In this document: piece after piece, positions 1-64,000 of the stretch
Layout: each line of letters starts with the position of its first letter
Numbering within the stretch: position 1 is the stretch's first letter
NCBI GenBank assembly: GCA_022641775.1
Contig: JALCDS010000001.1
Location: 62,001-126,000, forward strand
Direction of reading: 5' to 3'
Length of the DNA stretch: 64,000 nucleotides
Source: Clostridiaceae bacterium
Lineage (GTDB): Bacteria; Cyanobacteriota; Vampirovibrionia; Gastranaerophilales; Gastranaerophilaceae
The notes under the pieces: generated by a model
The model's database searches: none
The model's input: the letters and a program-made list of their open reading frames with translations, nothing else
What the model was told of the DNA's origin: nothing
Translations under genes and position numbers: made by a program

Positions 1-827
1 TTCTAATAATTTATTGTAGGGTGTGAATACTGCATAACTGGAAATAGGTTCATTCCAAATTTCAGAAGCTTCTGCTATCCACAAAAATTGAGGATCTTTT
101 GTTCTTGAATAAGTTATTAATTCTTTCCAAAAATTTGCAGGCTTAGATGTTGCAACATCTGCTCTGATACCGTCAACGCCGAGTTTCATTACATAATCTA
201 CATAATCTTTGTACAAATTATAAACATTTTTGTTAATGTTTGATTCTGTACCGGCATCAAAAAGTCTGACGTCTGTCCAGTCTGCAGGTACAATTCCCTG
301 TCCTGATTTGTCTTTAACAAATAAGTCAGGTCTTTGTAAAAACAAATCATAAGAACCGCAAGATGGCAAATCTACAATTACACGAATTCTTCTTTTATGA
401 GCCTCATTAATAAATTTTATTGCTTGACTTTCAAGAGAAAGTGCCGTTTTGTTGCTGCCAAGTTGAGGATTTAGTTTAGTGAAACTTACAGGAGCATATA
501 AAGAGCCTGCTGTGCCTAAAGCTTTTGTTTTCCCTAATTGCATTATCGGAAGAATATGGATTGTATTTATTCCTTTTTCTGCTAATTCATCGAGTCTTTG
601 TATTCCGTTTAAAAAGTTTCCGCTTTCTTCTCCGTCATCAAAGTCTATAATTCCGTTATCGTTTGTATCTTGGGCATTAAATGTCCTCATATTTATTTCA
701 TAAATTTGCAATTCATGTTTTAAAAACAAATCTCTGGAATCATTAACCCAGACATTTTGGGCTAAAACTGATTGTACAGTAAAAAATAAAAATGCAAATA
801 TTAACAAAAAACTTTTAAAATTTTTCA
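1..827 (-). CDS. Secreted glycoside hydrolase family 13 (alpha-amylase-like) protein, 3' end truncated by window edge
   Basis: Manual reverse-strand translation from ATG at 827: MKNFKSFLLIFAFLFFTVQSVLAQNVWVNDSRDLFLKHELQIYEINMRTFN...GINTIHILPIMQLG...RRIRVIVDLPSCGSYD...YVMKLGVDGIRADVA; GH13-like (beta/alpha)8 motifs and signal peptide. Open to the window edge, so missing from the ORF track. Confidence 0.85.
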
Positions 828-924
828 TTTTACATATCCCTCTTCCAACAATGAGAATAACAAATAATAAATGATTTTGCAATAATAGTACAAATTTTTT
901 ATTTTATTATATAATGCATTTGTT

Positions 925-1884
925 ATGAAAAAGTATTCAATCGGTATAGATTTAGGTGGTACAAAAATCCTTACGGCTCTTGTTTCTCGTGAGAGTGGAG
1001 AAGTTTTGTTTTCAGTAAAAAAGAAAACAAAAAAGGCAAAAGGATCTAAAGCAATTTTTCATAAAATGATAGATAGCATTGAAGAATTGTTAGATGAAAA
1101 AATTGTACCAAAAGACGAAATTTCTTCAATAGGTGTTGGTGCTTCAGGTCAAATTGATAGAGAAAACGGCATTATTAAAGGTGCTTGCAACCTTGATTGT
1201 TATGAATTGAATATAAAAGAGAAATTGGAAAAAGAATTTAAGATCCCAGTATTTTTGGGAAATGATGTTGAAGTAGCCACCATTGGCGAGATGAAATACG
1301 GTGCAGCAAAGGGTTGTGATGATTTTGTGTGTATTTTTGTCGGGACTGGAATAGGTTCTGCAATTGTAAAAGATGGAAAAATAATTAAAGGTGCAACCGG
1401 TACAGCTGGTGAAATGGGACATATGATAGTCGATTTGAACGGTAGACAATGCGCATGCGGTGCTCATGGATGTTTGGAAGCATATGCTTCTCGTTCGGCT
1501 ATTGAACACAGAATTGAAGGTGCACTTAAAAAAGGTCGTCAATCCTCTATATCTGAGTATTTGAAAGATGGGAAATCAATAAGTTCGAGTATGATAGAAA
1601 AATCTATTCAAAGAGAAGATGAATTGGTAACCTTGTGCGTTTCAGAGGCAGCAGATTACTTGTCTGCAGGGATTGCAGGAGTTATAAATATTGTAAATCC
1701 AAAATTGATAATTCTTGGTGGCGGATTGATTAATGCAGTTGATTTCTTTTATCAAAAAACAATAAAAAAATCACGCTCAAAATGTTTGCCTGTTCCGTCA
1801 AAATCTATAGAGTTCAGAAAAGCTTCTCTCGGAGATTTTTCAGGAGTTATAGGTGCAGCAAATTTAGAAGAATATTTGCAATAA
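925..1884 (+). CDS. ROK family protein / glucokinase-like sugar kinase
   Basis: N-terminal IGIDLGGTKI phosphate motif; CACGAHGCLEAYAS ROK zinc-binding motif. Confidence 0.93.
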   Translation: MKKYSIGIDLGGTKILTALVSRESGEVLFSVKKKTKKAKGSKAIFHKMIDSIEELLDEKIVPKDEISSIGVGASGQIDRENGIIKGACNLDCYELNIKEKLEKEFKIPVFLGNDVEVATIGEMKYGAAKGCDDFVCIFVGTGIGSAIVKDGKIIKGATGTAGEMGHMIVDLNGRQCACGAHGCLEAYASRSAIEHRIEGALKKGRQSSISEYLKDGKSISSSMIEKSIQREDELVTLCVSEAADYLSAGIAGVINIVNPKLIILGGGLINAVDFFYQKTIKKSRSKCLPVPSKSIEFRKASLGDFSGVIGAANLEEYLQ

Positions 1885-1949
1885 CGCTATTTGCAAAATA
1901 CATTATAATATACTATAATAAGTGTGGTTATACTAAAAATGGGTTATAA

Positions 1950-3851
1950 ATGGGTTTATTTAATAAATTTAATGAAATAAGATCAATGATTCGCACTGTG
2001 GAAAATAAAGTCTATGGTGAGAAACAGGATTATTCAGAAATTTATGAACGTAACCTTCAGTTGGAACGTGAAATTGAAGAACGTACCAAGGAACTTAGTA
2101 TTGCTAATAAAAGAATGTTATCCTTGCAACATATCTGGGATATGATGAATTCTGCAAAACCTTTGCAAACAGTTTTGGAAGCCGTTGTAAACAGTCTTCA
2201 AGGTGAAATGGGATATCTTCACAGTAACATTTTACAAAAGTGTGAAGATGAAGACGGTGAATATATGTATATTTTGGCGCAGTCCAAAGATATAACTATT
2301 CAGCAGGTAAATGAAATTGTAAAAACGCCTATGCAATTAAGAAGATTGAAATATGCACCGGGCAGTATTTTTGAACAATCTTTGGTTTCAAGAAAGATTA
2401 TTCAAGTAAAAGATTTTAAACAAGTTTTTGAACCTATTTTGCCGGATTGGACAAAAGATATTCACAAGAAAATTTTACAAAATGTTCAAATTAAATCAAT
2501 AATTTTTATTCCGTTATACACAATGAAAAAGCCGTTTGGTTGGTTTTGTGTATATTCTTCTCGTGAAGAATTGACGAGTGCAGAATCGGATTTTTTAACC
2601 ATTTTTGCTCAACAAATTGAAATGGCAATTACTATCGCGGATTTGTTTGAAGCCCTTAAGGAACAAGCTGTTACTGATCCGTTGACAGGTTTGTATAACA
2701 GAAGATATTTTGAAGAACTTTTAGAAAAAGAAGTTACCCGTGCGAAACGTCAAAATCAACCGTTTAGTGTTATCGGGCTTGATTTGGACTTTTTAAAACA
2801 GATAAACGATAAATACGGACACAATTTTGGGGATTTAGCTATCAAAACAATTGCAGAAGTATTGAAAAATAATGCGAGAAGTATTGATACTGCAGCGAGA
2901 ATAGGCGGAGAAGAGTTCAACGTAATTTTGCCAGGTATTGATTCAAACGGCGCAATGATTGCTGCAGAAAGAATTCGTAAAACTTTGGCAGAACAAGAAC
3001 TGGATACAATCGGGCATATCACAGCGAGTCTTGGTGTTGCTACGTTTTTTGAACATACGGATAATATTGATGAACTCTTGGAATTGACCGATCAAGCAAT
3101 GTATATGTCAAAACGAAACGGTAGAAATCAGGTTACGCTTGCAACTCCTATTACAGAAACTTCTTGGCAAGAAATTGCAATCAATACATTTGTTGATATT
3201 TTGTCAAAACATAATATTCCGCTTGATGCAAAATTATCAAAAGAACTTAAAAAGAAGTTGGAAAAATCAAAAGATTCAAATGCACCAAAAGAAACTTTGT
3301 ATGCGGTTGCAGACACTTTGACATCTACATACAATCCGTTGCATATTCAAGGGTTAGTAAAGTCAAAGGTTGATGCGGCTGTTTGTTTGGCAAAACGTTT
3401 CGACCTATCAACAGAAGAAATTGACAAACTTAAAATAGCAATTCTTTTGTATGATATTGGTAATTTGATGCTTCCTCAAGAGTTGTTGCAAAAAGTTGCT
3501 CCACTTACAAAGGAAGAACAAAATCACATAAAAGAGCACCCTGTTATTGCGGCAAGAGAGATATTGAAACCTATATCATATATTCAAGATGTTATTCCGA
3601 TAGTTGAACATCACCATGAAAATTGGGATGGTTCCGGTTATCCTAACAATATCAAGCATGAAGAAATTCCTATGACATCTCAAATTATTTTGATTGTAGA
3701 TGCTTATTTTGCCTTGATTGAACCGCGTGCTTATCGTGACAGATTGACGCCTGAAAAAGCAATAGAAGAAATTCAAAAAGATGAAGGCAAAAAGTGGAAT
3801 AAGACTTTGGCAGAAGAGTTTATTACAATTATAAAGCATGATTTTAGCTAG
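1950..3851 (+). CDS. GAF-like sensor + GGDEF diguanylate cyclase + degenerate HD-GYP-like domain protein
   Basis: RSIDTAARIGGEEF (I-site RxxD + GGEEF); C-terminal HHENWDGSGYP and DAYFALIEPRAYR of the HD-GYP family, with YDIGN in place of HDIGK. Confidence 0.9.
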   Translation: MGLFNKFNEIRSMIRTVENKVYGEKQDYSEIYERNLQLEREIEERTKELSIANKRMLSLQHIWDMMNSAKPLQTVLEAVVNSLQGEMGYLHSNILQKCEDEDGEYMYILAQSKDITIQQVNEIVKTPMQLRRLKYAPGSIFEQSLVSRKIIQVKDFKQVFEPILPDWTKDIHKKILQNVQIKSIIFIPLYTMKKPFGWFCVYSSREELTSAESDFLTIFAQQIEMAITIADLFEALKEQAVTDPLTGLYNRRYFEELLEKEVTRAKRQNQPFSVIGLDLDFLKQINDKYGHNFGDLAIKTIAEVLKNNARSIDTAARIGGEEFNVILPGIDSNGAMIAAERIRKTLAEQELDTIGHITASLGVATFFEHTDNIDELLELTDQAMYMSKRNGRNQVTLATPITETSWQEIAINTFVDILSKHNIPLDAKLSKELKKKLEKSKDSNAPKETLYAVADTLTSTYNPLHIQGLVKSKVDAAVCLAKRFDLSTEEIDKLKIAILLYDIGNLMLPQELLQKVAPLTKEEQNHIKEHPVIAAREILKPISYIQDVIPIVEHHHENWDGSGYPNNIKHEEIPMTSQIILIVDAYFALIEPRAYRDRLTPEKAIEEIQKDEGKKWNKTLAEEFITIIKHDFS

Positions 3852-3853
3852 AT

Positions 3854-4759
3854 ATGAAAGAAAAAGAATTTATACAAATAATAAAACAAGAACTGAATTC
3901 AAAATTTATCGGAGATGATTGTGCTTATCTAAAAGATTTAGGAATTGTTGTAACTCAAGACAGCCTTGTAGAAGATGTTCATTTTTCACTTGCATATATG
4001 ACTGCTTATGAATTGGGATATAAGTCTGCAATGGTAAATATTTCTGATATTGCAGCAAGCGGAGCAAAGCCGTTGTACCTTACGGTTGCTTTGTCGTTAC
4101 CGAAAGATATTTCCTCAACATTTGTAAAAGAATTTTATAGAGGATTAAAAGAGGCTTCAAAAAATGTAGAAATTGTCGGTGGGGATATCACTGGAAGTGA
4201 CAAGGTTTTTGTATCTGTAACGGCGATAGGTTCAGATAAGGGCAGACGTATTTCTTCGAGACGGAATGCTAAAATAGGTCAAAAAATTGTTATATCAGGC
4301 AATCATGGTTCGTCTTCCGTGGGATTAAAACTTTTACAAAACGGAAATCTTGATAAAAATAACAAGTTTATAAAAGCTCATTTAATGCCGAACGCTCAAT
4401 TAGAGTTTTCTGAAAAAATTTCAAAAAATATCAGTTATGATTATGCAATGATGGATACATCTGACGGATTGGCGGATGCACTCTTTGCACTTAGTGAGGA
4501 AAGCGATGTGAAACTGGCGATTGATTTTGAAAAAATACCGCATGAAAAAGATTTGGAACAATTTGAAAACTGGCAAAATGAGGTACTCTTCGGTGGAGAA
4601 GATTACGGAATAGTTGCCTGTATTGACAATCCTTCAGCGGATATGCAAATTATCGGTGAGGTAAAAGAAGGTAATGGTATTGAAATAAATTGTTGCGGAA
4701 AGATTAAGAATTTAACAAGAGTTGACGTAGAGGAAAATTTGTATAATCATTTTAAGTAG
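3854..4759 (+). CDS. thiL: Thiamine-monophosphate kinase
   Basis: GDDCAYLKDLGIVVTQDSLVEDVHF, NISDIAASGAKPLYLTVALSLP, MMDTSDGLADAL, FGGEDYGIVA motifs. Confidence 0.92.
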   Translation: MKEKEFIQIIKQELNSKFIGDDCAYLKDLGIVVTQDSLVEDVHFSLAYMTAYELGYKSAMVNISDIAASGAKPLYLTVALSLPKDISSTFVKEFYRGLKEASKNVEIVGGDITGSDKVFVSVTAIGSDKGRRISSRRNAKIGQKIVISGNHGSSSVGLKLLQNGNLDKNNKFIKAHLMPNAQLEFSEKISKNISYDYAMMDTSDGLADALFALSEESDVKLAIDFEKIPHEKDLEQFENWQNEVLFGGEDYGIVACIDNPSADMQIIGEVKEGNGIEINCCGKIKNLTRVDVEENLYNHFK

Positions 4760-4773
4760 GAGATTTATATAAA

Positions 4774-5427
4774 ATGAAAATTAATGTTGTGATACCGGCC
4801 GGCGGAACTTCATCAAGATTTGGGAAAAAGAATAAACTGTTAGAAAAAATCGACGGTAAAATGGTTATTGAATATACGGTGGAAGCTTTTGAGGATGAAC
4901 GTATAAGTGAAATAATTATCCCTGCAAATGTTTCAATTATTGAATTGTTAGAAGAAACTTTTAAAAATAATCCTAAAATAAAAATTATAGAAGGCGGGAA
5001 AGCTCGTCAACAGTCAGTTTTTAATGGGTTGAATTATAGCGAGTGTGATTATGTTTTGATTCATGACGGAGCAAGACCTATGATTACGAAAGAGCTTGTC
5101 AGTCTTGCGATAGATATGGTTATTGATAAAAAAGCCCTGACCGTTGCAACAAAGACAGTAGATACTATAAAAGAAGTTGTTGAAGGGAAAATAGTCAAGA
5201 CAATTGACAGAGCAAAATTGTATAATACTCAAACTCCACAGGCTTTTGAATACAATTTGATTTTAAATGCACATAAAAAACTTGTTGATGAAAATTACAC
5301 AGATGATGCAGGCATGTTGGAAAGTTTGGGCAAAACTGTTTATATTCTCGATGGAAGTTATAAAAATATAAAAATTACAACACAAAACGACCTTGATATT
5401 GCAAAGATTTATTTGAAACAAAATTAA
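4774..5427 (+). CDS. ispD: 2-C-methyl-D-erythritol 4-phosphate cytidylyltransferase
   Basis: VVIPAGGTSSRFGKKNKL, VLIHDGARPMI, TQTPQAF, DDAGMLE motifs. Confidence 0.95.
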   Translation: MKINVVIPAGGTSSRFGKKNKLLEKIDGKMVIEYTVEAFEDERISEIIIPANVSIIELLEETFKNNPKIKIIEGGKARQQSVFNGLNYSECDYVLIHDGARPMITKELVSLAIDMVIDKKALTVATKTVDTIKEVVEGKIVKTIDRAKLYNTQTPQAFEYNLILNAHKKLVDENYTDDAGMLESLGKTVYILDGSYKNIKITTQNDLDIAKIYLKQN

Positions 5428-6524
5428 AGAATATAATTTTTTACAAGATTTAATTCATCTTGTTTTGTCATTTTAGGATTTTTAAATTTTTCTATTAATA
5501 CTTTATCAAAAATTTTCTGAAAGTCTTTTGATGGTTTGAGTCCAAGATTTATCAAATCTTGTCCTGTAATTTTCAATTTTACATTTTTCAAGTTATTCAA
5601 ATAATGATTCGCAATATTTTTATTAACAGTATTTCCATACAAAATGGCAGTTTCAGCCAAACAATTTTGGAATGCTTTATAAATTTCAATATCAGATTTA
5701 AGTTTTATATTTTTTATTTTTGCAAAATCATTCAGAATCTTTTGTTCATTTTTTGACAATGGAATACGTGACAAATCTTCAATTAAACCGACATAAGTCA
5801 GCCATTGATAGTTTGAGGTATAAACATCTTGAGGGATTGATGGCTTGTAAGTTTTTTGAGTTATTAATTTATAAATATTTTCATTTACAAAAATTTCAAA
5901 TGCTTCATTCATATTCAATTTGGATTTACCTTTGTATCCGAAAAGTTCTATAAGTTCTTTTTTTATACGTTGGTAACACATATCATAATTTATATTTTTC
6001 AAGTATTCAATTTGAAGTTTTTCAGTTTCTTCATCAAGTTCAAACCCAAAACGCATTCTGAATTTTAATGCTCTTAAAATTCTTGTCGGGTCTTCTATAA
6101 AACTTTTCTCATGTAGAACTTTCAATTTTTTGTTTTTTAAATCTTCAAGCCCACCTGTAAAATCAATTATTTCTCCTGTTTTTACAGATTTATAAAGTGA
6201 ATTGATTGTAAAATCACGGCGGTTAACATCTTCCATCAAGGAACATCCGATGTCGGATACTTTTGGCAGATGACCTGCTTTTGGATAAGTTTCACATCTG
6301 GTTGATGCTATATCAACTGATTTGCCGTAAATTTTTACTCTTACTGTCTTAAAAGGCTCGTTAATTTGTATAATTTCAAGATTTTGTGACTTGGCGTAAT
6401 CTATAGCATTTCCTTCATATATCAAATCTATATCTAAATTTTCTATGCCTAAGATTTCATCTCGAACAATTCCGCCGACATAGTACAATTTTCCTGATTT
6501 ATCCTTTATATTGATGATGTTCAT
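5424..6524 (-). CDS. cca: CCA tRNA nucleotidyltransferase / poly(A) polymerase family
   Basis: YYVGGIVRDEILG, DIDLIYEG, RRDFTINSLYKS, DFTGGLEDL, DPTRILRALKFRMRFGF. Start chosen at internal ATG 6524 (MNIINIKDKSGKLYYVGG), since the longer ORF runs through the divergent promoter. Confidence 0.9.
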   Translation of the reverse strand: MNIINIKDKSGKLYYVGGIVRDEILGIENLDIDLIYEGNAIDYAKSQNLEIIQINEPFKTVRVKIYGKSVDIASTRCETYPKAGHLPKVSDIGCSLMEDVNRRDFTINSLYKSVKTGEIIDFTGGLEDLKNKKLKVLHEKSFIEDPTRILRALKFRMRFGFELDEETEKLQIEYLKNINYDMCYQRIKKELIELFGYKGKSKLNMNEAFEIFVNENIYKLITQKTYKPSIPQDVYTSNYQWLTYVGLIEDLSRIPLSKNEQKILNDFAKIKNIKLKSDIEIYKAFQNCLAETAILYGNTVNKNIANHYLNNLKNVKLKITGQDLINLGLKPSKDFQKIFDKVLIEKFKNPKMTKQDELNLVKNYIL

Positions 6525-6583
6525 ATTGCGTATTTTAGCATAAAATAGTATAATAAATAAATTGTTTAAAAAAGAGGCAAAAT

Positions 6584-9500
6584 ATGTTACAAGAGGCATC
6601 AAAGGCAATAAATTCAGCGTTTAACAATAGTTTCATAAAGAAACTATCTCAATATTTGCATGATTGCGTTAGAGAAGAAGTAAAAAGTTCCACTTTTCGT
6701 AACTTAAAAGGTGATAAAGATAACAAGTGGATTTTCTTAAAAGGAAAAGATGAAGAATTATTTTCTCAAGGGTTGGAATATTTGCCGCTTGATGGTAGTG
6801 ACAGCAAGCTTACAGAATTAATGATTCAATCAGAAATGAGCCAAAAAGATAAATATTTGATTTACGGATATTTATTTTTAGTCGGAAAATCTGCAAAAAA
6901 ACGCCAAAATGAATTTTTGACTCCATTATTGTATATTCCATGTCACTTGGAACGTAATGGGGTGAATATAAATTGTATTCCGCAAGATGAAATTGTTTCT
7001 CTTAACACAGGCGCCCTTACGGCTTTGATGAAAAAAAGTGATGATGACGATGAAGTTGAACAGCTTATTGAAGGGTTGTTGGATGTTGTACCGGAAATGC
7101 CTATTACTCAGGAAAAATTGGATATCTTTTTAACGACATTAAAATCTGTTATTCCTGATATCGGAATAAATCTTGACCATACAGATGATGTTGATGAAGA
7201 TAATGTTGAAAAAACAACAGAAAAAGATTTAACAAAAGAATTTTATTCAAAAAAAATTGATGGTGACAATGTAGATGATGTAATCGAAGCTGAAGAAGAA
7301 GAAAAAGAAAAAATTATAAAAAAACCTGAAAAGATACACCTTACAAGTCAGTATGCAATAATTTTGACAAAACGTCCTTCTGTTACGGCAGGTGTTTTGC
7401 ATGAATTAACTCAAATAGGCGAAAAACCGTCAGGGATTTATAGAGAAACAGCGTTAAATGTTATTAATGAAGAATTCCAACATTCAAAAGACAAATCAGT
7501 GATGATTCCGAGCATGAAGGAAATTACAGATTTTTATCCTATAACGCCTCTTTCGTTGAGTGACAGTCAGGAAAAAGTTATAAAATATATTGATAATAAC
7601 AAATTTATTGCCGTTCAGGGACCTCCCGGAACCGGTAAATCGCAAACAATTGTAAATTTGGTTGCACATTTGATTGCAAACGGCAAAACAGTTCTTGTGG
7701 CATCTCGTATGGACAAGGCGGTGGATGTTGTTGCCGATAGATTGAATGAGCTTGGTGCTCCATTTTTAGCATTACGTGCAGGCAGATTGAACTATCAAAA
7801 ACAATTGAGTTATAAATTACAAGACCTTTTATCAGGTAAAATAGATATAGATACCGATTTTGAAGACAGTTTGCTTGTTGATGTCAAGGATATGAAAGTA
7901 CACCTTGATAATTTGAAAAATTTGGAAGATAAATCCGAAAAAATTATTAAGCTTGAAGAAACTTGGCATGATTTGCAAAAACAAGCTAAAGAGCAAGAAG
8001 AAGTCAACGGCAAATCTCAATTTATAACATCTCAATTGAAGCAAACTGAAATTGATTCAATTGCTGTTATTATAAAAACGCTTGAGAACAATATCGAAAA
8101 ATCAGGATTTTTTGCAAATATCGCCAATTTTACAAAATTAAATACTTTGAAAAAAATTCTAAAAATTAAAGATTTTGAAGTAAATTTTGAAAATCTTGCA
8201 AGATTAAAAACAGAACTTGAGCAGGCACAGATTGTTTATAATTTACGCAAAACTGAAGCTGAAATCCAAAAAATCGGGAATTTACATGTATTATCCGAAC
8301 AAATAAGAGATTTGAAAAAGAAACAAAAAACTCTCGCTATAAACATCTTGAAAAATAAGCGCAGAGAATCTTTGAAAGGTTTGTTGAGAGATCAAATAAA
8401 ACGTCAAAGGTTGAAAGTTCACGCAAAATCTCTTGTAGAACGTAGACAAAATATTCAAAACAGAATTCTGGAGACAGAAGATTTCAAACCGCTTTTGGAA
8501 GCATTTCCTTGTTGGTGTGCAACAACTTATGCAATTTCAGGTTCAATGCCATTGAAGCCGGGGATGTTTGATGTTGCAATTATTGATGAAGCTTCTCAAT
8601 GCGATATTGCAAGTTGTTTTCCGATACTTTATCGTGCAAAACGTGCAGTAATTGTTGGTGATGATAAGCAACTTCCGCATTTGTCATTCTTGGAAAAGGC
8701 TAAAGAACAATCTTTCTTGTCAAAATATGGAATTCCTGATAAATATCAATTGATGTGGAGATTCCGTTCAAATTCAATGTTTGATTTGGCAGATTATTAT
8801 TCAATGAACTCTGTTATGTTGGATGAACACTTCAGAAGTTTACCACCGATTATTGATTTTTCTAACAAAGAATTTTATGGTGGCAGAATCAGAATAATGA
8901 AACATGATTTTTCTAATTCTGATAAAGTTGTTGAAATAGTAGAAGTTCCGGAAGGAAAAGTAGATTTTGATGCAACAAGAAACTTGCCTGAAATTGAGGC
9001 GTTAGTTAAAAAACTGTATGACATTGTTGTTGAAGATGAACGCAAAAATCCTGACAATCCGACATCTATTGGTATAATTTCGCCTTTTAGAGCCGAAGTT
9101 GACCAAATGAAAATTTCTGTTTCAAAAGTATTGTCAGATCATATGATGAAAAAACATCAAATAGAAATAGGTACAGCACATACATTCCAAGGTGATGAGA
9201 GAGATATAATGCTTATTTCGTGGGCTTTTGCCGACAACAGTTTCCCTCAAAGTATCATATTCTTACAAAAACCTAATTTATTTAACGTAGCAATTACCCG
9301 TGCAAGATATAAGGTTATTAATTTTGTATCAAGAAATCCAAAAGATTTGCCGGAAGGCTTGTTTAGAGATTACATAAATTATATTTACGAATACCAAAAT
9401 CATCTTCAAGCTCTGCAAAATAATGAATTTGATGAAAATATTTATAAGAATTCTCTTGAAAGAGAAATTGCTGAAAATATTAGAGAACTAGGTCATGAAG

Positions 9501-9718
9501 TAAAAGCAGGTGTTGATATAGCCGGTTTGAGTGCAGATTTACTTATTGATAATAAATTTATTATTGAAGTTGACGGTGTTGAAGATAATGAAAAATCTAA
9601 AGTTTCAAATATGAAAAAGCAATCTATTCTTGAACGTACAGGATTTAAAGTAAAAAGAATTACGTATCGTGAATGGCAGTATTCTTCAAAACTTTGCCTT
9701 GACAGAGTCTTGAAATAA
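6584..9718 (+). CDS. SF1 (UPF1-like) DNA/RNA helicase with C-terminal endonuclease-like fold
   Basis: Walker A GPPGTGKSQTIVNLVAHLI; IIDEASQCDIAS; GDDKQLPH; EIGTAHTFQGDERDIML; VAITRAR; C-terminal LSADLLIDNKFIIEVDG resembles PD-(D/E)xK/REase_MTES_1575-type tail. Confidence 0.88.
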   Translation: MLQEASKAINSAFNNSFIKKLSQYLHDCVREEVKSSTFRNLKGDKDNKWIFLKGKDEELFSQGLEYLPLDGSDSKLTELMIQSEMSQKDKYLIYGYLFLVGKSAKKRQNEFLTPLLYIPCHLERNGVNINCIPQDEIVSLNTGALTALMKKSDDDDEVEQLIEGLLDVVPEMPITQEKLDIFLTTLKSVIPDIGINLDHTDDVDEDNVEKTTEKDLTKEFYSKKIDGDNVDDVIEAEEEEKEKIIKKPEKIHLTSQYAIILTKRPSVTAGVLHELTQIGEKPSGIYRETALNVINEEFQHSKDKSVMIPSMKEITDFYPITPLSLSDSQEKVIKYIDNNKFIAVQGPPGTGKSQTIVNLVAHLIANGKTVLVASRMDKAVDVVADRLNELGAPFLALRAGRLNYQKQLSYKLQDLLSGKIDIDTDFEDSLLVDVKDMKVHLDNLKNLEDKSEKIIKLEETWHDLQKQAKEQEEVNGKSQFITSQLKQTEIDSIAVIIKTLENNIEKSGFFANIANFTKLNTLKKILKIKDFEVNFENLARLKTELEQAQIVYNLRKTEAEIQKIGNLHVLSEQIRDLKKKQKTLAINILKNKRRESLKGLLRDQIKRQRLKVHAKSLVERRQNIQNRILETEDFKPLLEAFPCWCATTYAISGSMPLKPGMFDVAIIDEASQCDIASCFPILYRAKRAVIVGDDKQLPHLSFLEKAKEQSFLSKYGIPDKYQLMWRFRSNSMFDLADYYSMNSVMLDEHFRSLPPIIDFSNKEFYGGRIRIMKHDFSNSDKVVEIVEVPEGKVDFDATRNLPEIEALVKKLYDIVVEDERKNPDNPTSIGIISPFRAEVDQMKISVSKVLSDHMMKKHQIEIGTAHTFQGDERDIMLISWAFADNSFPQSIIFLQKPNLFNVAITRARYKVINFVSRNPKDLPEGLFRDYINYIYEYQNHLQALQNNEFDENIYKNSLEREIAENIRELGHEVKAGVDIAGLSADLLIDNKFIIEVDGVEDNEKSKVSNMKKQSILERTGFKVKRITYREWQYSSKLCLDRVLK

Positions 9719-9728
9719 GTGCTATAAT
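9699..9728 (+). promoter_or_regulatory. Consensus sigma70-type promoter of TPM copy 1, starting inside the helicase 3' end
   Basis: TTGACA - 18 bp - TATAAT, ATG 10 nt after -10. Confidence 0.82.
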
Positions 9729-9737
9729 TCTTGCGTT

Positions 9738-10427
9738 ATGAAAAAGGTTATTTTAGGTCTATTTTTATTAATTTTTACATTGATTTGCCTACCAGTTCAG
9801 GCACTTGAGGATTTGAATTTTCAAAGCGGATTTATTTCTGATAATGCAAAAGTAATCAATCAACAAGATTACGAGGCGATGAACAAATTTTTGTGGGAGT
9901 TACACAACAAAACTACTGCTGATATTGCTGTTGTTACAGTTACATCTCTCCAAGGTGAAGATGTCAAAGATGTAGCAATACAAATAGGGAATAAATATAA
10001 AGTTGGTGCCAAAGGTAAAAATAATGGCGCTGTATTATTGGTAGCACCAAATGAAAGAAAAGCCAGAATAGAAGTTGCTCCCGGATTGATGAATGTTTTG
10101 CCTGAATCTGTTGATGAGGATATTATGGATAACACTATGATTCCATTTTTTAAATCAGGGGATTATTCAAAGGGTATTTATAGTGGTGCTGCAAAAATGA
10201 CAACAATTATTGCAAACTCTTATAATGTGCAATTGACAACATTGGATGCAACAACTATTCCGCAAGGACAAAATAACGGCGCACGCAATGGTAATGATGG
10301 TGCAATTCCTTTCTGGGCTTGGCCATTTATAATTATTGGTGGACTTTTTAGCGGCAGAAGAAGATATGGAGCTTTTGGCGGCGGCGGCGGCTTTGGTGGC
10401 GGTTGTGGCTCATCAGGTAGTTGGTAA
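9738..10427 (+). CDS. TPM domain (YgcG-like) membrane protein, copy 1
   Basis: Signal peptide; ALEDLNFQSGFISDNAKVI..LWELHNKTTADIAVVTVTSLQGEDVKDVAIQIGNKYKVG; C-terminal Gly-rich GGGGGFGGGCGSSGSW tail. Confidence 0.85.
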   Translation: MKKVILGLFLLIFTLICLPVQALEDLNFQSGFISDNAKVINQQDYEAMNKFLWELHNKTTADIAVVTVTSLQGEDVKDVAIQIGNKYKVGAKGKNNGAVLLVAPNERKARIEVAPGLMNVLPESVDEDIMDNTMIPFFKSGDYSKGIYSGAAKMTTIIANSYNVQLTTLDATTIPQGQNNGARNGNDGAIPFWAWPFIIIGGLFSGRRRYGAFGGGGGFGGGCGSSGSW

Positions 10428-10450
10428 GATATTTTAAAGGACAAAAGATT

Positions 10451-11152
10451 ATGAAACAGTTAGATGTATTTTTGAATGAATTACAGGTTATATTTAAAGA
10501 AAGATTATTATCTGTTACGATTTTTGGATCAAGTGCAAATGCAGGACTTGATAAAGTTAAGAATAATGTTGATTTGATGATTGTCCTTGATACATTTTCC
10601 GGAGAAGATATAAAAATCGCTGAAAGAATTATTAAAAAATGGATGAGAGCTAAAAATCCGTATCCTATTATTATGGGTAAGGATGAATTTTTTAATTCAC
10701 AGGATGTTTTTGCAATGGAATATGCTGATATCCAATGGAATTATCAAGTTGTCTTTGGAAGTGATTTAGTTCAATATTTGCATGTTGATTACAAAGATTT
10801 GAGATTACAATGTGAAAGAGAAGTAAAATCTTTGTTGATGAAATTGAGAGGCTATTTTATGCAGTATGGAAATAGCAGAAGTGCAATGAATCATGCATTC
10901 AAAAATCTAATTTCAAGTTGTATTGTTATATTCAGAACTATATTAAGACTTAAAGGGATAACTCCATCTGTTTATAAAGGTGATGTAATCAATCAGGTTA
11001 CTGATATTTTGGGTATAGATAAGCTTTTATTCACAAAACTTTTGGCTCACAAAGAAGGTACTTCCAGATTACATCTGCATACTTTAGATGTTGATATTGT
11101 TGAAATGATTAATCAATTGTCTATGATATTGACTAAAGTTGATAAAATGTAG
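10451..11152 (+). CDS. Nucleotidyltransferase-fold protein, copy 1
   Basis: TIFGSSANAGLDKVKNNVDLMIVLD NT-like motif; paralogous to 11896-12597; start set at ATG 10451 (MKQLDVFL). Confidence 0.65.
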   Translation: MKQLDVFLNELQVIFKERLLSVTIFGSSANAGLDKVKNNVDLMIVLDTFSGEDIKIAERIIKKWMRAKNPYPIIMGKDEFFNSQDVFAMEYADIQWNYQVVFGSDLVQYLHVDYKDLRLQCEREVKSLLMKLRGYFMQYGNSRSAMNHAFKNLISSCIVIFRTILRLKGITPSVYKGDVINQVTDILGIDKLLFTKLLAHKEGTSRLHLHTLDVDIVEMINQLSMILTKVDKM

Positions 11153-11161
11153 AATCTTTGC

Positions 11162-11190
11162 TTGACAGAGTATGAGAAAGAATATATAAT
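11162..11190 (+). promoter_or_regulatory. Consensus sigma70-type promoter of TPM copy 2
   Basis: TTGACA - 17 bp - TATAAT, ATG 7 nt after -10. Confidence 0.85.
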
Positions 11191-11196
11191 CTTTAT

Positions 11197-11883
11197 ATGT
11201 TTAAAAAGGTTATTTTAGGTCTATTTTTATTAATTCTAACAAGTTTTATTTCCGTTTTTGCATTAGAAAATATCAATTTTGGAAACGGTTTTGTTTCTGA
11301 TGGTGCAAATGTTATCAGGTACAGAGATAAAGCTCTATTAAATATGTTCTTGTGGGATTTGCACAACAAGACGACTTCGGATATTGCAGTTGTTACTTTA
11401 CCTACATTAAAAGGACAGTATGTTGAGGATAAAGCAATGTATATCAACAGAGCTTTTAGAGTCGGCGGATATGGAAAGGATAACGGTGTTGTTGTCGTTA
11501 TTGTTCCGAAAGAAAATAAAGTAGCAATTAGTACAGGTTATAATGTTGATGATGCAATACCTGATTTAAGGAAAAAACAAATTATAAATGAGGTAATGTT
11601 ACCTTCTTTTAATAGAAAATTTTATTCAAAAGGAATAGTTGATGGTATTGAAATATTAGCTATAGATGTAGCAAATTATCATAATACAAAGATATCGGGA
11701 TTGGAATATAAAAAAATTCCGCCAATGCCAAAGACTTTTATTGAAACTATAACTCCGATAAATTGGGCAATTGGCATATTATTCTTGGTAGCAGGAATTA
11801 TTTTATATTTAATAACTAAAAAACCGGATTTCGATTGCTATTATGGTTTTGGTGGCGATTTTAGAGAACTGGACAGATGGTAA
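11197..11883 (+). CDS. TPM domain membrane protein, copy 2 (no Gly-rich tail)
   Basis: Paralog of 9738-10427: MFKKVILGLFLLILT...LENINFGNGFVSDGANVI..LWDLHNKTTSDIAVVTL. Confidence 0.82.
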   Translation: MFKKVILGLFLLILTSFISVFALENINFGNGFVSDGANVIRYRDKALLNMFLWDLHNKTTSDIAVVTLPTLKGQYVEDKAMYINRAFRVGGYGKDNGVVVVIVPKENKVAISTGYNVDDAIPDLRKKQIINEVMLPSFNRKFYSKGIVDGIEILAIDVANYHNTKISGLEYKKIPPMPKTFIETITPINWAIGILFLVAGIILYLITKKPDFDCYYGFGGDFRELDRW

Positions 11884-11895
11884 GGATGTTTGATT

Positions 11896-12597
11896 ATGAA
11901 ACAATTAGATGATTTTATTGAAGAATTAAAACAACTTTTAGGAAAAAAATTGGCATGTGTTACTATTTTTGGTTCAAAAGCCAATTATGGGTTGCAAAAG
12001 GTAACTTCTAACGTCGATTTATTAATTATATTGAATAGTCTTACGCTGGAAGATTTGAGAAGTATTGCACCTGCGATTTCCAAATGGACAAAGGCGAAAA
12101 ACAGATATCCGGTTATTGTAACAAAAGAAGAATTTTATGCTTCAAACGATATTTGTGCATTGGAATATTTTGATATCCAATGGAATTATCAGGTAGTGTT
12201 TGGAGAAGATTTAATAAAAAATCATACAATAGGTTACAATGATTTAAAACGCCAATGTATAAGAGAATTAAAAATGCTTATTTTAAAATATAGGAATTAT
12301 TATGCTGTTTATTTTAAGAATAAAAAGGCAATCAAAGAAGCTTTAGTAAAATTAATTAGTACATGTTTAGTTGTGTTCAGAGTTGTTTTGAGATTGCAAA
12401 ATATTTCGCCATCTGTTTATAAAAATGATTTAATTGATCAATTTAACAGTATTGTTCCTATTGACAGAAGATTGTTTAAACGACTTTTGGCCCAAAAAGA
12501 AAAGACTTATGACCTTCCAAATTATGCATTGGAAGATTGTTCAACGCTTGTTTTGAACGAATTATCAAAAATTTTAAAACAAGTTGCTGCAATGTAA
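11896..12597 (+). CDS. Nucleotidyltransferase-fold protein, copy 2
   Basis: Paralog of 10451-11152: MKQLDDFIEELKQLLGKKLACVTIFGSKANYGLQKVTSNVDLLIIL; shared ALEYFDIQWNYQVVFG block. Confidence 0.65.
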   Translation: MKQLDDFIEELKQLLGKKLACVTIFGSKANYGLQKVTSNVDLLIILNSLTLEDLRSIAPAISKWTKAKNRYPVIVTKEEFYASNDICALEYFDIQWNYQVVFGEDLIKNHTIGYNDLKRQCIRELKMLILKYRNYYAVYFKNKKAIKEALVKLISTCLVVFRVVLRLQNISPSVYKNDLIDQFNSIVPIDRRLFKRLLAQKEKTYDLPNYALEDCSTLVLNELSKILKQVAAM

Positions 12598-12611
12598 TTT
12601 TTAATACAATA

Positions 12612-12652
12612 AAAAAGAGCTATTAAAATTTCAATTTTAATAGCTCTTTTTT
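12612..12652. terminator. Bidirectional intrinsic terminator between convergent genes
   Basis: AAAAAGAGCTATTAAAATT-tc-AATTTTAATAGCTCTTTTTTTT inverted repeat with A/T tracts on both sides. Confidence 0.92.
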
Positions 12653-12669
12653 TATTTTTAATTTAATTT

Positions 12670-13920
12670 TTATATTTCTTTAACAATGATAGATGCGTTT
12701 TGTCCACCAAATCCGAATGAATTTGAAAGGGCAATATGAACATCAGTTTTTCTTGCTTTATTTGGAACATAGTCCAAATCCGCAACTTTTTCATCTTGAT
12801 TTTCAAGATTAATTGTTGGAGGAACAATGTTGTTGTTGATTGCTTTTACACAAGCAATACATTCAATTGCACCTGTTGCACCCAACATATGTCCGTGCAT
12901 ACTCTTTGTAGAGCTTACAAGTAAATTTGGATTTTCATGTTTGTTGCCGAAAACATGTTCAACAGCTAATGATTCTGCAACATCACCGAGTCCTGTACTT
13001 GTACCATGAGTATTGATATATTTAACATCTGTTGGTTTCATTCCTGCATCTGACAACGCAAATTCCATAGCTTTTACGGCACCGGCACCATCCGGAGCTG
13101 GAGCTACAACATCATATGCATCTGCAGATTGACCATATCCAACAATTTCAGCGTAAATGTGAGCATTACGAGCCTTAGCATGTTCGTATTCTTCCAATAC
13201 TAAAACGCCGGCACCTTCGCTCATTACAAATCCGTCTCTGTCTCTATCATAAGGACGAGAGGCTCTTGCCGGATCATCATTCCTTCTTGATAAAGTTCTT
13301 GCTGATGAAAATGCACCAATACCAACATCACAAACGGTAGCTTCTGCTCCGCCTGCAATCATAATTTCTGCATCTCCATATTGAATTGCACGGAAGGAAT
13401 CTCCGATTGAGTGTGTTCCTGTTGCGCAAGCTGAAACAACAACTTTATTTATACCTTTATATCCATATTTCATAGAAATTCTACCTGATGCCATATTTAC
13501 AATCATCATTGGAATTGTAAATGGAGAACATTTGTTAGGTCCTTTTTCTAAAATACGTATGTGATTTTCTTCAAAAGTTCTAAATCCACCAGCTGCAGAA
13601 CTAACAATAACACCTATTTTGTAAGGGTCTACGTCAGTAACTTCGCTCAATTTAGCATCTTTAATAGCTTCATCGGCAGCTACCATTGCAAACTGAATGA
13701 ATCTATCCATTTTCTTTGCTTCTTTGGGTTCCATGTAATCTTCAGGATTGAAATTTGGAACTTGTCCTGCAATTTTTACGACATGCTTTTCAAGGTCAAG
13801 TCCTTGTATCGTTCTGATACCGCTTTTACCTGCTACAAGGTTGTCCCAAAAATTCTTAACACCAACTCCATACGGTGAAACTGCTCCAAGTCCTGTGATT
13901 ACAACTCGTCTTTTTGTCAT
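12670..13920 (-). CDS. fabF: Beta-ketoacyl-[ACP] synthase II
   Basis: KRRVVITGLGAVSPYG; VVSACATGTHSIG; NTHGTSTGLGD; HMLGATGAIE; NSFGFGGQNAS. Confidence 0.97.
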   Translation of the reverse strand: MTKRRVVITGLGAVSPYGVGVKNFWDNLVAGKSGIRTIQGLDLEKHVVKIAGQVPNFNPEDYMEPKEAKKMDRFIQFAMVAADEAIKDAKLSEVTDVDPYKIGVIVSSAAGGFRTFEENHIRILEKGPNKCSPFTIPMMIVNMASGRISMKYGYKGINKVVVSACATGTHSIGDSFRAIQYGDAEIMIAGGAEATVCDVGIGAFSSARTLSRRNDDPARASRPYDRDRDGFVMSEGAGVLVLEEYEHAKARNAHIYAEIVGYGQSADAYDVVAPAPDGAGAVKAMEFALSDAGMKPTDVKYINTHGTSTGLGDVAESLAVEHVFGNKHENPNLLVSSTKSMHGHMLGATGAIECIACVKAINNNIVPPTINLENQDEKVADLDYVPNKARKTDVHIALSNSFGFGGQNASIIVKEI

Positions 13921-14031
13921 ATCTTTACCTTATTATAATACTTCTAAAAAACATTGAGGGAGAAAATCAATATTCAACTTTCACCCTCAATTTTAAATAT
14001 TTATACACTATTCAAAAAGTGTGTTGTCAAA

Positions 14032-14262
14032 CTATGAGTGAGAATCGATATAATTTACAGCATCTTGAACTGTTTGAATTTTAGCAGCTTCATCATCAGG
14101 AATTTCACAACCAAATTCTTCTTCAAATGCCATAACCAATTCAACTGTATCTAATGAATCAGCACCCAAGTCAGCTGTAAAGCTAGCTTCCGGAGTAACC
14201 AAAGTTTCATCAACACTCAATTGATCAACTACAACTTTTTTAACTTTTTCAAATGTACTCAT
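14032..14262 (-). CDS. acpP: Acyl carrier protein
   Basis: [32 protein letters not shown]. Confidence 0.97.
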
Positions 14263-14496
14263 CTTCTTTTTCCTCTTTTTATTATTGTGTATTACTACTT
14301 ATACTTTTTCATAAACATTATACTAACGACAAACTTATTTTGCAAGAATTTTACAAAACCATGTATATATTGTTAAAAAACTTTACTATAATTACACTTT
14401 ATAATCGGTCTATAGCTCAGTGTAGTTGCTTTTATCAAAACTATTTACAAATCCGAAAAAAATGTTATAAATATATGTATAAGAAAGGCTGGTTAT

Positions 14497-14964
14497 ATGA
14501 AAAAGATAATTTTTTTATTAACGGCAGCAGTTATGGTTACAAGTGGAATAGTTTATGCATCAACAACAAGCACAACAACTGCCAAATCAAATAGTAGTAG
14601 CAATTGCTCTTGCAAGCCACCAAGTGGTCAGAGACCTCCGCAAATGAACGGACAAAACGGAAATTCTGACAGGCCACAACCACCTGAATTTAATTCTTCA
14701 AATAGTGGCTCATCAACTTCGTCAACAAATCGTCCGCAACCACCTCAATTCAACAATGATAGTAGCGGAAATTCCTCGACTAATAGACCTGAACCACCGG
14801 AATTCAATAATTCTTCAAGTAACAGTTCCTCATCATCAACTAATAAACAAAGGCCACCAAAAATGAATGGACAAAACGGAAACGGTTCTTGTAACTGTCC
14901 ACCGCCACCTCAAAGAAATAATTCAAATAATTCCTCGTCAAAATCAACAAAGACAAGTGAATAA
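14497..14964 (+). CDS. Secreted low-complexity Pro/Ser/Asn-rich repeat protein
   Basis: Signal peptide MKKIIFLLTAAVMVTSGIVYA; repeated RPQPPEFNSS/RPEPPEFNNSS units; Cys pairs CSC and CNC. Confidence 0.7.
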   Translation: MKKIIFLLTAAVMVTSGIVYASTTSTTTAKSNSSSNCSCKPPSGQRPPQMNGQNGNSDRPQPPEFNSSNSGSSTSSTNRPQPPQFNNDSSGNSSTNRPEPPEFNNSSSNSSSSSTNKQRPPKMNGQNGNGSCNCPPPPQRNNSNNSSSKSTKTSE

Positions 14965-14971
14965 AGCAATA

Positions 14972-15005
14972 AAAAAGGCTGAGCTTAATGTTCAGCCTTT
15001 TTATA
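14972..15005. terminator. Intrinsic terminator between convergent genes
   Basis: AAAAAGGCTGA-gcttaatgt-TCAGCCTTTTT. Confidence 0.9.
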
Positions 15006-15008
15006 TTA

Positions 15009-16397
15009 TTATTTTGCTTCCAAACTTGTTCCGTCTTTAGTATCTTTTACAACGATTCCAATACCGTCGAGTGAAATTCTTATTTTGTCTGCAATATCCC
15101 AATTTTTAGCTTCTCTTGCAGATTTTCTGTATTCAATTATTTCATCAATGTTTGAAAACTTTTTATCCAAAGCTTTTGAGACAGTATCAACTGCTTTTTG
15201 CAATTCATCTTCAGACAAACCGGCTTTTTCAAATGTAAAACCTAGGACAGATGCAAGCTTATAAAGTATGGTGTAGGCATCTTTTTCATCCTTGTTCGCG
15301 CGTGTAGCCAAGTCAAAAAGGACTGCTAATGCTTTTGAAGTGTTCATATCATCATCCATTGCTTCAACAAATGCTTTGTATTCATCGGTTTTTGTGATAT
15401 CCAAATTTTCATTTACAGGTGTTTGTTTTGCATTAATCAATCGCTTTACACCAGCTTGCGCTGAAGATAAAGCTTCATCTGAAAATTCTACAGGCATTCT
15501 GTAATTGTTTGTCAAAATAAATAGACGAATTGTATTTGCATCGTAATTCTTTAACAAGTCATCAATAGTCAAGAAATTACCTAAAGATTTTGACATCTTT
15601 TCTTTATTAATGGTTACAAATCCATTATGTAACCAATAGTTTACAAATTTACATCCGTTTGCACATTCAGATTGTGCAATTTCATTTTCGTGGTGCGGAA
15701 AAATTAAATCAGCTCCGCCTGCGTGGATATCAATTGTTCTACCCAAATATTTTCTGCTCATTGCAGAGCATTCAATATGCCAACCGGGACGCCCTATACC
15801 CCATGGGGAATTATATCCGAATTTTTCATCATGCTTCCACAATGCAAAATCAAGAGGGTCTTCTTTTTGTTCCCCTACTTCAATTCTTGCGCCACATTCC
15901 AATTGGTCTATCGGTTGTTTTGATAGCAAACCGTAATTTTTGAACTTTTTTACTCTGAAATAAACGTCGCCATTTACTTCATAAGCATAACCTTTTTCGA
16001 TTAAATCTTTTACGATTGAAATCATCTCACCTAAAGTTTTTGTTGCAAAAGGTTCAATATCCGGCTTCAAAACATTTAGTGCTTTCATGCTGTCAGAAAA
16101 CTTTTTGTACCAAAATTGTGAAACTTCTTCAGGTGTTTTACCTTCTTTTGCGGATTTTTTAAGTATTTTGTCATCAACATCAGTGACATTACGGCAATAC
16201 GTAACATCATAACCTTTGAATTTTAAATATCTGTATAAAACATCCCAAGTTATATAACATCTGGCATGTCCGAGGTGTGCATTGTCATAAACTGTTGGCC
16301 CGCACACATACATTTTTACTTTATTTTGTTCAATCGGTGTAAATTCTTCTGTCTTATCTGTAAATGTATTATGTAAACGCATTAAAAAATCCCTCAT
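15009..16397 (-). CDS. cysS: Cysteinyl-tRNA synthetase
   Basis: YVCGPTVYDNAHLGHAR (HIGH region); GWHIECSAM; HHENEIAQSE; KMSKSLGN (KMSKS). Confidence 0.97.
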   Translation of the reverse strand: MRDFLMRLHNTFTDKTEEFTPIEQNKVKMYVCGPTVYDNAHLGHARCYITWDVLYRYLKFKGYDVTYCRNVTDVDDKILKKSAKEGKTPEEVSQFWYKKFSDSMKALNVLKPDIEPFATKTLGEMISIVKDLIEKGYAYEVNGDVYFRVKKFKNYGLLSKQPIDQLECGARIEVGEQKEDPLDFALWKHDEKFGYNSPWGIGRPGWHIECSAMSRKYLGRTIDIHAGGADLIFPHHENEIAQSECANGCKFVNYWLHNGFVTINKEKMSKSLGNFLTIDDLLKNYDANTIRLFILTNNYRMPVEFSDEALSSAQAGVKRLINAKQTPVNENLDITKTDEYKAFVEAMDDDMNTSKALAVLFDLATRANKDEKDAYTILYKLASVLGFTFEKAGLSEDELQKAVDTVSKALDKKFSNIDEIIEYRKSAREAKNWDIADKIRISLDGIGIVVKDTKDGTSLEAK

Positions 16398-16452
16398 TTC
16401 TGTATTTATTATACATGAAAAATAAGGGATTAAAATTTCTGTTTGGTTAATA

Positions 16453-16716
16453 TTATTTAGAAAATAATTTTTTAATTTCTTCTTCAGTTTTGCCTGTTGC
16501 TATAGCCAAATCTTTAACTGAGATTTTAGCAGTTCTTTGAGGTTTTCCGTCTTTATCATAAGATAATGGCAAAGGTGTTTTTTCCGGATTAGGGCAAAAT
16601 TCATCAAGTGAATTTTCTTGCAAAAACTTTTCTCTGACATCTCCTTGTAGATTAAGTTTGTCTGCAAGTTGACCCAGAGTCATTTTAGAATGGTTTTCAA
16701 AGTTATCCATTGGCAT
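16453..16716 (-). CDS. Small hypothetical protein (87 aa)
   Basis: Intact ORF with SD-like AGGAG upstream (gagaaatc..aggagaaattct); helical, charged. Confidence 0.55.
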   Translation of the reverse strand: MPMDNFENHSKMTLGQLADKLNLQGDVREKFLQENSLDEFCPNPEKTPLPLSYDKDGKPQRTAKISVKDLAIATGKTEEEIKKLFSK

Positions 16717-16770
16717 GATAGAATTTCTCCTTTTAAATCTATATTATACATTATAGCATATAATATAAAT

Positions 16771-17007
16771 TTATTCAGCAAAATTCATATACAATACATC
16801 TTGTTTTCTTAAAAACCCTTCAGATTTAATCTGTCCATTACCATTTTCAGCTAATCCTGTTACGAATTTATCTGCGGCTTGCATTCTTTCAGGATTATTT
16901 GCGAAATGAAATCCGATTGTTCCGATTTTATTATCAGCTTGTTGAGCTTTAATACCAGTTGTCTGTCCAAATTTGATGCCGTTCACACCGTCTACATTAA
17001 ATGCCAT
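16771..17007 (-). CDS. Small hypothetical protein (78 aa)
   Basis: Intact ORF preceded by AAGGAGAGC SD on minus strand. Confidence 0.6.
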   Translation of the reverse strand: MAFNVDGVNGIKFGQTTGIKAQQADNKIGTIGFHFANNPERMQAADKFVTGLAENGNGQIKSEGFLRKQDVLYMNFAE

Positions 17008-17203
17008 AATTGCTCTCCTTAAATTGCTATTTTACTCTCTTATATACATGAACGTTTTTAAGGTGACTTGAATTTCAACATGTATGTTTTTTGTTACATA
17101 AATTTACATGTTGGTAAAAAAAGCAATTTTATACTAAAAAAATACTTATAATTTATATAAGGAATGTATATGTGCATTATTATTTAAAAGAGGAGATATC
17201 ATT

Positions 17204-17950
17204 ATGACACCAAAAGTAGAGAAAACTCAGGTCTCAGCTGCATCTATGGCACAAAGTAAACCAGCCAAAAGCGCAGAGGAGAAGAAGTCTAAAGCCGCAA
17301 TTAAAATGGTAAGACCAAAACAAAACAAGGCCCCTCAAAAACCTGTTGCCAAAGAAGTGACGGTAACTGTAACTGAAGGAATGTCTTTATTGGGTCTTGC
17401 AGGTAAATACAACACAAAAATGGCTGATATTAGAAAGTTAAACCATCTTAAAGGTGATAATTTAAAAATTGGTCAAAAACTTAGAATTATGGCTACAGAT
17501 GCAAAAGAATTAAAAGCATATGAAGAATATCAAGCCCAAATTATTGAGCAAAAAAATAAACAAGCTGAAAAAGCGAACATTCAAAGAAAAAATAAACTTG
17601 CCGAAGGTCGTATTGCACAGGCAAAATCTTATGGTTTGGGTGAAGATTACAGCTTTAAAAAAGATGAAAAAACAGGTAATATTATTGTAACCGTAAAAGA
17701 TGAAAAGACATTGGCTGAAATTAAAGAAGATTTCAATCTTCCTGACGGGTCATTGAGAGAAACAAACGGAAATTTGAAACCGGGTACAGTATATACTGGT
17801 AGCAGCGGAGAGCCTACTGATAACTATGATGTTTCTAAAATAGGCAAGGGCGGTAAAGTCGTAATCAATACTGATCACTTTAAGCCTGAAAAGCCATTTT
17901 CACAAGAAGTCAAAGATTGGGCAAAGTCTATTTATCATAAGATTTTTTAA
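17204..17950 (+). CDS. LysM-domain protein
   Basis: VTEGMSLLGLAGKYNTKMADIRKLNHLKGDNLKIGQKLRI is a LysM repeat; strong SD AGAGGAGA upstream. Confidence 0.85.
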   Translation: MTPKVEKTQVSAASMAQSKPAKSAEEKKSKAAIKMVRPKQNKAPQKPVAKEVTVTVTEGMSLLGLAGKYNTKMADIRKLNHLKGDNLKIGQKLRIMATDAKELKAYEEYQAQIIEQKNKQAEKANIQRKNKLAEGRIAQAKSYGLGEDYSFKKDEKTGNIIVTVKDEKTLAEIKEDFNLPDGSLRETNGNLKPGTVYTGSSGEPTDNYDVSKIGKGGKVVINTDHFKPEKPFSQEVKDWAKSIYHKIF

Positions 17951-18612
17951 GATAAATTTTTGAATATTTCAAATACCGGTGGGACAAGAGTTTCTACCGG
18001 TGTTTTTTCGTCTAATTCCAGTGTTATTACAGGAATATTATGTTCAATACCTGCCCAAGTACCGAAACTCCCAGGTGTCGGATATCCGATACTTCCTTCT
18101 GTCGGATATTTTATAATTTTTGAAATTTTTTCTGCAATTTCTTTTGCAGGTCCGTCATAATTTACGACTTTGTATGGTGAATGTAGTGTCAATACCATTG
18201 TGGGTTTGTATTTTTCAATAATATTTACAAGAAATTTAGTTTCAATTTCAGATGCAGGTGCTGTTCCTCCGTAATAATCCGTTTCACAATCATCACAAGT
18301 CGCATTGTCTCCTTTGTTTTCTCCCCAATTTTTTGTAGGAAAATTTCTGTTCAAATCGACATTATTAGAATTAGTTCGTTTTTTTAACTCCATTCCATCA
18401 GGGTTCAGGCATGGAATGAATAATAAATGCGTCTGATTTAGTTCGGAATTCAAATATTCTTCAATCAGAAATTTGCCTTGAGGTTCATCTCCATGGAAAA
18501 CTCCTATTACAAGCGGAATATTTTTCGCAATTTCGCTTGTAGCAATAAGTTGAATTTCGTTATTTAATTTTGTTTTTGCGGTTTTTAGAATTTTCAATTT
18601 ATTAATTCCCAT
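17947..18612 (-). CDS. M14-family zinc carboxypeptidase / murein-peptide amidase-like (MpaA-like)
   Basis: GVFHGDEPQGK (HxxE), LFIPCLNPDGM, NNVDLNRNFPTKNW, LTLHSP, ITLELDE motifs. Confidence 0.85.
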   Translation of the reverse strand: MGINKLKILKTAKTKLNNEIQLIATSEIAKNIPLVIGVFHGDEPQGKFLIEEYLNSELNQTHLLFIPCLNPDGMELKKRTNSNNVDLNRNFPTKNWGENKGDNATCDDCETDYYGGTAPASEIETKFLVNIIEKYKPTMVLTLHSPYKVVNYDGPAKEIAEKISKIIKYPTEGSIGYPTPGSFGTWAGIEHNIPVITLELDEKTPVETLVPPVFEIFKNLS

Positions 18613-18926
18613 TTTTTTGCATCAAATTTTAAATCTTTTACTTTGAATTTTAGGGCTTTGAGATATGGTTCAAATTTTTTTAACAATTGGAATTTTTTCA
18701 AAAGCAGTTCTTGAACAACCACATTATTTTCACAGGCAATAACCATTGTGCCATCATGCATCATTGAATACGGTTTTGACCTGTCAGCCAGTTTTTTACC
18801 GGCAATTTTTTCCCAAAATTTGTACAAATTATTTCTCGTAATTGCTTTTTTAATTTCTTTTTTTTCAAGCAAAGTTTCAATTATAGAGGCGCTATCTGTA
18901 AAATTTGTATAAAAAATTTTCTTCAT
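18594..18926 (-). CDS. DUF721 / DciA-like protein
   Basis: FWEKIAGKKLADRSKPYSMMHDGTMVIACENNVVVQELLLKKFQLLKKF typical of DUF721. Confidence 0.7.
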   Translation of the reverse strand: MKKIFYTNFTDSASIIETLLEKKEIKKAITRNNLYKFWEKIAGKKLADRSKPYSMMHDGTMVIACENNVVVQELLLKKFQLLKKFEPYLKALKFKVKDLKFDAKKWELIN

Positions 18927-18965
18927 ATTTCTTCTACCCCTCTAATTTTGTGCTAAAATCAAGGA

Positions 18966-19931
18966 ATGGATTTTAGCAAACTAAATGATATCATAAAAGA
19001 GTCTAAAAAAATACTTGTAATTTCGCATGTAAACCCTGATGGAGATACAATCGGGTCTATGCTGGGGATGTATTCTGCCATTCTTGACAATTTTAAGAAA
19101 AAAATTGATATGCTTGCAGTATCAAAAGTTCCTGAAATATACAAATTTTTACCTAATTCAAAATTAATAAAATCCCTTGATGAAGTGGATAAGTCGCTTG
19201 TATATGATTTGGTTATTAATGTTGATGTAGCAGCACGTGACAGAGTTTGTGACGGTGAAATTCTTTTTGAAAAGGCAAAAAATACAGTAAATATTGATCA
19301 TCATAAAACTAATATTTCTTATGCGGATGTAAATTTTGTTGATGGTGAAAAATCTTCTACAGGTGAAAATCTATTCTATATTTTTAAAAATTTGAATTGG
19401 AAGATTAGCCTTGATACAGCAAAATGTTTGTATGTTGCGATTTTGACTGATACAGGTTCTTTCAGATTTGACAATACAAGGCCTGAGACGTTGATGGCTG
19501 TTGCAGAATTGGTAAAAATCGGAGTTCCTGTTGTTGAGACATATAAAAATGTTTATGAATCAGACCATAAAAATTTGGTTTTGTTTCAAGGGTATTGTGT
19601 AAGTAAAGCAAAATTTTTGAAGGATGACAAAATAGCATACACAATTGTTTATAAAAAAGATATGGAAAAATTTTCAGCAAATGATGAATGTATGGAAGGT
19701 TTGACTGAAAAATTGAGAGCTATTGTGACAACAGAAGTTGCTTTTGTGGCAAAAGAAATGAAATCAGGGCATACTAAATTTTCATTTAGAAGTAAAAATA
19801 TTGATGTTGCTGAAATTTGTTCGGTATTTTCCGGTGGGGGGCATAAATTTGCAGCAGGTTGTACAATAAATGCAAAACCGGAAGATGCGGTTAAACTTGT
19901 ATTAGATGAAATTCAAAAAAGAGAGATATAA
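18966..19931 (+). CDS. nrnA: DHH/DHHA1 phosphoesterase (NrnA-like oligoribonuclease/PAP phosphatase)
   Basis: ISHVNPDGDTIGSMLGM, NVDVAARDR, NIDHHKTN, AILTDTGSFRF, FSGGGHKFAAGC. Confidence 0.92.
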   Translation: MDFSKLNDIIKESKKILVISHVNPDGDTIGSMLGMYSAILDNFKKKIDMLAVSKVPEIYKFLPNSKLIKSLDEVDKSLVYDLVINVDVAARDRVCDGEILFEKAKNTVNIDHHKTNISYADVNFVDGEKSSTGENLFYIFKNLNWKISLDTAKCLYVAILTDTGSFRFDNTRPETLMAVAELVKIGVPVVETYKNVYESDHKNLVLFQGYCVSKAKFLKDDKIAYTIVYKKDMEKFSANDECMEGLTEKLRAIVTTEVAFVAKEMKSGHTKFSFRSKNIDVAEICSVFSGGGHKFAAGCTINAKPEDAVKLVLDEIQKREI

Positions 19932-19940
19932 CAATAAAAT

Positions 19941-20831
19941 ATGGATGGAAAAACTTTTTTAAGAGCTTTGAAACGATTGATTATTGCGATTATAAAGAAC
20001 GATTTCTACGGCATGGCTGCAGAAATGGGATTTATGATGGTTCTTGGAATTTTTCCTTTTATGTTGTTATTAATGTCATTTTTTGGATGGCTGGGTAACA
20101 AATCATCTATCGGTCCTGTTTTGAGATTTTTGGCAACATTTATGCCCGAACAGGCTATGAATTTGATTATTACGGTTTTATCCGAGGTTATGTTATTTTC
20201 AAAAGGCGGTTTGATGGCTTTGACAGGTATTTGTGTCACGCTGTTTTTGTCTACGAATATTATGGCCGTTATTTTGAAAGGGTTGAATCGAGCTTATGAT
20301 GTTGAAGAAACAAGGAGTTTTATTTATACAAGAATTTTGGCTTTTGTTATGCTTATTGTAAATGTTTTGGTTTTATTTTTGAGTATAAACCTGATAATTT
20401 TCGGAAAGTTGTTTATTCACTTGTGCGTAACATATTTTGGAATGGCACAACATGTTGCAATGTGGCTGTTACTCTTACGTTGGCCGGTTGCTTTTGCTGC
20501 ATTATTTGTAATGGCATTTTTAGGCTACTACATATTACCTGATTTGAAGGGTAATGAAAGATTCAAAATGAAATCAGCCCTATGGGGTACAATATTTTTC
20601 TGTTGCTTTTGGTTGACAGGTTCATGGGGATTTTCTATTTATGTTAACAATCTTAGAACATACAATATTGTTTACGGAACAATTGGTGCGTTTGCAGTTT
20701 TGATGATGTGGTTTTACTATACTTCAATTCTGATTTTGATTGGAGCAGAAATAAATTCACAAGTATATAACAAGCTTAATCGTAAAGCTCGTGAAATTCA
20801 GAAAGATTTGGATTTATTAAAAGAAACTTAA
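19941..20831 (+). CDS. YihY/virulence factor BrkB family membrane protein
   Basis: Multi-TM; ALTGICVTLFLSTNIMAVILKGLNRAYDVEETR; YNIVYGTIGAFAVLMMWFYYTSILILIGAEIN. Confidence 0.9.
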   Translation: MDGKTFLRALKRLIIAIIKNDFYGMAAEMGFMMVLGIFPFMLLLMSFFGWLGNKSSIGPVLRFLATFMPEQAMNLIITVLSEVMLFSKGGLMALTGICVTLFLSTNIMAVILKGLNRAYDVEETRSFIYTRILAFVMLIVNVLVLFLSINLIIFGKLFIHLCVTYFGMAQHVAMWLLLLRWPVAFAALFVMAFLGYYILPDLKGNERFKMKSALWGTIFFCCFWLTGSWGFSIYVNNLRTYNIVYGTIGAFAVLMMWFYYTSILILIGAEINSQVYNKLNRKAREIQKDLDLLKET

Positions 20832-20834
20832 TTA

Positions 20835-21431
20835 TTATTTTAATAATTTATCGTAATCTTCTTTATTTAGGCTGAATGTATCAGTTCCATCAGCTTTAAA
20901 ATTCATTTTTTCAAGAAATTTTATATCTGAAGGTTCAGGATAAACTTCAATTCCATCAATATTTTTATTTTTTTGTATAAATTTTACGAAAGATTGCAGT
21001 AAAGACTTTGCGAAATATTTTATTGAACGAGATTTGCCATTTTGCGCATATGACATTTCAGGTTTTGAACCGAGTCTGTATATATGAACTTTGCCATTTG
21101 TTTGATTAACTTTATCTGTTGTCATTAGACTCAAGATATTTGTTGGGTTTATTTTATCAAAATTCTTTTTCTGTGACGTAATAGCATATACCTCGGATTT
21201 ATTGCCCAAAATATCTACTTCTTCGGCAATTGTATCTGACATATTTTGATTATTCCAAATTCCTGCTACTTGTTTAATTGTCTCTCTATCAGCGTTGTGA
21301 TGAGTATTAAATTTTATAAAACTCACATTAAAATCATTCCATCTGATTCCATTTTTATATTTTATTTTTGCAGGACTAATTAATTTTGCTCTAAAATTTA
21401 TATTATTTTGTTGGATTGGATTTACTTGCAT
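20835..21431 (-). CDS. Hypothetical protein with weak GNAT-like C-terminus
   Basis: N-terminal NNINFRAK motif; C-terminal SIKYFAKSLLQSFVKF..DGIEVYPEPSDIKFLEKMNFK resembles acetyltransferase ends. Confidence 0.5.
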   Translation of the reverse strand: MQVNPIQQNNINFRAKLISPAKIKYKNGIRWNDFNVSFIKFNTHHNADRETIKQVAGIWNNQNMSDTIAEEVDILGNKSEVYAITSQKKNFDKINPTNILSLMTTDKVNQTNGKVHIYRLGSKPEMSYAQNGKSRSIKYFAKSLLQSFVKFIQKNKNIDGIEVYPEPSDIKFLEKMNFKADGTDTFSLNKEDYDKLLK

Positions 21432-21505
21432 CTGTTTTTTCCCTTATTTTTTGTAACTCTTGTTTTATTATAAAATCTCTAAAATATAAATTTGATAGTT
21501 AAAAA

Positions 21506-22699
21506 TTATTTATTAGGTTTAAATTTTACTTTTCGTCCATTTTTAAGTTCATCTGTAACATTTGTAATCAAGTTTTCATTGCCGTTTAGGCCTTCCAAAA
21601 TCTCAACTTTATCGCCAAAATCTCTACCTATTTTTACTTGAACGAACTTTATAATTCCTGATTTATCAACAGTTACAACAAAACTTCCAGTATCTAAATT
21701 TACAATACAAGAAGGATTAACTGTCATGATTTTTTCTTTGCCTTTAATATTTATATCAGATTTTACGTATAAACCTGAATAAAGTGAAGATTTTTTATCG
21801 TTTTTAATTATTGCAACAACTTCCATTGTTCTTGTTGCAGGAGACAAACTCTGTGCACTTTCTGAAACTGTTCCTTTTATCTTTAATTTCGGGTTATCCG
21901 GAGTATAAAGATTAAGCGTATCTCCGACTTTTACATATTGAACGTAATTTTGCGGAATGTTTAATGTAACTCTGAATTTATCCATTTGTTGAATTTCAAA
22001 AAGGCTCGTGCTTGTATTACTTCCACCTGCAACGACATTTGCGCCACTATCTACGTTAAACTTTGTGATAATGCCTGAAAATGGAGCTCTAACTTGTTTG
22101 TAACCTTGTAGTGCCTGAATTCGTTTTACTTCAGCAGAGGCTTTATCAACGTCTGCGCGTGATGCAAAATAATTCATTTCTGAAGTTTTGAAACTGTTGT
22201 AATGGGTATCCAATTCTTGACGAGAAATTGCACCGTCACTTGATGAATTTTTATAACGTTTATAGCTTTGTTTTTCATAATTATATTGGTATTGAGATTC
22301 TAATAAATGTTTTTTAGCTGCAACGAGTTCTGCCATAGCACTTGTTGCTTCTTCATCCAAGTCAGGTGTATCTATTGTTGCCAAAACCTGTCCTTTTTGT
22401 ACCTTGTCCCCCAATTCTACAAGTCTTGAATGAACAAGTCCGTTTACTCTTGAAAAAATTTCTGTATGAAGATAAGGTTTCAATTCACCAGACAATTCCA
22501 AATTCGGCATACCCTCTTGAATTGTCGGAGTTTCTGTTAATGCTATATATTCATGGGTTTTTGCAAGATGTGATGTTGAAATAAGTCTTGCTAATTTTGG
22601 GATTAAACCTATTATAAAGAATGCTAAGAATGTTGCAATTACAATCCTTTTAACTTTATTTTTACCTGAAAAATATTGATGTATTTTATCTTTAATCAT
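21506..22699 (-). CDS. RND efflux periplasmic adaptor (membrane fusion protein)
   Basis: ELGDKVQKGQVLATIDTPDLD lipoyl motif; VRAPFSGIITKFNVDSGANV; adjacent to RND permease. Confidence 0.92.
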   Translation of the reverse strand: MIKDKIHQYFSGKNKVKRIVIATFLAFFIIGLIPKLARLISTSHLAKTHEYIALTETPTIQEGMPNLELSGELKPYLHTEIFSRVNGLVHSRLVELGDKVQKGQVLATIDTPDLDEEATSAMAELVAAKKHLLESQYQYNYEKQSYKRYKNSSSDGAISRQELDTHYNSFKTSEMNYFASRADVDKASAEVKRIQALQGYKQVRAPFSGIITKFNVDSGANVVAGGSNTSTSLFEIQQMDKFRVTLNIPQNYVQYVKVGDTLNLYTPDNPKLKIKGTVSESAQSLSPATRTMEVVAIIKNDKKSSLYSGLYVKSDINIKGKEKIMTVNPSCIVNLDTGSFVVTVDKSGIIKFVQVKIGRDFGDKVEILEGLNGNENLITNVTDELKNGRKVKFKPNK

Positions 22700-25600
22700 C
22701 TTCTATAACCTCATATTTTTTATTTTTATTCAAAATTGCGAACAACATTGGAACAACAACAAGGGTTGCAAATGTTGCAAATAACAAACCTCCGATAACG
22801 GTTCTACCAATCGGTGCGTTTTGTTCTCCGCCTTCACCTAGCGCAAGTGCCATCGGTAACATTCCAAGAATCATTGCTAATGCTGTCATAACAACCGGTC
22901 TTATTCTTGTAAAACCTGCAGATACTGCAGCTTGAACAGAGTTAAATCCATGTCTCATTTTATCTGTTGCAAAGGATACAACAAGGATTGAGTTTGAACA
23001 TGATACACCAATTGCCATAATAGAACCCATCATGGCTTGAATACTGAAAGTTGTATCTGTTGTGTATAATATCCATAAAATTCCCGATAATGCTAATGGT
23101 ATCGGAGTTATTATGATAAACGGATTTCTCCAAGATTGGAAATTTACAACGATAAGCAAGTAAACTAAAACGAGTGCTAATATCAAGCCTGATAAAAGTG
23201 CTGCAAAGGCATAATTCATAGCGTTAGCTTGTCCTAAAATATTTATAAATGTTCCTTTTGGCGCAGTTTTTTCGTAGTGTTTAACGATTTTATTTATATC
23301 ATGTGAAACTGAGGCAAGGTCTCTATCTTGAACATTCAACAAAATATCATAAACGGGAGTTATATCATAATGGTTTACAACACTTTGAGCTTTACTTGTC
23401 CGAACAGACACAATATTGGATAATCTTACCGGTTTGTCTTTGCCGAAAGCAACAGGGATATCTGTGACATCTTTTACTGAATTGATATCATAGGTCGGAA
23501 CTTGCAGAGCCAAATTGTAATTAACACCGTTTTGAGGATCAACCCAATAAGAAGGTAATGCCTGATTGCTTGAAGATAGTGCCACAAGAACGTTTTTTGC
23601 GACATCTTCTTGAGACAAATTCATCTCATTTGCTTTTATTTTATCAACATCAAGTTTGATTTCAGGAGTATCCATAATTTGATGAATATGAGCATCTGCA
23701 ACACCCGGAACTTGTTTTATATCGTTTAACATTTTTTGAGCAAGTTCATAATTTTGTGTAAGTTTACGTCCTTGTATTTGAACGTCAACCGGTGATGCTA
23801 AACCAAAATTCAAAATCTTACTTACAATATCTGCACTCTGGAAGAAAAATTGGGTATTCGGATATTTTTCATTTAAATTTTTTCTTAATTCTTTTACGTA
23901 ATCTGCTGTAGGTTTATGATTTTTATTCAACGCAATAAGGATTTCGCCATCTCCTGTACCGATTTGAGAATTATCCATAAATGCCAGATTCAACATACTT
24001 GCAGGTAACCCGATATTATCAAGCATTGTGTTAAGTTCATTTGCCGGTATAACATCTCGAATAGTATCTTCAATTTGTGTAAATTCACGAGATGTTTCTT
24101 CAATTCTTGTACCATGAGGCGCATAAACATGTAATCTTATTTGACCTGAATCAACTTCAGGGAAGAAGTTTTGGCCGATTAACGGTAACAGACAAAATGA
24201 AATTAAAACAACGATACCGTAAGTCATTAAAACTTTTTTCGGTTGTCTTATAACGTCTTTTACTAAAAATTGTTTGTATGTTCTTCTTAATTTTGCAAAG
24301 TTTTTATTAATAAATCTGTTTGCTTTAAAAATCCAAGAAGTTTCACTTAATTTTTCTTTTTTAGTCAATAATTTGTCAACCATAACGGGAACTAAAGTAT
24401 TTGAAAGCAAGTAAGAACCAACCATTGCGAAAATTACAGACATCGCAAGCGGAGCAAACATATATTTTGTAGAACCTGCCATCAAAAATATCGGAGCAAA
24501 TACCATACATATTGATAATGTTGAAATCAAAGTCGGAGCTGCGACTTCACCTGCTGAACGGTAAATTATTTCTTTTATAGAGATTTTATTTTTAAATATT
24601 TCTTTGTTTCTTAAAATATTTTCTAAAACAACAGTAGAATTATCAACCAACATCCCGATAGCCAAACTTAATCCGCTTAATGTCATCATATTAAGTGTTT
24701 CACCACATAATGACAGACCGATTATTGCAAAAAGAATTGCAAGAGGGATTGAAACAGCAACGATAATCGTTGAATAAACACTGCCTAAGAATAACAGAAT
24801 CATTAATGCTGTCAATATTGCAGCGAGTGTACCTGAGGTTACTACATCTTTTATTGAACTTTTTACAAATATTGATTGGTCAAACAGTTCTTGCATTTCA
24901 AGACTATCAGGAACGGTTTTTTTAATTAAAGGTAAAACTTTTTTTGTTTGATTAACAACTTGAATTGTAGATTTTTTGCCGGCTTTATAAATTGCCATAA
25001 GGGAACCTGCAACACCATCATGCCTTACGACGTTTGTTTGAACGGCATTTCCGTCATGAATATATGCAATATCTCTCAAATAAACAGTTTCGCCATTTTT
25101 CGATTTGATTGGAAACATATTCATTTCATCAACGGTTTGGGTTGCATTATTCAATGTTACATAATAATCGTAACTTCCGATTTTAGCGTTGCCTGAAGGT
25201 AAAATTACATTTTGTGATTGAACAGCTTTGACAACGTCCATTGGAGTAAGGGAACGAGCTTCCATCTTTTGCATATCAAGGTCAACCATAATTTGACGAA
25301 CTTTACCGCCCATAGGTAATGGAACTTGAGCACCTTCAACTTTTGTAAGTTGGACTTTAATATTATTTTGGGCTAAATCTGTAACCTGTTGGAGTGGCAA
25401 TGTTTTTGATGAAATAATAACATCTAAAACCGGCATGGTTGTTGGAGTATATCTTATGACTTCAGGAGGCTTCATCCCTAAAGGCATAGCTTTCATCGCA
25501 ACTTGAGAAGATGCACTGATTTGAGTTATCCCTGTATTGATATCAGCATCAGGTTGTAAAAATACTCTTACTATTCCGACACCGAAAAGAGATTGAGACT

Positions 25601-25847
25601 CAACATGTTCTATATCATTAACGTTTGCGGTATAGCTTCGTTCTGCAATCGTAATAATTCTACGTTCAATATCTTTTGCAGGCATTCCTGAATATGTCCA
25701 TACGGCAGTTACTACAGGGGATTTTATCTCAGGAAAAATATCTGTTGGAGTTTTAAATATTGCTAACAATCCTAAAATAAGGATAAACAGTGCCATTACA
25801 AAGACCGTATAATAATATTTTAAAGCCATTTTTACGAATTGTTTCAT
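22692..25847 (-). CDS. RND efflux permease (AcrB/MMPL superfamily)
   Basis: GLSLAIGMLVDNSTVVLENILRN; GEGGEQNAPIGRTVIGGL; 1051 aa with duplicated 12-TM architecture. Confidence 0.95.
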   Translation of the reverse strand: MKQFVKMALKYYYTVFVMALFILILGLLAIFKTPTDIFPEIKSPVVTAVWTYSGMPAKDIERRIITIAERSYTANVNDIEHVESQSLFGVGIVRVFLQPDADINTGITQISASSQVAMKAMPLGMKPPEVIRYTPTTMPVLDVIISSKTLPLQQVTDLAQNNIKVQLTKVEGAQVPLPMGGKVRQIMVDLDMQKMEARSLTPMDVVKAVQSQNVILPSGNAKIGSYDYYVTLNNATQTVDEMNMFPIKSKNGETVYLRDIAYIHDGNAVQTNVVRHDGVAGSLMAIYKAGKKSTIQVVNQTKKVLPLIKKTVPDSLEMQELFDQSIFVKSSIKDVVTSGTLAAILTALMILLFLGSVYSTIIVAVSIPLAILFAIIGLSLCGETLNMMTLSGLSLAIGMLVDNSTVVLENILRNKEIFKNKISIKEIIYRSAGEVAAPTLISTLSICMVFAPIFLMAGSTKYMFAPLAMSVIFAMVGSYLLSNTLVPVMVDKLLTKKEKLSETSWIFKANRFINKNFAKLRRTYKQFLVKDVIRQPKKVLMTYGIVVLISFCLLPLIGQNFFPEVDSGQIRLHVYAPHGTRIEETSREFTQIEDTIRDVIPANELNTMLDNIGLPASMLNLAFMDNSQIGTGDGEILIALNKNHKPTADYVKELRKNLNEKYPNTQFFFQSADIVSKILNFGLASPVDVQIQGRKLTQNYELAQKMLNDIKQVPGVADAHIHQIMDTPEIKLDVDKIKANEMNLSQEDVAKNVLVALSSSNQALPSYWVDPQNGVNYNLALQVPTYDINSVKDVTDIPVAFGKDKPVRLSNIVSVRTSKAQSVVNHYDITPVYDILLNVQDRDLASVSHDINKIVKHYEKTAPKGTFINILGQANAMNYAFAALLSGLILALVLVYLLIVVNFQSWRNPFIIITPIPLALSGILWILYTTDTTFSIQAMMGSIMAIGVSCSNSILVVSFATDKMRHGFNSVQAAVSAGFTRIRPVVMTALAMILGMLPMALALGEGGEQNAPIGRTVIGGLLFATFATLVVVPMLFAILNKNKKYEVIEDD

Positions 25848-27268
25848 TTTATCGTACTCCCAAAGGCTTTATAAATATTTACGGTATCTATTATTGAAGC
25901 TGTTTTTGAAGATACAAGTGAATTCTCATTAATCAAATATTGACGTCTTGCATCCAATTCATCAATTTTGTTGCCGACGCCGTTATTGTATCTTGTATGT
26001 GCAACTTTATAGTAGTGTTCTGAATTTTTTAAAGTTTTTTGAAACTCAAGATATGAATTATAGTCTGTTTTGTAACTCGATAATTCATTTTCAACTTCAC
26101 ACACTGCATTCAAAATTACATTATTATAATTGTGCAATTTTTCTGTAGCAATTTCTTTGTTGTATTTTAAGTAAGACTTTTTGTATCCGCCTGTATATAA
26201 ATCCATTAACATCCCTGCGCCGAGTTGGTAAACCGTACTTTGCCAATCAAATAGTCTGCTCAAACGTAATGCTTCAAATCCGACTGATTCATTCAAATTC
26301 ACTGAAGGTAAAAACATTTTTCGTGCAACTTTTACATCCATTGCAGCTTTTTTAATTTCATCTTCCGATTGCAAAATATCGGGACGGTTGAACATCAAAT
26401 CCGAATTTATTTCAGCGCTCACAGGAAACGGAAATTTTATATCAGAAATTTTTGTAAATTTTAAATTTTCGTTGTTATCAGGGGAGAGCCCTCTCAATAC
26501 TGCAAATTCATTATTTAAAATCTCTTTTTGCTTATAAAGTTTGTTTAATTCATTTTGTTTGTTTGTTTTTTCATATTCTGTCAAATAAAGGTTGTCGTAA
26601 GGGATTATACCACCTTTGTAAAGTTGTTTTTTGAGTTTTAAGGTTTCATTTATGTTTGATAAAATCTCTTCATTATTTTTTATCAATTCGTTTGTCAAAA
26701 TAATATTGTAATATGTTGCTGCGACTTCACTTGAAATTGCGAGTTTTGTAATGTTCAGCTGTTCTGTCGTAATTTTAACCTGATATCTCGCCGATTTTAC
26801 TTTATCAAGATTTTTGCCGAAAACATCTAACTCCCAATTCAAAAGCATTGGCAAATACAAATGGTCTCCTGATGCGTAAATTCCTGAATATTTTGACATC
26901 GTTTTGAAAGGATAAACACTAGGATTTATGCTCAATTGAGGGAGCCTTTGAGCATTGATTGTTCCTAAAAGTGCTTGAGATTGTCTTATTCTATCTTGTG
27001 CAATTTTTATTGTGAAATTGTTGTTTAAGGCTTCGTTGATATAACCGTTTAGGATGTCATCTGAATAATTTTCCCAATATGGAGAGAGAACAAAAGTTTT
27101 TTCAATTTCAGAACTTTTGTGTTTGGAAATTTTTATTCTGGTTTTTTGAGCAGAATTTGTTGAATTTTGTGCAAATGTCGCTGATTGAAATGCAAACAGT
27201 GCGCACAATAAAAACAATGAAATTTTTTTTACGGAGTAATGCAATTTGAAAAATCCCTCATACATCAT
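25844..27268 (-). CDS. TolC-family outer membrane efflux protein (NodT-like)
   Basis: PQLSINPSVYPF..LNWELDVFGKNLDKVKSARYQV; RRQYLINENSLV; operonic with RND adaptor/permease. Confidence 0.9.
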   Translation of the reverse strand: MMYEGFFKLHYSVKKISLFLLCALFAFQSATFAQNSTNSAQKTRIKISKHKSSEIEKTFVLSPYWENYSDDILNGYINEALNNNFTIKIAQDRIRQSQALLGTINAQRLPQLSINPSVYPFKTMSKYSGIYASGDHLYLPMLLNWELDVFGKNLDKVKSARYQVKITTEQLNITKLAISSEVAATYYNIILTNELIKNNEEILSNINETLKLKKQLYKGGIIPYDNLYLTEYEKTNKQNELNKLYKQKEILNNEFAVLRGLSPDNNENLKFTKISDIKFPFPVSAEINSDLMFNRPDILQSEDEIKKAAMDVKVARKMFLPSVNLNESVGFEALRLSRLFDWQSTVYQLGAGMLMDLYTGGYKKSYLKYNKEIATEKLHNYNNVILNAVCEVENELSSYKTDYNSYLEFQKTLKNSEHYYKVAHTRYNNGVGNKIDELDARRQYLINENSLVSSKTASIIDTVNIYKAFGSTIK

Positions 27269-27378
27269 AAAAAGTATAGGTCAGACATATCCCTGTGTAT
27301 AATACAAAATAGTTATATTAATTATAACTTTTTCCTATGATATTTTTCAAAAAATATAATTTTAGCTATATAATAAAA

Positions 27379-27404
27379 AAGCATTCCAAAATTTTGGAAT
27401 GCTT
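27379..27404 (-). terminator. Intrinsic terminator downstream of autotransporter gene
   Basis: Perfect palindrome AAGCATTCCAAAATTTTGGAATGCTT followed on minus strand by TTTTTTATTA. Confidence 0.88.
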
Positions 27405-27429
27405 GATATTAATATAAAAAATTATTTGT

Positions 27430-29455
27430 TTACTTTTTTAAAATATGTTTTGTACCAGATATTTGATTAGTATTAGTGTTTTTCTGGAAAAATCTTACCA
27501 ATTTATTATTACTTGGAGCTTGAACTTTGTCTGGGTCTTTTCCTATAAACCAACTAAAGCCGGCAGAAAGGATTACGCCATTTCTACCACCGTTATGAAT
27601 CATAGCTTGTAAGTAACTTGTAAATCTGTCTTTGATATGTCTTTGTAACCCAACGCCATATTCAACGTAAGATCTTTCGGTCATACTAGGTAAAGCTACA
27701 TCATTAGCTTTAACGCCACATTCATTCATAAGGTTGTAAATCATCCCGACTTGAAAATATGGTTGCCATTCGTTACGTAAGTTGACAATAAATTTCAATG
27801 TCGGATTTAATTGTAGGATATGTAAGTTAGCATCCGTAATATTAACACCGTTAGCTGCTCTGTAATCAAAAGTATGGTTGAACATATAACCCATGGTTAC
27901 ACTTGGTTGAAGAATATATTTGCCACCTTCAAATTCAAAGTTGTACCCATTTCTTGTTGCAAAACCTGCAGATAGCATTGTATAATTGTCGTTGCCATAA
28001 CGGCTTGAGGCTTCACCTGCTGAAGCACCTGTTATGAGCGTGTTTGCACTAAAGAAATTACCTTTGTATAAATATCCTGTAATACCGAGTGTACCACCGT
28101 TTTGATAACTGCTTACATCTGCATAATTTTGATGAGCACCGTTATAACCGATAAATGGTGATACAACGCCTGTCCATCCGTGTTTAAGACGAATAAAGTC
28201 ACTGTCGCCACCAATTAACATACCGTAAGATGTGTTTTCAACAGTTGGACCGCCTCTTAACGGAACTTTTTCAAATGACGTATAAGGTTTTACCCAAATA
28301 GCTTTGTTCACTTCATCAAACTGCATCCCTTCAGAATTTCTCATTGCATATTGGTTAGCTTTTATTTCAGTCAATCTTACAGATTCAGGCATATTCATAA
28401 ACATATTTGAATGCATAAATGAATAGTTCATAGTGTTGCTTATTGTAGAATATGCTCCGACTTGGTTAGTAACAGTTTGAGTGGCTGTTGCAGGAGTGAA
28501 ACCTCCGACACCACCTTGACCTCTTGTAAAGATAAAGTTCCCAGAAGTAGGATCATACCCTACCCCGTAAGAAAATACTTTGCCTTCTGCACTTGTAACA
28601 GAAGATCTTACGTTATTTTTAAATTCGCCGTTTGCAAATGCAACAGGGGTAACATTAATGTTGCTGTCAGATAACAACGCCATTGAATTAACGTTTAAGT
28701 TTCCGCTTCCTGCTGCAGATGTGTTTGATGAAAATCTACCCATTTGTCTGTTTGCAAGGTCAACATTGACACCATAGAGGTTGGTGTTGCCACCTGCAAA
28801 TTGTAAATTTCTAAATTGAACGTTATTTAAACCCATATTATATACATTCACAGTTCCCGAATTAACAACTAAACTGTTGTTATGGTTTAAATGGTCTGCA
28901 GTAATATTTGTTGTAACATCTGTATTTGTAATATTTGCGTTAGTAATTTTGTTGTTAAAGTTCATTGTACCTGTAGAATCGCCTTGCAAATTAACAACAT
29001 ATCCTTCAACACCGTTAAAGTTGTCATTCACAACCCAACTGCCATTGTTTGTAGCTTTCATGTTTAAGTTAGAACCTGTGTTACCATAAACAGCGTTATC
29101 TTCAGTTGAAGTTTTGTTACCTGAAATGTAATGAGTAACGTTATCGGCTTTCAAATTAACAGTACCCCTATTCAAATAAATAGCGCCACCATTTGTTGTT
29201 GCATAGTTATCTGTGAAGTTGCCGTCGATGTCACCGCTTGTGCCAAATGAATTGTTATAAATTGCACCACCGTTTGCAACGCCGCTTTCTGAAATGGCTT
29301 TGTTATCTGTAAAATCACCTGTGATGTTGCCGATTCTATCAACACTATCATTATAAATCGCCCCGCCATAGGCTTTGCCACTGGTAGACGTTGCATAGTT
29401 ACCTATAAAATCACCTGTGATGTTGCCGATTCTACCACCACCATAATTATAAATC
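27430..29455 (-). CDS. Autotransporter beta-barrel C-terminal part of a frameshifted adhesin (reading frame is open upstream of the annotated TTG at 29175, to about 29455)
   Basis: C-terminal autotransporter-like barrel (WVKPYTSFEKVPLRGGPTVENTSYGMLIGGD...GVILSAGFSWFIG); upstream frame continues IYNYGGGRIGNITGDFIGNYATSTSGKAYGGAIYN...GGAIYLNRGTVNLKADN. Confidence 0.8.
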
Positions 29456-30990
29456 GCTACCTATAAAATCACCTTTGATATTGTCTATTGTTGAGATGGC
29501 ACCATTATAAATCGCCCCGCCAAAGGCTTGATCAGAGGTAGAGGTTGCATAGTTGCCATTAAAATTGCCTGAGATATTGCCGATTGTACCCTCATCTGCA
29601 TTATGAATCGCCCCGCCATAGGCTTTGCCACTGGTAGACGTTGCATAGTTACCGATAAAATCACCTGAGATTCCATTTGTAATGGTGCCATAATTATCAA
29701 TCGTCCCACCAAAGGCACCCAGTTTAGCTGAGGCATAGTTACCTATAAAATTACCTATGATATTGCCGATAGTTCCGCTGTAATTATTATTAATCGCCCC
29801 ACCATATATCTCAAATTTAGCTGATGATGTATAGTTATCTGTAAAATTACCGTAGATACCGCTGATTGTACCCCCATTATCAATCACTCCGCCAAAGACT
29901 TGACCATAGGGAGGGGTAGAGGTAGAGGTTGCATAGTTGCCAGTAAAATCACCTGTTATATCACCAATTGTTGCGTTGTAACCATTATAAATCGCCCCGC
30001 CTGAGGCACCCCTAGGTCCTGATGCATAGTTGCCAATAAAATTACCTTTGATATTGTCTATTGTGCCAGTATTATAAATCGCTCCGCCTGCGGCTTGACC
30101 AGAGGTAGAGGTTGCATAGTTGCCAATAAAATCACCTGAAATTCCATTTGTAATGGTGCCTTGATTATAAATCGCTCCGCCAAAGGCTCCGGCACTGGTA
30201 GAGGTTACATAGTTACCTATAAAATCACCTTTGATATTGTCTATTGTGCCTGTATTATAAATCGCTCCGCCTGAGGTATTTCTATTGGTATTGGTAGTCG
30301 CATAGTTACTGATAAAATCACCTATGATTCCCTTTGTAATGGTGCCTGTATTATAAATCGCTCCACCTGAGGCTTCCCTATAACCTTTTGAGTTTGCATA
30401 GTTACCTATAAAATCACCTATGATTCCATTTGTAATGGTACCTGTATTATAAATCGCCCCGCCGAAGGCATAACTATAATATTCAGCTGATGCATAATTT
30501 TTAATAAAATCACCTGTGATATTGTCAATTGTTGAGTTGGAATCATTACAAATCGCCCCGCCATTACCTGTTGCATAGTTACCGATAAAATCACCTATTA
30601 TATTGCCGATACTGCTATTCCAACCATTAAAAATCGCCCCGCCATAGGCAGATTCACCCCGTCCGTTTGCGACATTTTCAATAAAATTACCTGTGATATT
30701 GCTGATTGTTGAGTTGGAACCATTAAAAATCGCCCCGCCATAATCCCTAGTGCTATTACCAATAAAATCACCTGTTATATCACCAATTGTTGAGTTGGAA
30801 TCATTCGAAATCGCCCCACCATTGGCCGAAAGATGATCTGCGGTTGAACTATTAAAGATAAAATTCCCCGTGATATTTCCAATGGTACCCTTATAATTAG
30901 CAATAGCTCCGCCAGCAGTAGAAATAGCATTATCATTTACTTTATTCCCAATAAAATTACCTTTGATATCGCCGAGTTTTGCATCTGTGC
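29200..30990 (-). repeat. Degenerate coding tandem repeats (about 75-100 bp units) in the autotransporter passenger
   Basis: Repeated + strand blocks such as 'ttgcatagttacctataaaatcacct(g/t)(t/a)gat' and 'attataaatcgccccgccaaaggc'. Confidence 0.9.
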
Positions 30991-31498
30991 CACCGTTATA
31001 TATGGCACCACCCATGAGCTCTGTAATATCAGAATTATAATATGAAAGCTGTTGATTTATATAATCGCCAACAACTGTTGTGGATGAATTATCTGTTGTA
31101 TTTACAAATCCTGTTTGAGAGGTATCATATTTAGACGTAATTGTAACATCTTTTACAGGTGGTGTTGTTAAAGTTGTAGTCGTAGAATTAGCTCCTGTGC
31201 CGTAAGTCGTTTGTTTTAAACCTACTCTATAATAAACAGGAGTCATTGTACCTGTCGTCTTATCATATTCAAATTTTGTTATTGTATTTGTACCTGCCGT
31301 ATCAACTTTTGTAAGTGTATAGCCACTCTCCGGATAAACTGTTGTTGTCCCGGGCATAATAGTTCCGGCATTATGTAACCTATCAAGTGTTGGGGTTGCC
31401 AAATCTGCGGCAAATGCTCCATTTTGAATGCAACATGTTAGCGCTATCAATGCTGCACAAGCAATTGTATTATTCTTTTTCATTTTTCTTTTTTCCAT
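29447..31498 (-). CDS. Secreted Pmp-like repeat passenger (GGAIYN / GDFIGN repeats), 5' part of the frameshifted autotransporter
   Basis: Signal peptide MKKNNTIACAALIALTCCIQNGAFA; about 18 repeats of GGAIYNxGTIxNIxGDFIGNYA; ends at an out-of-frame stop within a repeat. Confidence 0.8.
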   Translation of the reverse strand: MEKRKMKKNNTIACAALIALTCCIQNGAFAADLATPTLDRLHNAGTIMPGTTTVYPESGYTLTKVDTAGTNTITKFEYDKTTGTMTPVYYRVGLKQTTYGTGANSTTTTLTTPPVKDVTITSKYDTSQTGFVNTTDNSSTTVVGDYINQQLSYYNSDITELMGGAIYNGGTDAKLGDIKGNFIGNKVNDNAISTAGGAIANYKGTIGNITGNFIFNSSTADHLSANGGAISNDSNSTIGDITGDFIGNSTRDYGGAIFNGSNSTISNITGNFIENVANGRGESAYGGAIFNGWNSSIGNIIGDFIGNYATGNGGAICNDSNSTIDNITGDFIKNYASAEYYSYAFGGAIYNTGTITNGIIGDFIGNYANSKGYREASGGAIYNTGTITKGIIGDFISNYATTNTNRNTSGGAIYNTGTIDNIKGDFIGNYVTSTSAGAFGGAIYNQGTITNGISGDFIGNYATSTSGQAAGGAIYNTGTIDNIKGNFIGNYASGPRGASGGAIYNGYNATIGDITGDFTGNYATSTSTPPYGQVFGGVIDNGGTISGIYGNFTDNYTSSAKFEIYGGAINNNYSGTIGNIIGNFIGNYASAKLGAFGGTIDNYGTITNGISGDFIGNYATSTSGKAYGGAIHNADEGTIGNISGNFNGNYATSTSDQAFGGAIYNGAISTIDNIKGDFIGSDL

Positions 31499-31517
31499 TC
31501 TAAACTCCATATATTTA

Positions 31518-31607
31518 TTGTCATATAATGACACATTTGGTAAAAAATATAGCAATAATTATGTCATTTAATGCCAATAAAGTCAATAGGTTGTTATATA
31601 ATGACAA
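31518..31607. promoter_or_regulatory. Cluster of three TGTCAT-type dyads upstream of the autotransporter gene
   Basis: TTGTCATATAATGACACA (31518-31535), TGTCATTTAATGCCA (31562-31576), TTGTTATATAATGACAA (31591-31607). Confidence 0.75.
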
Positions 31608-31881
31608 CAAAAATACTCTAAAGAGTGTACAAACCCTTATATTATCTTGCATTCACGATTTTAATGAAACTGAGTATTTTGTTTAACCTTTTGTTAAACA
31701 ATGGTTTTAAGAATGCTAGAAAATAAAAAAGACGAAAATTGAGAGTTTTCGCCCAAATGCTATATAATTAGCAGTTGTATAAAAAAGTTTTGCTATGAAT
31801 TAGATATTTGTATTGATTTATGGGTGTTTTGGGTTCTTTTTAAAGATTTGTTAAATAATAACATATCTTTTCTTTATATTA

Positions 31882-31929
31882 TGTCACCAGATGACAATGT
31901 TGTCAAGAATTTGTTGTCATATGACAACA
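31882..31929. promoter_or_regulatory. Two further dyads immediately upstream of the XRE regulator
   Basis: TGTCACCAGATGACA (31882-31896); perfect 18-bp palindrome TGTTGTCATATGACAACA (31912-31929). Confidence 0.75.
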
Positions 31930-31963
31930 TTCTTGGTTTTTGTTTTAGCGTGTAGAATGAATT

Positions 31964-32296
31964 ATGCTTTTAGATGAAGAAGATTTTAAATTAAAATTCG
32001 GTCAGCATATAAAAATGCTCCGAAAAAATAAACATTTGACACAAGAAGCTCTCGCAGAACTTATTGGTATGGACACACAACACTTGTGCAAAATGGAAAA
32101 TGGCAATCATTTTCCCACGCTGAAAAATCTTCTAAAATTGGCTGATGCTTTTGGGCTCAATGTTCATTGTTTATTTCTTGCTGTTGCTAATGAAAATAAT
32201 TTACTCTCTAAAATTAATGCTGAAATGGGTCAACTTGAGCAAAAAGATTTAAAATTAATTTTAGAAATTGTAAAATTGATAAAAAAAATAAAATAA
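31964..32296 (+). CDS. XRE-family helix-turn-helix transcriptional regulator
   Basis: FGQHIKMLRKNKHLTQEALAELIGMDTQHLCKMENGNHFPTLKNLLKLADAF. Confidence 0.93.
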   Translation: MLLDEEDFKLKFGQHIKMLRKNKHLTQEALAELIGMDTQHLCKMENGNHFPTLKNLLKLADAFGLNVHCLFLAVANENNLLSKINAEMGQLEQKDLKLILEIVKLIKKIK

Positions 32297-32376
32297 TCTT
32301 TATTGTCGTTTTTTGCATAGAATTTTCTTTGTGTTAAAATGTCTACCATAGAAACACGATTACAAGGAGAGAGAAC

Positions 32377-34047
32377 ATGGATAAAATTACTCCGGACAAA
32401 AATGTCCTTTTATTTATGGAAAAACGTACAAAAGAATTGGAAGACAGTATTGCACTCGGGATAAGGTCACATTTGGGTTGGAAAGAACTTACTTTCAAAG
32501 GAGTAAGTATTTTATCTAAAAGTCTTGCAAATTATTTGATGGAATTTGGAATTGACAGAGGTGACAAAGTTGCTATTCTTTCTGAATCTATGCCGGAATG
32601 GGGCGCTGCTCTTTTTGCTTCGGTTTTATCTGGTGCAACAACAATTCCGTTGGATATAAAATTGACGACTTATGAATTGACTTCTATTTTGTCTGATTGC
32701 CAGCCGAGAGTTATGTTAGTTTCAAGTTCTTTTTTAGATACAGCTGAAAAATTGAAAGAAAAAATTCCTTCAATTGAAAAAATAGTTTTGATTGATGATA
32801 AAGGTGCAAACACAAATTATCCGAGCATTTATACATTGGCGGATGCTCCGGAAAGAAAATGGCGCCACAGAAGCGGTAAATCAACAGCCTTTATTATTTA
32901 CACATCAGGTACAACAGGAAACCCGAAAGGTGTTGAAATAAGTTTTAAAAACGTTATTTCTCAGGTAGAAGCAGTTAGCAGCTGTTTTGATTTGGGTCCA
33001 AACGATAATTTGTTATCAATATTGCCGATGAATCATTTGTTTGAATTGACAGTAGGTTTCTTGTCATTCTTGAGTTTGGGAACTTCAATTTATTATTCAA
33101 AAAGTTTGAATCCAAAAGATTTGTTCCCGATTTTTGTAAGTAAAAAGATTACATTTATGGTTGTTGTGCCGGCATTTTTGAAACTTTTGAAAAACAGTAT
33201 TGAAGCTGAAATCCATAAAATGAGCAAATTCAGACAACTGAGGTTTAAAGTTTTTTATGCTTTAGCACAATTTATTAATAGTAAAACAATAAAAAGACTT
33301 ATGTTTAGAGATATTCACAAAAAATTCGGTGGACATTTCAAAGGATTTATATCAGGTGGTGCGCCATTAGATATTAATGTAGGGATGTTTTTTGAGAATA
33401 TCGGATTAAAAGTATATGAAGGTTACGGACTTTCTGAAGCAAGCCCTGTAGTTGCTGTTAATACGGAAAAAAATCATAAAATGGGAACTGTAGGAAAACC
33501 TTTGTTCAATGTACAAGTCAAAATTGATCCGCAAACAGAAGAACTCTTGGTTAAAGGTGAAAATGTAATGAAGGGTTATTATAATCGTCCTGAAATGACC
33601 CAGAGTGTAATGACTTCGGACGGCTGGCTCAGAACCGGCGATAAAGCTGATATTGATAAAGACGGATTTATAAAAATTACCGGCAGATTAAAAAATATGA
33701 TTGTATTATCAGGTGGTAAAAAAGTATTTCCGGAAGAAGTTGAATCAGTTTTGGAACAAAGTACAATGTTCCAAGAGGTTTGTGTTGTCGGCGTAAAGCG
33801 GGAAAATGGTCAAAAGGACGGTTGCGAAGATGTTTGTGCCGTAATTGTTCCGAAAAAAGATATTTGCGAAAAATATCCTGAGGATAAAGATTTAGAAAAA
33901 GCTGTAAAAGCCGAAGTAAAAGTTTTGTCACAACAATTGTCTCATTTTAAACGTCCAAACAATATCGTTGTAAGACGTGAAGTATTACCGAGAACAGCAA
34001 CTTCAAAAATAAAACGCAAGGAAGTTGTTGCACTTGTGAAGTGTTAA
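32377..34047 (+). CDS. AMP-binding long-chain acyl-CoA synthetase / acyl-ACP synthetase-like
   Basis: FIIYTSGTTGNPKGVEISF; YEGYGLSEASPVVAVN; GWLRTGDKADIDKDGFIKITGRLKNMIVLSGGKKVFPEEVE. Confidence 0.93.
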   Translation: MDKITPDKNVLLFMEKRTKELEDSIALGIRSHLGWKELTFKGVSILSKSLANYLMEFGIDRGDKVAILSESMPEWGAALFASVLSGATTIPLDIKLTTYELTSILSDCQPRVMLVSSSFLDTAEKLKEKIPSIEKIVLIDDKGANTNYPSIYTLADAPERKWRHRSGKSTAFIIYTSGTTGNPKGVEISFKNVISQVEAVSSCFDLGPNDNLLSILPMNHLFELTVGFLSFLSLGTSIYYSKSLNPKDLFPIFVSKKITFMVVVPAFLKLLKNSIEAEIHKMSKFRQLRFKVFYALAQFINSKTIKRLMFRDIHKKFGGHFKGFISGGAPLDINVGMFFENIGLKVYEGYGLSEASPVVAVNTEKNHKMGTVGKPLFNVQVKIDPQTEELLVKGENVMKGYYNRPEMTQSVMTSDGWLRTGDKADIDKDGFIKITGRLKNMIVLSGGKKVFPEEVESVLEQSTMFQEVCVVGVKRENGQKDGCEDVCAVIVPKKDICEKYPEDKDLEKAVKAEVKVLSQQLSHFKRPNNIVVRREVLPRTATSKIKRKEVVALVKC

Positions 34048-34057
34048 GAAGGTTATT

Positions 34058-34486
34058 ATGATTGATTTTGCATACAGAAAAGTTGATGATGTTTATATTT
34101 TGCGACTAAAAAAGGGTCAAGAAATCTTGACAACGATAAAAGATTTTTGTGAAAATCAACAAATAAAAACGGCAACGGTTTCAGGAATTGGATTTGCAGA
34201 AAATATTAAAGTCGGATGTTTTGATTTGACTAAACAAAAGTATGATGAAAAACTTTTTTCAAAGGCTTATGAAATTACTTCATTAATGGGAAATATTTCA
34301 TATATTGATGAGGATATGTATGTTCATTTGCATATAAATTTTGCAGATACCGATGCCAAAATATACGGTGGACACCTTTTGGGTGGAACTATTGCCTTAA
34401 CGGGTGAAATTTTTATACATAAAATAGAAACAAATTTGAATAGAAAATTTGATGAAAAATTAGGTATCAAAGTTTTTGATATCTAA
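34058..34486 (+). CDS. PPC-domain (DUF296) protein
   Basis: YILRLKKGQEILTTIKDFCENQQIKTATVSGIGFAENI; HLHINFADTDAKIYGGHLLGGTIALTGEIFI. Confidence 0.88.
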   Translation: MIDFAYRKVDDVYILRLKKGQEILTTIKDFCENQQIKTATVSGIGFAENIKVGCFDLTKQKYDEKLFSKAYEITSLMGNISYIDEDMYVHLHINFADTDAKIYGGHLLGGTIALTGEIFIHKIETNLNRKFDEKLGIKVFDI

Positions 34487-35298
34487 AAATTAAAGTCAAA
34501 GTTTGTTTTATATATTAAATTATTTAAAGATGCTTGTTCTGTCCAAAAATCATTCGTAATCTTTGCACCACCTTTTGTTAATTGAAAATCATTTATAATT
34601 GATAAAATTTTTGATAATTTTTCTTTATCATTCTTTTGTTTATATTCATTTAAGTAACTTTTTACTTGAGATTTTGAATCGGAAGGTAATCCATCCATTA
34701 ATGCGTTCATATAAGTTTTTTCAAGTTGATTAAAGTCTTTTTTAGAAAATTTTTCATAATTTTCTGCTTTTTCAAGTGATGAAAATTGACCTTTTTGGTT
34801 GAATGCAACGATTTTTTTTATTTCAGTTGTGTTTAACAGTTTGAAATCCTGAAAACTTACAGGTGCACTTATTGTATCTGCAAATGGCGGGTGTCCGTGC
34901 AATACAATGGTATCCTTTGTGCATTTATCCAATAAAGCTTGTGTAATTTCACATTTTGTCGTTTCTCCGGATATTTTGCCAATAGTAGAACCTGTTTTGG
35001 CATTAATCAAAAACATTTTTTCATATGGTTTGCCACTGTTTAAAGCTTTTATACATTCACTTTTTGCATTTATGTAAGTAAAAGGCAATATTTTTGTTTC
35101 AGAATCTATTGCCGGAGTATATTTTTTGACAAATTCATCAGCAATATTGTTTGAAAAAGAATTTTGCTTTACGTTATTTGATTTAAAAATAGAATCCAAT
35201 TTCGTTTTTTTAAAATAGCAACTTTCATTAAGCAATTTTTTAATTGCATAATTCGAGCTTTCTTTTTGAACTGTATCTATTATTTTGATTATATTCAT
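34483..35298 (-). CDS. Hypothetical protein with JAB/MPN-like HxH...SxxD motif
   Basis: TIVLHGHPPFADTISAPVSFQDFKLL (H-G-H-P...S-x-x-D). Confidence 0.5.
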   Translation of the reverse strand: MNIIKIIDTVQKESSNYAIKKLLNESCYFKKTKLDSIFKSNNVKQNSFSNNIADEFVKKYTPAIDSETKILPFTYINAKSECIKALNSGKPYEKMFLINAKTGSTIGKISGETTKCEITQALLDKCTKDTIVLHGHPPFADTISAPVSFQDFKLLNTTEIKKIVAFNQKGQFSSLEKAENYEKFSKKDFNQLEKTYMNALMDGLPSDSKSQVKSYLNEYKQKNDKEKLSKILSIINDFQLTKGGAKITNDFWTEQASLNNLIYKTNFDFNF

Positions 35299-35355
35299 AT
35301 ATTATTCTCATAACTTGGTATATATGTTACATAAATACCATAAATATATTTTTTG

Positions 35356-37110
35356 CTAAGCTATTGTTGAAAGTGAACTTTCTTTATCAATATTTTCCAT
35401 TAAAGCACGTTCCAAATCTTTGTTTAATTTGAATTGATATGCTGTACCTGCTGCTGCAGTAGGATTGTGTCTTGCAAAAACAAGGGCGCTTTTTACGGAA
35501 CTCCAAGGATTGTAACCTTGTTTTATCATTCCCCAAAGGGCTTGTGGAACATCTCCGATTATTGTAGAAATTTTAAGTTTTTGTCCTGTTAATTTGCCTA
35601 CTTCAGAAAGACCTTTAAAAAATTGCATTTGTGCTTTCATCGCAGTAGCAGCTTCAGGGGCCATACTAAGTCCATATTTGTCCAGAATGGCAACAATTGA
35701 AGGTTCTACTTCGTTAAAATGTGTAATATTCTGTTTTTTACCAAATATATTTTGTTCAAGTTCTTTTTTAACCTGATTTATAATATATTCTTTGTTTGCT
35801 CTTGTATATTTACATTGGTCAACGAAGTATCTTGCAACTCCTTCAGAATTACCGACAATATAGTTTGAGAAGAACTTTATATCATTTTGAATTTCAGTTG
35901 CGGATCTTCTTACACAATTTCCCGTATCGATGAATTCAGGAATAAGTTGTCCTTTTTCATTAGCGGTTATAAAATAGTTTCCCATGTGCGGATCGCCATG
36001 CATTATTGTTTTTCCGCCCTTTTTCATAAACATAAATTGTTCATCAAAAACTTTTGTCATTGTTTTTGGCAACTCTTTCATAACCTTTTTAGGATCACTG
36101 AGCCATGGATTTTCTTTTATTTTATCGGCATATTCTTTTGCAAAAGTTTCCGGAGAAGTTTTATATTTTTGCAACATTTGCATCAAATCTTTCATTTCAA
36201 TACCATGTGCTTTATCCATCAAAATACATTTGCCATCTTTTGATATATCGGTGATATTTGCAACTTTATACCTTTTTGCACCTTTTGCAAGTAGTTTATT
36301 TGATGCCATTTCTTGAGTGAAATCAAGTTCTGATTTCCAATCTTTATAAAGATTTTTGATATAAGCTACATATTTTTCTTTTGTAGCTGCATCAGGTGAA
36401 ATTTGACCAATCAATTTAGAAAAAACTTTTTCTTCAAGATCCATTCCTTTTTTATCAATACCTTTTTTAATCATTTTAATAACTGCTTCTGTGCCATCAG
36501 CTTTTTGAACAATATATGATTCGCCGACAGTTCCTTGGCTCAAAGGCTTTAAAACTTTAATATTTTTTTCGCCAAAAGCATCAGTAATAATTTTTTGAGC
36601 TTCTTCAAGCGTTCTGGTTGTACCTTTTTTGCTACACTGTGCTTTAATAATTGCTTGTTGAGCAGGTGTGAATTTTGAAAGCATTGCTTCGTTATCAGAT
36701 AAAATTTGTGCAACTTTACCAGGGCCAACGCCTGTCCTTTCAATTAAAAAGGTTAACATTTCTTTTTCATCTCTGCGTTTAACCATATTCCAAATTTCTG
36801 ATTTTGACCAATTCATGTTCTCTGCATATTTCTTGAAATTTAACATGAAACTCTTATCATCAAAAAGAGTTTTTCCTGTTTTTTCAATATTTTTAGAAAT
36901 ATTATTTGGAATTTCTTTTATTATCTGCATTGGATCGTTTTCTATTTTGCTAAAACCTTGCTGAAATGATGCCCTTGCATTTTCTATACCTTTTGAGATT
37001 TTTTTCCCAAAAGTTGTTTTTTTTGTAACAGTTTTAACTGTGTTTTCTGCATACTTAACGGATTTCTGTAAGCATGATTCCAGTTTCATCCCGATTTTTA
37101 AATAATTCAT
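35356..37110 (-). CDS. ABC1/UbiB-like atypical kinase domain protein
   Basis: LSQGTVGESYIVQKADGTEAVIKMIKKGID; TIMHGDPHMGNYFI; PEFIDTGNCVR; AQMQFFKGLSEVGKLTG. Confidence 0.78.
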   Translation of the reverse strand: MNYLKIGMKLESCLQKSVKYAENTVKTVTKKTTFGKKISKGIENARASFQQGFSKIENDPMQIIKEIPNNISKNIEKTGKTLFDDKSFMLNFKKYAENMNWSKSEIWNMVKRRDEKEMLTFLIERTGVGPGKVAQILSDNEAMLSKFTPAQQAIIKAQCSKKGTTRTLEEAQKIITDAFGEKNIKVLKPLSQGTVGESYIVQKADGTEAVIKMIKKGIDKKGMDLEEKVFSKLIGQISPDAATKEKYVAYIKNLYKDWKSELDFTQEMASNKLLAKGAKRYKVANITDISKDGKCILMDKAHGIEMKDLMQMLQKYKTSPETFAKEYADKIKENPWLSDPKKVMKELPKTMTKVFDEQFMFMKKGGKTIMHGDPHMGNYFITANEKGQLIPEFIDTGNCVRRSATEIQNDIKFFSNYIVGNSEGVARYFVDQCKYTRANKEYIINQVKKELEQNIFGKKQNITHFNEVEPSIVAILDKYGLSMAPEAATAMKAQMQFFKGLSEVGKLTGQKLKISTIIGDVPQALWGMIKQGYNPWSSVKSALVFARHNPTAAAGTAYQFKLNKDLERALMENIDKESSLSTIA

Positions 37111-37199
37111 TTTTCAATATCCCCTATTTTCCCCGATATTTTTATAAACAAATTTTTTATTAAAAAATTGCTTAATATTTTGAAATATGTTAAAAATAT

Positions 37200-40127
37200 T
37201 TAGATTGAATAAAGGTATGTCAGGTTGACGTTATCAATATTTACGTAATCCTTATATATCGGCGGAATTTCTACTGTATAATTTTCGGATTTTGTGTCAG
37301 GCTTAATTTTATAAGTGTCTTGGAGTTCTTTATCAACTTCAATTTTGTATCTACCGGGGTTTAATCCGGAAAAAGTAAATGTACCGTCTTCATTGATATT
37401 TGTGTAATTTACTTCATGCCCTGTTGTATCAATTACGCTGACGATTAAATCTTCAACTTTTAGAGGGTTATTAAATTCATCTTTAACCGTAACAGAGCCA
37501 TTTATATTCCCGACTGTACTGACAAATCCAAAAGAAATTTTACTCTTTTTATCTGCTTCAATTTTTATATATCTTGATGGTTTTGTTGTATTACAACAAG
37601 AAATAAGGGTTGGCAGTTCATCTTCAAAAACTTTTATATTATAAATTCCTTTATCTTCAGTTTTTATTTTTGTTTTTCCGTTTTTTTGAGTAAAAATCGG
37701 TTCTGTCTCATTGTTGATTTTAAATGGAACATTTTCGATAAACGGTTCAGTTTTGTCCCATTTACCATTTTGATTTACATCTAAATATGCCATAACTTCA
37801 ATAAACCCTTTGTTATTGTTCCCAACGCCTATAGCTTGCAGTCCTTTTGAACCTATCCCATACAATTCGGCAAAATCTATTGTAATTGAATGGCGGAGGC
37901 TTCCTGGGATGTACATATTATCTACCATATAAAAAGGTATTTGGTTGAATCTGTAATTTAAACTTACCGTACTGCCCGATTTTAAACGTTTTGTAATTCC
38001 AAATCCATAGTCATTACCCCTATTTGTTCCTGTATAATGAAAACCTAAAAAGGTGTGGAATGTTAAACTTTTTATTTGAGGAGTTGTGTATTGAAAATTT
38101 ATTGAATTATAGTTATTTTTGACGGTGTCAGAAGAAATTTTTACAACATTATGTCCGAGCGCAAAATAGCCAAAGCGTTTGCCTATGGGGAATCTCACTT
38201 CTGAATAAATGTCAGAATAATCTGATTTATAACTGGCATAACCGTCTGAATTATATTTGTTTGAATAGTTGTTTCCGCGAAGACCTCCATCAAAATCAAA
38301 GCATTTTATATGTTTTGCAAGATTGAAGTCATAAGAGGTCGATGAGATTGTACCTATTCCATTACCACCGTTTTTGGTGTTTATTCTAAAGTTTGTTATC
38401 GGAAGTTTTGGGAAGCTTGTACGGATATTGATATTGTATTCATTAAAATCCATCAATCCACCCTCATAATATTTTGAGAAATTGGATTTGTATTTTGAAT
38501 ATCCGCCGTTTATAAATATATTTTTAAAAGATTTATTTCCTTCGAGACTTATGCCGACCTTGTCAGACATAAATCCTGTTCCTCCCGAATACCCTGCCAG
38601 ATAAAAAGCCGGAGAGATTCCAAAAAGACTTAACTTTATTTCATCATCTTTATTGAGTTTGAAAGTGTTATCAATTTGTGCCAAAAATCCAAGACCGTCT
38701 TTTGAAATTCCATCAGTTGATTTTGAAAAACTCGTTCCGTATGTCAATTTGGAAGTCAATCTCGGATTCTTATTATATGTAAGTGCCCCCATAAAAGTTT
38801 CGCCTGTCAATGCGTTCTGGTTTTGAATTGTCGTGTAATTCAGATAACGTTTGTTCCCGAGAATGCTTTCTCTCCAGCCGTTTTGAATATCAGATTTTAT
38901 TGAAGTATCAGCTATCAAAAAGTTTTCTAAAATCAATTTGTCAGAAACTTTTTTATAAGTTTTTATACCTGTGAGTAATTTTTGAGTGTTGGTTTTGTAT
39001 ATGTAACCGTTGCTTGCCCAAAGTCTGTTTTGTAATCCGTTTATTCCCAAGATAAAATCTCTGTTTGGCGATGGAATTTCAGATGTGTTATAAAAATTTT
39101 TTTTTAAAAATTTTTGTTTTGTACCATCTTGTTTGATTTCATTTATTGTGATGTTATTGACAAATTTGTTGTAGTTTATATTTTTTAAGTTGAAATATCC
39201 TCCGTAAGTGCTTATTATCTCTTTAAAATCGTTGTTTAAGCAGATTTCAACAATACTGTTTTTATCAACTTTGCCTTCAATTGCTTTAAAATCATTTTCA
39301 TTTTTATTTGTATGTGATTTTATTTGAATTCCTATAATATCAGAGGATAAATTGTTGTGCGCAAATTCCCATGGCTCAGTTTTGCCTAAAACATAGTCAT
39401 AATTTTTAAACTTATTTTTATATTTAGGGCTAATGCCTGAAAAATTAAAAATGTTTGACGTATAACTATTTGTTCCAAAATCGAGGGAATATTCTCCTGA
39501 CTTTAATCTTCCGTTCAACAAAAGTTGTAAATTGTTATTAAAACTTGCAAATTTGCTTGTATTTTCTTTATAAATTTGTGAATATGAATCAGAATACATA
39601 TTCTCTTGTAATGAAACAGTATCAAGACTAATAAATTTTTTATTTTGGGGTAAAGAAATATTATCGGGATGTGCTTTAGCTTGATTTACAAACTTATGTT
39701 CCAAAAACGGATTTCCGGAAATTTCAGATTTTGTTTCAATAGGAGTTGTTGTTGTAACATAAACGGTCAAATCTTTGTTATTAGCGGTAATGTTTTTGCC
39801 TGTAAGTTTATTAAAAGTTTCTGTTGGAATGAAAAATTCATTTTGAGCCCCTGTTAAACAATTTTTTATAAAAAAAGTTTCATTACTTTGTTTTATTGTG
39901 GAATTTAAAAATGTCAGAGTTTTTTGTGCATGATTTTCTTTAAACGGAATTTTGAAATATGTTAAAAGAAACTTGCATGGCAGATAAATTTTGTTTTTAT
40001 TAATAACAATTTCAATGTCACTTTCTTCTTCGTTATTAATAGAAAATGTCGTTATTATATTTTCTGTAGCATATGTTTTACCGGCAAAACAGAAGAAAAT
40101 AAGAGCAAAAATTATAAATTTTTTCAT
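37200..40127 (-). CDS. Chaperone-usher pathway usher-like outer membrane protein
   Basis: Signal peptide; plug-like block VDKNSIVEICLNNDFKEIISTYGGYFNLKNINYNKFVNNITINEIKQDGTKQKFLKKNFY; many beta strands; C-terminal SdrD/CarbopepD-like VTVKDEFNNPLKVEDLIVSVIDTTG..FTFSGLNPGRYKIEV; gene context with chaperone and subunits. Confidence 0.75.
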   Translation of the reverse strand: MKKFIIFALIFFCFAGKTYATENIITTFSINNEEESDIEIVINKNKIYLPCKFLLTYFKIPFKENHAQKTLTFLNSTIKQSNETFFIKNCLTGAQNEFFIPTETFNKLTGKNITANNKDLTVYVTTTTPIETKSEISGNPFLEHKFVNQAKAHPDNISLPQNKKFISLDTVSLQENMYSDSYSQIYKENTSKFASFNNNLQLLLNGRLKSGEYSLDFGTNSYTSNIFNFSGISPKYKNKFKNYDYVLGKTEPWEFAHNNLSSDIIGIQIKSHTNKNENDFKAIEGKVDKNSIVEICLNNDFKEIISTYGGYFNLKNINYNKFVNNITINEIKQDGTKQKFLKKNFYNTSEIPSPNRDFILGINGLQNRLWASNGYIYKTNTQKLLTGIKTYKKVSDKLILENFLIADTSIKSDIQNGWRESILGNKRYLNYTTIQNQNALTGETFMGALTYNKNPRLTSKLTYGTSFSKSTDGISKDGLGFLAQIDNTFKLNKDDEIKLSLFGISPAFYLAGYSGGTGFMSDKVGISLEGNKSFKNIFINGGYSKYKSNFSKYYEGGLMDFNEYNINIRTSFPKLPITNFRINTKNGGNGIGTISSTSYDFNLAKHIKCFDFDGGLRGNNYSNKYNSDGYASYKSDYSDIYSEVRFPIGKRFGYFALGHNVVKISSDTVKNNYNSINFQYTTPQIKSLTFHTFLGFHYTGTNRGNDYGFGITKRLKSGSTVSLNYRFNQIPFYMVDNMYIPGSLRHSITIDFAELYGIGSKGLQAIGVGNNNKGFIEVMAYLDVNQNGKWDKTEPFIENVPFKINNETEPIFTQKNGKTKIKTEDKGIYNIKVFEDELPTLISCCNTTKPSRYIKIEADKKSKISFGFVSTVGNINGSVTVKDEFNNPLKVEDLIVSVIDTTGHEVNYTNINEDGTFTFSGLNPGRYKIEVDKELQDTYKIKPDTKSENYTVEIPPIYKDYVNIDNVNLTYLYSI

Positions 40128-40747
40128 GGAATATTATCCAGATAAACTTCTACTTTGTAATCTCCGATTTCGTCACTATAATTTGTTGTGTCATAAGTTC
40201 CAGACTTTGCAGATGTTGTAAGAGCAAGATTTATATTACTTGTGCCGGTATTTAGGTTTGCATTAATATATCCGTTGGATGTCGAATAGCTCAAAGTTCC
40301 ACTGTTATCTACGGTTACTGTTCCTGTATAAGCAACAGCATTAGGGTTATTTGCAACAGTCGAGGTAACAGTTTCACAGTTGTCTATAGCGTTTACTGTC
40401 GGCGTGTATGTTGTATTTGCCAAAACAACGGATAAAGGGATACTTGTTGCAGAGGTTACATCATTTGCATAGATTGCGTTATCAAGGTTTGAGGTTGAAT
40501 CTGTGACTAAAGCTTTTAATTGAACGTTACTCAATGTGGCATTTGATACAATATTAAAATTGATATTTAACGGAGTTGTCATATTTCCGGTTTCTGTATC
40601 TATTGAAGATGTCATATTACCTGTAACATTTATGGTAACGGAATTTGAAACATCAAATATAAAGGTATGATTTGATGTTGTATCAGCATATGTTGGGCTT
40701 ATGAAAAATGTTAACAGTATAAAAATTGTTATATAAAAATATTTCAT
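40124..40747 (-). CDS. Pilin/fimbrial subunit-like secreted protein (C)
   Basis: Signal peptide; TSSIDTETGNMTTPLNINFNIVSNA; NNPNAVAYTGTVT; C-term DEIGDYKVEVYL; 4-bp overlap with usher. Confidence 0.68.
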   Translation of the reverse strand: MKYFYITIFILLTFFISPTYADTTSNHTFIFDVSNSVTINVTGNMTSSIDTETGNMTTPLNINFNIVSNATLSNVQLKALVTDSTSNLDNAIYANDVTSATSIPLSVVLANTTYTPTVNAIDNCETVTSTVANNPNAVAYTGTVTVDNSGTLSYSTSNGYINANLNTGTSNINLALTTSAKSGTYDTTNYSDEIGDYKVEVYLDNIP

Positions 40748-40756
40748 TATTACCTT

Positions 40757-41359
40757 TTAATTGAACGAAAGTGTTACTGTAGCTTTATAATCTCCGGCTT
40801 CATCCATTGATGAAAATGTGTTCGTAAGTGGAATTGCTGCAGGTACAACCAATGAAGTATTAGTTGCTCCTGCACGGTTCAGTGTTAACAGCCAGTTTTT
40901 GTTTGTTGTATTATATGTTGCTGTTAATCCCGTTGTGGTTGTAGGATTATTTACTTGATAAGCTATTGCATTTGGGTTATTTAGGGCAGTGGGAGAACCC
41001 GAAGTTATATTATTTACGGAGGCAGTATTGGGTAAAACCGTATTATTCGTGAGAACAATATACCGTGTTGTCCCTATTGCAAATATTGCATTTGTTGTCC
41101 CGCCTGAAGTTGTATTTGTTGCTGACATAGTAAGGGTGTATGTTTGAGGTGAATTAGTCAGGATAGTAAAGCTCGGGCTTAGGGCGCTAGAAAGTAATCC
41201 TGTGTCAGTGTCAATGGTAGCCGTAAGATTTCTGCCGCTACCACTGACAGATTCTACCGCAGGATTTGAGCTTGTTAAATAGTAAGCACTAGTTTGTTCT
41301 GCTTTTGCATTTGGTAAAAGCATTAAAAGATATATAAGTATAAATATATATTTTTTCAT
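40757..41359 (-). CDS. Pilin/fimbrial subunit-like secreted protein (B)
   Basis: Signal peptide; TATIDTDTGLLSSALSPSFTILTNS; NNPNAIAYQVNNPT; C-term DEAGDYKATVTLSFN. Confidence 0.7.
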   Translation of the reverse strand: MKKYIFILIYLLMLLPNAKAEQTSAYYLTSSNPAVESVSGSGRNLTATIDTDTGLLSSALSPSFTILTNSPQTYTLTMSATNTTSGGTTNAIFAIGTTRYIVLTNNTVLPNTASVNNITSGSPTALNNPNAIAYQVNNPTTTTGLTATYNTTNKNWLLTLNRAGATNTSLVVPAAIPLTNTFSSMDEAGDYKATVTLSFN

Positions 41360-41371
41360 TTAAGACTCTTT

Positions 41372-41992
41372 TTATGTAAATGATAGAGTGATAGTTGCTT
41401 GGTATGAACCGGCTTCATCATCCCCTGAATATGTTCCTGATTTTGCGGCACCGGTTGGAATTGTGTAAGTTTGAGCCAAATTACCTTTGTTCGTAAGTGC
41501 AATATTCCATAATGAATTTGTTGAATTCCAAGTGTATGTTATAACACCGGTTGAATTTGTAGGATTTGTAATTTGGTAGGTAATTACATTAGGGTTACTT
41601 GTAACAACAGGAGATGCTGATTGAGCGTTTGTAACTGAGGCTGCTGTCGGGAGTATGGTTGAATTTGTAAGTGTTATATAATTTGTTGTTCCGTTTCCCG
41701 AAAACGCATTGACGTTACCTGTTGTTGTGTTTGCAGTGGCTTGAAGAGTCATTGCTTGTGAGGCTGCAGTATTTGTGATAATTAAAAAGCTTGGACTTAG
41801 TGCTGTGACTAAATTGCCGCTATCATCTATGGTTGAACTTATTGTGCCACCATTTGTTTGGACGGCCTTCGTTGTGCCCAAAGTTGCGGTTACTATTTGT
41901 GATGCTGTTGTGGCAGCTTTTGACGGTTGCATTGTTCCGATTGACATTATAGCCACCAATGAAAGTGCTGTGATTACTAAATTTTTGTTCAT
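41372..41992 (-). CDS. Pilin/fimbrial subunit-like secreted protein (A, probable major)
   Basis: Signal peptide; mature TTASQIVTATLGTTK; SSTIDDSGNLVTALSPSFLIITNT; SNPNVITYQITNPT; C-term DEAGSYQATITLSFT. Confidence 0.7.
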   Translation of the reverse strand: MNKNLVITALSLVAIMSIGTMQPSKAATTASQIVTATLGTTKAVQTNGGTISSTIDDSGNLVTALSPSFLIITNTAASQAMTLQATANTTTGNVNAFSGNGTTNYITLTNSTILPTAASVTNAQSASPVVTSNPNVITYQITNPTNSTGVITYTWNSTNSLWNIALTNKGNLAQTYTIPTGAAKSGTYSGDDEAGSYQATITLSFT

Positions 41993-42009
41993 TTTTCCTC
42001 CTTTTTATT

Positions 42010-42858
42010 TTATATTTTATTTTTACCAAGTTCTGATGGTTTAAATTTAACTTCTTTTTTCAGAATTTTTTCTCTGTTATTTTCATCTTTATATGTCAAG
42101 ACGAATTTGACTTTATATTCAGAATTATCATCAAGTAGAATTTCTTTATCTAAAATTATCGGTTGAATTTGTTCCAAGTAACTCCCGCCATATACGGCAT
42201 TTCCGTTCACCTGAAATTGTTTGAGAAGTTTGTTATTTTGTGTTAAATATCCGATACCGTTATAGCGAATTTTGCTGTTTCCGCCTGAAGATAATTTGTA
42301 ATCACATTCGTAAGTTCCGTTATTGTTTTTAATTTGTAGTGTGTCAAATGAAGCTTTTTTTACGTAATTACCTTTATCCAAAAATATCGGAACTCCGACT
42401 CTGGTTTTGATGGCAATGCTTCCGCCAATTGTTCCGTTTGCACGTTTTAGAACAATTTCTCTTGTATGGGTATCTTCCAAAAATAACATTACTTTTGATT
42501 CTCCGGAGGGTAGCGTTTTTAAATTAGTAATTGTAAATCTTATTTTTTGGCTTTCTCCGTTTGCACAAGTAAATTCTGTCGGGTAAAATTTTATTTTTCC
42601 CATAAGTGAATTTAATTGACCCTTGTCTTCCAGTTCTACAAATCTTCCTTTTGTGTCATATTTGAAAAATACAGGGTATATTTTGAACCTGACGGTTTCA
42701 TCTTTGCCTCCGGTGACAGTGAAAGCCCCTGTTATATAGTCTTTTTTTGTGGTGTTTCCATTGAGTTCTATATAACTTGGGGAAACTTTTATTGCCGCAT
42801 TTGCAGAATTTATACATGACAAAAATATTATTAAAATATACAGAACAAATTTTTTCAT
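42010..42858 (-). CDS. PapD-like periplasmic pilus chaperone
   Basis: AIKVSPSYIELNGNTTKKDYITGAFTVTGGKDETVRFKIYPVFF; IKFYPTEFTCANGESQKIRFTITN; IAIKTRVGVPIFL; two Ig-like domains. Confidence 0.75.
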   Translation of the reverse strand: MKKFVLYILIIFLSCINSANAAIKVSPSYIELNGNTTKKDYITGAFTVTGGKDETVRFKIYPVFFKYDTKGRFVELEDKGQLNSLMGKIKFYPTEFTCANGESQKIRFTITNLKTLPSGESKVMLFLEDTHTREIVLKRANGTIGGSIAIKTRVGVPIFLDKGNYVKKASFDTLQIKNNNGTYECDYKLSSGGNSKIRYNGIGYLTQNNKLLKQFQVNGNAVYGGSYLEQIQPIILDKEILLDDNSEYKVKFVLTYKDENNREKILKKEVKFKPSELGKNKI

Positions 42859-43766
42859 TAATCCTCCGTTTTTAAGCTGTATTGAAACAAATTAGATTCA
42901 CTGCCAACTGGTAAAAGTTCATTTTCAGGCCCTTTTATCATGTAACTCATTGTTAAAAATTTTTTATCTAAAGTGTTTGAATTATCGTTAAAAGTGGCTT
43001 TTCCTGATGCTATCAGGTATGTATTATTGTCCATTTTGGTATATGAAGAAGAATTGTTGAGGGTTATAGATGCGTCAGCATATAATGGTTTTATATAATA
43101 TGTAACTTTTGATGCCGGATTGATATTTGTTTTTTGTAAGTATAATTTCCAATTTTTATTTGATTTTATTGAAACTGTAAGTGGAGTTGAAATATTTTGT
43201 GTAACTCCTTTTTTGAGAATTTTTTCCTTATCAAGTTCTAAACGCGTTGGATTTTCTGAAAATTCAATAGAAGAAATTTCTTCTTTTTGAAATCTTAAAT
43301 TGTAAACCTCTAAATCCATTTTGTGACCTTTGTCAATCAGAACAAAACATATTTCAGTTGAGTAATAGCCCGGTCTATCGTTTTCAAATGTTGTTGTATT
43401 TAAACTCAGATTGAAGTTGTTAACTCCTCCTATGTCGTTACTGTTTATTTTTGCGACTTTAATGCCCGAATTAAACAAAATTATTGGTGTTCCGTTAGCT
43501 TTTGTGATTTCTAACCTGTTTATCGGAAGTGAATATGCAAAATTATTTTGATTTATAATTTCCGGACTCAAGATATAAACTTCCATTCTCCAATTGCTAT
43601 CAGCATCAATTGCGAGATTTATCGATTGAGAAATTTTGTTTGAAAATCCGGTAGGTGTTCCAATCGGGGTAATAGTCAATTGTGTTGCAAAACTCTGCCC
43701 GATTGCTAAAAAATAAATAATTAGAATATAAATAAATTTTTTTAATTTCATTTTTAAAATCCTCAA
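42858..43766 (-). CDS. Secreted two-domain fimbrial (tip/adhesin-like) protein
   Basis: Signal peptide region; two repeats of beta-sandwich-like pattern (QSINLAIDADSNWRMEVYI / PLTVSIKSNKNWKLYLQK); first gene of the pilus operon. Confidence 0.55.
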   Translation of the reverse strand: MRILKMKLKKFIYILIIYFLAIGQSFATQLTITPIGTPTGFSNKISQSINLAIDADSNWRMEVYILSPEIINQNNFAYSLPINRLEITKANGTPIILFNSGIKVAKINSNDIGGVNNFNLSLNTTTFENDRPGYYSTEICFVLIDKGHKMDLEVYNLRFQKEEISSIEFSENPTRLELDKEKILKKGVTQNISTPLTVSIKSNKNWKLYLQKTNINPASKVTYYIKPLYADASITLNNSSSYTKMDNNTYLIASGKATFNDNSNTLDKKFLTMSYMIKGPENELLPVGSESNLFQYSLKTED

Positions 43767-43889
43767 AATAATGTTGCAATAAATAGAAATTGAAAATATC
43801 GGAAAGGAGACTACTTTTTAGCACTATAAATATTTATCTATGTGGCGGACTTTAAATTTATTTCCGTAAACTATATATTTTATTTTGAA

Positions 43890-44711
43890 ATGTTTAAAAA
43901 ATTTTTAACTATAATATGTATGTTCTTTGCGTTAACAGAATTTTCATTTGCATTGGATACAACGGCTTCACAAACGGTTTCTGCAACATTAACAAGGAGT
44001 GGTACAAATACCGGTGGCGGTACAGGAACAAATGTTGGCGGTATAATTGCCGGTGGTGTAATAGGCGGAACAGCGGCTGGTGGCGCTACAGCACTTGCTT
44101 TTGCTCCATTATTACTTGTCGGACTTGTTCCTAATGAAACTGTTTCTGCTGCAGCTCCACTAAATCTTATTTGTGAAAAAAAATGGTATTTACTCATTGC
44201 AATTCGAGAACATGGAGTAAATTTAAAAGAAATTGAACGTTGTACTTTTGAAAATAAATTTTTTGTAGCGCAAAATGATACAGATATATTGAATGGAACT
44301 TATGATGTTGATGAAGTTAAATTGCCTGAAAAATTCAAGAATTCCGGAAAAATAAAAATAAAAATTACAATTGCATCACAATCTTATGGCGAAATAAAAG
44401 GAATTCCTGATTTAAGTTTGGGAATTTATAAAGATATTTCCCGTAATGATTTGAATAAAAAATTTGAAACACAACAATTTTTACACCATTATTTGATGAA
44501 AAAATATGAAATACCGTTACAAATTACCTCAAGTCATTATTCAGACGGAATTCAACAATTGGAAGGCGAAATAAAACTTTCGGATATTGAATACATAAAC
44601 CAGCCGTTACAAGTAGTTGTGCGATATACAGCTGGTGGATTTAGAACCAATTTGAGGAAACAAATTCCAAAAGTTTTAACTTATGCATATTTAATTGAAT
44701 TTGATAAATAA
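43890..44711 (+). CDS. Secreted protein with subunit-like N-terminus, divergent from the pilus operon
   Basis: Signal peptide MFKKFLTIICMFFALTEFSFA then LDTTASQTVSATLT, matching TTASQIVTATLG of subunit A; Gly-rich hinge; start set at ATG 43890. Confidence 0.65.
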   Translation: MFKKFLTIICMFFALTEFSFALDTTASQTVSATLTRSGTNTGGGTGTNVGGIIAGGVIGGTAAGGATALAFAPLLLVGLVPNETVSAAAPLNLICEKKWYLLIAIREHGVNLKEIERCTFENKFFVAQNDTDILNGTYDVDEVKLPEKFKNSGKIKIKITIASQSYGEIKGIPDLSLGIYKDISRNDLNKKFETQQFLHHYLMKKYEIPLQITSSHYSDGIQQLEGEIKLSDIEYINQPLQVVVRYTAGGFRTNLRKQIPKVLTYAYLIEFDK

Positions 44712-44816
44712 GAGTTTACAAACTTTACAATTTTTGATTTAAAAAGTAAATTTTCTCTAAAAAAAATTCTTTATATCCATGGGGATACTATTAGATTTTT
44801 ATCTATTGGAGAAAAC

Positions 44817-46529
44817 ATGTACGATAACGGGGATATCAAATATAATTTTGGGAAAGACTATGCAAAGGAATTTGCTGAAAATTCTAAAAAAAGTCTTGAT
44901 GAAACTAAACAGAAATTAAACTCTTTAGGAATTACTGTTCCGATGGTTTCTCAACAAAAAGATGATAAGAAAAAAGATGAACCTGTTAAAGGTATGGAAG
45001 TTGAACATATTGAACAAAGTGATGTTAAAAATACAGATAAAAAAGATGAAACTAAAGATAACGAAAACGGTTATGAAGATACCGGAATAAAAACAAAAAA
45101 TGATATATTTAATACTCAAAGTTATTTGAATGATGACTATGCGGCATTAATGGCACAATTAAATGACACAAAAGGGTTGAGCAAAGAAGAAATACAAATG
45201 CAAACTCAATTGGGCGATGTTGTTGATTCCATGGAAGATATGGGAAACGAAAATAATAAAAGTGTCAATTTTATGCAAACAGATTACAGAAAAGGCTTTC
45301 ATGGTAGCGGTGAATTATTCACATCTTATGATAAAGACAATTCAACATCTGTAGCTGCAGTAAGCGGGGACTTTGCAGGTAGTTATAGAAATAAAAACGG
45401 TAAGTTCACTGCAATTTTTGGTGGAGCATTTGAAAAATCAAAGACGAAAGAAGTTTTTCCGGAAGAAGCCTCTTCACATGAAATTGGTACTGATAAGGAA
45501 GGTTCCTCAGAAGGAACTGATACATCAACTTCTCAAGGTAATGCCGGTAGCGATACTATTCTTCAGGATATAACAGAAACATCTCATGAATATTCATACA
45601 ATGCCTCTGTTCAAGCAAAATATGATGCAAAAAATTATACATTTACAGGTGGGGCAACAGCAAGCAGTTTCCCTGGAGAAAACGGTCATTCTAAATTTTA
45701 TCAATTTAATGCGGGTGCTATTCATAAAAAATCAGGCATGGCAGTTACTTTGAAACGTTATATGTATATTACAAAAGATACAGACGGTTCGACTAATGTA
45801 AATAATAAAACAAATTTAAAATTAACTTTGGTTGAAAATAAAGAAATGCAAAAAACTACCGGCAATATTACTAATGACAAAGTTGAGGATGAAGCAGAGA
45901 ATGTAGATGAAAATACACCGGCTCAAGAAAATACAAATGTTGCAGGTCAAGAAATAACTTCTATAAATAATAAAAAAGATGATGGTACAGGTTTTGGTCT
46001 TGATTTGGAAACAGAATCAAATTCAATTGATGATCAGTATGGCGCTTTAGCAGGTTATACTTTTGCACCGTTAAAAAACAAAAAATTTAATCCAAATAAA
46101 CAAGAAAAAATATTTATTACTCCATTGGTTGGCGCATATGACGTTCATCCGTCATCAGATGAAGCTTTGAAACTTACTGCAGGTGCTATTGCAAGTTATG
46201 AATTGAAAAAGAAAAACGGCTTGGAAGTAGATGCTTCTATGTTTGCAAAATATAATCAAGTTATTCAAACCGGAAGTATGCCAAGACATACATTTACGAC
46301 AATGGGTAATATTGATGTAAAAATGCCGAAAGGTAAAGTCTTTTTAAACGCTCAAACAGGTTATGTTGCAACAAGAGATATAAATTTATTCTTTGCAAAC
46401 GCAAGTGGTGCATATAAAGCAAGTAAACATGTAATGTATGCGGCAGGTGTAGGTTATACAAAATCTTCAAGTGTAGGCGAAAGCAATGAAGGTTTTAATG
46501 TTAACGCAAAAGTTTCATTTGATTTTTAA
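44817..46529 (+). CDS. Hypothetical protein with acidic/coiled N-terminus and outer-membrane-barrel-like C-terminus
   Basis: Alternating amphipathic strands in C-terminal half ending VNAKVSFDF; SD GGAGAA upstream; no obvious signal peptide. Confidence 0.6.
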   Translation: MYDNGDIKYNFGKDYAKEFAENSKKSLDETKQKLNSLGITVPMVSQQKDDKKKDEPVKGMEVEHIEQSDVKNTDKKDETKDNENGYEDTGIKTKNDIFNTQSYLNDDYAALMAQLNDTKGLSKEEIQMQTQLGDVVDSMEDMGNENNKSVNFMQTDYRKGFHGSGELFTSYDKDNSTSVAAVSGDFAGSYRNKNGKFTAIFGGAFEKSKTKEVFPEEASSHEIGTDKEGSSEGTDTSTSQGNAGSDTILQDITETSHEYSYNASVQAKYDAKNYTFTGGATASSFPGENGHSKFYQFNAGAIHKKSGMAVTLKRYMYITKDTDGSTNVNNKTNLKLTLVENKEMQKTTGNITNDKVEDEAENVDENTPAQENTNVAGQEITSINNKKDDGTGFGLDLETESNSIDDQYGALAGYTFAPLKNKKFNPNKQEKIFITPLVGAYDVHPSSDEALKLTAGAIASYELKKKNGLEVDASMFAKYNQVIQTGSMPRHTFTTMGNIDVKMPKGKVFLNAQTGYVATRDINLFFANASGAYKASKHVMYAAGVGYTKSSSVGESNEGFNVNAKVSFDF

Positions 46530-46573
46530 AAAATTTGTTCATATTAAAAATTTAATGTTATACTCTTGAAGTG

Positions 46574-47875
46574 ATGAAAAAGATATGGATTTTATTATTA
46601 GTATTTTTGCTTATACCCCAAGTATCATTCGCTAACGGGTATAAAAAACTCACGCTTGATGATGCGATAAAATTAGGCACATCTTCAAATTTGGATGTAA
46701 AATCGGAAAAACTCAATATTGATATTGCCAAAAATAATATTAAAGCGGCAAACAGATTTCAAAACCCAAGTATAAATGTTTATGAAAATTTTGGACAAGC
46801 AGGAAAAGGAAATCCTCAACAGGTTGGGATAAGTGAGGATATTGAGCTGTTTAAGCGAGGAGCAAGAAAAAAGCTGGCAAAATCAAATTTTGAACTTGCA
46901 AAACAAAATACTGCATTTGTTCAATTTAATTCAAGAATGGATATAAGGGAAGCTTATGTGGATTTAGTTAGTGCAAAATCAATTTTAAAAGCCTTGGAAT
47001 CTCAACAACAATTGCTAAAAGAACTTTTAGATGTTGCTCAAAAAAGATTTAATGCCGGTGCAACGCCTGAAATGGATGTGATTCAAGCAAGAATTGCCTT
47101 AAATCAAATGACGACTCAAATAAATTCTGCCAGAGTTGACGTTGAATCTGCTCGTTATGAATTTAATAAAGCGTTGAATGTTAAAGGTAAAGATGTTTAT
47201 GATGCAAATGAGGATATTTTACCTGAAAATACTCAATTTATTTCATTATTTACACCCAGCCCTAAAAAATCTTTACCTGAATTTTCAACTATCGAAAATG
47301 ACGCTTTAAATAAGCGTTTTGATATAAAAATTGCAAAACAACAAATAGATGTTGCAAATAAAAATCTGACAGTTGTTAAACGACAAAGAATCCCTGATTT
47401 ATCAATTCAAGGTGGATATAGTTATCAACCGAAACATTATTCTGAAGAAGATAGATTTATGCAAGGCGGGTATATCGGTGGCTCTTTGGTTAATCTCCCT
47501 ATTTTCTACAACTATTCTCCGGAGATTAAGAATGCAAAATTACAGGTTGAACAGGCCAAATTAAATTATGATTCGGTTCAGAATAAAGCTATAAATAATT
47601 TGGATGAAGCCTATGAAAAATTTGTGACATCAAGATTAAATCTGAATTATTACGATGACAAATTACTAAAAGATTCTAATGAAATGATAAGAATTTCAAA
47701 ACGGAGTTATGAGGTTGGAAAGTCAAATTTGACGACTCTTATAGTAATGGAACAATCTTATCGTTCAATAATTGTAGGATATACAAATGCTTTAGCATCC
47801 TATTATGATTGTTGGATAGATTTTTTGAGAGAAGTTAACAATGAGGAATTTATGTTGGATGAAAATAAACTTTGA
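46574..47875 (+). CDS. TolC-family outer membrane protein (CzcC-like)
   Basis: LDDAIKLGTSSNLDVKSEKLNIDIAKNNIKAANRFQNPSINVYENFGQAGKGNPQQVGISEDIELFKRGARKKLAKSNFELAK; operonic with CzcA-like permease. Confidence 0.85.
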   Translation: MKKIWILLLVFLLIPQVSFANGYKKLTLDDAIKLGTSSNLDVKSEKLNIDIAKNNIKAANRFQNPSINVYENFGQAGKGNPQQVGISEDIELFKRGARKKLAKSNFELAKQNTAFVQFNSRMDIREAYVDLVSAKSILKALESQQQLLKELLDVAQKRFNAGATPEMDVIQARIALNQMTTQINSARVDVESARYEFNKALNVKGKDVYDANEDILPENTQFISLFTPSPKKSLPEFSTIENDALNKRFDIKIAKQQIDVANKNLTVVKRQRIPDLSIQGGYSYQPKHYSEEDRFMQGGYIGGSLVNLPIFYNYSPEIKNAKLQVEQAKLNYDSVQNKAINNLDEAYEKFVTSRLNLNYYDDKLLKDSNEMIRISKRSYEVGKSNLTTLIVMEQSYRSIIVGYTNALASYYDCWIDFLREVNNEEFMLDENKL

Positions 47876-50800
47876 TAAAATTATTAAATTCTTTATTGTA
47901 AAAAAATATTATGCCTGTACAATAGCTGTAATTCTTATTTTAACAGGTTTATATTGTCTTAAAAATCTTGATATAGAGGCTTATCCTGATTTTACAAATC
48001 CGATGGTTCAAGTTATAACGCAAATTCCGGGGAAAAGTGCCGAGGATATGGAACGTCTTGCTACAATTCCTTTAGAAAAAGAATTAAACGGAATTCCAGA
48101 TGAGGAAAAACTTTATTCAACCTCACTTTTAGGGCTTTCAGTTATAAAAGTTGTTTTTACGGACGGACTTCAATCTTCACTAATTCGTCAAGAGGTTTTA
48201 GAAAGAATTTATAATGCCGATTTACCTGATGGAGTAAAACCGGAACTTGGGCCTGATGCTTCAGCTATTGGGGAAATTTTTAGATACACGTTATCTTCCG
48301 ATTATTATAACAAAATGACTTTGAAAGCTATTCAAAATTGGCAGTTAGAAAAAGCTTTTAAACATGTTCCGGGGATTATTGATGTTGTAAGTTTTGGGGG
48401 CCCTGTCAAAACTTATAAAGTTATTTTAAACCATGAAAAAGTTCGATTTTATGATCTTGATGTGGAAACAATTTATGATGCAATAAAAGCTTCAAATTCG
48501 ACAGCAGGTGGTCATTATCTAACATTGAACGATCAAGCTTATATTGTCAGAGGAATGGGTTTATATTCTGATGTTTCTGATATTGAAAATACCGTTATCA
48601 CTACAGAAAACGGAGTTCCCATAAGAGTAAAAGATGTAGGGAAAGTTATTGTAGAACCTGCTGTAAGAATAGGTCAAGTTGGAGAGAACCTTGATAACGA
48701 TGCCATTGAAGGTATTGTTTTAATGAGAAAAGGGGAAAACCCGACAAAAACAATTAAAAATCTAGAAAAAGCACTTCCTGAAATAGAATCGCAACTTCCA
48801 AAAGGTGTGAAACTTAATCCTGTTTATAAAAGAAGTGATTTAATTCATAATACAATGCATACTATAGGACATAACGTAGCTGTCGGAATTGCTTTTGTAT
48901 TAATTGTATTATTCGCGTTTACTCTTGATTTGAGGATAACGCTTATTGCATCGCTTGTAATTCCGCTTGCTTTAAGTTTTGCGTTTTTGATGTTTAGAAT
49001 ATTTGGAATTCCTGCAAACTTATTAAGTATGGGTGCCGTTGACTTTGGTATTATTGTTGATGGTGCAGTTATTTTAATGGAGAATATTTTCAGATGTTTG
49101 TCTTCATATAAAGGCAAGCTGAATTCTACTAAAAAAGAAGGATTGATTAATAAAGCAGTTAAAGAAGTCGGAAGTGTTATTTTATTTTCGACGTTAATTA
49201 TTTTATGTTGCTTTTTACCGATATTTGCATTTGATGGAGTTGCCGGCAAACTTTTTCATCCGCTTGCATTTACGATGGGATTTTCTCTGATTGGTGCGGT
49301 TTTATCCTCATTATTTTTGCTTCCTGCAATTTCAGCTGTTTATATGCCTTCAACAGAAGTTAAAATAAAAGAAAATAAACCTCTTAAATATATTACAAAA
49401 TTGTATAAATATTACTTATCAAAAGTTTTTGAACATAAGAAAAAATTCTTGATAACAGTAGGGTGCGTATTTTGTACAGCATTAGTTTTATTTACAATGA
49501 TAGGTTCAGAATTCTTGCCAAATCTTGATGAAGGGAATATTTGGCTGAGAGTTACGGTTTTACCGCGAAGTGCGACTCTGCAATATTCTGTTGATACAGC
49601 AAGAAAAATTAGAGAAGTTTTATTGAAATATCCTGAAGTAAAATCTGTTGTTTCACATGTTGGTTCAGCCGATGATGGAACTGACCCCAATATGCTTTCC
49701 AATATTGAAAACATGGTTGATTTGAAACTTGCGAAAGATTGGCGTTGGAAATGGTTTGGCTCAAAAGAACGCCTGATAAAGGATATGGAAAAACAAGTAA
49801 ATGAAATTCCGGGGATTACTACATATTTCACTCAATATATTCAAGATAACGTAGAAGAAGCTGTTTCAGGATCTAAAGGTCAGGTTGTTTTAAAAATTTA
49901 TGGTCCAGATTTGTACAAACTCCAAAATCTTGAAGATGATGCTTATGGACTTTTGTCACATGTCAGAGGAGTTGTAGATTTATCTTATGATCAAATCATT
50001 GGACAACCTCAATATCAAATCAGAATTGATAGAGAAAAAGCGGCACGTTACGGGCTCCGTAGTGATGACATTCAAAATACTGTTGAAATTGCTATTGGGG
50101 GAAAAACGGCAACTCAAGTCATCGAAAACGAAAAACATTTTGACGTATTTTTAAGGTTGGAAGCTCAAGATAGAGATACTTATAGAAAATTACAAAATAT
50201 AATCGTAAAAACGCCTGAAGGAATTTCTGTACCTTTAAGTAACGTTACGACAATAGAGCCTGATAACGGTGCTATGATTATTTCAAGAAGTGAAAATTCA
50301 AGAGTTGCTGTTGTAAGGTTCAATATCAGAGGCCGAGATTTAGGTTCAACTGTAAAAGATGCTCAAAAACTTTTATCTAAGAAAATGCCTTTGCCTGAGG
50401 GTTATACCGTAAAATGGGCAGGGCAATCAGAAAGTCAAAAACGAGCTAATACAAAATTGGCAATAATTTTACCTATAACATTATTTTTAATTGCATGTAT
50501 TTTAAGAATGAACTTTAAACGATGGAAATATGTTGCTATTGCAATGTCATCAATAGTTGTAACATTAAGCGGATGTATTTTTGCACTGTTTATAACGCAC
50601 ACATATTTTTCAATTTCAGCAGGCGTCGGTTTTATTGCTGCAATAGGTGTATCTATTCAAAATGGTGTAATAATTTTATCTGCGCTATTAAGACAACATT
50701 CAAAGTATAAAGTTCCGGATTTAGCAATAATTAAAGGTTCTGTTGAAAAACTCAGACCTGTACTTTGTGCATCAACTGTTGCAATCTTAGGACTATTACC

Positions 50801-50951
50801 TGCAGCTTTGTCAAACGGCATAGGCGCACAGAGTCAAAAACCTTTTGCTATTGCAATTATAGGTGGATTGTTTGTAGGTACAAGTTTTACAATATTTTTA
50901 ATCCCGTTATTATTTAAAATGATGGTTATTCCAAATAAAAGGAGAAATTAA
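47859..50951 (+). CDS. Heavy-metal efflux RND permease (CzcA/HME family)
   Basis: NLDIEAYPDFTNPMVQVITQIPGKSAEDMERLATIPLEKELNGIP; VDFGIIVDGAVILMENIF; start at ATG 47859 (MKINFDKI) overlaps preceding gene. Confidence 0.95.
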   Translation: MKINFDKIIKFFIVKKYYACTIAVILILTGLYCLKNLDIEAYPDFTNPMVQVITQIPGKSAEDMERLATIPLEKELNGIPDEEKLYSTSLLGLSVIKVVFTDGLQSSLIRQEVLERIYNADLPDGVKPELGPDASAIGEIFRYTLSSDYYNKMTLKAIQNWQLEKAFKHVPGIIDVVSFGGPVKTYKVILNHEKVRFYDLDVETIYDAIKASNSTAGGHYLTLNDQAYIVRGMGLYSDVSDIENTVITTENGVPIRVKDVGKVIVEPAVRIGQVGENLDNDAIEGIVLMRKGENPTKTIKNLEKALPEIESQLPKGVKLNPVYKRSDLIHNTMHTIGHNVAVGIAFVLIVLFAFTLDLRITLIASLVIPLALSFAFLMFRIFGIPANLLSMGAVDFGIIVDGAVILMENIFRCLSSYKGKLNSTKKEGLINKAVKEVGSVILFSTLIILCCFLPIFAFDGVAGKLFHPLAFTMGFSLIGAVLSSLFLLPAISAVYMPSTEVKIKENKPLKYITKLYKYYLSKVFEHKKKFLITVGCVFCTALVLFTMIGSEFLPNLDEGNIWLRVTVLPRSATLQYSVDTARKIREVLLKYPEVKSVVSHVGSADDGTDPNMLSNIENMVDLKLAKDWRWKWFGSKERLIKDMEKQVNEIPGITTYFTQYIQDNVEEAVSGSKGQVVLKIYGPDLYKLQNLEDDAYGLLSHVRGVVDLSYDQIIGQPQYQIRIDREKAARYGLRSDDIQNTVEIAIGGKTATQVIENEKHFDVFLRLEAQDRDTYRKLQNIIVKTPEGISVPLSNVTTIEPDNGAMIISRSENSRVAVVRFNIRGRDLGSTVKDAQKLLSKKMPLPEGYTVKWAGQSESQKRANTKLAIILPITLFLIACILRMNFKRWKYVAIAMSSIVVTLSGCIFALFITHTYFSISAGVGFIAAIGVSIQNGVIILSALLRQHSKYKVPDLAIIKGSVEKLRPVLCASTVAILGLLPAALSNGIGAQSQKPFAIAIIGGLFVGTSFTIFLIPLLFKMMVIPNKRRN

Positions 50952-52156
50952 TGTCTAAAAACTTTATAAATCTGATATTATGTACAGTATTAATTGCAGG
51001 ACTTTCATGCGGATGTTCTTTTAGAAAACATGATACTGAAAATAATAAACAAATTACACTGGACAGCCAACAAGAAAAAAATGCCAATATTCAAACTGAC
51101 AAGTTATCGGAGATGAATATTGATATGGAAATAACAATTCCTGCGCAATTCAAAGCCCGAAACCAATCGGTTGACAATATCTATGCTCCACTTGATGGCA
51201 AAGTTGTAGATGTTCTTGTGGAACCTGGTGATGTTGTTAAAAAAGGTCAACCTGTTGCAAGAATTAAGTCTGATGAAATCAGTCAAATTGAACTTGAATA
51301 CTTGCAAGATGTTTTAGATATTGACCAAAATATCGCAGAAATGCGTGCGCAATACAATTTGTCATTGCAAAATTATAATAGAGAAAGAACTCTTTATAAC
51401 GAAAAAATTTCGTCACGAGCTGATTATGAAACGGCTTATGCTGAAATGAGAAAAGATAGGGCAACACTTAATGCTCAGTCTGTTAAAAAGTATGCTTTGG
51501 CAAATGTGTACCAACAACGATTGTCTGTATATGGCGCAGGAGCTTCAATCAATGCTGTTGCAAGGTCAAAACGAGTTTATCCGTACGTTGTTTTAACGGC
51601 ATCAAAAGATGGAATAATTTTAGAAAGAAAAATTAATCCGGGTGAATTTGTCCAGAAAGATGCTCAAATGTTTAACTTGGCGGATTTGTCAACAATTTGG
51701 CTTGTCGGATATGCTTTTGAAAAAGATTCTGCATACCTTAAAGTTGGAGAAAAAGTTAAAGGAACACTCGAAGAATCCCGTGGAAAAGAAACACTCGGTA
51801 CACTTTCTTATGTTTCGCCGATATTAGACCCGAATACAAAAACACTTGAAGTTAGAGCGGAAATTCCAAATAAAACATTAAAAATAAAACCTAATATGTA
51901 CGCGGAAATGTATGTTGATATCGGAAAAGTAAAACGTCTTGCCGTACCAAATACTGCATTAGAGAAATACGGAGATTACACATTTGCTTATGTTCGTATA
52001 AAGCCGCATGTTTATGAAGAACGAAAAGTTCAAATAGGCAAGAAAAATGATAAGTATTCAGAAGTTATTTCAGGATTGAAAGAAGATGAAGAAGTTGTCA
52101 CAACAGGTTCATTTGCGCTTTTAGGTGAAAGTATTAAACATGAAGAAGCAAAATAA
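50951..52156 (+). CDS. Efflux RND adaptor lipoprotein (CzcB-like)
   Basis: Lipobox-like LIAGLSCGC; VLVEPGDVVKKGQPVARIKSDEI; PNTALEKYGDYTFAYVR. Confidence 0.92.
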   Translation: MSKNFINLILCTVLIAGLSCGCSFRKHDTENNKQITLDSQQEKNANIQTDKLSEMNIDMEITIPAQFKARNQSVDNIYAPLDGKVVDVLVEPGDVVKKGQPVARIKSDEISQIELEYLQDVLDIDQNIAEMRAQYNLSLQNYNRERTLYNEKISSRADYETAYAEMRKDRATLNAQSVKKYALANVYQQRLSVYGAGASINAVARSKRVYPYVVLTASKDGIILERKINPGEFVQKDAQMFNLADLSTIWLVGYAFEKDSAYLKVGEKVKGTLEESRGKETLGTLSYVSPILDPNTKTLEVRAEIPNKTLKIKPNMYAEMYVDIGKVKRLAVPNTALEKYGDYTFAYVRIKPHVYEERKVQIGKKNDKYSEVISGLKEDEEVVTTGSFALLGESIKHEEAK

Positions 52157-52655
52157 TCAGCGTATGCCTAATTGTAAAAGTTTTAATCCGGTTATTAATA
52201 AAAATTCAAAAATTTTGATTTTGGGTTCAATGCCAGGTATTAAATCTCTGGAGGAACAACAATATTACGCACATCCTCAAAATCGTTTTTGGAAATTGAT
52301 GGGGCGATTTTGTGATTGTTGTAATTTACAAGATTTGAATTACGAAGAAAGACTCCAAACCTTATTAAATAATAACTTTGCGCTTTGGGATGTAATAAAT
52401 TTTTGTAATAGAGAAGGAAGTTTAGATACAAATATTCAAAATGAAGTTCCAAACAAAATCTTGATTTTGTTGAAAAAGTATAAAAATATTAAAACAATAA
52501 TCTTAAATGGAAATAAAGCCTATTCCGCATTCAAAAAATATTTTCCTGAATTGTTGAAGGAATACAAATGTTATAAAATGCCGTCAACCAGTCCTGCGAA
52601 TGCCAGATACAGTTTAGAAAAATTGGATAATGAATGGTCAAATTTCAAAAATTAA
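52140..52655 (+). CDS. Uracil-DNA glycosylase superfamily, hypoxanthine-DNA glycosylase-like (family 6)
   Basis: KILILGSMPGIKSLEEQQYYAHPQNRFWKLMG; LPSTSPANA-like MPSTSPANARYS; start at ATG 52140. Confidence 0.88.
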   Translation: MKKQNNQRMPNCKSFNPVINKNSKILILGSMPGIKSLEEQQYYAHPQNRFWKLMGRFCDCCNLQDLNYEERLQTLLNNNFALWDVINFCNREGSLDTNIQNEVPNKILILLKKYKNIKTIILNGNKAYSAFKKYFPELLKEYKCYKMPSTSPANARYSLEKLDNEWSNFKN

Positions 52656-52863
52656 CTTCAATTATAAAACTCTTTTTAAGATTAACGATTTTTTGTGAAT
52701 TTATTATAATTATCAAAATGTATGTTTTTGTAATCTTATTCTGTCTGTAATATTTCCATTGAAAAAGTTTAGTCTTAATATTTGTTAATAATAAATAATT
52801 ATAAGGGCAAAATTTATCTTTTTTAACGTTAGATAATACGTGTAAAATAAAGAAAGGTCCAGT

Positions 52864-54651
52864 ATGTTAGTTGCCCCAAAAATAAGATTCAATTCTACTA
52901 TTGAAGGATTAAAAAAATGTGCTAAAAATGTCAGTGAAAAGTGTTCTGCAAAAACATTTTCAGAAAAAGAAAATATAATAATAGTTAAACATTGGTATGA
53001 ACCGTTTTTACCTAAAAGAATGCGTAAAACTTCTAAAATAACATTTGATTCAACAAGCCATAAAAAATTAGAAGAAGAATTTTTTGAAGGAAACGTGTCA
53101 GTAAAACATCTGTATTACAATGCGAGCGGGGATATTGTATCGGAGCACACATTTGATCCTAAGACTAATACTAAAACTATAAAAATTAAAAATGGAGAAA
53201 AATATTCAATAAGTAAATGGATAAATAAAGTTCTAAGATATGAAGAAAAAACTGGTGGAGGACTTAATTTAAAAGATATAGAACCAACAGGAAAATTGGC
53301 TGATATTGAGTTGCCGAAAGATAACATAACAAAGATCTATTATGATAAATCCGGAGAAAAAATAAAACAAGAAATTTTCAAACAATTTAAAGATATAGAT
53401 GGAAAAATAAAAAAACAGATTTATTTATCTAAAGAAGGTAAAGATACAACAATTTTTAATGATGATGGCAGTATAAATTCGACAATAACTTATTCAAGAA
53501 GAAAAAACGAATCTCGCGGGTGGGACAAAAACCCGTATTTTGAGCAATGGACATATAAAAATAATAAAGGCGAAAATATAGGTCAAGTTACTTACTACAA
53601 TGATAAACTGATACATTTCAATAAAAAGACTTCTGATTCAAAAGAATATGTTATGGATAAAGTACGCCTAAAAGGCAAAACTACCACAGAAACCTATAAA
53701 GATGGGTCACAAAAGCAAACAACAAAATATTTTGACGGTACAATTTATAATAAAGAGTTTGATGCTAAAGGGCAAGAAATATTTTCAAGAAAATTTGATC
53801 CACATACTAATATTACAACAGAAATAAACTTTAAAAATCCAACGATTAAAGAAACAAGAACATTAAAAAACGGAGTTCTTATGGAATCATATAAACAAGA
53901 TATCCGTACAGGTCAAACTATTTATGGTTATAAATATTCTGAACAAACAAAAAGTTGGCAACGTTTTACAAAAATATATGATAAAAATAAATATATAAAT
54001 GAATATACGAAATGCAAGGAAGGTCAAAAACCTGAAACCAGATATTTTGATGAAAAGCATCAACGTATAAACTCTGATGGCACTAAATATCAATATAAGA
54101 CAGAGGCAGAAAGAGATGCCGAATGGTTCAAGCAAGAAAGGGAAAGTTCCAACAGCACAGGAAGTAAGGGCGGCAGTAGTAAAAGTGAAAGTTCAAGCAG
54201 TGCCGGAAGTAAAAGTGGCAATGATAAAAGCGGAAGTTCAAGCAGTACCGGAAGTAAGAGCGGCAGTAGTAAAAGCGGAAGTTCAAGCAGTACCGGAAGC
54301 AAAAGTGGCAGTAGTAAAAGCGGAAGCTCAAGTAGTACCGGAAGCAAAGGCAATAGTGAAAAAATAAACCCAAAAAGACCTGAAAGTTCTATAGGAAATG
54401 AAAAAGAATTTATAAACAAACTGGACAATTTTTTGGCTTCCAAGAAACGAAAACTTAATGACAATGAATATGAATATCTTGCCAAAATATTAAAAGTAAG
54501 TGATGTTCAGGTGTTAAAAGATCTTTCAAATTCTGAGAATAAAGAAGCTAAAAAATTATATAGACAATTATGCACAAAATATCATCCTGATAAATGCGAT
54601 GATGATAAAATATTTAAAATAATTCAAAATTTACATTCTCGTAAAAAGTAA
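52864..54651 (+). CDS. Multi-repeat protein with Ser/Gly linker and C-terminal J-domain-like segment
   Basis: Repeated YYDKSGEKIKQE/YFDGTIYNKEFDAKGQE units; SSSSTGSKSGSSKSG repeats; C-term KKLYRQLCTKYHPDKCDDDKIFKIIQNLH with HPD. Confidence 0.72.
   Translation: MLVAPKIRFNSTIEGLKKCAKNVSEKCSAKTFSEKENIIIVKHWYEPFLPKRMRKTSKITFDSTSHKKLEEEFFEGNVSVKHLYYNASGDIVSEHTFDPKTNTKTIKIKNGEKYSISKWINKVLRYEEKTGGGLNLKDIEPTGKLADIELPKDNITKIYYDKSGEKIKQEIFKQFKDIDGKIKKQIYLSKEGKDTTIFNDDGSINSTITYSRRKNESRGWDKNPYFEQWTYKNNKGENIGQVTYYNDKLIHFNKKTSDSKEYVMDKVRLKGKTTTETYKDGSQKQTTKYFDGTIYNKEFDAKGQEIFSRKFDPHTNITTEINFKNPTIKETRTLKNGVLMESYKQDIRTGQTIYGYKYSEQTKSWQRFTKIYDKNKYINEYTKCKEGQKPETRYFDEKHQRINSDGTKYQYKTEAERDAEWFKQERESSNSTGSKGGSSKSESSSSAGSKSGNDKSGSSSSTGSKSGSSKSGSSSSTGSKSGSSKSGSSSSTGSKGNSEKINPKRPESSIGNEKEFINKLDNFLASKKRKLNDNEYEYLAKILKVSDVQVLKDLSNSENKEAKKLYRQLCTKYHPDKCDDDKIFKIIQNLHSRKK
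54142..54350 (+). repeat. 45-bp in-frame tandem repeat (about 4.5 copies) encoding SSSSTGSKSGSSKSG
   Basis: ggaagttcaagcagtaccggaagtaagagcggcagtagtaaaagc and variants. Confidence 0.9.
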
Positions 54652-54791
54652 GCGTTTGATTAATACAAAACTAAACTTGTATTCTTGAATTATTTATGTT
54701 TTAATATCGTTGAAAGCGATTTCAATCTTTAATGTATATTTCAATGCTCGTTACATTTTAGTTGTTTAGAGCATTTTTAAAAGGAAAAATT

Positions 54792-56333
54792 ATGATTACA
54801 TTAAAGAATGAACCCCAAGTGTCTCAACTTGACATTACAAAGTCTGTTGAATTAAAAAGTTACAATGAATATTTTGAAGGAGTAAATTTATCAGTTGATT
54901 TGCAAAATGCGTTAGCTGAAATGGGATTTATTGAACCCTCAGAAATTCAAAAAGCTGCTATCCCTGCAATATTTAAAAATGAAGATATTATCGCAATGGC
55001 TCCGACAGGAAGCGGAAAAACCGCGACATTTGCTATCCCTATTATCGAAAGATTGGATACGGCAAATTCAAATATCCAAGCGTTAGTTATGTGTCCGACT
55101 CGTGAACTTGCAATCCAATGTCATCGAGAATTTGAAAAAATGGGCAAATATATTGAGGGCTTTTCGGTTGTTTCAGTTTATGGCGGTCAAAATATTGATA
55201 GACAATTAAATGCCCTTAAAAGAAATCCTCAGATTATTGTTGCGACTCCGGGAAGGCTTATGGATCACTATAAAAGAGGCTCAATAAAGTTTGATAACGT
55301 AAAAACCGTTGTCCTTGATGAAGCTGATGAGATGCTTGATATGGGATTTAGAGAAGACATTTATGAAATTTTAAATAAAACTCCTAAAGACAGGCAAACA
55401 ATTCTATTTTCGGCGACTATGGCGAAAGATATTTTAGAATTAACTAAAAAAATTCAAAAATCTCCGTCAATCGTTGATGTTACGGATGATTTGAAAGATA
55501 TCCCAAATATTGAACAACAATATTTTGAAGTTGTTGAAAAGGACAAAATTGAATTATTAATTAGATTGTTGCAATTACATAGCATTGGGTTATCACTTGT
55601 TTTTTGTAATACAAAAACGAATGTTGACAGAGTTGTTGAAAAATTAAAAGAAAAAGGATTTTTCGCAGATGCAATCCATGGAGATATGAACCAAAATCAA
55701 CGTGAAAAAGTAATGCAAGGCTTTAGAAAAGGGTCAGTGAAAGTTCTTGTTGCAACTGATGTTGCAGGTCGCGGAATTGATGTTAAAAACATAGAAGCTG
55801 TATTTAACTTTGATTTACCGAGAGATGATGAGGATTACATTCATAGAATCGGCAGAACTGCACGTGCGGGAAAATCCGGTAATTCTTTTACTTTTGTGAC
55901 AAAAAGACAAGTTTCTATGCTAAAAAGAATAGAAAGAGCAAACGGTATTAAGATTGTTAAACAAGAATTGCCAACGGTTGAAGAATTGGAAAAAGTTAAT
56001 TGCGAAACATTTTTAGAAAAAATTAAAAATATTATAAAATCAGAAGAATTATCTTCTTTTAAAGCCACATTAAACGAGCATTTGACGGTTGACTATGGTA
56101 TGGAAGATATTGCTGCCGCATTATATAAATATGCAACATCTAAAGAAGGTAAAAAGATTAACAAAGATTTCACGTTTTCCTCTGTACAAAATGATACTTC
56201 TGAAGAAAAACAGCACAGGAAAAGAAGTTTTAGAGGAAGAAGAAGAAACGCCAATAAATTTGAAAATGCTTTAAAAAAAGAAAACTTTTCATCAAAGAAA
56301 AAATCAAATAGACGTAGAAAAGCAAGAGTATAA
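54792..56333 (+). CDS. DEAD-box ATP-dependent RNA helicase
   Basis: MAPTGSGKTATFAIPI; VLDEADEMLDMGFR; FSATM; VLVATDVAGRGID; HRIGRTARAGKSG; basic C-terminal tail. Confidence 0.96.
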   Translation: MITLKNEPQVSQLDITKSVELKSYNEYFEGVNLSVDLQNALAEMGFIEPSEIQKAAIPAIFKNEDIIAMAPTGSGKTATFAIPIIERLDTANSNIQALVMCPTRELAIQCHREFEKMGKYIEGFSVVSVYGGQNIDRQLNALKRNPQIIVATPGRLMDHYKRGSIKFDNVKTVVLDEADEMLDMGFREDIYEILNKTPKDRQTILFSATMAKDILELTKKIQKSPSIVDVTDDLKDIPNIEQQYFEVVEKDKIELLIRLLQLHSIGLSLVFCNTKTNVDRVVEKLKEKGFFADAIHGDMNQNQREKVMQGFRKGSVKVLVATDVAGRGIDVKNIEAVFNFDLPRDDEDYIHRIGRTARAGKSGNSFTFVTKRQVSMLKRIERANGIKIVKQELPTVEELEKVNCETFLEKIKNIIKSEELSSFKATLNEHLTVDYGMEDIAAALYKYATSKEGKKINKDFTFSSVQNDTSEEKQHRKRSFRGRRRNANKFENALKKENFSSKKKSNRRRKARV

Positions 56334-56343
56334 ACACTTTTGA

Positions 56344-56360
56344 TGTCATATCCTATGACA
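56344..56360. promoter_or_regulatory. 17-bp dyad TGTCATA-tcc-TATGACA, similar half-sites to the XRE-associated dyads
   Basis: Direct reading of sequence downstream of the DEAD-box gene. Confidence 0.5.
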
Positions 56361-56759
56361 CATTATATTGACAATAAAAAAAGATGGGGTTTGTTTCGGA
56401 CATTAATATTTAAAAAATTAGGCTCAATCGTAAAGCGTATTTGAAGATTAGCGATTTTATGCAAATTGACAGAAATGTCCGAAATTACCACATTCTTGCA
56501 CTTTTCTGCACTAAATTTTCCGTTGAATATTTACAAAATAGCCTCAAAGCTAAACACGGTCTATATTATAGCGATAGAACGAAATCGGACATTTTTTGAG
56601 CAAATATTTGCCTTTACCAAACTCGGAAATAAGTCGGAAAGGTTTATAAAGTCTAAAGTTTTAGCAAATTTAGTTTTTTATGAAATTCAAAAAACTTGAT
56701 TTCAGGCACAATAATATAGCTTTTTTAGTCAAGAAATTGTATTATTGATTGTCTTTATT

Positions 56760-57758
56760 TTAACAATATGTTTTTATAAATTCATCAAGAGTCATTATTT
56801 TTTTATTTTCTCCCCATATATATTTAAAAGCATCTTTTAAATATTTTGTATCATTAGTTAATAATACGTCGACAAATGTTGCACAACATATATAGCTAGT
56901 ATCATTCACCCAATCTTCATCATAACTTTTATTTGGATTTTTTACTTTATATGAATAACCATATTTTGTTGCTTCAATAAGTAATTTTGTAAAAGTTATT
57001 TGATTATAATTTTCATAATAAGTATTTATATAGTCTATGTCTTTAATTAATATCTGCTTATTATTGCTTGTAATTTGATTCTTAAAATTCATAAGTAGAT
57101 TAAATTCCAATAATTTATCAAATAAATTTGTATAAATTATTTTTTTTTGCTCATTTTTGTTTGAATTTGTACTATCAATATTTCTCACTATACCTATTAA
57201 GGATTGTATTGTTTCTTCATTAAAGTGCCACTTTTCTACTTCAGTTCTTATGTTATCATTTATACTTTCAAAACTATTTTTGCAATAATTTTGAATTAGT
57301 TTTTCATTATTTACTTGGAAATTTTTTATTTCATTGTGTGCATTTTTAATATCTTCAGAGGTAAAATCTTGTTTTTCTTGAGCTATTGCAGTATCTAAAC
57401 AGTTTATTAATGATAAATTTTTTCTGATATTGCGTATTTTTTCTTTATTATACTTATCAAGCCAAAACTCATCTATAAAATTGTTTGTTTTTATTATAGA
57501 GATTTCTTTATTTGCAATTTCAGCTATAGATGGAAACATATAGTGTTTATTTATGAATTTAAATAGAAAATCTATAACTTCCCGTCTATTTTTCCTTTTA
57601 TGGCACTTATATCTTAAAAAAGGTATTAATTGAGAAAATATTTTTGCACAAGCATAAAAAGTCATTTCTCCATTTTTTACTTTTTTTAAAATATTTGTTT
57701 TTTTAATTTTTTCAATATTGTCATAACGTATTATATTGTTATCAATTATTATTTTCAT
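56760..57758 (-). CDS. PIN-like domain protein (putative RNase), operonic with ATPase
   Basis: N-term MKIIIDNNII and C-term DEDWVNDTSYICCATFVDVLLTNDTKYLKDAFKYIWG fit split PIN acidic residues; 17-bp overlap with upstream gene. Confidence 0.65.
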   Translation of the reverse strand: MKIIIDNNIIRYDNIEKIKKTNILKKVKNGEMTFYACAKIFSQLIPFLRYKCHKRKNRREVIDFLFKFINKHYMFPSIAEIANKEISIIKTNNFIDEFWLDKYNKEKIRNIRKNLSLINCLDTAIAQEKQDFTSEDIKNAHNEIKNFQVNNEKLIQNYCKNSFESINDNIRTEVEKWHFNEETIQSLIGIVRNIDSTNSNKNEQKKIIYTNLFDKLLEFNLLMNFKNQITSNNKQILIKDIDYINTYYENYNQITFTKLLIEATKYGYSYKVKNPNKSYDEDWVNDTSYICCATFVDVLLTNDTKYLKDAFKYIWGENKKIMTLDEFIKTYC

Positions 57759-59085
57759 TTTTAATTTTTTCCGAATTATGAATTTTAATGCCTTCTATCC
57801 CGTACAATGGAATATCATACAAATTATTAGTTTGCTTATAATCAGCCAAAGAAGTTCTGATTGCCATTTTAGGTTTAAACTTTTCCATATAGACCTTTAA
57901 ACTTTTAGCTTGTAAATTTGTTGTTGCTTTAACCTCAATCGGCACAACCGAATCTCCTACTTGTATAACAAAATCTATTTCGGCAATATTTCCGGTATTT
58001 GACCAATAAAAAATCGGCAATTCTTCCATTGATTTAAATTGCTGCAATACATATTGTTCTGCAATTGCACCCTTAAATTCTTCAAAAATCTTATTACCGT
58101 CAATGATAGTATTAGCTTGTAAATTAGTCATTGCTCCAAGTAAACCAACATCAAGAACAAACAGTTTAAATGCATTAAAATCTTCATAAGCAATTAATGG
58201 CAATCCGGGTTTTGAAATTCTATTAACTTTATAAATTAAACCGCAATCACACAGCCATTCCATAGCGTTTTCTATGTCTTTTGCTCTTGCACCCTCTTTA
58301 ACTGCACCATATATAAATTTTTTATTTTCACGTGCCAATTGTGCAGGAATAGATTTCCATAGCAATCTTGTTTTTGCGAGGGTATTTGCTGGTACATGTT
58401 TAGAAAAATCTTTTTCGTAAGTTGCTAAGATGTTTTTCTGTTTAGTTCTAACTTTTGTAAAATCCTTGTTTTTAAGAAAATTCATTACGACTGCTGGCAT
58501 TCCGCCAATATAACAATATTGTTTCAATAAATTTTCAAACCTATTTTTGAATATAGAAATCATTTTAAAATCTTTTTTTTCAATAAGCTCAACAAGTTGA
58601 GTTTCACCCATCGCAATAGCAAATTCAGTAAAACTTAATGGGTATAAATCTACAAAATCAACTTTTCCTACAGGGAAACCTGTTCCTTCATGACAAGAAA
58701 CTCCGAGCAAACTTCCTGCTGCAACTATATTATATTGAATTATATTTTCGCTAAAATATTTTAATGATGTCAAGGCTCTTGGGCATTCTTGAATTTCATC
58801 TAAAATGATAAGCGTATCATTAGGATTGATTTTTGTACGTGTTTCAACTTCAAGAGCCAAAATAATTCTTTCTATATCATAATCCTCATCAAAAATTTTA
58901 CAGAATTTTTCGTTATTATCAAAGTTTACATAAGCTACTTTTTGATAATACTTTTCGCCAAATTCTTTCATTAACCAAGTTTTACCAACTTGTCTTGCTC
59001 CTCTTATGATTAATGGATTTTTATCTTCAGTGTTTTTCCATTCAATCAATTTATTTAATGCGTTTCGTTCCATAACAATCCTCAT
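57742..59085 (-). CDS. AAA ATPase with DUF4143 (archaeal-type ATPase family)
   Basis: IIRGARQVGKTWLMKEFGEKYY; LIILDEIQECPRALTSLKYF; AAGSLLGVSCHEGTGFPVGKVDFVDLYPLSFTEF; C-term FYWSNTGNIAEIDFVIQVGDSVVPIEVKA. Confidence 0.93.
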   Translation of the reverse strand: MRIVMERNALNKLIEWKNTEDKNPLIIRGARQVGKTWLMKEFGEKYYQKVAYVNFDNNEKFCKIFDEDYDIERIILALEVETRTKINPNDTLIILDEIQECPRALTSLKYFSENIIQYNIVAAGSLLGVSCHEGTGFPVGKVDFVDLYPLSFTEFAIAMGETQLVELIEKKDFKMISIFKNRFENLLKQYCYIGGMPAVVMNFLKNKDFTKVRTKQKNILATYEKDFSKHVPANTLAKTRLLWKSIPAQLARENKKFIYGAVKEGARAKDIENAMEWLCDCGLIYKVNRISKPGLPLIAYEDFNAFKLFVLDVGLLGAMTNLQANTIIDGNKIFEEFKGAIAEQYVLQQFKSMEELPIFYWSNTGNIAEIDFVIQVGDSVVPIEVKATTNLQAKSLKVYMEKFKPKMAIRTSLADYKQTNNLYDIPLYGIEGIKIHNSEKIKNENNN

Positions 59086-59232
59086 TTTATTAAATTACAT
59101 TATATCACAAAAAGAACAAATTTTGGACGAGTTTTAAAATAAATTATTACATATTTCTGATGACTTTTATATTAAAAACTAACAAAATGCCGACGACTTT
59201 TTAAATGAATTTGACACTTTTTTACACGAGTT

Positions 59233-60027
59233 TTAATGGATTTTTGCACATTGTTTGCAGAATCTCAAATCCTCTATCATGTAATTTTCTAACCCCATTT
59301 GTTGTTTGATTTTATAAAAATCTTTTCTAATCTTGCGTTTTATGTGCTCTTTGTTTTGAGTATCATGTAAAATCTCATTCAGCTTTTTATTTTCTGTAAT
59401 CATTGTTTTAATTATCGATTCAAGATAAGAGTAATTTTTGCTGACAATTTTAAAAAGTTTTACAAGTTGTTTCGATGTCAAAATTTGAACTTCACGTTTT
59501 GGAATTTTTTCTAATCTTTTGACCTCAAAAATGCAAGTTTGTGGAATAACACCCTCATTTTGAAAGTGTTTAATTATTTGATTTAAAAGAGCAAGAATAT
59601 TTTTTATTTTCCTTTCGGACACATTGTTTTTCATCATTAAACTTTTAAAATTTTGTATGTTAGTGATTGTAATATTTTTCAACTTGTATTTTGAAAAATA
59701 CGGAATAATTTTGGCATAAGTAAATGTTTTATAAGTTTGGTAAGACATAGGGCTTAATGCGTTTTTCTTGAACTTTAAAAATGTTTCACAAGCCGCAATT
59801 ACTGTTATCTCAGAACTTTCGCATTTTATATTTTTATCAATAATTTTGAAGTTATCGACTGTTTTTGGAATTTCCATATATTCAAAATATTTCCCGCTTT
59901 GTTTGATATTTTCAGATTTTTCTAAAAATTTTACAATTTCACTTTCTTTCAATTCGCTAAACATAATAATATCGTCAAGAGTAAACGTTTTGAGCCGTTT
60001 TGCGATTTTTAAGATTTTACTTTCCAT
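59233..60027 (-). CDS. Degenerate tyrosine-recombinase-like protein (SAM-like core-binding domain, catalytic domain truncated)
   Basis: TFLKFKKNALSPMSYQTYKTFTYAKIIPYFSKYKLKNITITNIQNFKSLM; ILTSKQLVKLFKIV...TENKKLNEILHD; ends at ...YMIEDLRFCKQCAKIH. Confidence 0.55.
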   Translation of the reverse strand: MESKILKIAKRLKTFTLDDIIMFSELKESEIVKFLEKSENIKQSGKYFEYMEIPKTVDNFKIIDKNIKCESSEITVIAACETFLKFKKNALSPMSYQTYKTFTYAKIIPYFSKYKLKNITITNIQNFKSLMMKNNVSERKIKNILALLNQIIKHFQNEGVIPQTCIFEVKRLEKIPKREVQILTSKQLVKLFKIVSKNYSYLESIIKTMITENKKLNEILHDTQNKEHIKRKIRKDFYKIKQQMGLENYMIEDLRFCKQCAKIH

Positions 60028-60622
60028 TCAAAACCTCCTCTGCGATATTTTCATCAATTGCCGATAGTCCATTAGCTTCGGCGACACGCTCAAAGTTATC
60101 AATGATTCTTACGAGTTGCCGAAACCCTGTTGCTTTTTTATGAATAATTTTTATTGCTTCATTTTGAATTGCAACTTCCGATAATTCGCTTACAATCTGC
60201 TTTATATCCTCTAAATTAAATTTTTCAAAATGATATATCTCAGAAATTCTGTCAAATAAATGGGTGTGCTTTTTTAATTTAAGCTTTGCTAAATTCATTC
60301 CGACCAAAATTATCGGCACACCTGTTTTATCGTGCAAATCACGCAGAGTCTCTATAGCTTTGAAATCTGCTAACAGATAATCTATTTCATCAACAATTAT
60401 CATTTGAGGCTTTTCTTTTAAAGCATTAACACATTGTCTAAAAATATCTGCCGTATAAAATCTTGGGATTTCGTCAAGTTCTTTTACAATTTCTTCCAAC
60501 AACCATTTCGGTGTCATTGAATTAGTTGTCCTGATGTATATAGCATCAAATTTTATTGATAAATAAAGTGCAGTTTTTGTCTTGCCAAGACCTGCTTCAC
60601 CATATGAAGTCAATCTTGTCAA
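60017..60622 (-). CDS. TniB/MuB-like AAA ATPase (possibly 5'-truncated; TTG start)
   Basis: YGEAGLGKTKTALYLS Walker A; PQMIIVDEIDYLLADFKAIETLRDLHDKTGVPIILVGM; 10-bp overlap with next gene. Confidence 0.75.
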   Translation of the reverse strand: MTRLTSYGEAGLGKTKTALYLSIKFDAIYIRTTNSMTPKWLLEEIVKELDEIPRFYTADIFRQCVNALKEKPQMIIVDEIDYLLADFKAIETLRDLHDKTGVPIILVGMNLAKLKLKKHTHLFDRISEIYHFEKFNLEDIKQIVSELSEVAIQNEAIKIIHKKATGFRQLVRIIDNFERVAEANGLSAIDENIAEEVLNGK

Positions 60623-60748
60623 CCCTAATTGCTTAAAACCGTTGTGTTTATTGAATTATATCCCCATAGGGTTGACAAAAACTAAAACATCGTAAATAAT
60701 ACTAATGTTGTTTGATTAAAACTTTCTTTCAAATATTATTTACATATT

Positions 60749-60773
60749 AAAGCCCTGTTAAAAACAGGGCTTT
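60749..60773. terminator. Intrinsic terminator-like hairpin
   Basis: AAAGCCCTGTT-aaa-AACAGGGCTTT with flanking T tract on + strand and A tract. Confidence 0.85.
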
Positions 60774-60779
60774 TTATTG

Positions 60780-60863
60780 TTAATATTTTCCACCGGGCAA
60801 AAATAATAAACCTATACAAATTAATATAGGCAAATTCAACATAATATATTGTTCCATACTCAT
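60780..60863 (-). CDS. 27-aa single-TM membrane micropeptide (not in ORF track)
   Basis: Minus-strand translation MSMEQYIMLNLPILICIGLLFLPGGKY*, preceded by AAGGAG SD about 9 nt upstream; between upstream CDS and terminator. Confidence 0.55.
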   Translation of the reverse strand: MSMEQYIMLNLPILICIGLLFLPGGKY

Positions 60864-60882
60864 AAATCATACTCCTTATATT

Positions 60883-61167
60883 TTAGTACCATCTTACATT
60901 TTTATAAGATTCTACTCGTTGTTGAAGTTCTGTTGGTGTAAGATGAAGCGAGGTATCAGTATATTTGTTATAAGGTAGCCACCAAGGGTGCGTTGTTTCA
61001 AGATTACAATTTACACTCGGATGTGGCAAAACTATATTCGGATCTTGCGTGTATGTTGGTTGACAGTTTAAATGGTCAGAGGTAAATACAAGGTTTTTAA
61101 ATGAAACTGCATAACAAGTATTTGCCATTAATATGACTGCAAAAATTAACATAATTTTTTTAAACAT
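60883..61167 (-). CDS. Small secreted protein (94 aa)
   Basis: Signal peptide MFKKIMLIFAVILMANTCYA; RBS GGGGT/AAAGGGG upstream. Confidence 0.6.
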   Translation of the reverse strand: MFKKIMLIFAVILMANTCYAVSFKNLVFTSDHLNCQPTYTQDPNIVLPHPSVNCNLETTHPWWLPYNKYTDTSLHLTPTELQQRVESYKNVRWY

Positions 61168-61175
61168 ATTAATCG

Positions 61176-61700
61176 TTACCCCTTTCTGTAGGTAGAAATT
61201 CGTTTACCGTCATGGTCAAACTTGTTAATATCTCCGATGGAATCTTTTTGTAACCTTGCAACACGTCTCCCAACTCTATCATAACAGTCAACTGAATTTG
61301 AATTTAAAGTTGTTTTTCTGTAGGTAGCAATCCTTTTGCCATAACGGTCAAACTTATTCAGATCACCTATCGCATCTTTTTTTATCACACTCAGCATTTT
61401 CCCATTGTGGTCATAAGTGTAAATATCCCCAGCAAATTTGTGAACAGTTGCTATTCTTCTGCCATAACGATCGTAAGTATTATAAGTGTTATCATTAATC
61501 TTTTTAGAATAAGACTTACGGGTGCCTGTTCGACTGTAATTAAAAAATTCACCAAAGCCGTTATCAGTTAATGCTTCATTGTCATTCTTTGCAAAAACTT
61601 TGCGAGAAGTTTTTATAAAAGAAGAATCAGCAAAAGATTTCAAAATGTCGTTGATAATATAAACTGAGATTATAAAAAATATGAATAATATATGTCCCAT
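61176..61700 (-). CDS. Membrane-anchored protein with short YD-like repeats
   Basis: N-terminal TM; repeats YDRYGRRIATVHK / FDRYGKRIATYRK / YDRVGRRVARLQK / FDHDGKRISTYRK. Confidence 0.65.
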   Translation of the reverse strand: MGHILFIFFIISVYIINDILKSFADSSFIKTSRKVFAKNDNEALTDNGFGEFFNYSRTGTRKSYSKKINDNTYNTYDRYGRRIATVHKFAGDIYTYDHNGKMLSVIKKDAIGDLNKFDRYGKRIATYRKTTLNSNSVDCYDRVGRRVARLQKDSIGDINKFDHDGKRISTYRKG

Positions 61701-61752
61701 ATTTGCTCCTTACATTTTTTATTGTAAGAGATATGTATGTCAAATTCGGACA

Positions 61753-63519
61753 CTATTTTATAAATTGATGTAATCTATGATATTTTAAATATTCTCGTTG
61801 CTTTTCGGAGGTTATTTGTATAGAGCTTGATAAATTTATATTTGATAATTTTTGATCTGAATCACTCATTTTTTTAGATATGATTATTTTACCATTGTTA
61901 TCAAAACTTATATATCCTTTGTCAAATAATGCATCATGCATTGGACATAAAAGCAATACATTTTCTTTATCTAATTTTTCATTATTATCAGACATCGCCC
62001 ATGGCTTTATATGGCTAACAATTAATAATTTTTCATTTGTGAACCCACATAAATTACATTTGCTTTCTCCTTTTAATAATTTTGTTCTTAATTTCGATTG
62101 TCCAATCCTTATTTTGGTTAAAACTCTTTTTTCTGTTTCATTTTGAGTGAGCTTTGAGACTGCCTCCTCGATTTTTTGAATTTCTCTGATATTATTATCT
62201 TTTTGAATTAAAGTTTCACTTTCATTATTTTGAAATTTGGGACTATCAAAAGTCAATTTAACAGTTTGATTAAATTTGTTATTATTGAGAAATTCTTTTA
62301 ATTTTACGAGTTCTGCCTGTTTAAAAGTTTTCTTTTCATCATATTTATCAGAATGAGCATTCAAAAATTTTAGAGTTCTTAAATCATTTGAGCATATAAG
62401 TTCTTTAGCTTCTACCATTTTTAATAAATTGAATAAAATTTCATGCGTAAAAATTCCTGAAGTCTCAAATTCTGTTTTTGCATCAACAAATATTTGACGA
62501 GCTGGAAAACCTGTATTTTTAGTCAACATTACAATTATATCTGCCAATTGGTTTAAATAAATTTTATTTGAGGCATATAATTCTTTAAAATAATCTATAT
62601 GAACATAAAATCCTGTATCATAGCTTATAATATTTTCTTCATTAACTATTCTATTTGTTATAAATGCACGGTAATTTTGAGATTTACTTTCTCCTGTTAT
62701 ATTAAATAAATTCTCTAAATTATGCTTACAATCATTTTCTTTGGTAAGATTAATAGGTTGTGGTAACCTAATACCATTTGGATATAAGGTTTTAAACCAA
62801 TATAAAAATTTTATATTTTTTATTTGATTTTTTGTTAATTTGTAAAGCGTATAATAATATTTGTCTTTAAGTTCTATAAAATTATTTTTAAATTTATCAG
62901 ATAAAATTTGTTTTAATAATTGATTACATACTATATTACCATCAGAATCTATTTCTCCAATTTTATCAAGTTCATTCTTTAAAATCTGTTTTAATTCATT
63001 TATACTGTAAATATTTTTATCTTTTAATAATTTTATAAAATTGCTATATAAATTGTTTTTCATATTACATTTATAAAAAATTATTTTTGCATCAAAATCT
63101 ATATTAAATTCTCTATTTGATTGTATTTTTTCATTATTGTCATACAAAAAATGTTTTATAATATTTTGATATTCTTCTAATTCGTATAAATTTTTTACAT
63201 AAATTATTTTAGGTACACTTTGGAATAAATTATTAAACGTAGTATTAAATTTTTCATTCTCTTTATTAAATTTGTTAGATAAAAACTGTTTAACAGCTTT
63301 TTTATATTTATCAACTTGTTGTTTTGAAATTTGATTATCTTTTCCAATTTGAGCAAGAGTTTTACTATTATTTTTAAATCGCTCGAAGTAAACCTGCTTT
63401 CTTTTTTTCAAATTAATATCAAACCTTTTATTTTCATCAACTAAAGGACTTTTGTCAATTTCAATCAAAAGTTCTTTTAATGAAATTATAAAATTATTAA
63501 TTTCTTCAATATTATCCAT
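61753..63519 (-). CDS. HNH endonuclease with N-terminal sigma70-r4-like HTH
   Basis: C-term CNLCGFTNEKLLIVSHIKPWAMSDNNEKLDKENVLLLCPMHDALFDKGYISF (HNH_2-type); N-term RFKNNSKTLAQIGKDNQISKQQVDKYKKAVKQFL. Confidence 0.82.
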   Translation of the reverse strand: MDNIEEINNFIISLKELLIEIDKSPLVDENKRFDINLKKRKQVYFERFKNNSKTLAQIGKDNQISKQQVDKYKKAVKQFLSNKFNKENEKFNTTFNNLFQSVPKIIYVKNLYELEEYQNIIKHFLYDNNEKIQSNREFNIDFDAKIIFYKCNMKNNLYSNFIKLLKDKNIYSINELKQILKNELDKIGEIDSDGNIVCNQLLKQILSDKFKNNFIELKDKYYYTLYKLTKNQIKNIKFLYWFKTLYPNGIRLPQPINLTKENDCKHNLENLFNITGESKSQNYRAFITNRIVNEENIISYDTGFYVHIDYFKELYASNKIYLNQLADIIVMLTKNTGFPARQIFVDAKTEFETSGIFTHEILFNLLKMVEAKELICSNDLRTLKFLNAHSDKYDEKKTFKQAELVKLKEFLNNNKFNQTVKLTFDSPKFQNNESETLIQKDNNIREIQKIEEAVSKLTQNETEKRVLTKIRIGQSKLRTKLLKGESKCNLCGFTNEKLLIVSHIKPWAMSDNNEKLDKENVLLLCPMHDALFDKGYISFDNNGKIIISKKMSDSDQKLSNINLSSSIQITSEKQREYLKYHRLHQFIK

Positions 63520-63740
63520 CTACAACCATTCAAAATATTTCAAAATCAGTATAAACTTTTTTTAGACTTTAATCAATAAATTAACAATAAGAAAATTACT
63601 AGAGGATAAAAATTCGCAATCGGTACTCAGCTTATAATATTACTTCAATATAATAAAATACTGCTATGTCACTTATGGTCATTATGTACAAACTTTTACA
63701 AACAAAAAATTTAAAAATATTTGTGCTAGAATAAAAAATA

Positions 63741-63769
63741 ACTTCTCATAATTAATAATTATCAGAAGT
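63741..63769. promoter_or_regulatory. 29-bp near-perfect dyad abutting the RBS of the type I restriction R-like gene
   Basis: ACTTCTcATAATT-aat-AATTATcAGAAGT, followed directly by AAGGAG and ATG at 63781. Confidence 0.5.
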
Positions 63770-63780
63770 AAGGAGAAAAT

Positions 63781-64000
63781 ATGACTGACATATTCAATAA
63801 AAAGAAGATGACAGAAGAAGATATCAAACTTAATTTTATCACACCAGCTTTAACTGATAAAGGTTGGAAAAATAAAATTACAATGGAAACAAAAATCAAA
63901 ATAACCGACGGTAAAATTAACCTAAAAGGTAATTTGGTTAGTCGTGAAAAACCCAAAAAGGCTGATTATATTTTATATCTAAATAATAATAATCCTATTG
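63781..64000 (+). CDS. Type I restriction endonuclease R subunit-like (HsdR N-terminal), truncated by window edge
   Basis: Manual translation MTDIFNKKKMTEEDIKLNFITPALTDKGWKNKITMETKIKITDGKINLKGNLVSREKPKKADYILYLNNNNPI; typical HsdR N-terminus; SD AAGGAG. Confidence 0.7.
   Translation, partial: MTDIFNKKKMTEEDIKLNFITPALTDKGWKNKITMETKIKITDGKINLKGNLVSREKPKKADYILYLNNNNPI

Follow-up and report, generated by a model that had tools for sequence, protein, structure and literature searches.

A 64,000-nucleotide stretch of DNA (the window) from a gut bacterium related to cyanobacteria contains a full but strongly diverged gene set for the chaperone-usher machinery, which builds adhesive hairs on cell surfaces. 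Computation shows the homology and fold of its usher and chaperone, and the six-gene operon encoding them very probably specifies a chaperone-usher pilus of archaic-like type, belonging to a deep branch and assembled by donor-strand exchange. We infer that a pilus is actually formed. The operon is laid out as follows:

37200-43766, minus strand: operon of six genes (tip-like protein, chaperone, pilins 1 to 3, usher)
42858..43751, minus strand: tip-like two-part exported protein, 297 aa, the operon's first gene, with syntenic homologues in 18 aligned relatives
42010..42858, minus strand: periplasmic chaperone, PapD-like, archaic type, 282 aa (AF2, Foldseek, hhalign)
41372..41992, minus strand: pilin 1, 206 aa, of family A3 (40 members)
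40757..41359, minus strand: pilin 2, 200 aa, like pilin 1 (phmmer 2e-36, 41% identity)
40124..40747, minus strand: pilin 3, 207 aa, like pilin 2 (phmmer 1e-11), overlapping the usher start by 4 bases
37200..40127, minus strand: outer-membrane usher, 975 aa (AF2 model, Foldseek, hhalign)

The earlier note had described a tightly packed minus-strand operon in a Gastranaerophilales-type genome. We found all six open reading frames in place on the minus strand, with intergenic distances, from tip to usher, of -1, 17, 12, 9 and -4 bases, and the relatives of the locus are named MAGs of Gastranaerophilales. The tip-like frame at 42858-43766 gives 302 aa from a TTG; the ATG at 43751, before MKLKKFIYILI, is the likelier start. 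Because most relatives keep the order tip-chaperone-pilin-pilin-usher at protein identities of about 20-41%, the operon is not a chance arrangement. Usher relatives were present in 31 of 146 genomes and 18 of 40 genera, the gene set recurring across Gastranaerophilales, and usher and chaperone occurred together in 26 genomes (P 1e-21); as far as seen, the branch is limited to Gastranaerophilales and near relatives. The window genome holds one chaperone and one usher of these families. Promoter-like and terminator-like sites appeared at shuffle frequency, not above it.

Searches of the window proteins by single-sequence phmmer against the PDB and by Pfam/NCBIfam yielded nothing useful, and hmmsearch of the family profiles against PDB sequences returned no usher or chaperone matches. 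The HMM check against PF00577, PF00345 and PF05229 that the earlier note had proposed gave no Pfam match on window proteins; for Usher PF00577, none was found in the window genome or 21 aligned relatives either. The same note had named a lack of usher or PapD similarity by profile or structure as grounds for dropping its reading. That outcome did not arise, because Foldseek and hhalign match both usher and chaperone to known families.

For the usher, the top 14 PDB matches of the AF2 model were all FimD or PapC (Foldseek, best E 3.6e-24), at about 10% identity and TM 0.40-0.48, the model being of middling quality (pLDDT 73.8, pTM 0.54). The usher profile aligned with PF00577-positive cyanobacterial ushers over 708 colinear columns (hhalign, 99.2%, E 1.2e-19) and with E. 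coli ushers at 95%, bearing out the proposed usher. We observed the expected architecture in the model, with a 24-26-strand barrel, an inserted plug, an N-terminal domain, CTD1 and CTD2:

39753..40064, minus strand: N-terminal periplasmic domain, residues about 22-125 (AF2 secondary structure)
37833..39632, minus strand: beta-barrel of about 24-26 strands by our count, residues about 166-765 (AF2 secondary structure)
39084..39293, minus strand: plug domain, residues 279-348, following roughly six strands of the barrel (alignment)
37209..37805, minus strand: CTD1/CTD2, residues about 775-973, SdrD_B/CarboxypepD_reg-like (Pfam, AF2)

The N-terminal domain has a weak Cu_amine_oxidN1-like Pfam match in 10 of 21 relatives. 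The plug strand block claimed from the sequence is present, and the plug aligns with that of cyanobacterial ushers in the profile alignment. This plan of N-terminal domain, barrel, plug, CTD1 and CTD2 and the overall fold are shared with classical Fim/Pap systems, which differ in the low usher identity (about 10%) and in chaperones that the window-type profile hardly matches.

The chaperone AF2 model (pLDDT 86.5) adopts a chaperone fold with two Ig-like domains, and Foldseek matched it to CsuC, CfaA, FimC and PapD (E 1e-9 to 1e-6; CsuC 5.6e-9), chaperone-usher chaperones forming the majority of its best 50 matches. The chaperone profile agreed with cyanobacterial archaic-type chaperones (hhalign, 96.8%, E 2e-10) far better than with classical and alternative chaperones of E. 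coli (E 9e-4; 14%), the weak E. coli match being resolved only by the cyanobacterial references. The PapD-like assignment is thereby supported, and the sequence block FYPTEFTCANGESQKIRF attributed to the chaperone was found in it. PapD_N PF00345 did not match the window chaperone and gave weak matches in 5 of the 21 relatives, the best at E 0.0064. The top two structural matches of the chaperone were Gram-positive WxLIP proteins from Enterococcus (7.8e-10), not chaperone-usher chaperones, WxLIP Pfam matches occur in one or two relatives, and among Pfam families the usher matches SdrD_B best; together these could suggest a WxL/WxLIP-like surface adhesion complex beside an unrelated outer-membrane barrel with SdrD-like repeats. 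We consider this very improbable: the usher homology runs colinearly along the full length of the protein, the chaperone profile fits archaic chaperones, and usher and chaperone are linked in operons throughout the order. The usher Foldseek result and the hhalign results for usher and archaic chaperones largely refute it.

Conserved positions of the chaperone were compared with those of CsuC. The superfamily-invariant proline (Pro59 of CsuC, domain 1; PMC4654587) falls in the same motif as P93 in the profile alignment, and P93 was present in 22 of 22 aligned sequences. Archaic and alternative chaperones also carry an arginine in strand F1 (Arg89 of CsuC; PMC4654587); a GESR/GEYR motif, placed two residues off Arg89 by the profile alignment, has R in 21 of 22 chaperones and K122 in the window. 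Y248 is invariant, the profile alignment being unreliable there relative to Tyr196, one of the domain-2 anchors of CsuC, and we assigned no counterpart to the other anchor, Arg174. The predicted donor-strand elements of chaperone and main pilin are:

42388..42420, minus strand: G1 donor strand region of the chaperone, SIAIKTRVGVP at residues 147-157 (profile alignment)
41876..41914, minus strand: predicted donor strand of pilin 1, ATTASQIVTATLG, at the mature N-terminus that follows the signal peptide; relatives conserve it

SIAIKTRVGVP pairs with GIKILTKMGLP of cyanobacterial archaic chaperones, with the alternating hydrophobic residues conserved.

Pilin 1 is the probable main subunit, and the pilins, mostly cysteine-free, would adopt an incomplete Ig fold. 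The donor-strand-like subunit end claimed from the sequence, DEAGDYKATVTLSF, lies at the end of pilin 2. The pilin profile matched the SCPU N-terminus over 37 columns only (hhalign, 76.9%, E 2e-5). None of 60 column-shuffled profiles scored as high, a lenient control because shuffling breaks up both the signal peptides and the order of the strands. Pfam found no SCPU PF05229 in the window genome or among the 40 pilins, and an SCPU search in a Rhodoferax genome found nothing. The first gene may encode the tip; its product has no Pfam match, and many of its homologues end in a pilin-like A/E-G-x-Y-x-x-x-V-x-Y strand. Chaperone and tip profiles are alike (79.8%, E 1.5e-5) in a match that begins at the signal peptide, and this was set aside as evidence.

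Proteins of the SCPU type were originally named for the spore coat. That naming, and the diversity of the pilins (only about 25-40% identity within an operon), would suit a real usher and chaperone that export something other than a long pilus, whether a short tip fibre, an amorphous coat at the surface or a spore-coat-like layer. Such a product seems unlikely, as the combination of a tip-like protein with two or three pilins whose N-termini resemble donor strands is how archaic pili such as Csu are made up (PMC4654587).

The locus is best filed as an archaic-like (sigma-like) system of a deep, undescribed branch. The same kinship had been proposed from the sequence, and it stands because the chaperone fits archaic cyanobacterial chaperones far better than those of E. 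coli and the pilin N-terminus matches SCPU, if over 37 columns. Archaic pili, namely Csu of Acinetobacter (CsuA/B-CsuE) and the cyanobacterial SCPU/usher loci, resemble it in chaperone (E 2e-10) and usher (E 1e-19, both against cyanobacterial proteins), in the donor-strand-type pilin N-terminus, in having several pilins and a tip, in the invariant chaperone proline and in a basic residue in the GESR/GEYR motif. In contrast to them, the window locus lies below Pfam detection, has its tip gene first rather than last, contains pilins that go undetected as SCPU and mostly lack cysteines, has a longer usher with SdrD/TTR-like C-terminal domains, and includes an extra donor-strand membrane protein.

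This extra protein is encoded by a divergent gene that we count into the locus, an addition to the earlier note:

43890..44711, plus strand: accessory protein, 273 aa, divergent and adjoining the tip gene; a family in relatives that co-occurs with the usher
43959..43994, plus strand: accessory mature N-terminus TTASQTVSATLT, a near-copy of the pilin 1 donor strand
44034..44129, plus strand: hydrophobic segment, probably transmembrane (Kyte-Doolittle 1.97 over 19 residues)

A signal peptide, a pilin-like donor strand, a Gly-rich linker, the hydrophobic segment and a conserved C-terminal domain follow one another, predicting an exported membrane protein. Among 1736 ORFs, its N-terminus was the top match to the pilin 1 donor strand after pilin 1 itself, the peptide carrying the copy being DTTASQTVSATL. 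Ten relatives have a comparable hydrophobic segment (Kyte-Doolittle 1.6-1.9), and an usher is present in 21 of the 25 genomes with the accessory protein (P 3e-14); next to the operon of the clade with 1013-aa ushers, the family was not found.

We envisage that the Ig-fold chaperone would hold exported pilins via its G1 strand and pass them to the usher, where donor-strand exchange would join them, and that the fibre would be driven out through the barrel of the usher, led by the tip protein. The accessory protein would present a pilin-type donor strand and probably cap and tether the last pilin, or else sense it. Divergent transcription, as seen here, is common for regulators, and in many relatives positively charged residues after the hydrophobic segment suggest a cytoplasmic C-terminal domain. 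It is possible, though less likely than not, that the protein regulates or senses pilin supply, its periplasmic strand binding unassembled pilin and its far-side domain signalling, rather than acting as a structural anchor; the C-terminal domain resembled no signalling or DNA-binding family. If it caps or anchors the pilus base while tethered to the membrane, as we infer, the accessory protein would be a functional analogue of the FimI/PapH terminators in ending and anchoring the rod; FimI anchors the rod at FimD (PMC12122975). The terminators are pilins, whereas the accessory protein has just the donor strand in common with them, and behind it come a linker, the membrane segment and a domain that is unrelated.

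The window usher retains its plug, whereas in 11 distinct ushers of one clade 4-9 residues replace the approximately 69 of the plug. Judged by alignment, these are natural plugless ushers, and they sit in otherwise complete operons; no paper on plugless ushers was found in the library searched. PapC with an engineered plug deletion, whose channel is open and very large (review PMC10418385), is missing the same domain, but the loss here is natural and fixed in a clade with complete operons. On a bolder reading, which we hold to be less likely than not, this lineage would have remodelled the two ends of the machinery: the plugless ushers of one clade would gate the pore by other means, and the tethered protein with the copied donor strand would take the place of a pilin-type terminator, capping the base of the pilus and anchoring it across the envelope.

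Overall, our analyses place a predicted chaperone-usher pilus in gut melainabacteria, for which no earlier report of chaperone-usher systems was found in the paper library searched, and indicate that Pfam/NCBIfam annotation overlooks systems of this sort. The plugless ushers make it testable whether the plug is required for assembly or just seals the pore, and the accessory protein suggests a route to end and anchor a pilus, by a strand donated from a membrane protein.

The six minus-strand open reading frames of the operon (37200-43766; tip-like protein, chaperone, pilins 1 to 3, usher) exist and are as tightly packed as the earlier note had described, with intergenic gaps of -1, 17, 12, 9 and -4 bases. 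The chaperone-usher reading is likewise upheld by structural and profile matches of the usher and chaperone. In an AlphaFold2 model of the usher, built from 25 sequences (mean pLDDT 73.8, pTM 0.54), the N-terminal domain is followed by many consecutive barrel strands (24-26, counted by eye), of which about the first six precede an inserted small beta domain; two further beta domains make up the C-terminus. FimD and PapC took the first 14 places in a Foldseek search of the PDB, with E values as low as 3.6e-24 and a sequence identity of about 10%. In profile comparisons, the usher scored 95% against four E. coli ushers and 99.2% (E 1.2e-19, 708 colinear columns) against 18 cyanobacterial ushers retrieved by the Pfam model. 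The Pfam Usher model, one of the checks that had been proposed, found no match in the window's 1.7-Mb genome, though it was positive in E. coli. Usher, chaperone and pilins were unrecognised by Pfam and NCBIfam, their only scoring matches being SdrD_B/CarboxypepD_reg domains at the usher C-terminus.

The usher C-terminal domains also occur (hhalign 97-99%) in proteins of Rhodoferax, Bacteriovoracaceae and an alphaproteobacterium (L076:7841-10588 (+), L078:818-3493 (+), L077:12-1190 (+)), none with a Pfam Usher match; visual inspection of the first two showed stretches like the usher's N-terminal and plug regions, and the three are possibly another unrecognised usher-like group. ORFs of 888-1009 aa in genomes from another family of the same class (G194, G204, G210, G277, G280, G343, G347) matched only these domains and are possibly more diverged ushers.

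The chaperone model (pLDDT 86.5) matched Enterococcus WxLIP first, then chaperones of Csu, CFA/I, type 1, P and other pili. Consistent with the proposed archaic affinity, its profile matched cyanobacterial archaic-type chaperones, taken as genes beside SCPU (archaic pilin) or usher genes, at 96.8% and E 2e-10, versus E 9e-4 for E. coli chaperones. Cross-controls against pilins or ushers gave nothing comparable, and no shuffled profile came close. The G1 donor-strand block SIAIKTRVGVPIFLDKG aligned to GIKILTKMGLPIFLQPN in the archaic-type profile, and the superfamily-invariant proline was present in 22/22 aligned chaperones. For the arginine that marks archaic/alternative chaperones (PMC4654587), the assigned position holds R in 21/22 and K in the window, in a profile alignment that is off by two residues there.

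The pilins, assigned solely by pattern and position, carry a short alternating segment right behind the signal peptide (SQIVTATL, TLQATL, TLTTTVP) and a C-terminal strand D-x-A-G-x-Y-x-A-x-x-T-L; their N-terminal region matched SCPU (E 2e-5, 37 columns). The first gene's product, often ending in A-G-N-Y-x-x-x-V-x-Y-x-L, fits a two-domain tip lacking a donor strand, judged in the same way.

Usher relatives were found in 31/146 genomes and 18/40 genera of the order, chaperone relatives in 28 genomes, and both together in 26 (hypergeometric P 1e-21). For this locus, the closest named relatives are MAGs of Candidatus Gastranaerophilales/Melainabacteria. Most loci read repeat the order tip-chaperone-pilin-pilin-usher, at only about 20-41% identity to the window's proteins; a few early-branching loci are rearranged (G011, G003, G022, G019, G009, G002). 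At G106:C12, G132:C81 and G025:C7, usher and accessory sequences survive as fragments that are split or contain stops, which points to decay of the locus in some genomes. A Gastranaerophilales-type usher operon, placed deep inside that clade, is carried by L059; this MAG bears the title 'uncultured Acinetobacter sp.', and its bin is probably misnamed.

We compared the plug region, the domain inserted in the usher barrel, among 43 distinct aligned ushers. It spans 69-71 residues in 30, 4-9 residues in 11, and 39 unrelated residues in two; the window usher retains its plug. In a quick, long-branched tree built without plug columns, all 11 plugless ushers fell in one clade (SH-aLRT 100) covering several genera and two families, and the 39-residue pair on a separate lineage; the region therefore changed at least twice. 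Plugless ushers have intact flanking barrel strands, open reading frames (902-919 aa) and complete operons where read. No second usher was found in their genomes, two matches per genome being halves of one frame. PapC from which the plug is removed forms very large open channels (PMC10418385), so plugless ushers would need another gate or tolerate opening.

Beside the tip gene lies a further gene:

43890-44711, plus strand, accessory gene, divergent from the tip gene, 273-aa product

After its signal peptide the product has DTTASQTVSATLTRSGTNTGGGTGTN, then a hydrophobic stretch, and ends in a C-terminal domain. Its TTASQTVSATLT scored 38 against pilin 1 TTASQIVTATLG, second after pilin 1 itself among 1736 ORFs; relatives' pilins followed (29-37), and the best unrelated protein scored 28. 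The family occurs in 25/146 genomes, 21 of which carry the usher (P 3e-14). The N-terminal sequence of most relatives is instead S-F-x-I-x-I-x-x-x-P, also alternating yet no pilin copy, followed by a linker and SDGAVTAITLGSxFGGLG with positive charges behind; these relatives have a separate small pilin-like gene ahead of the accessory gene, missing from the window. The clade with 1013-aa ushers has no accessory gene beside the operon, and several members carry a divergent pilin gene (about 200 aa) in its place. We propose that the accessory protein would cap the base of the pilus and anchor it by means of a donor strand tethered to the membrane; a role as a sensor instead is nearly as likely. 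Further 3', 44817-46529 (+) encodes a 570-aa protein with no evident signal peptide or family match, not found at relatives' loci.

Overall, the locus is a predicted chaperone-usher pilus by function, archaic-like by profile, which falls below the Pfam thresholds that define these families in databases; a new deep branch is the most fitting description. Two findings would come as a surprise to a specialist: the clade of plugless ushers and the putative membrane protein with a donor strand.
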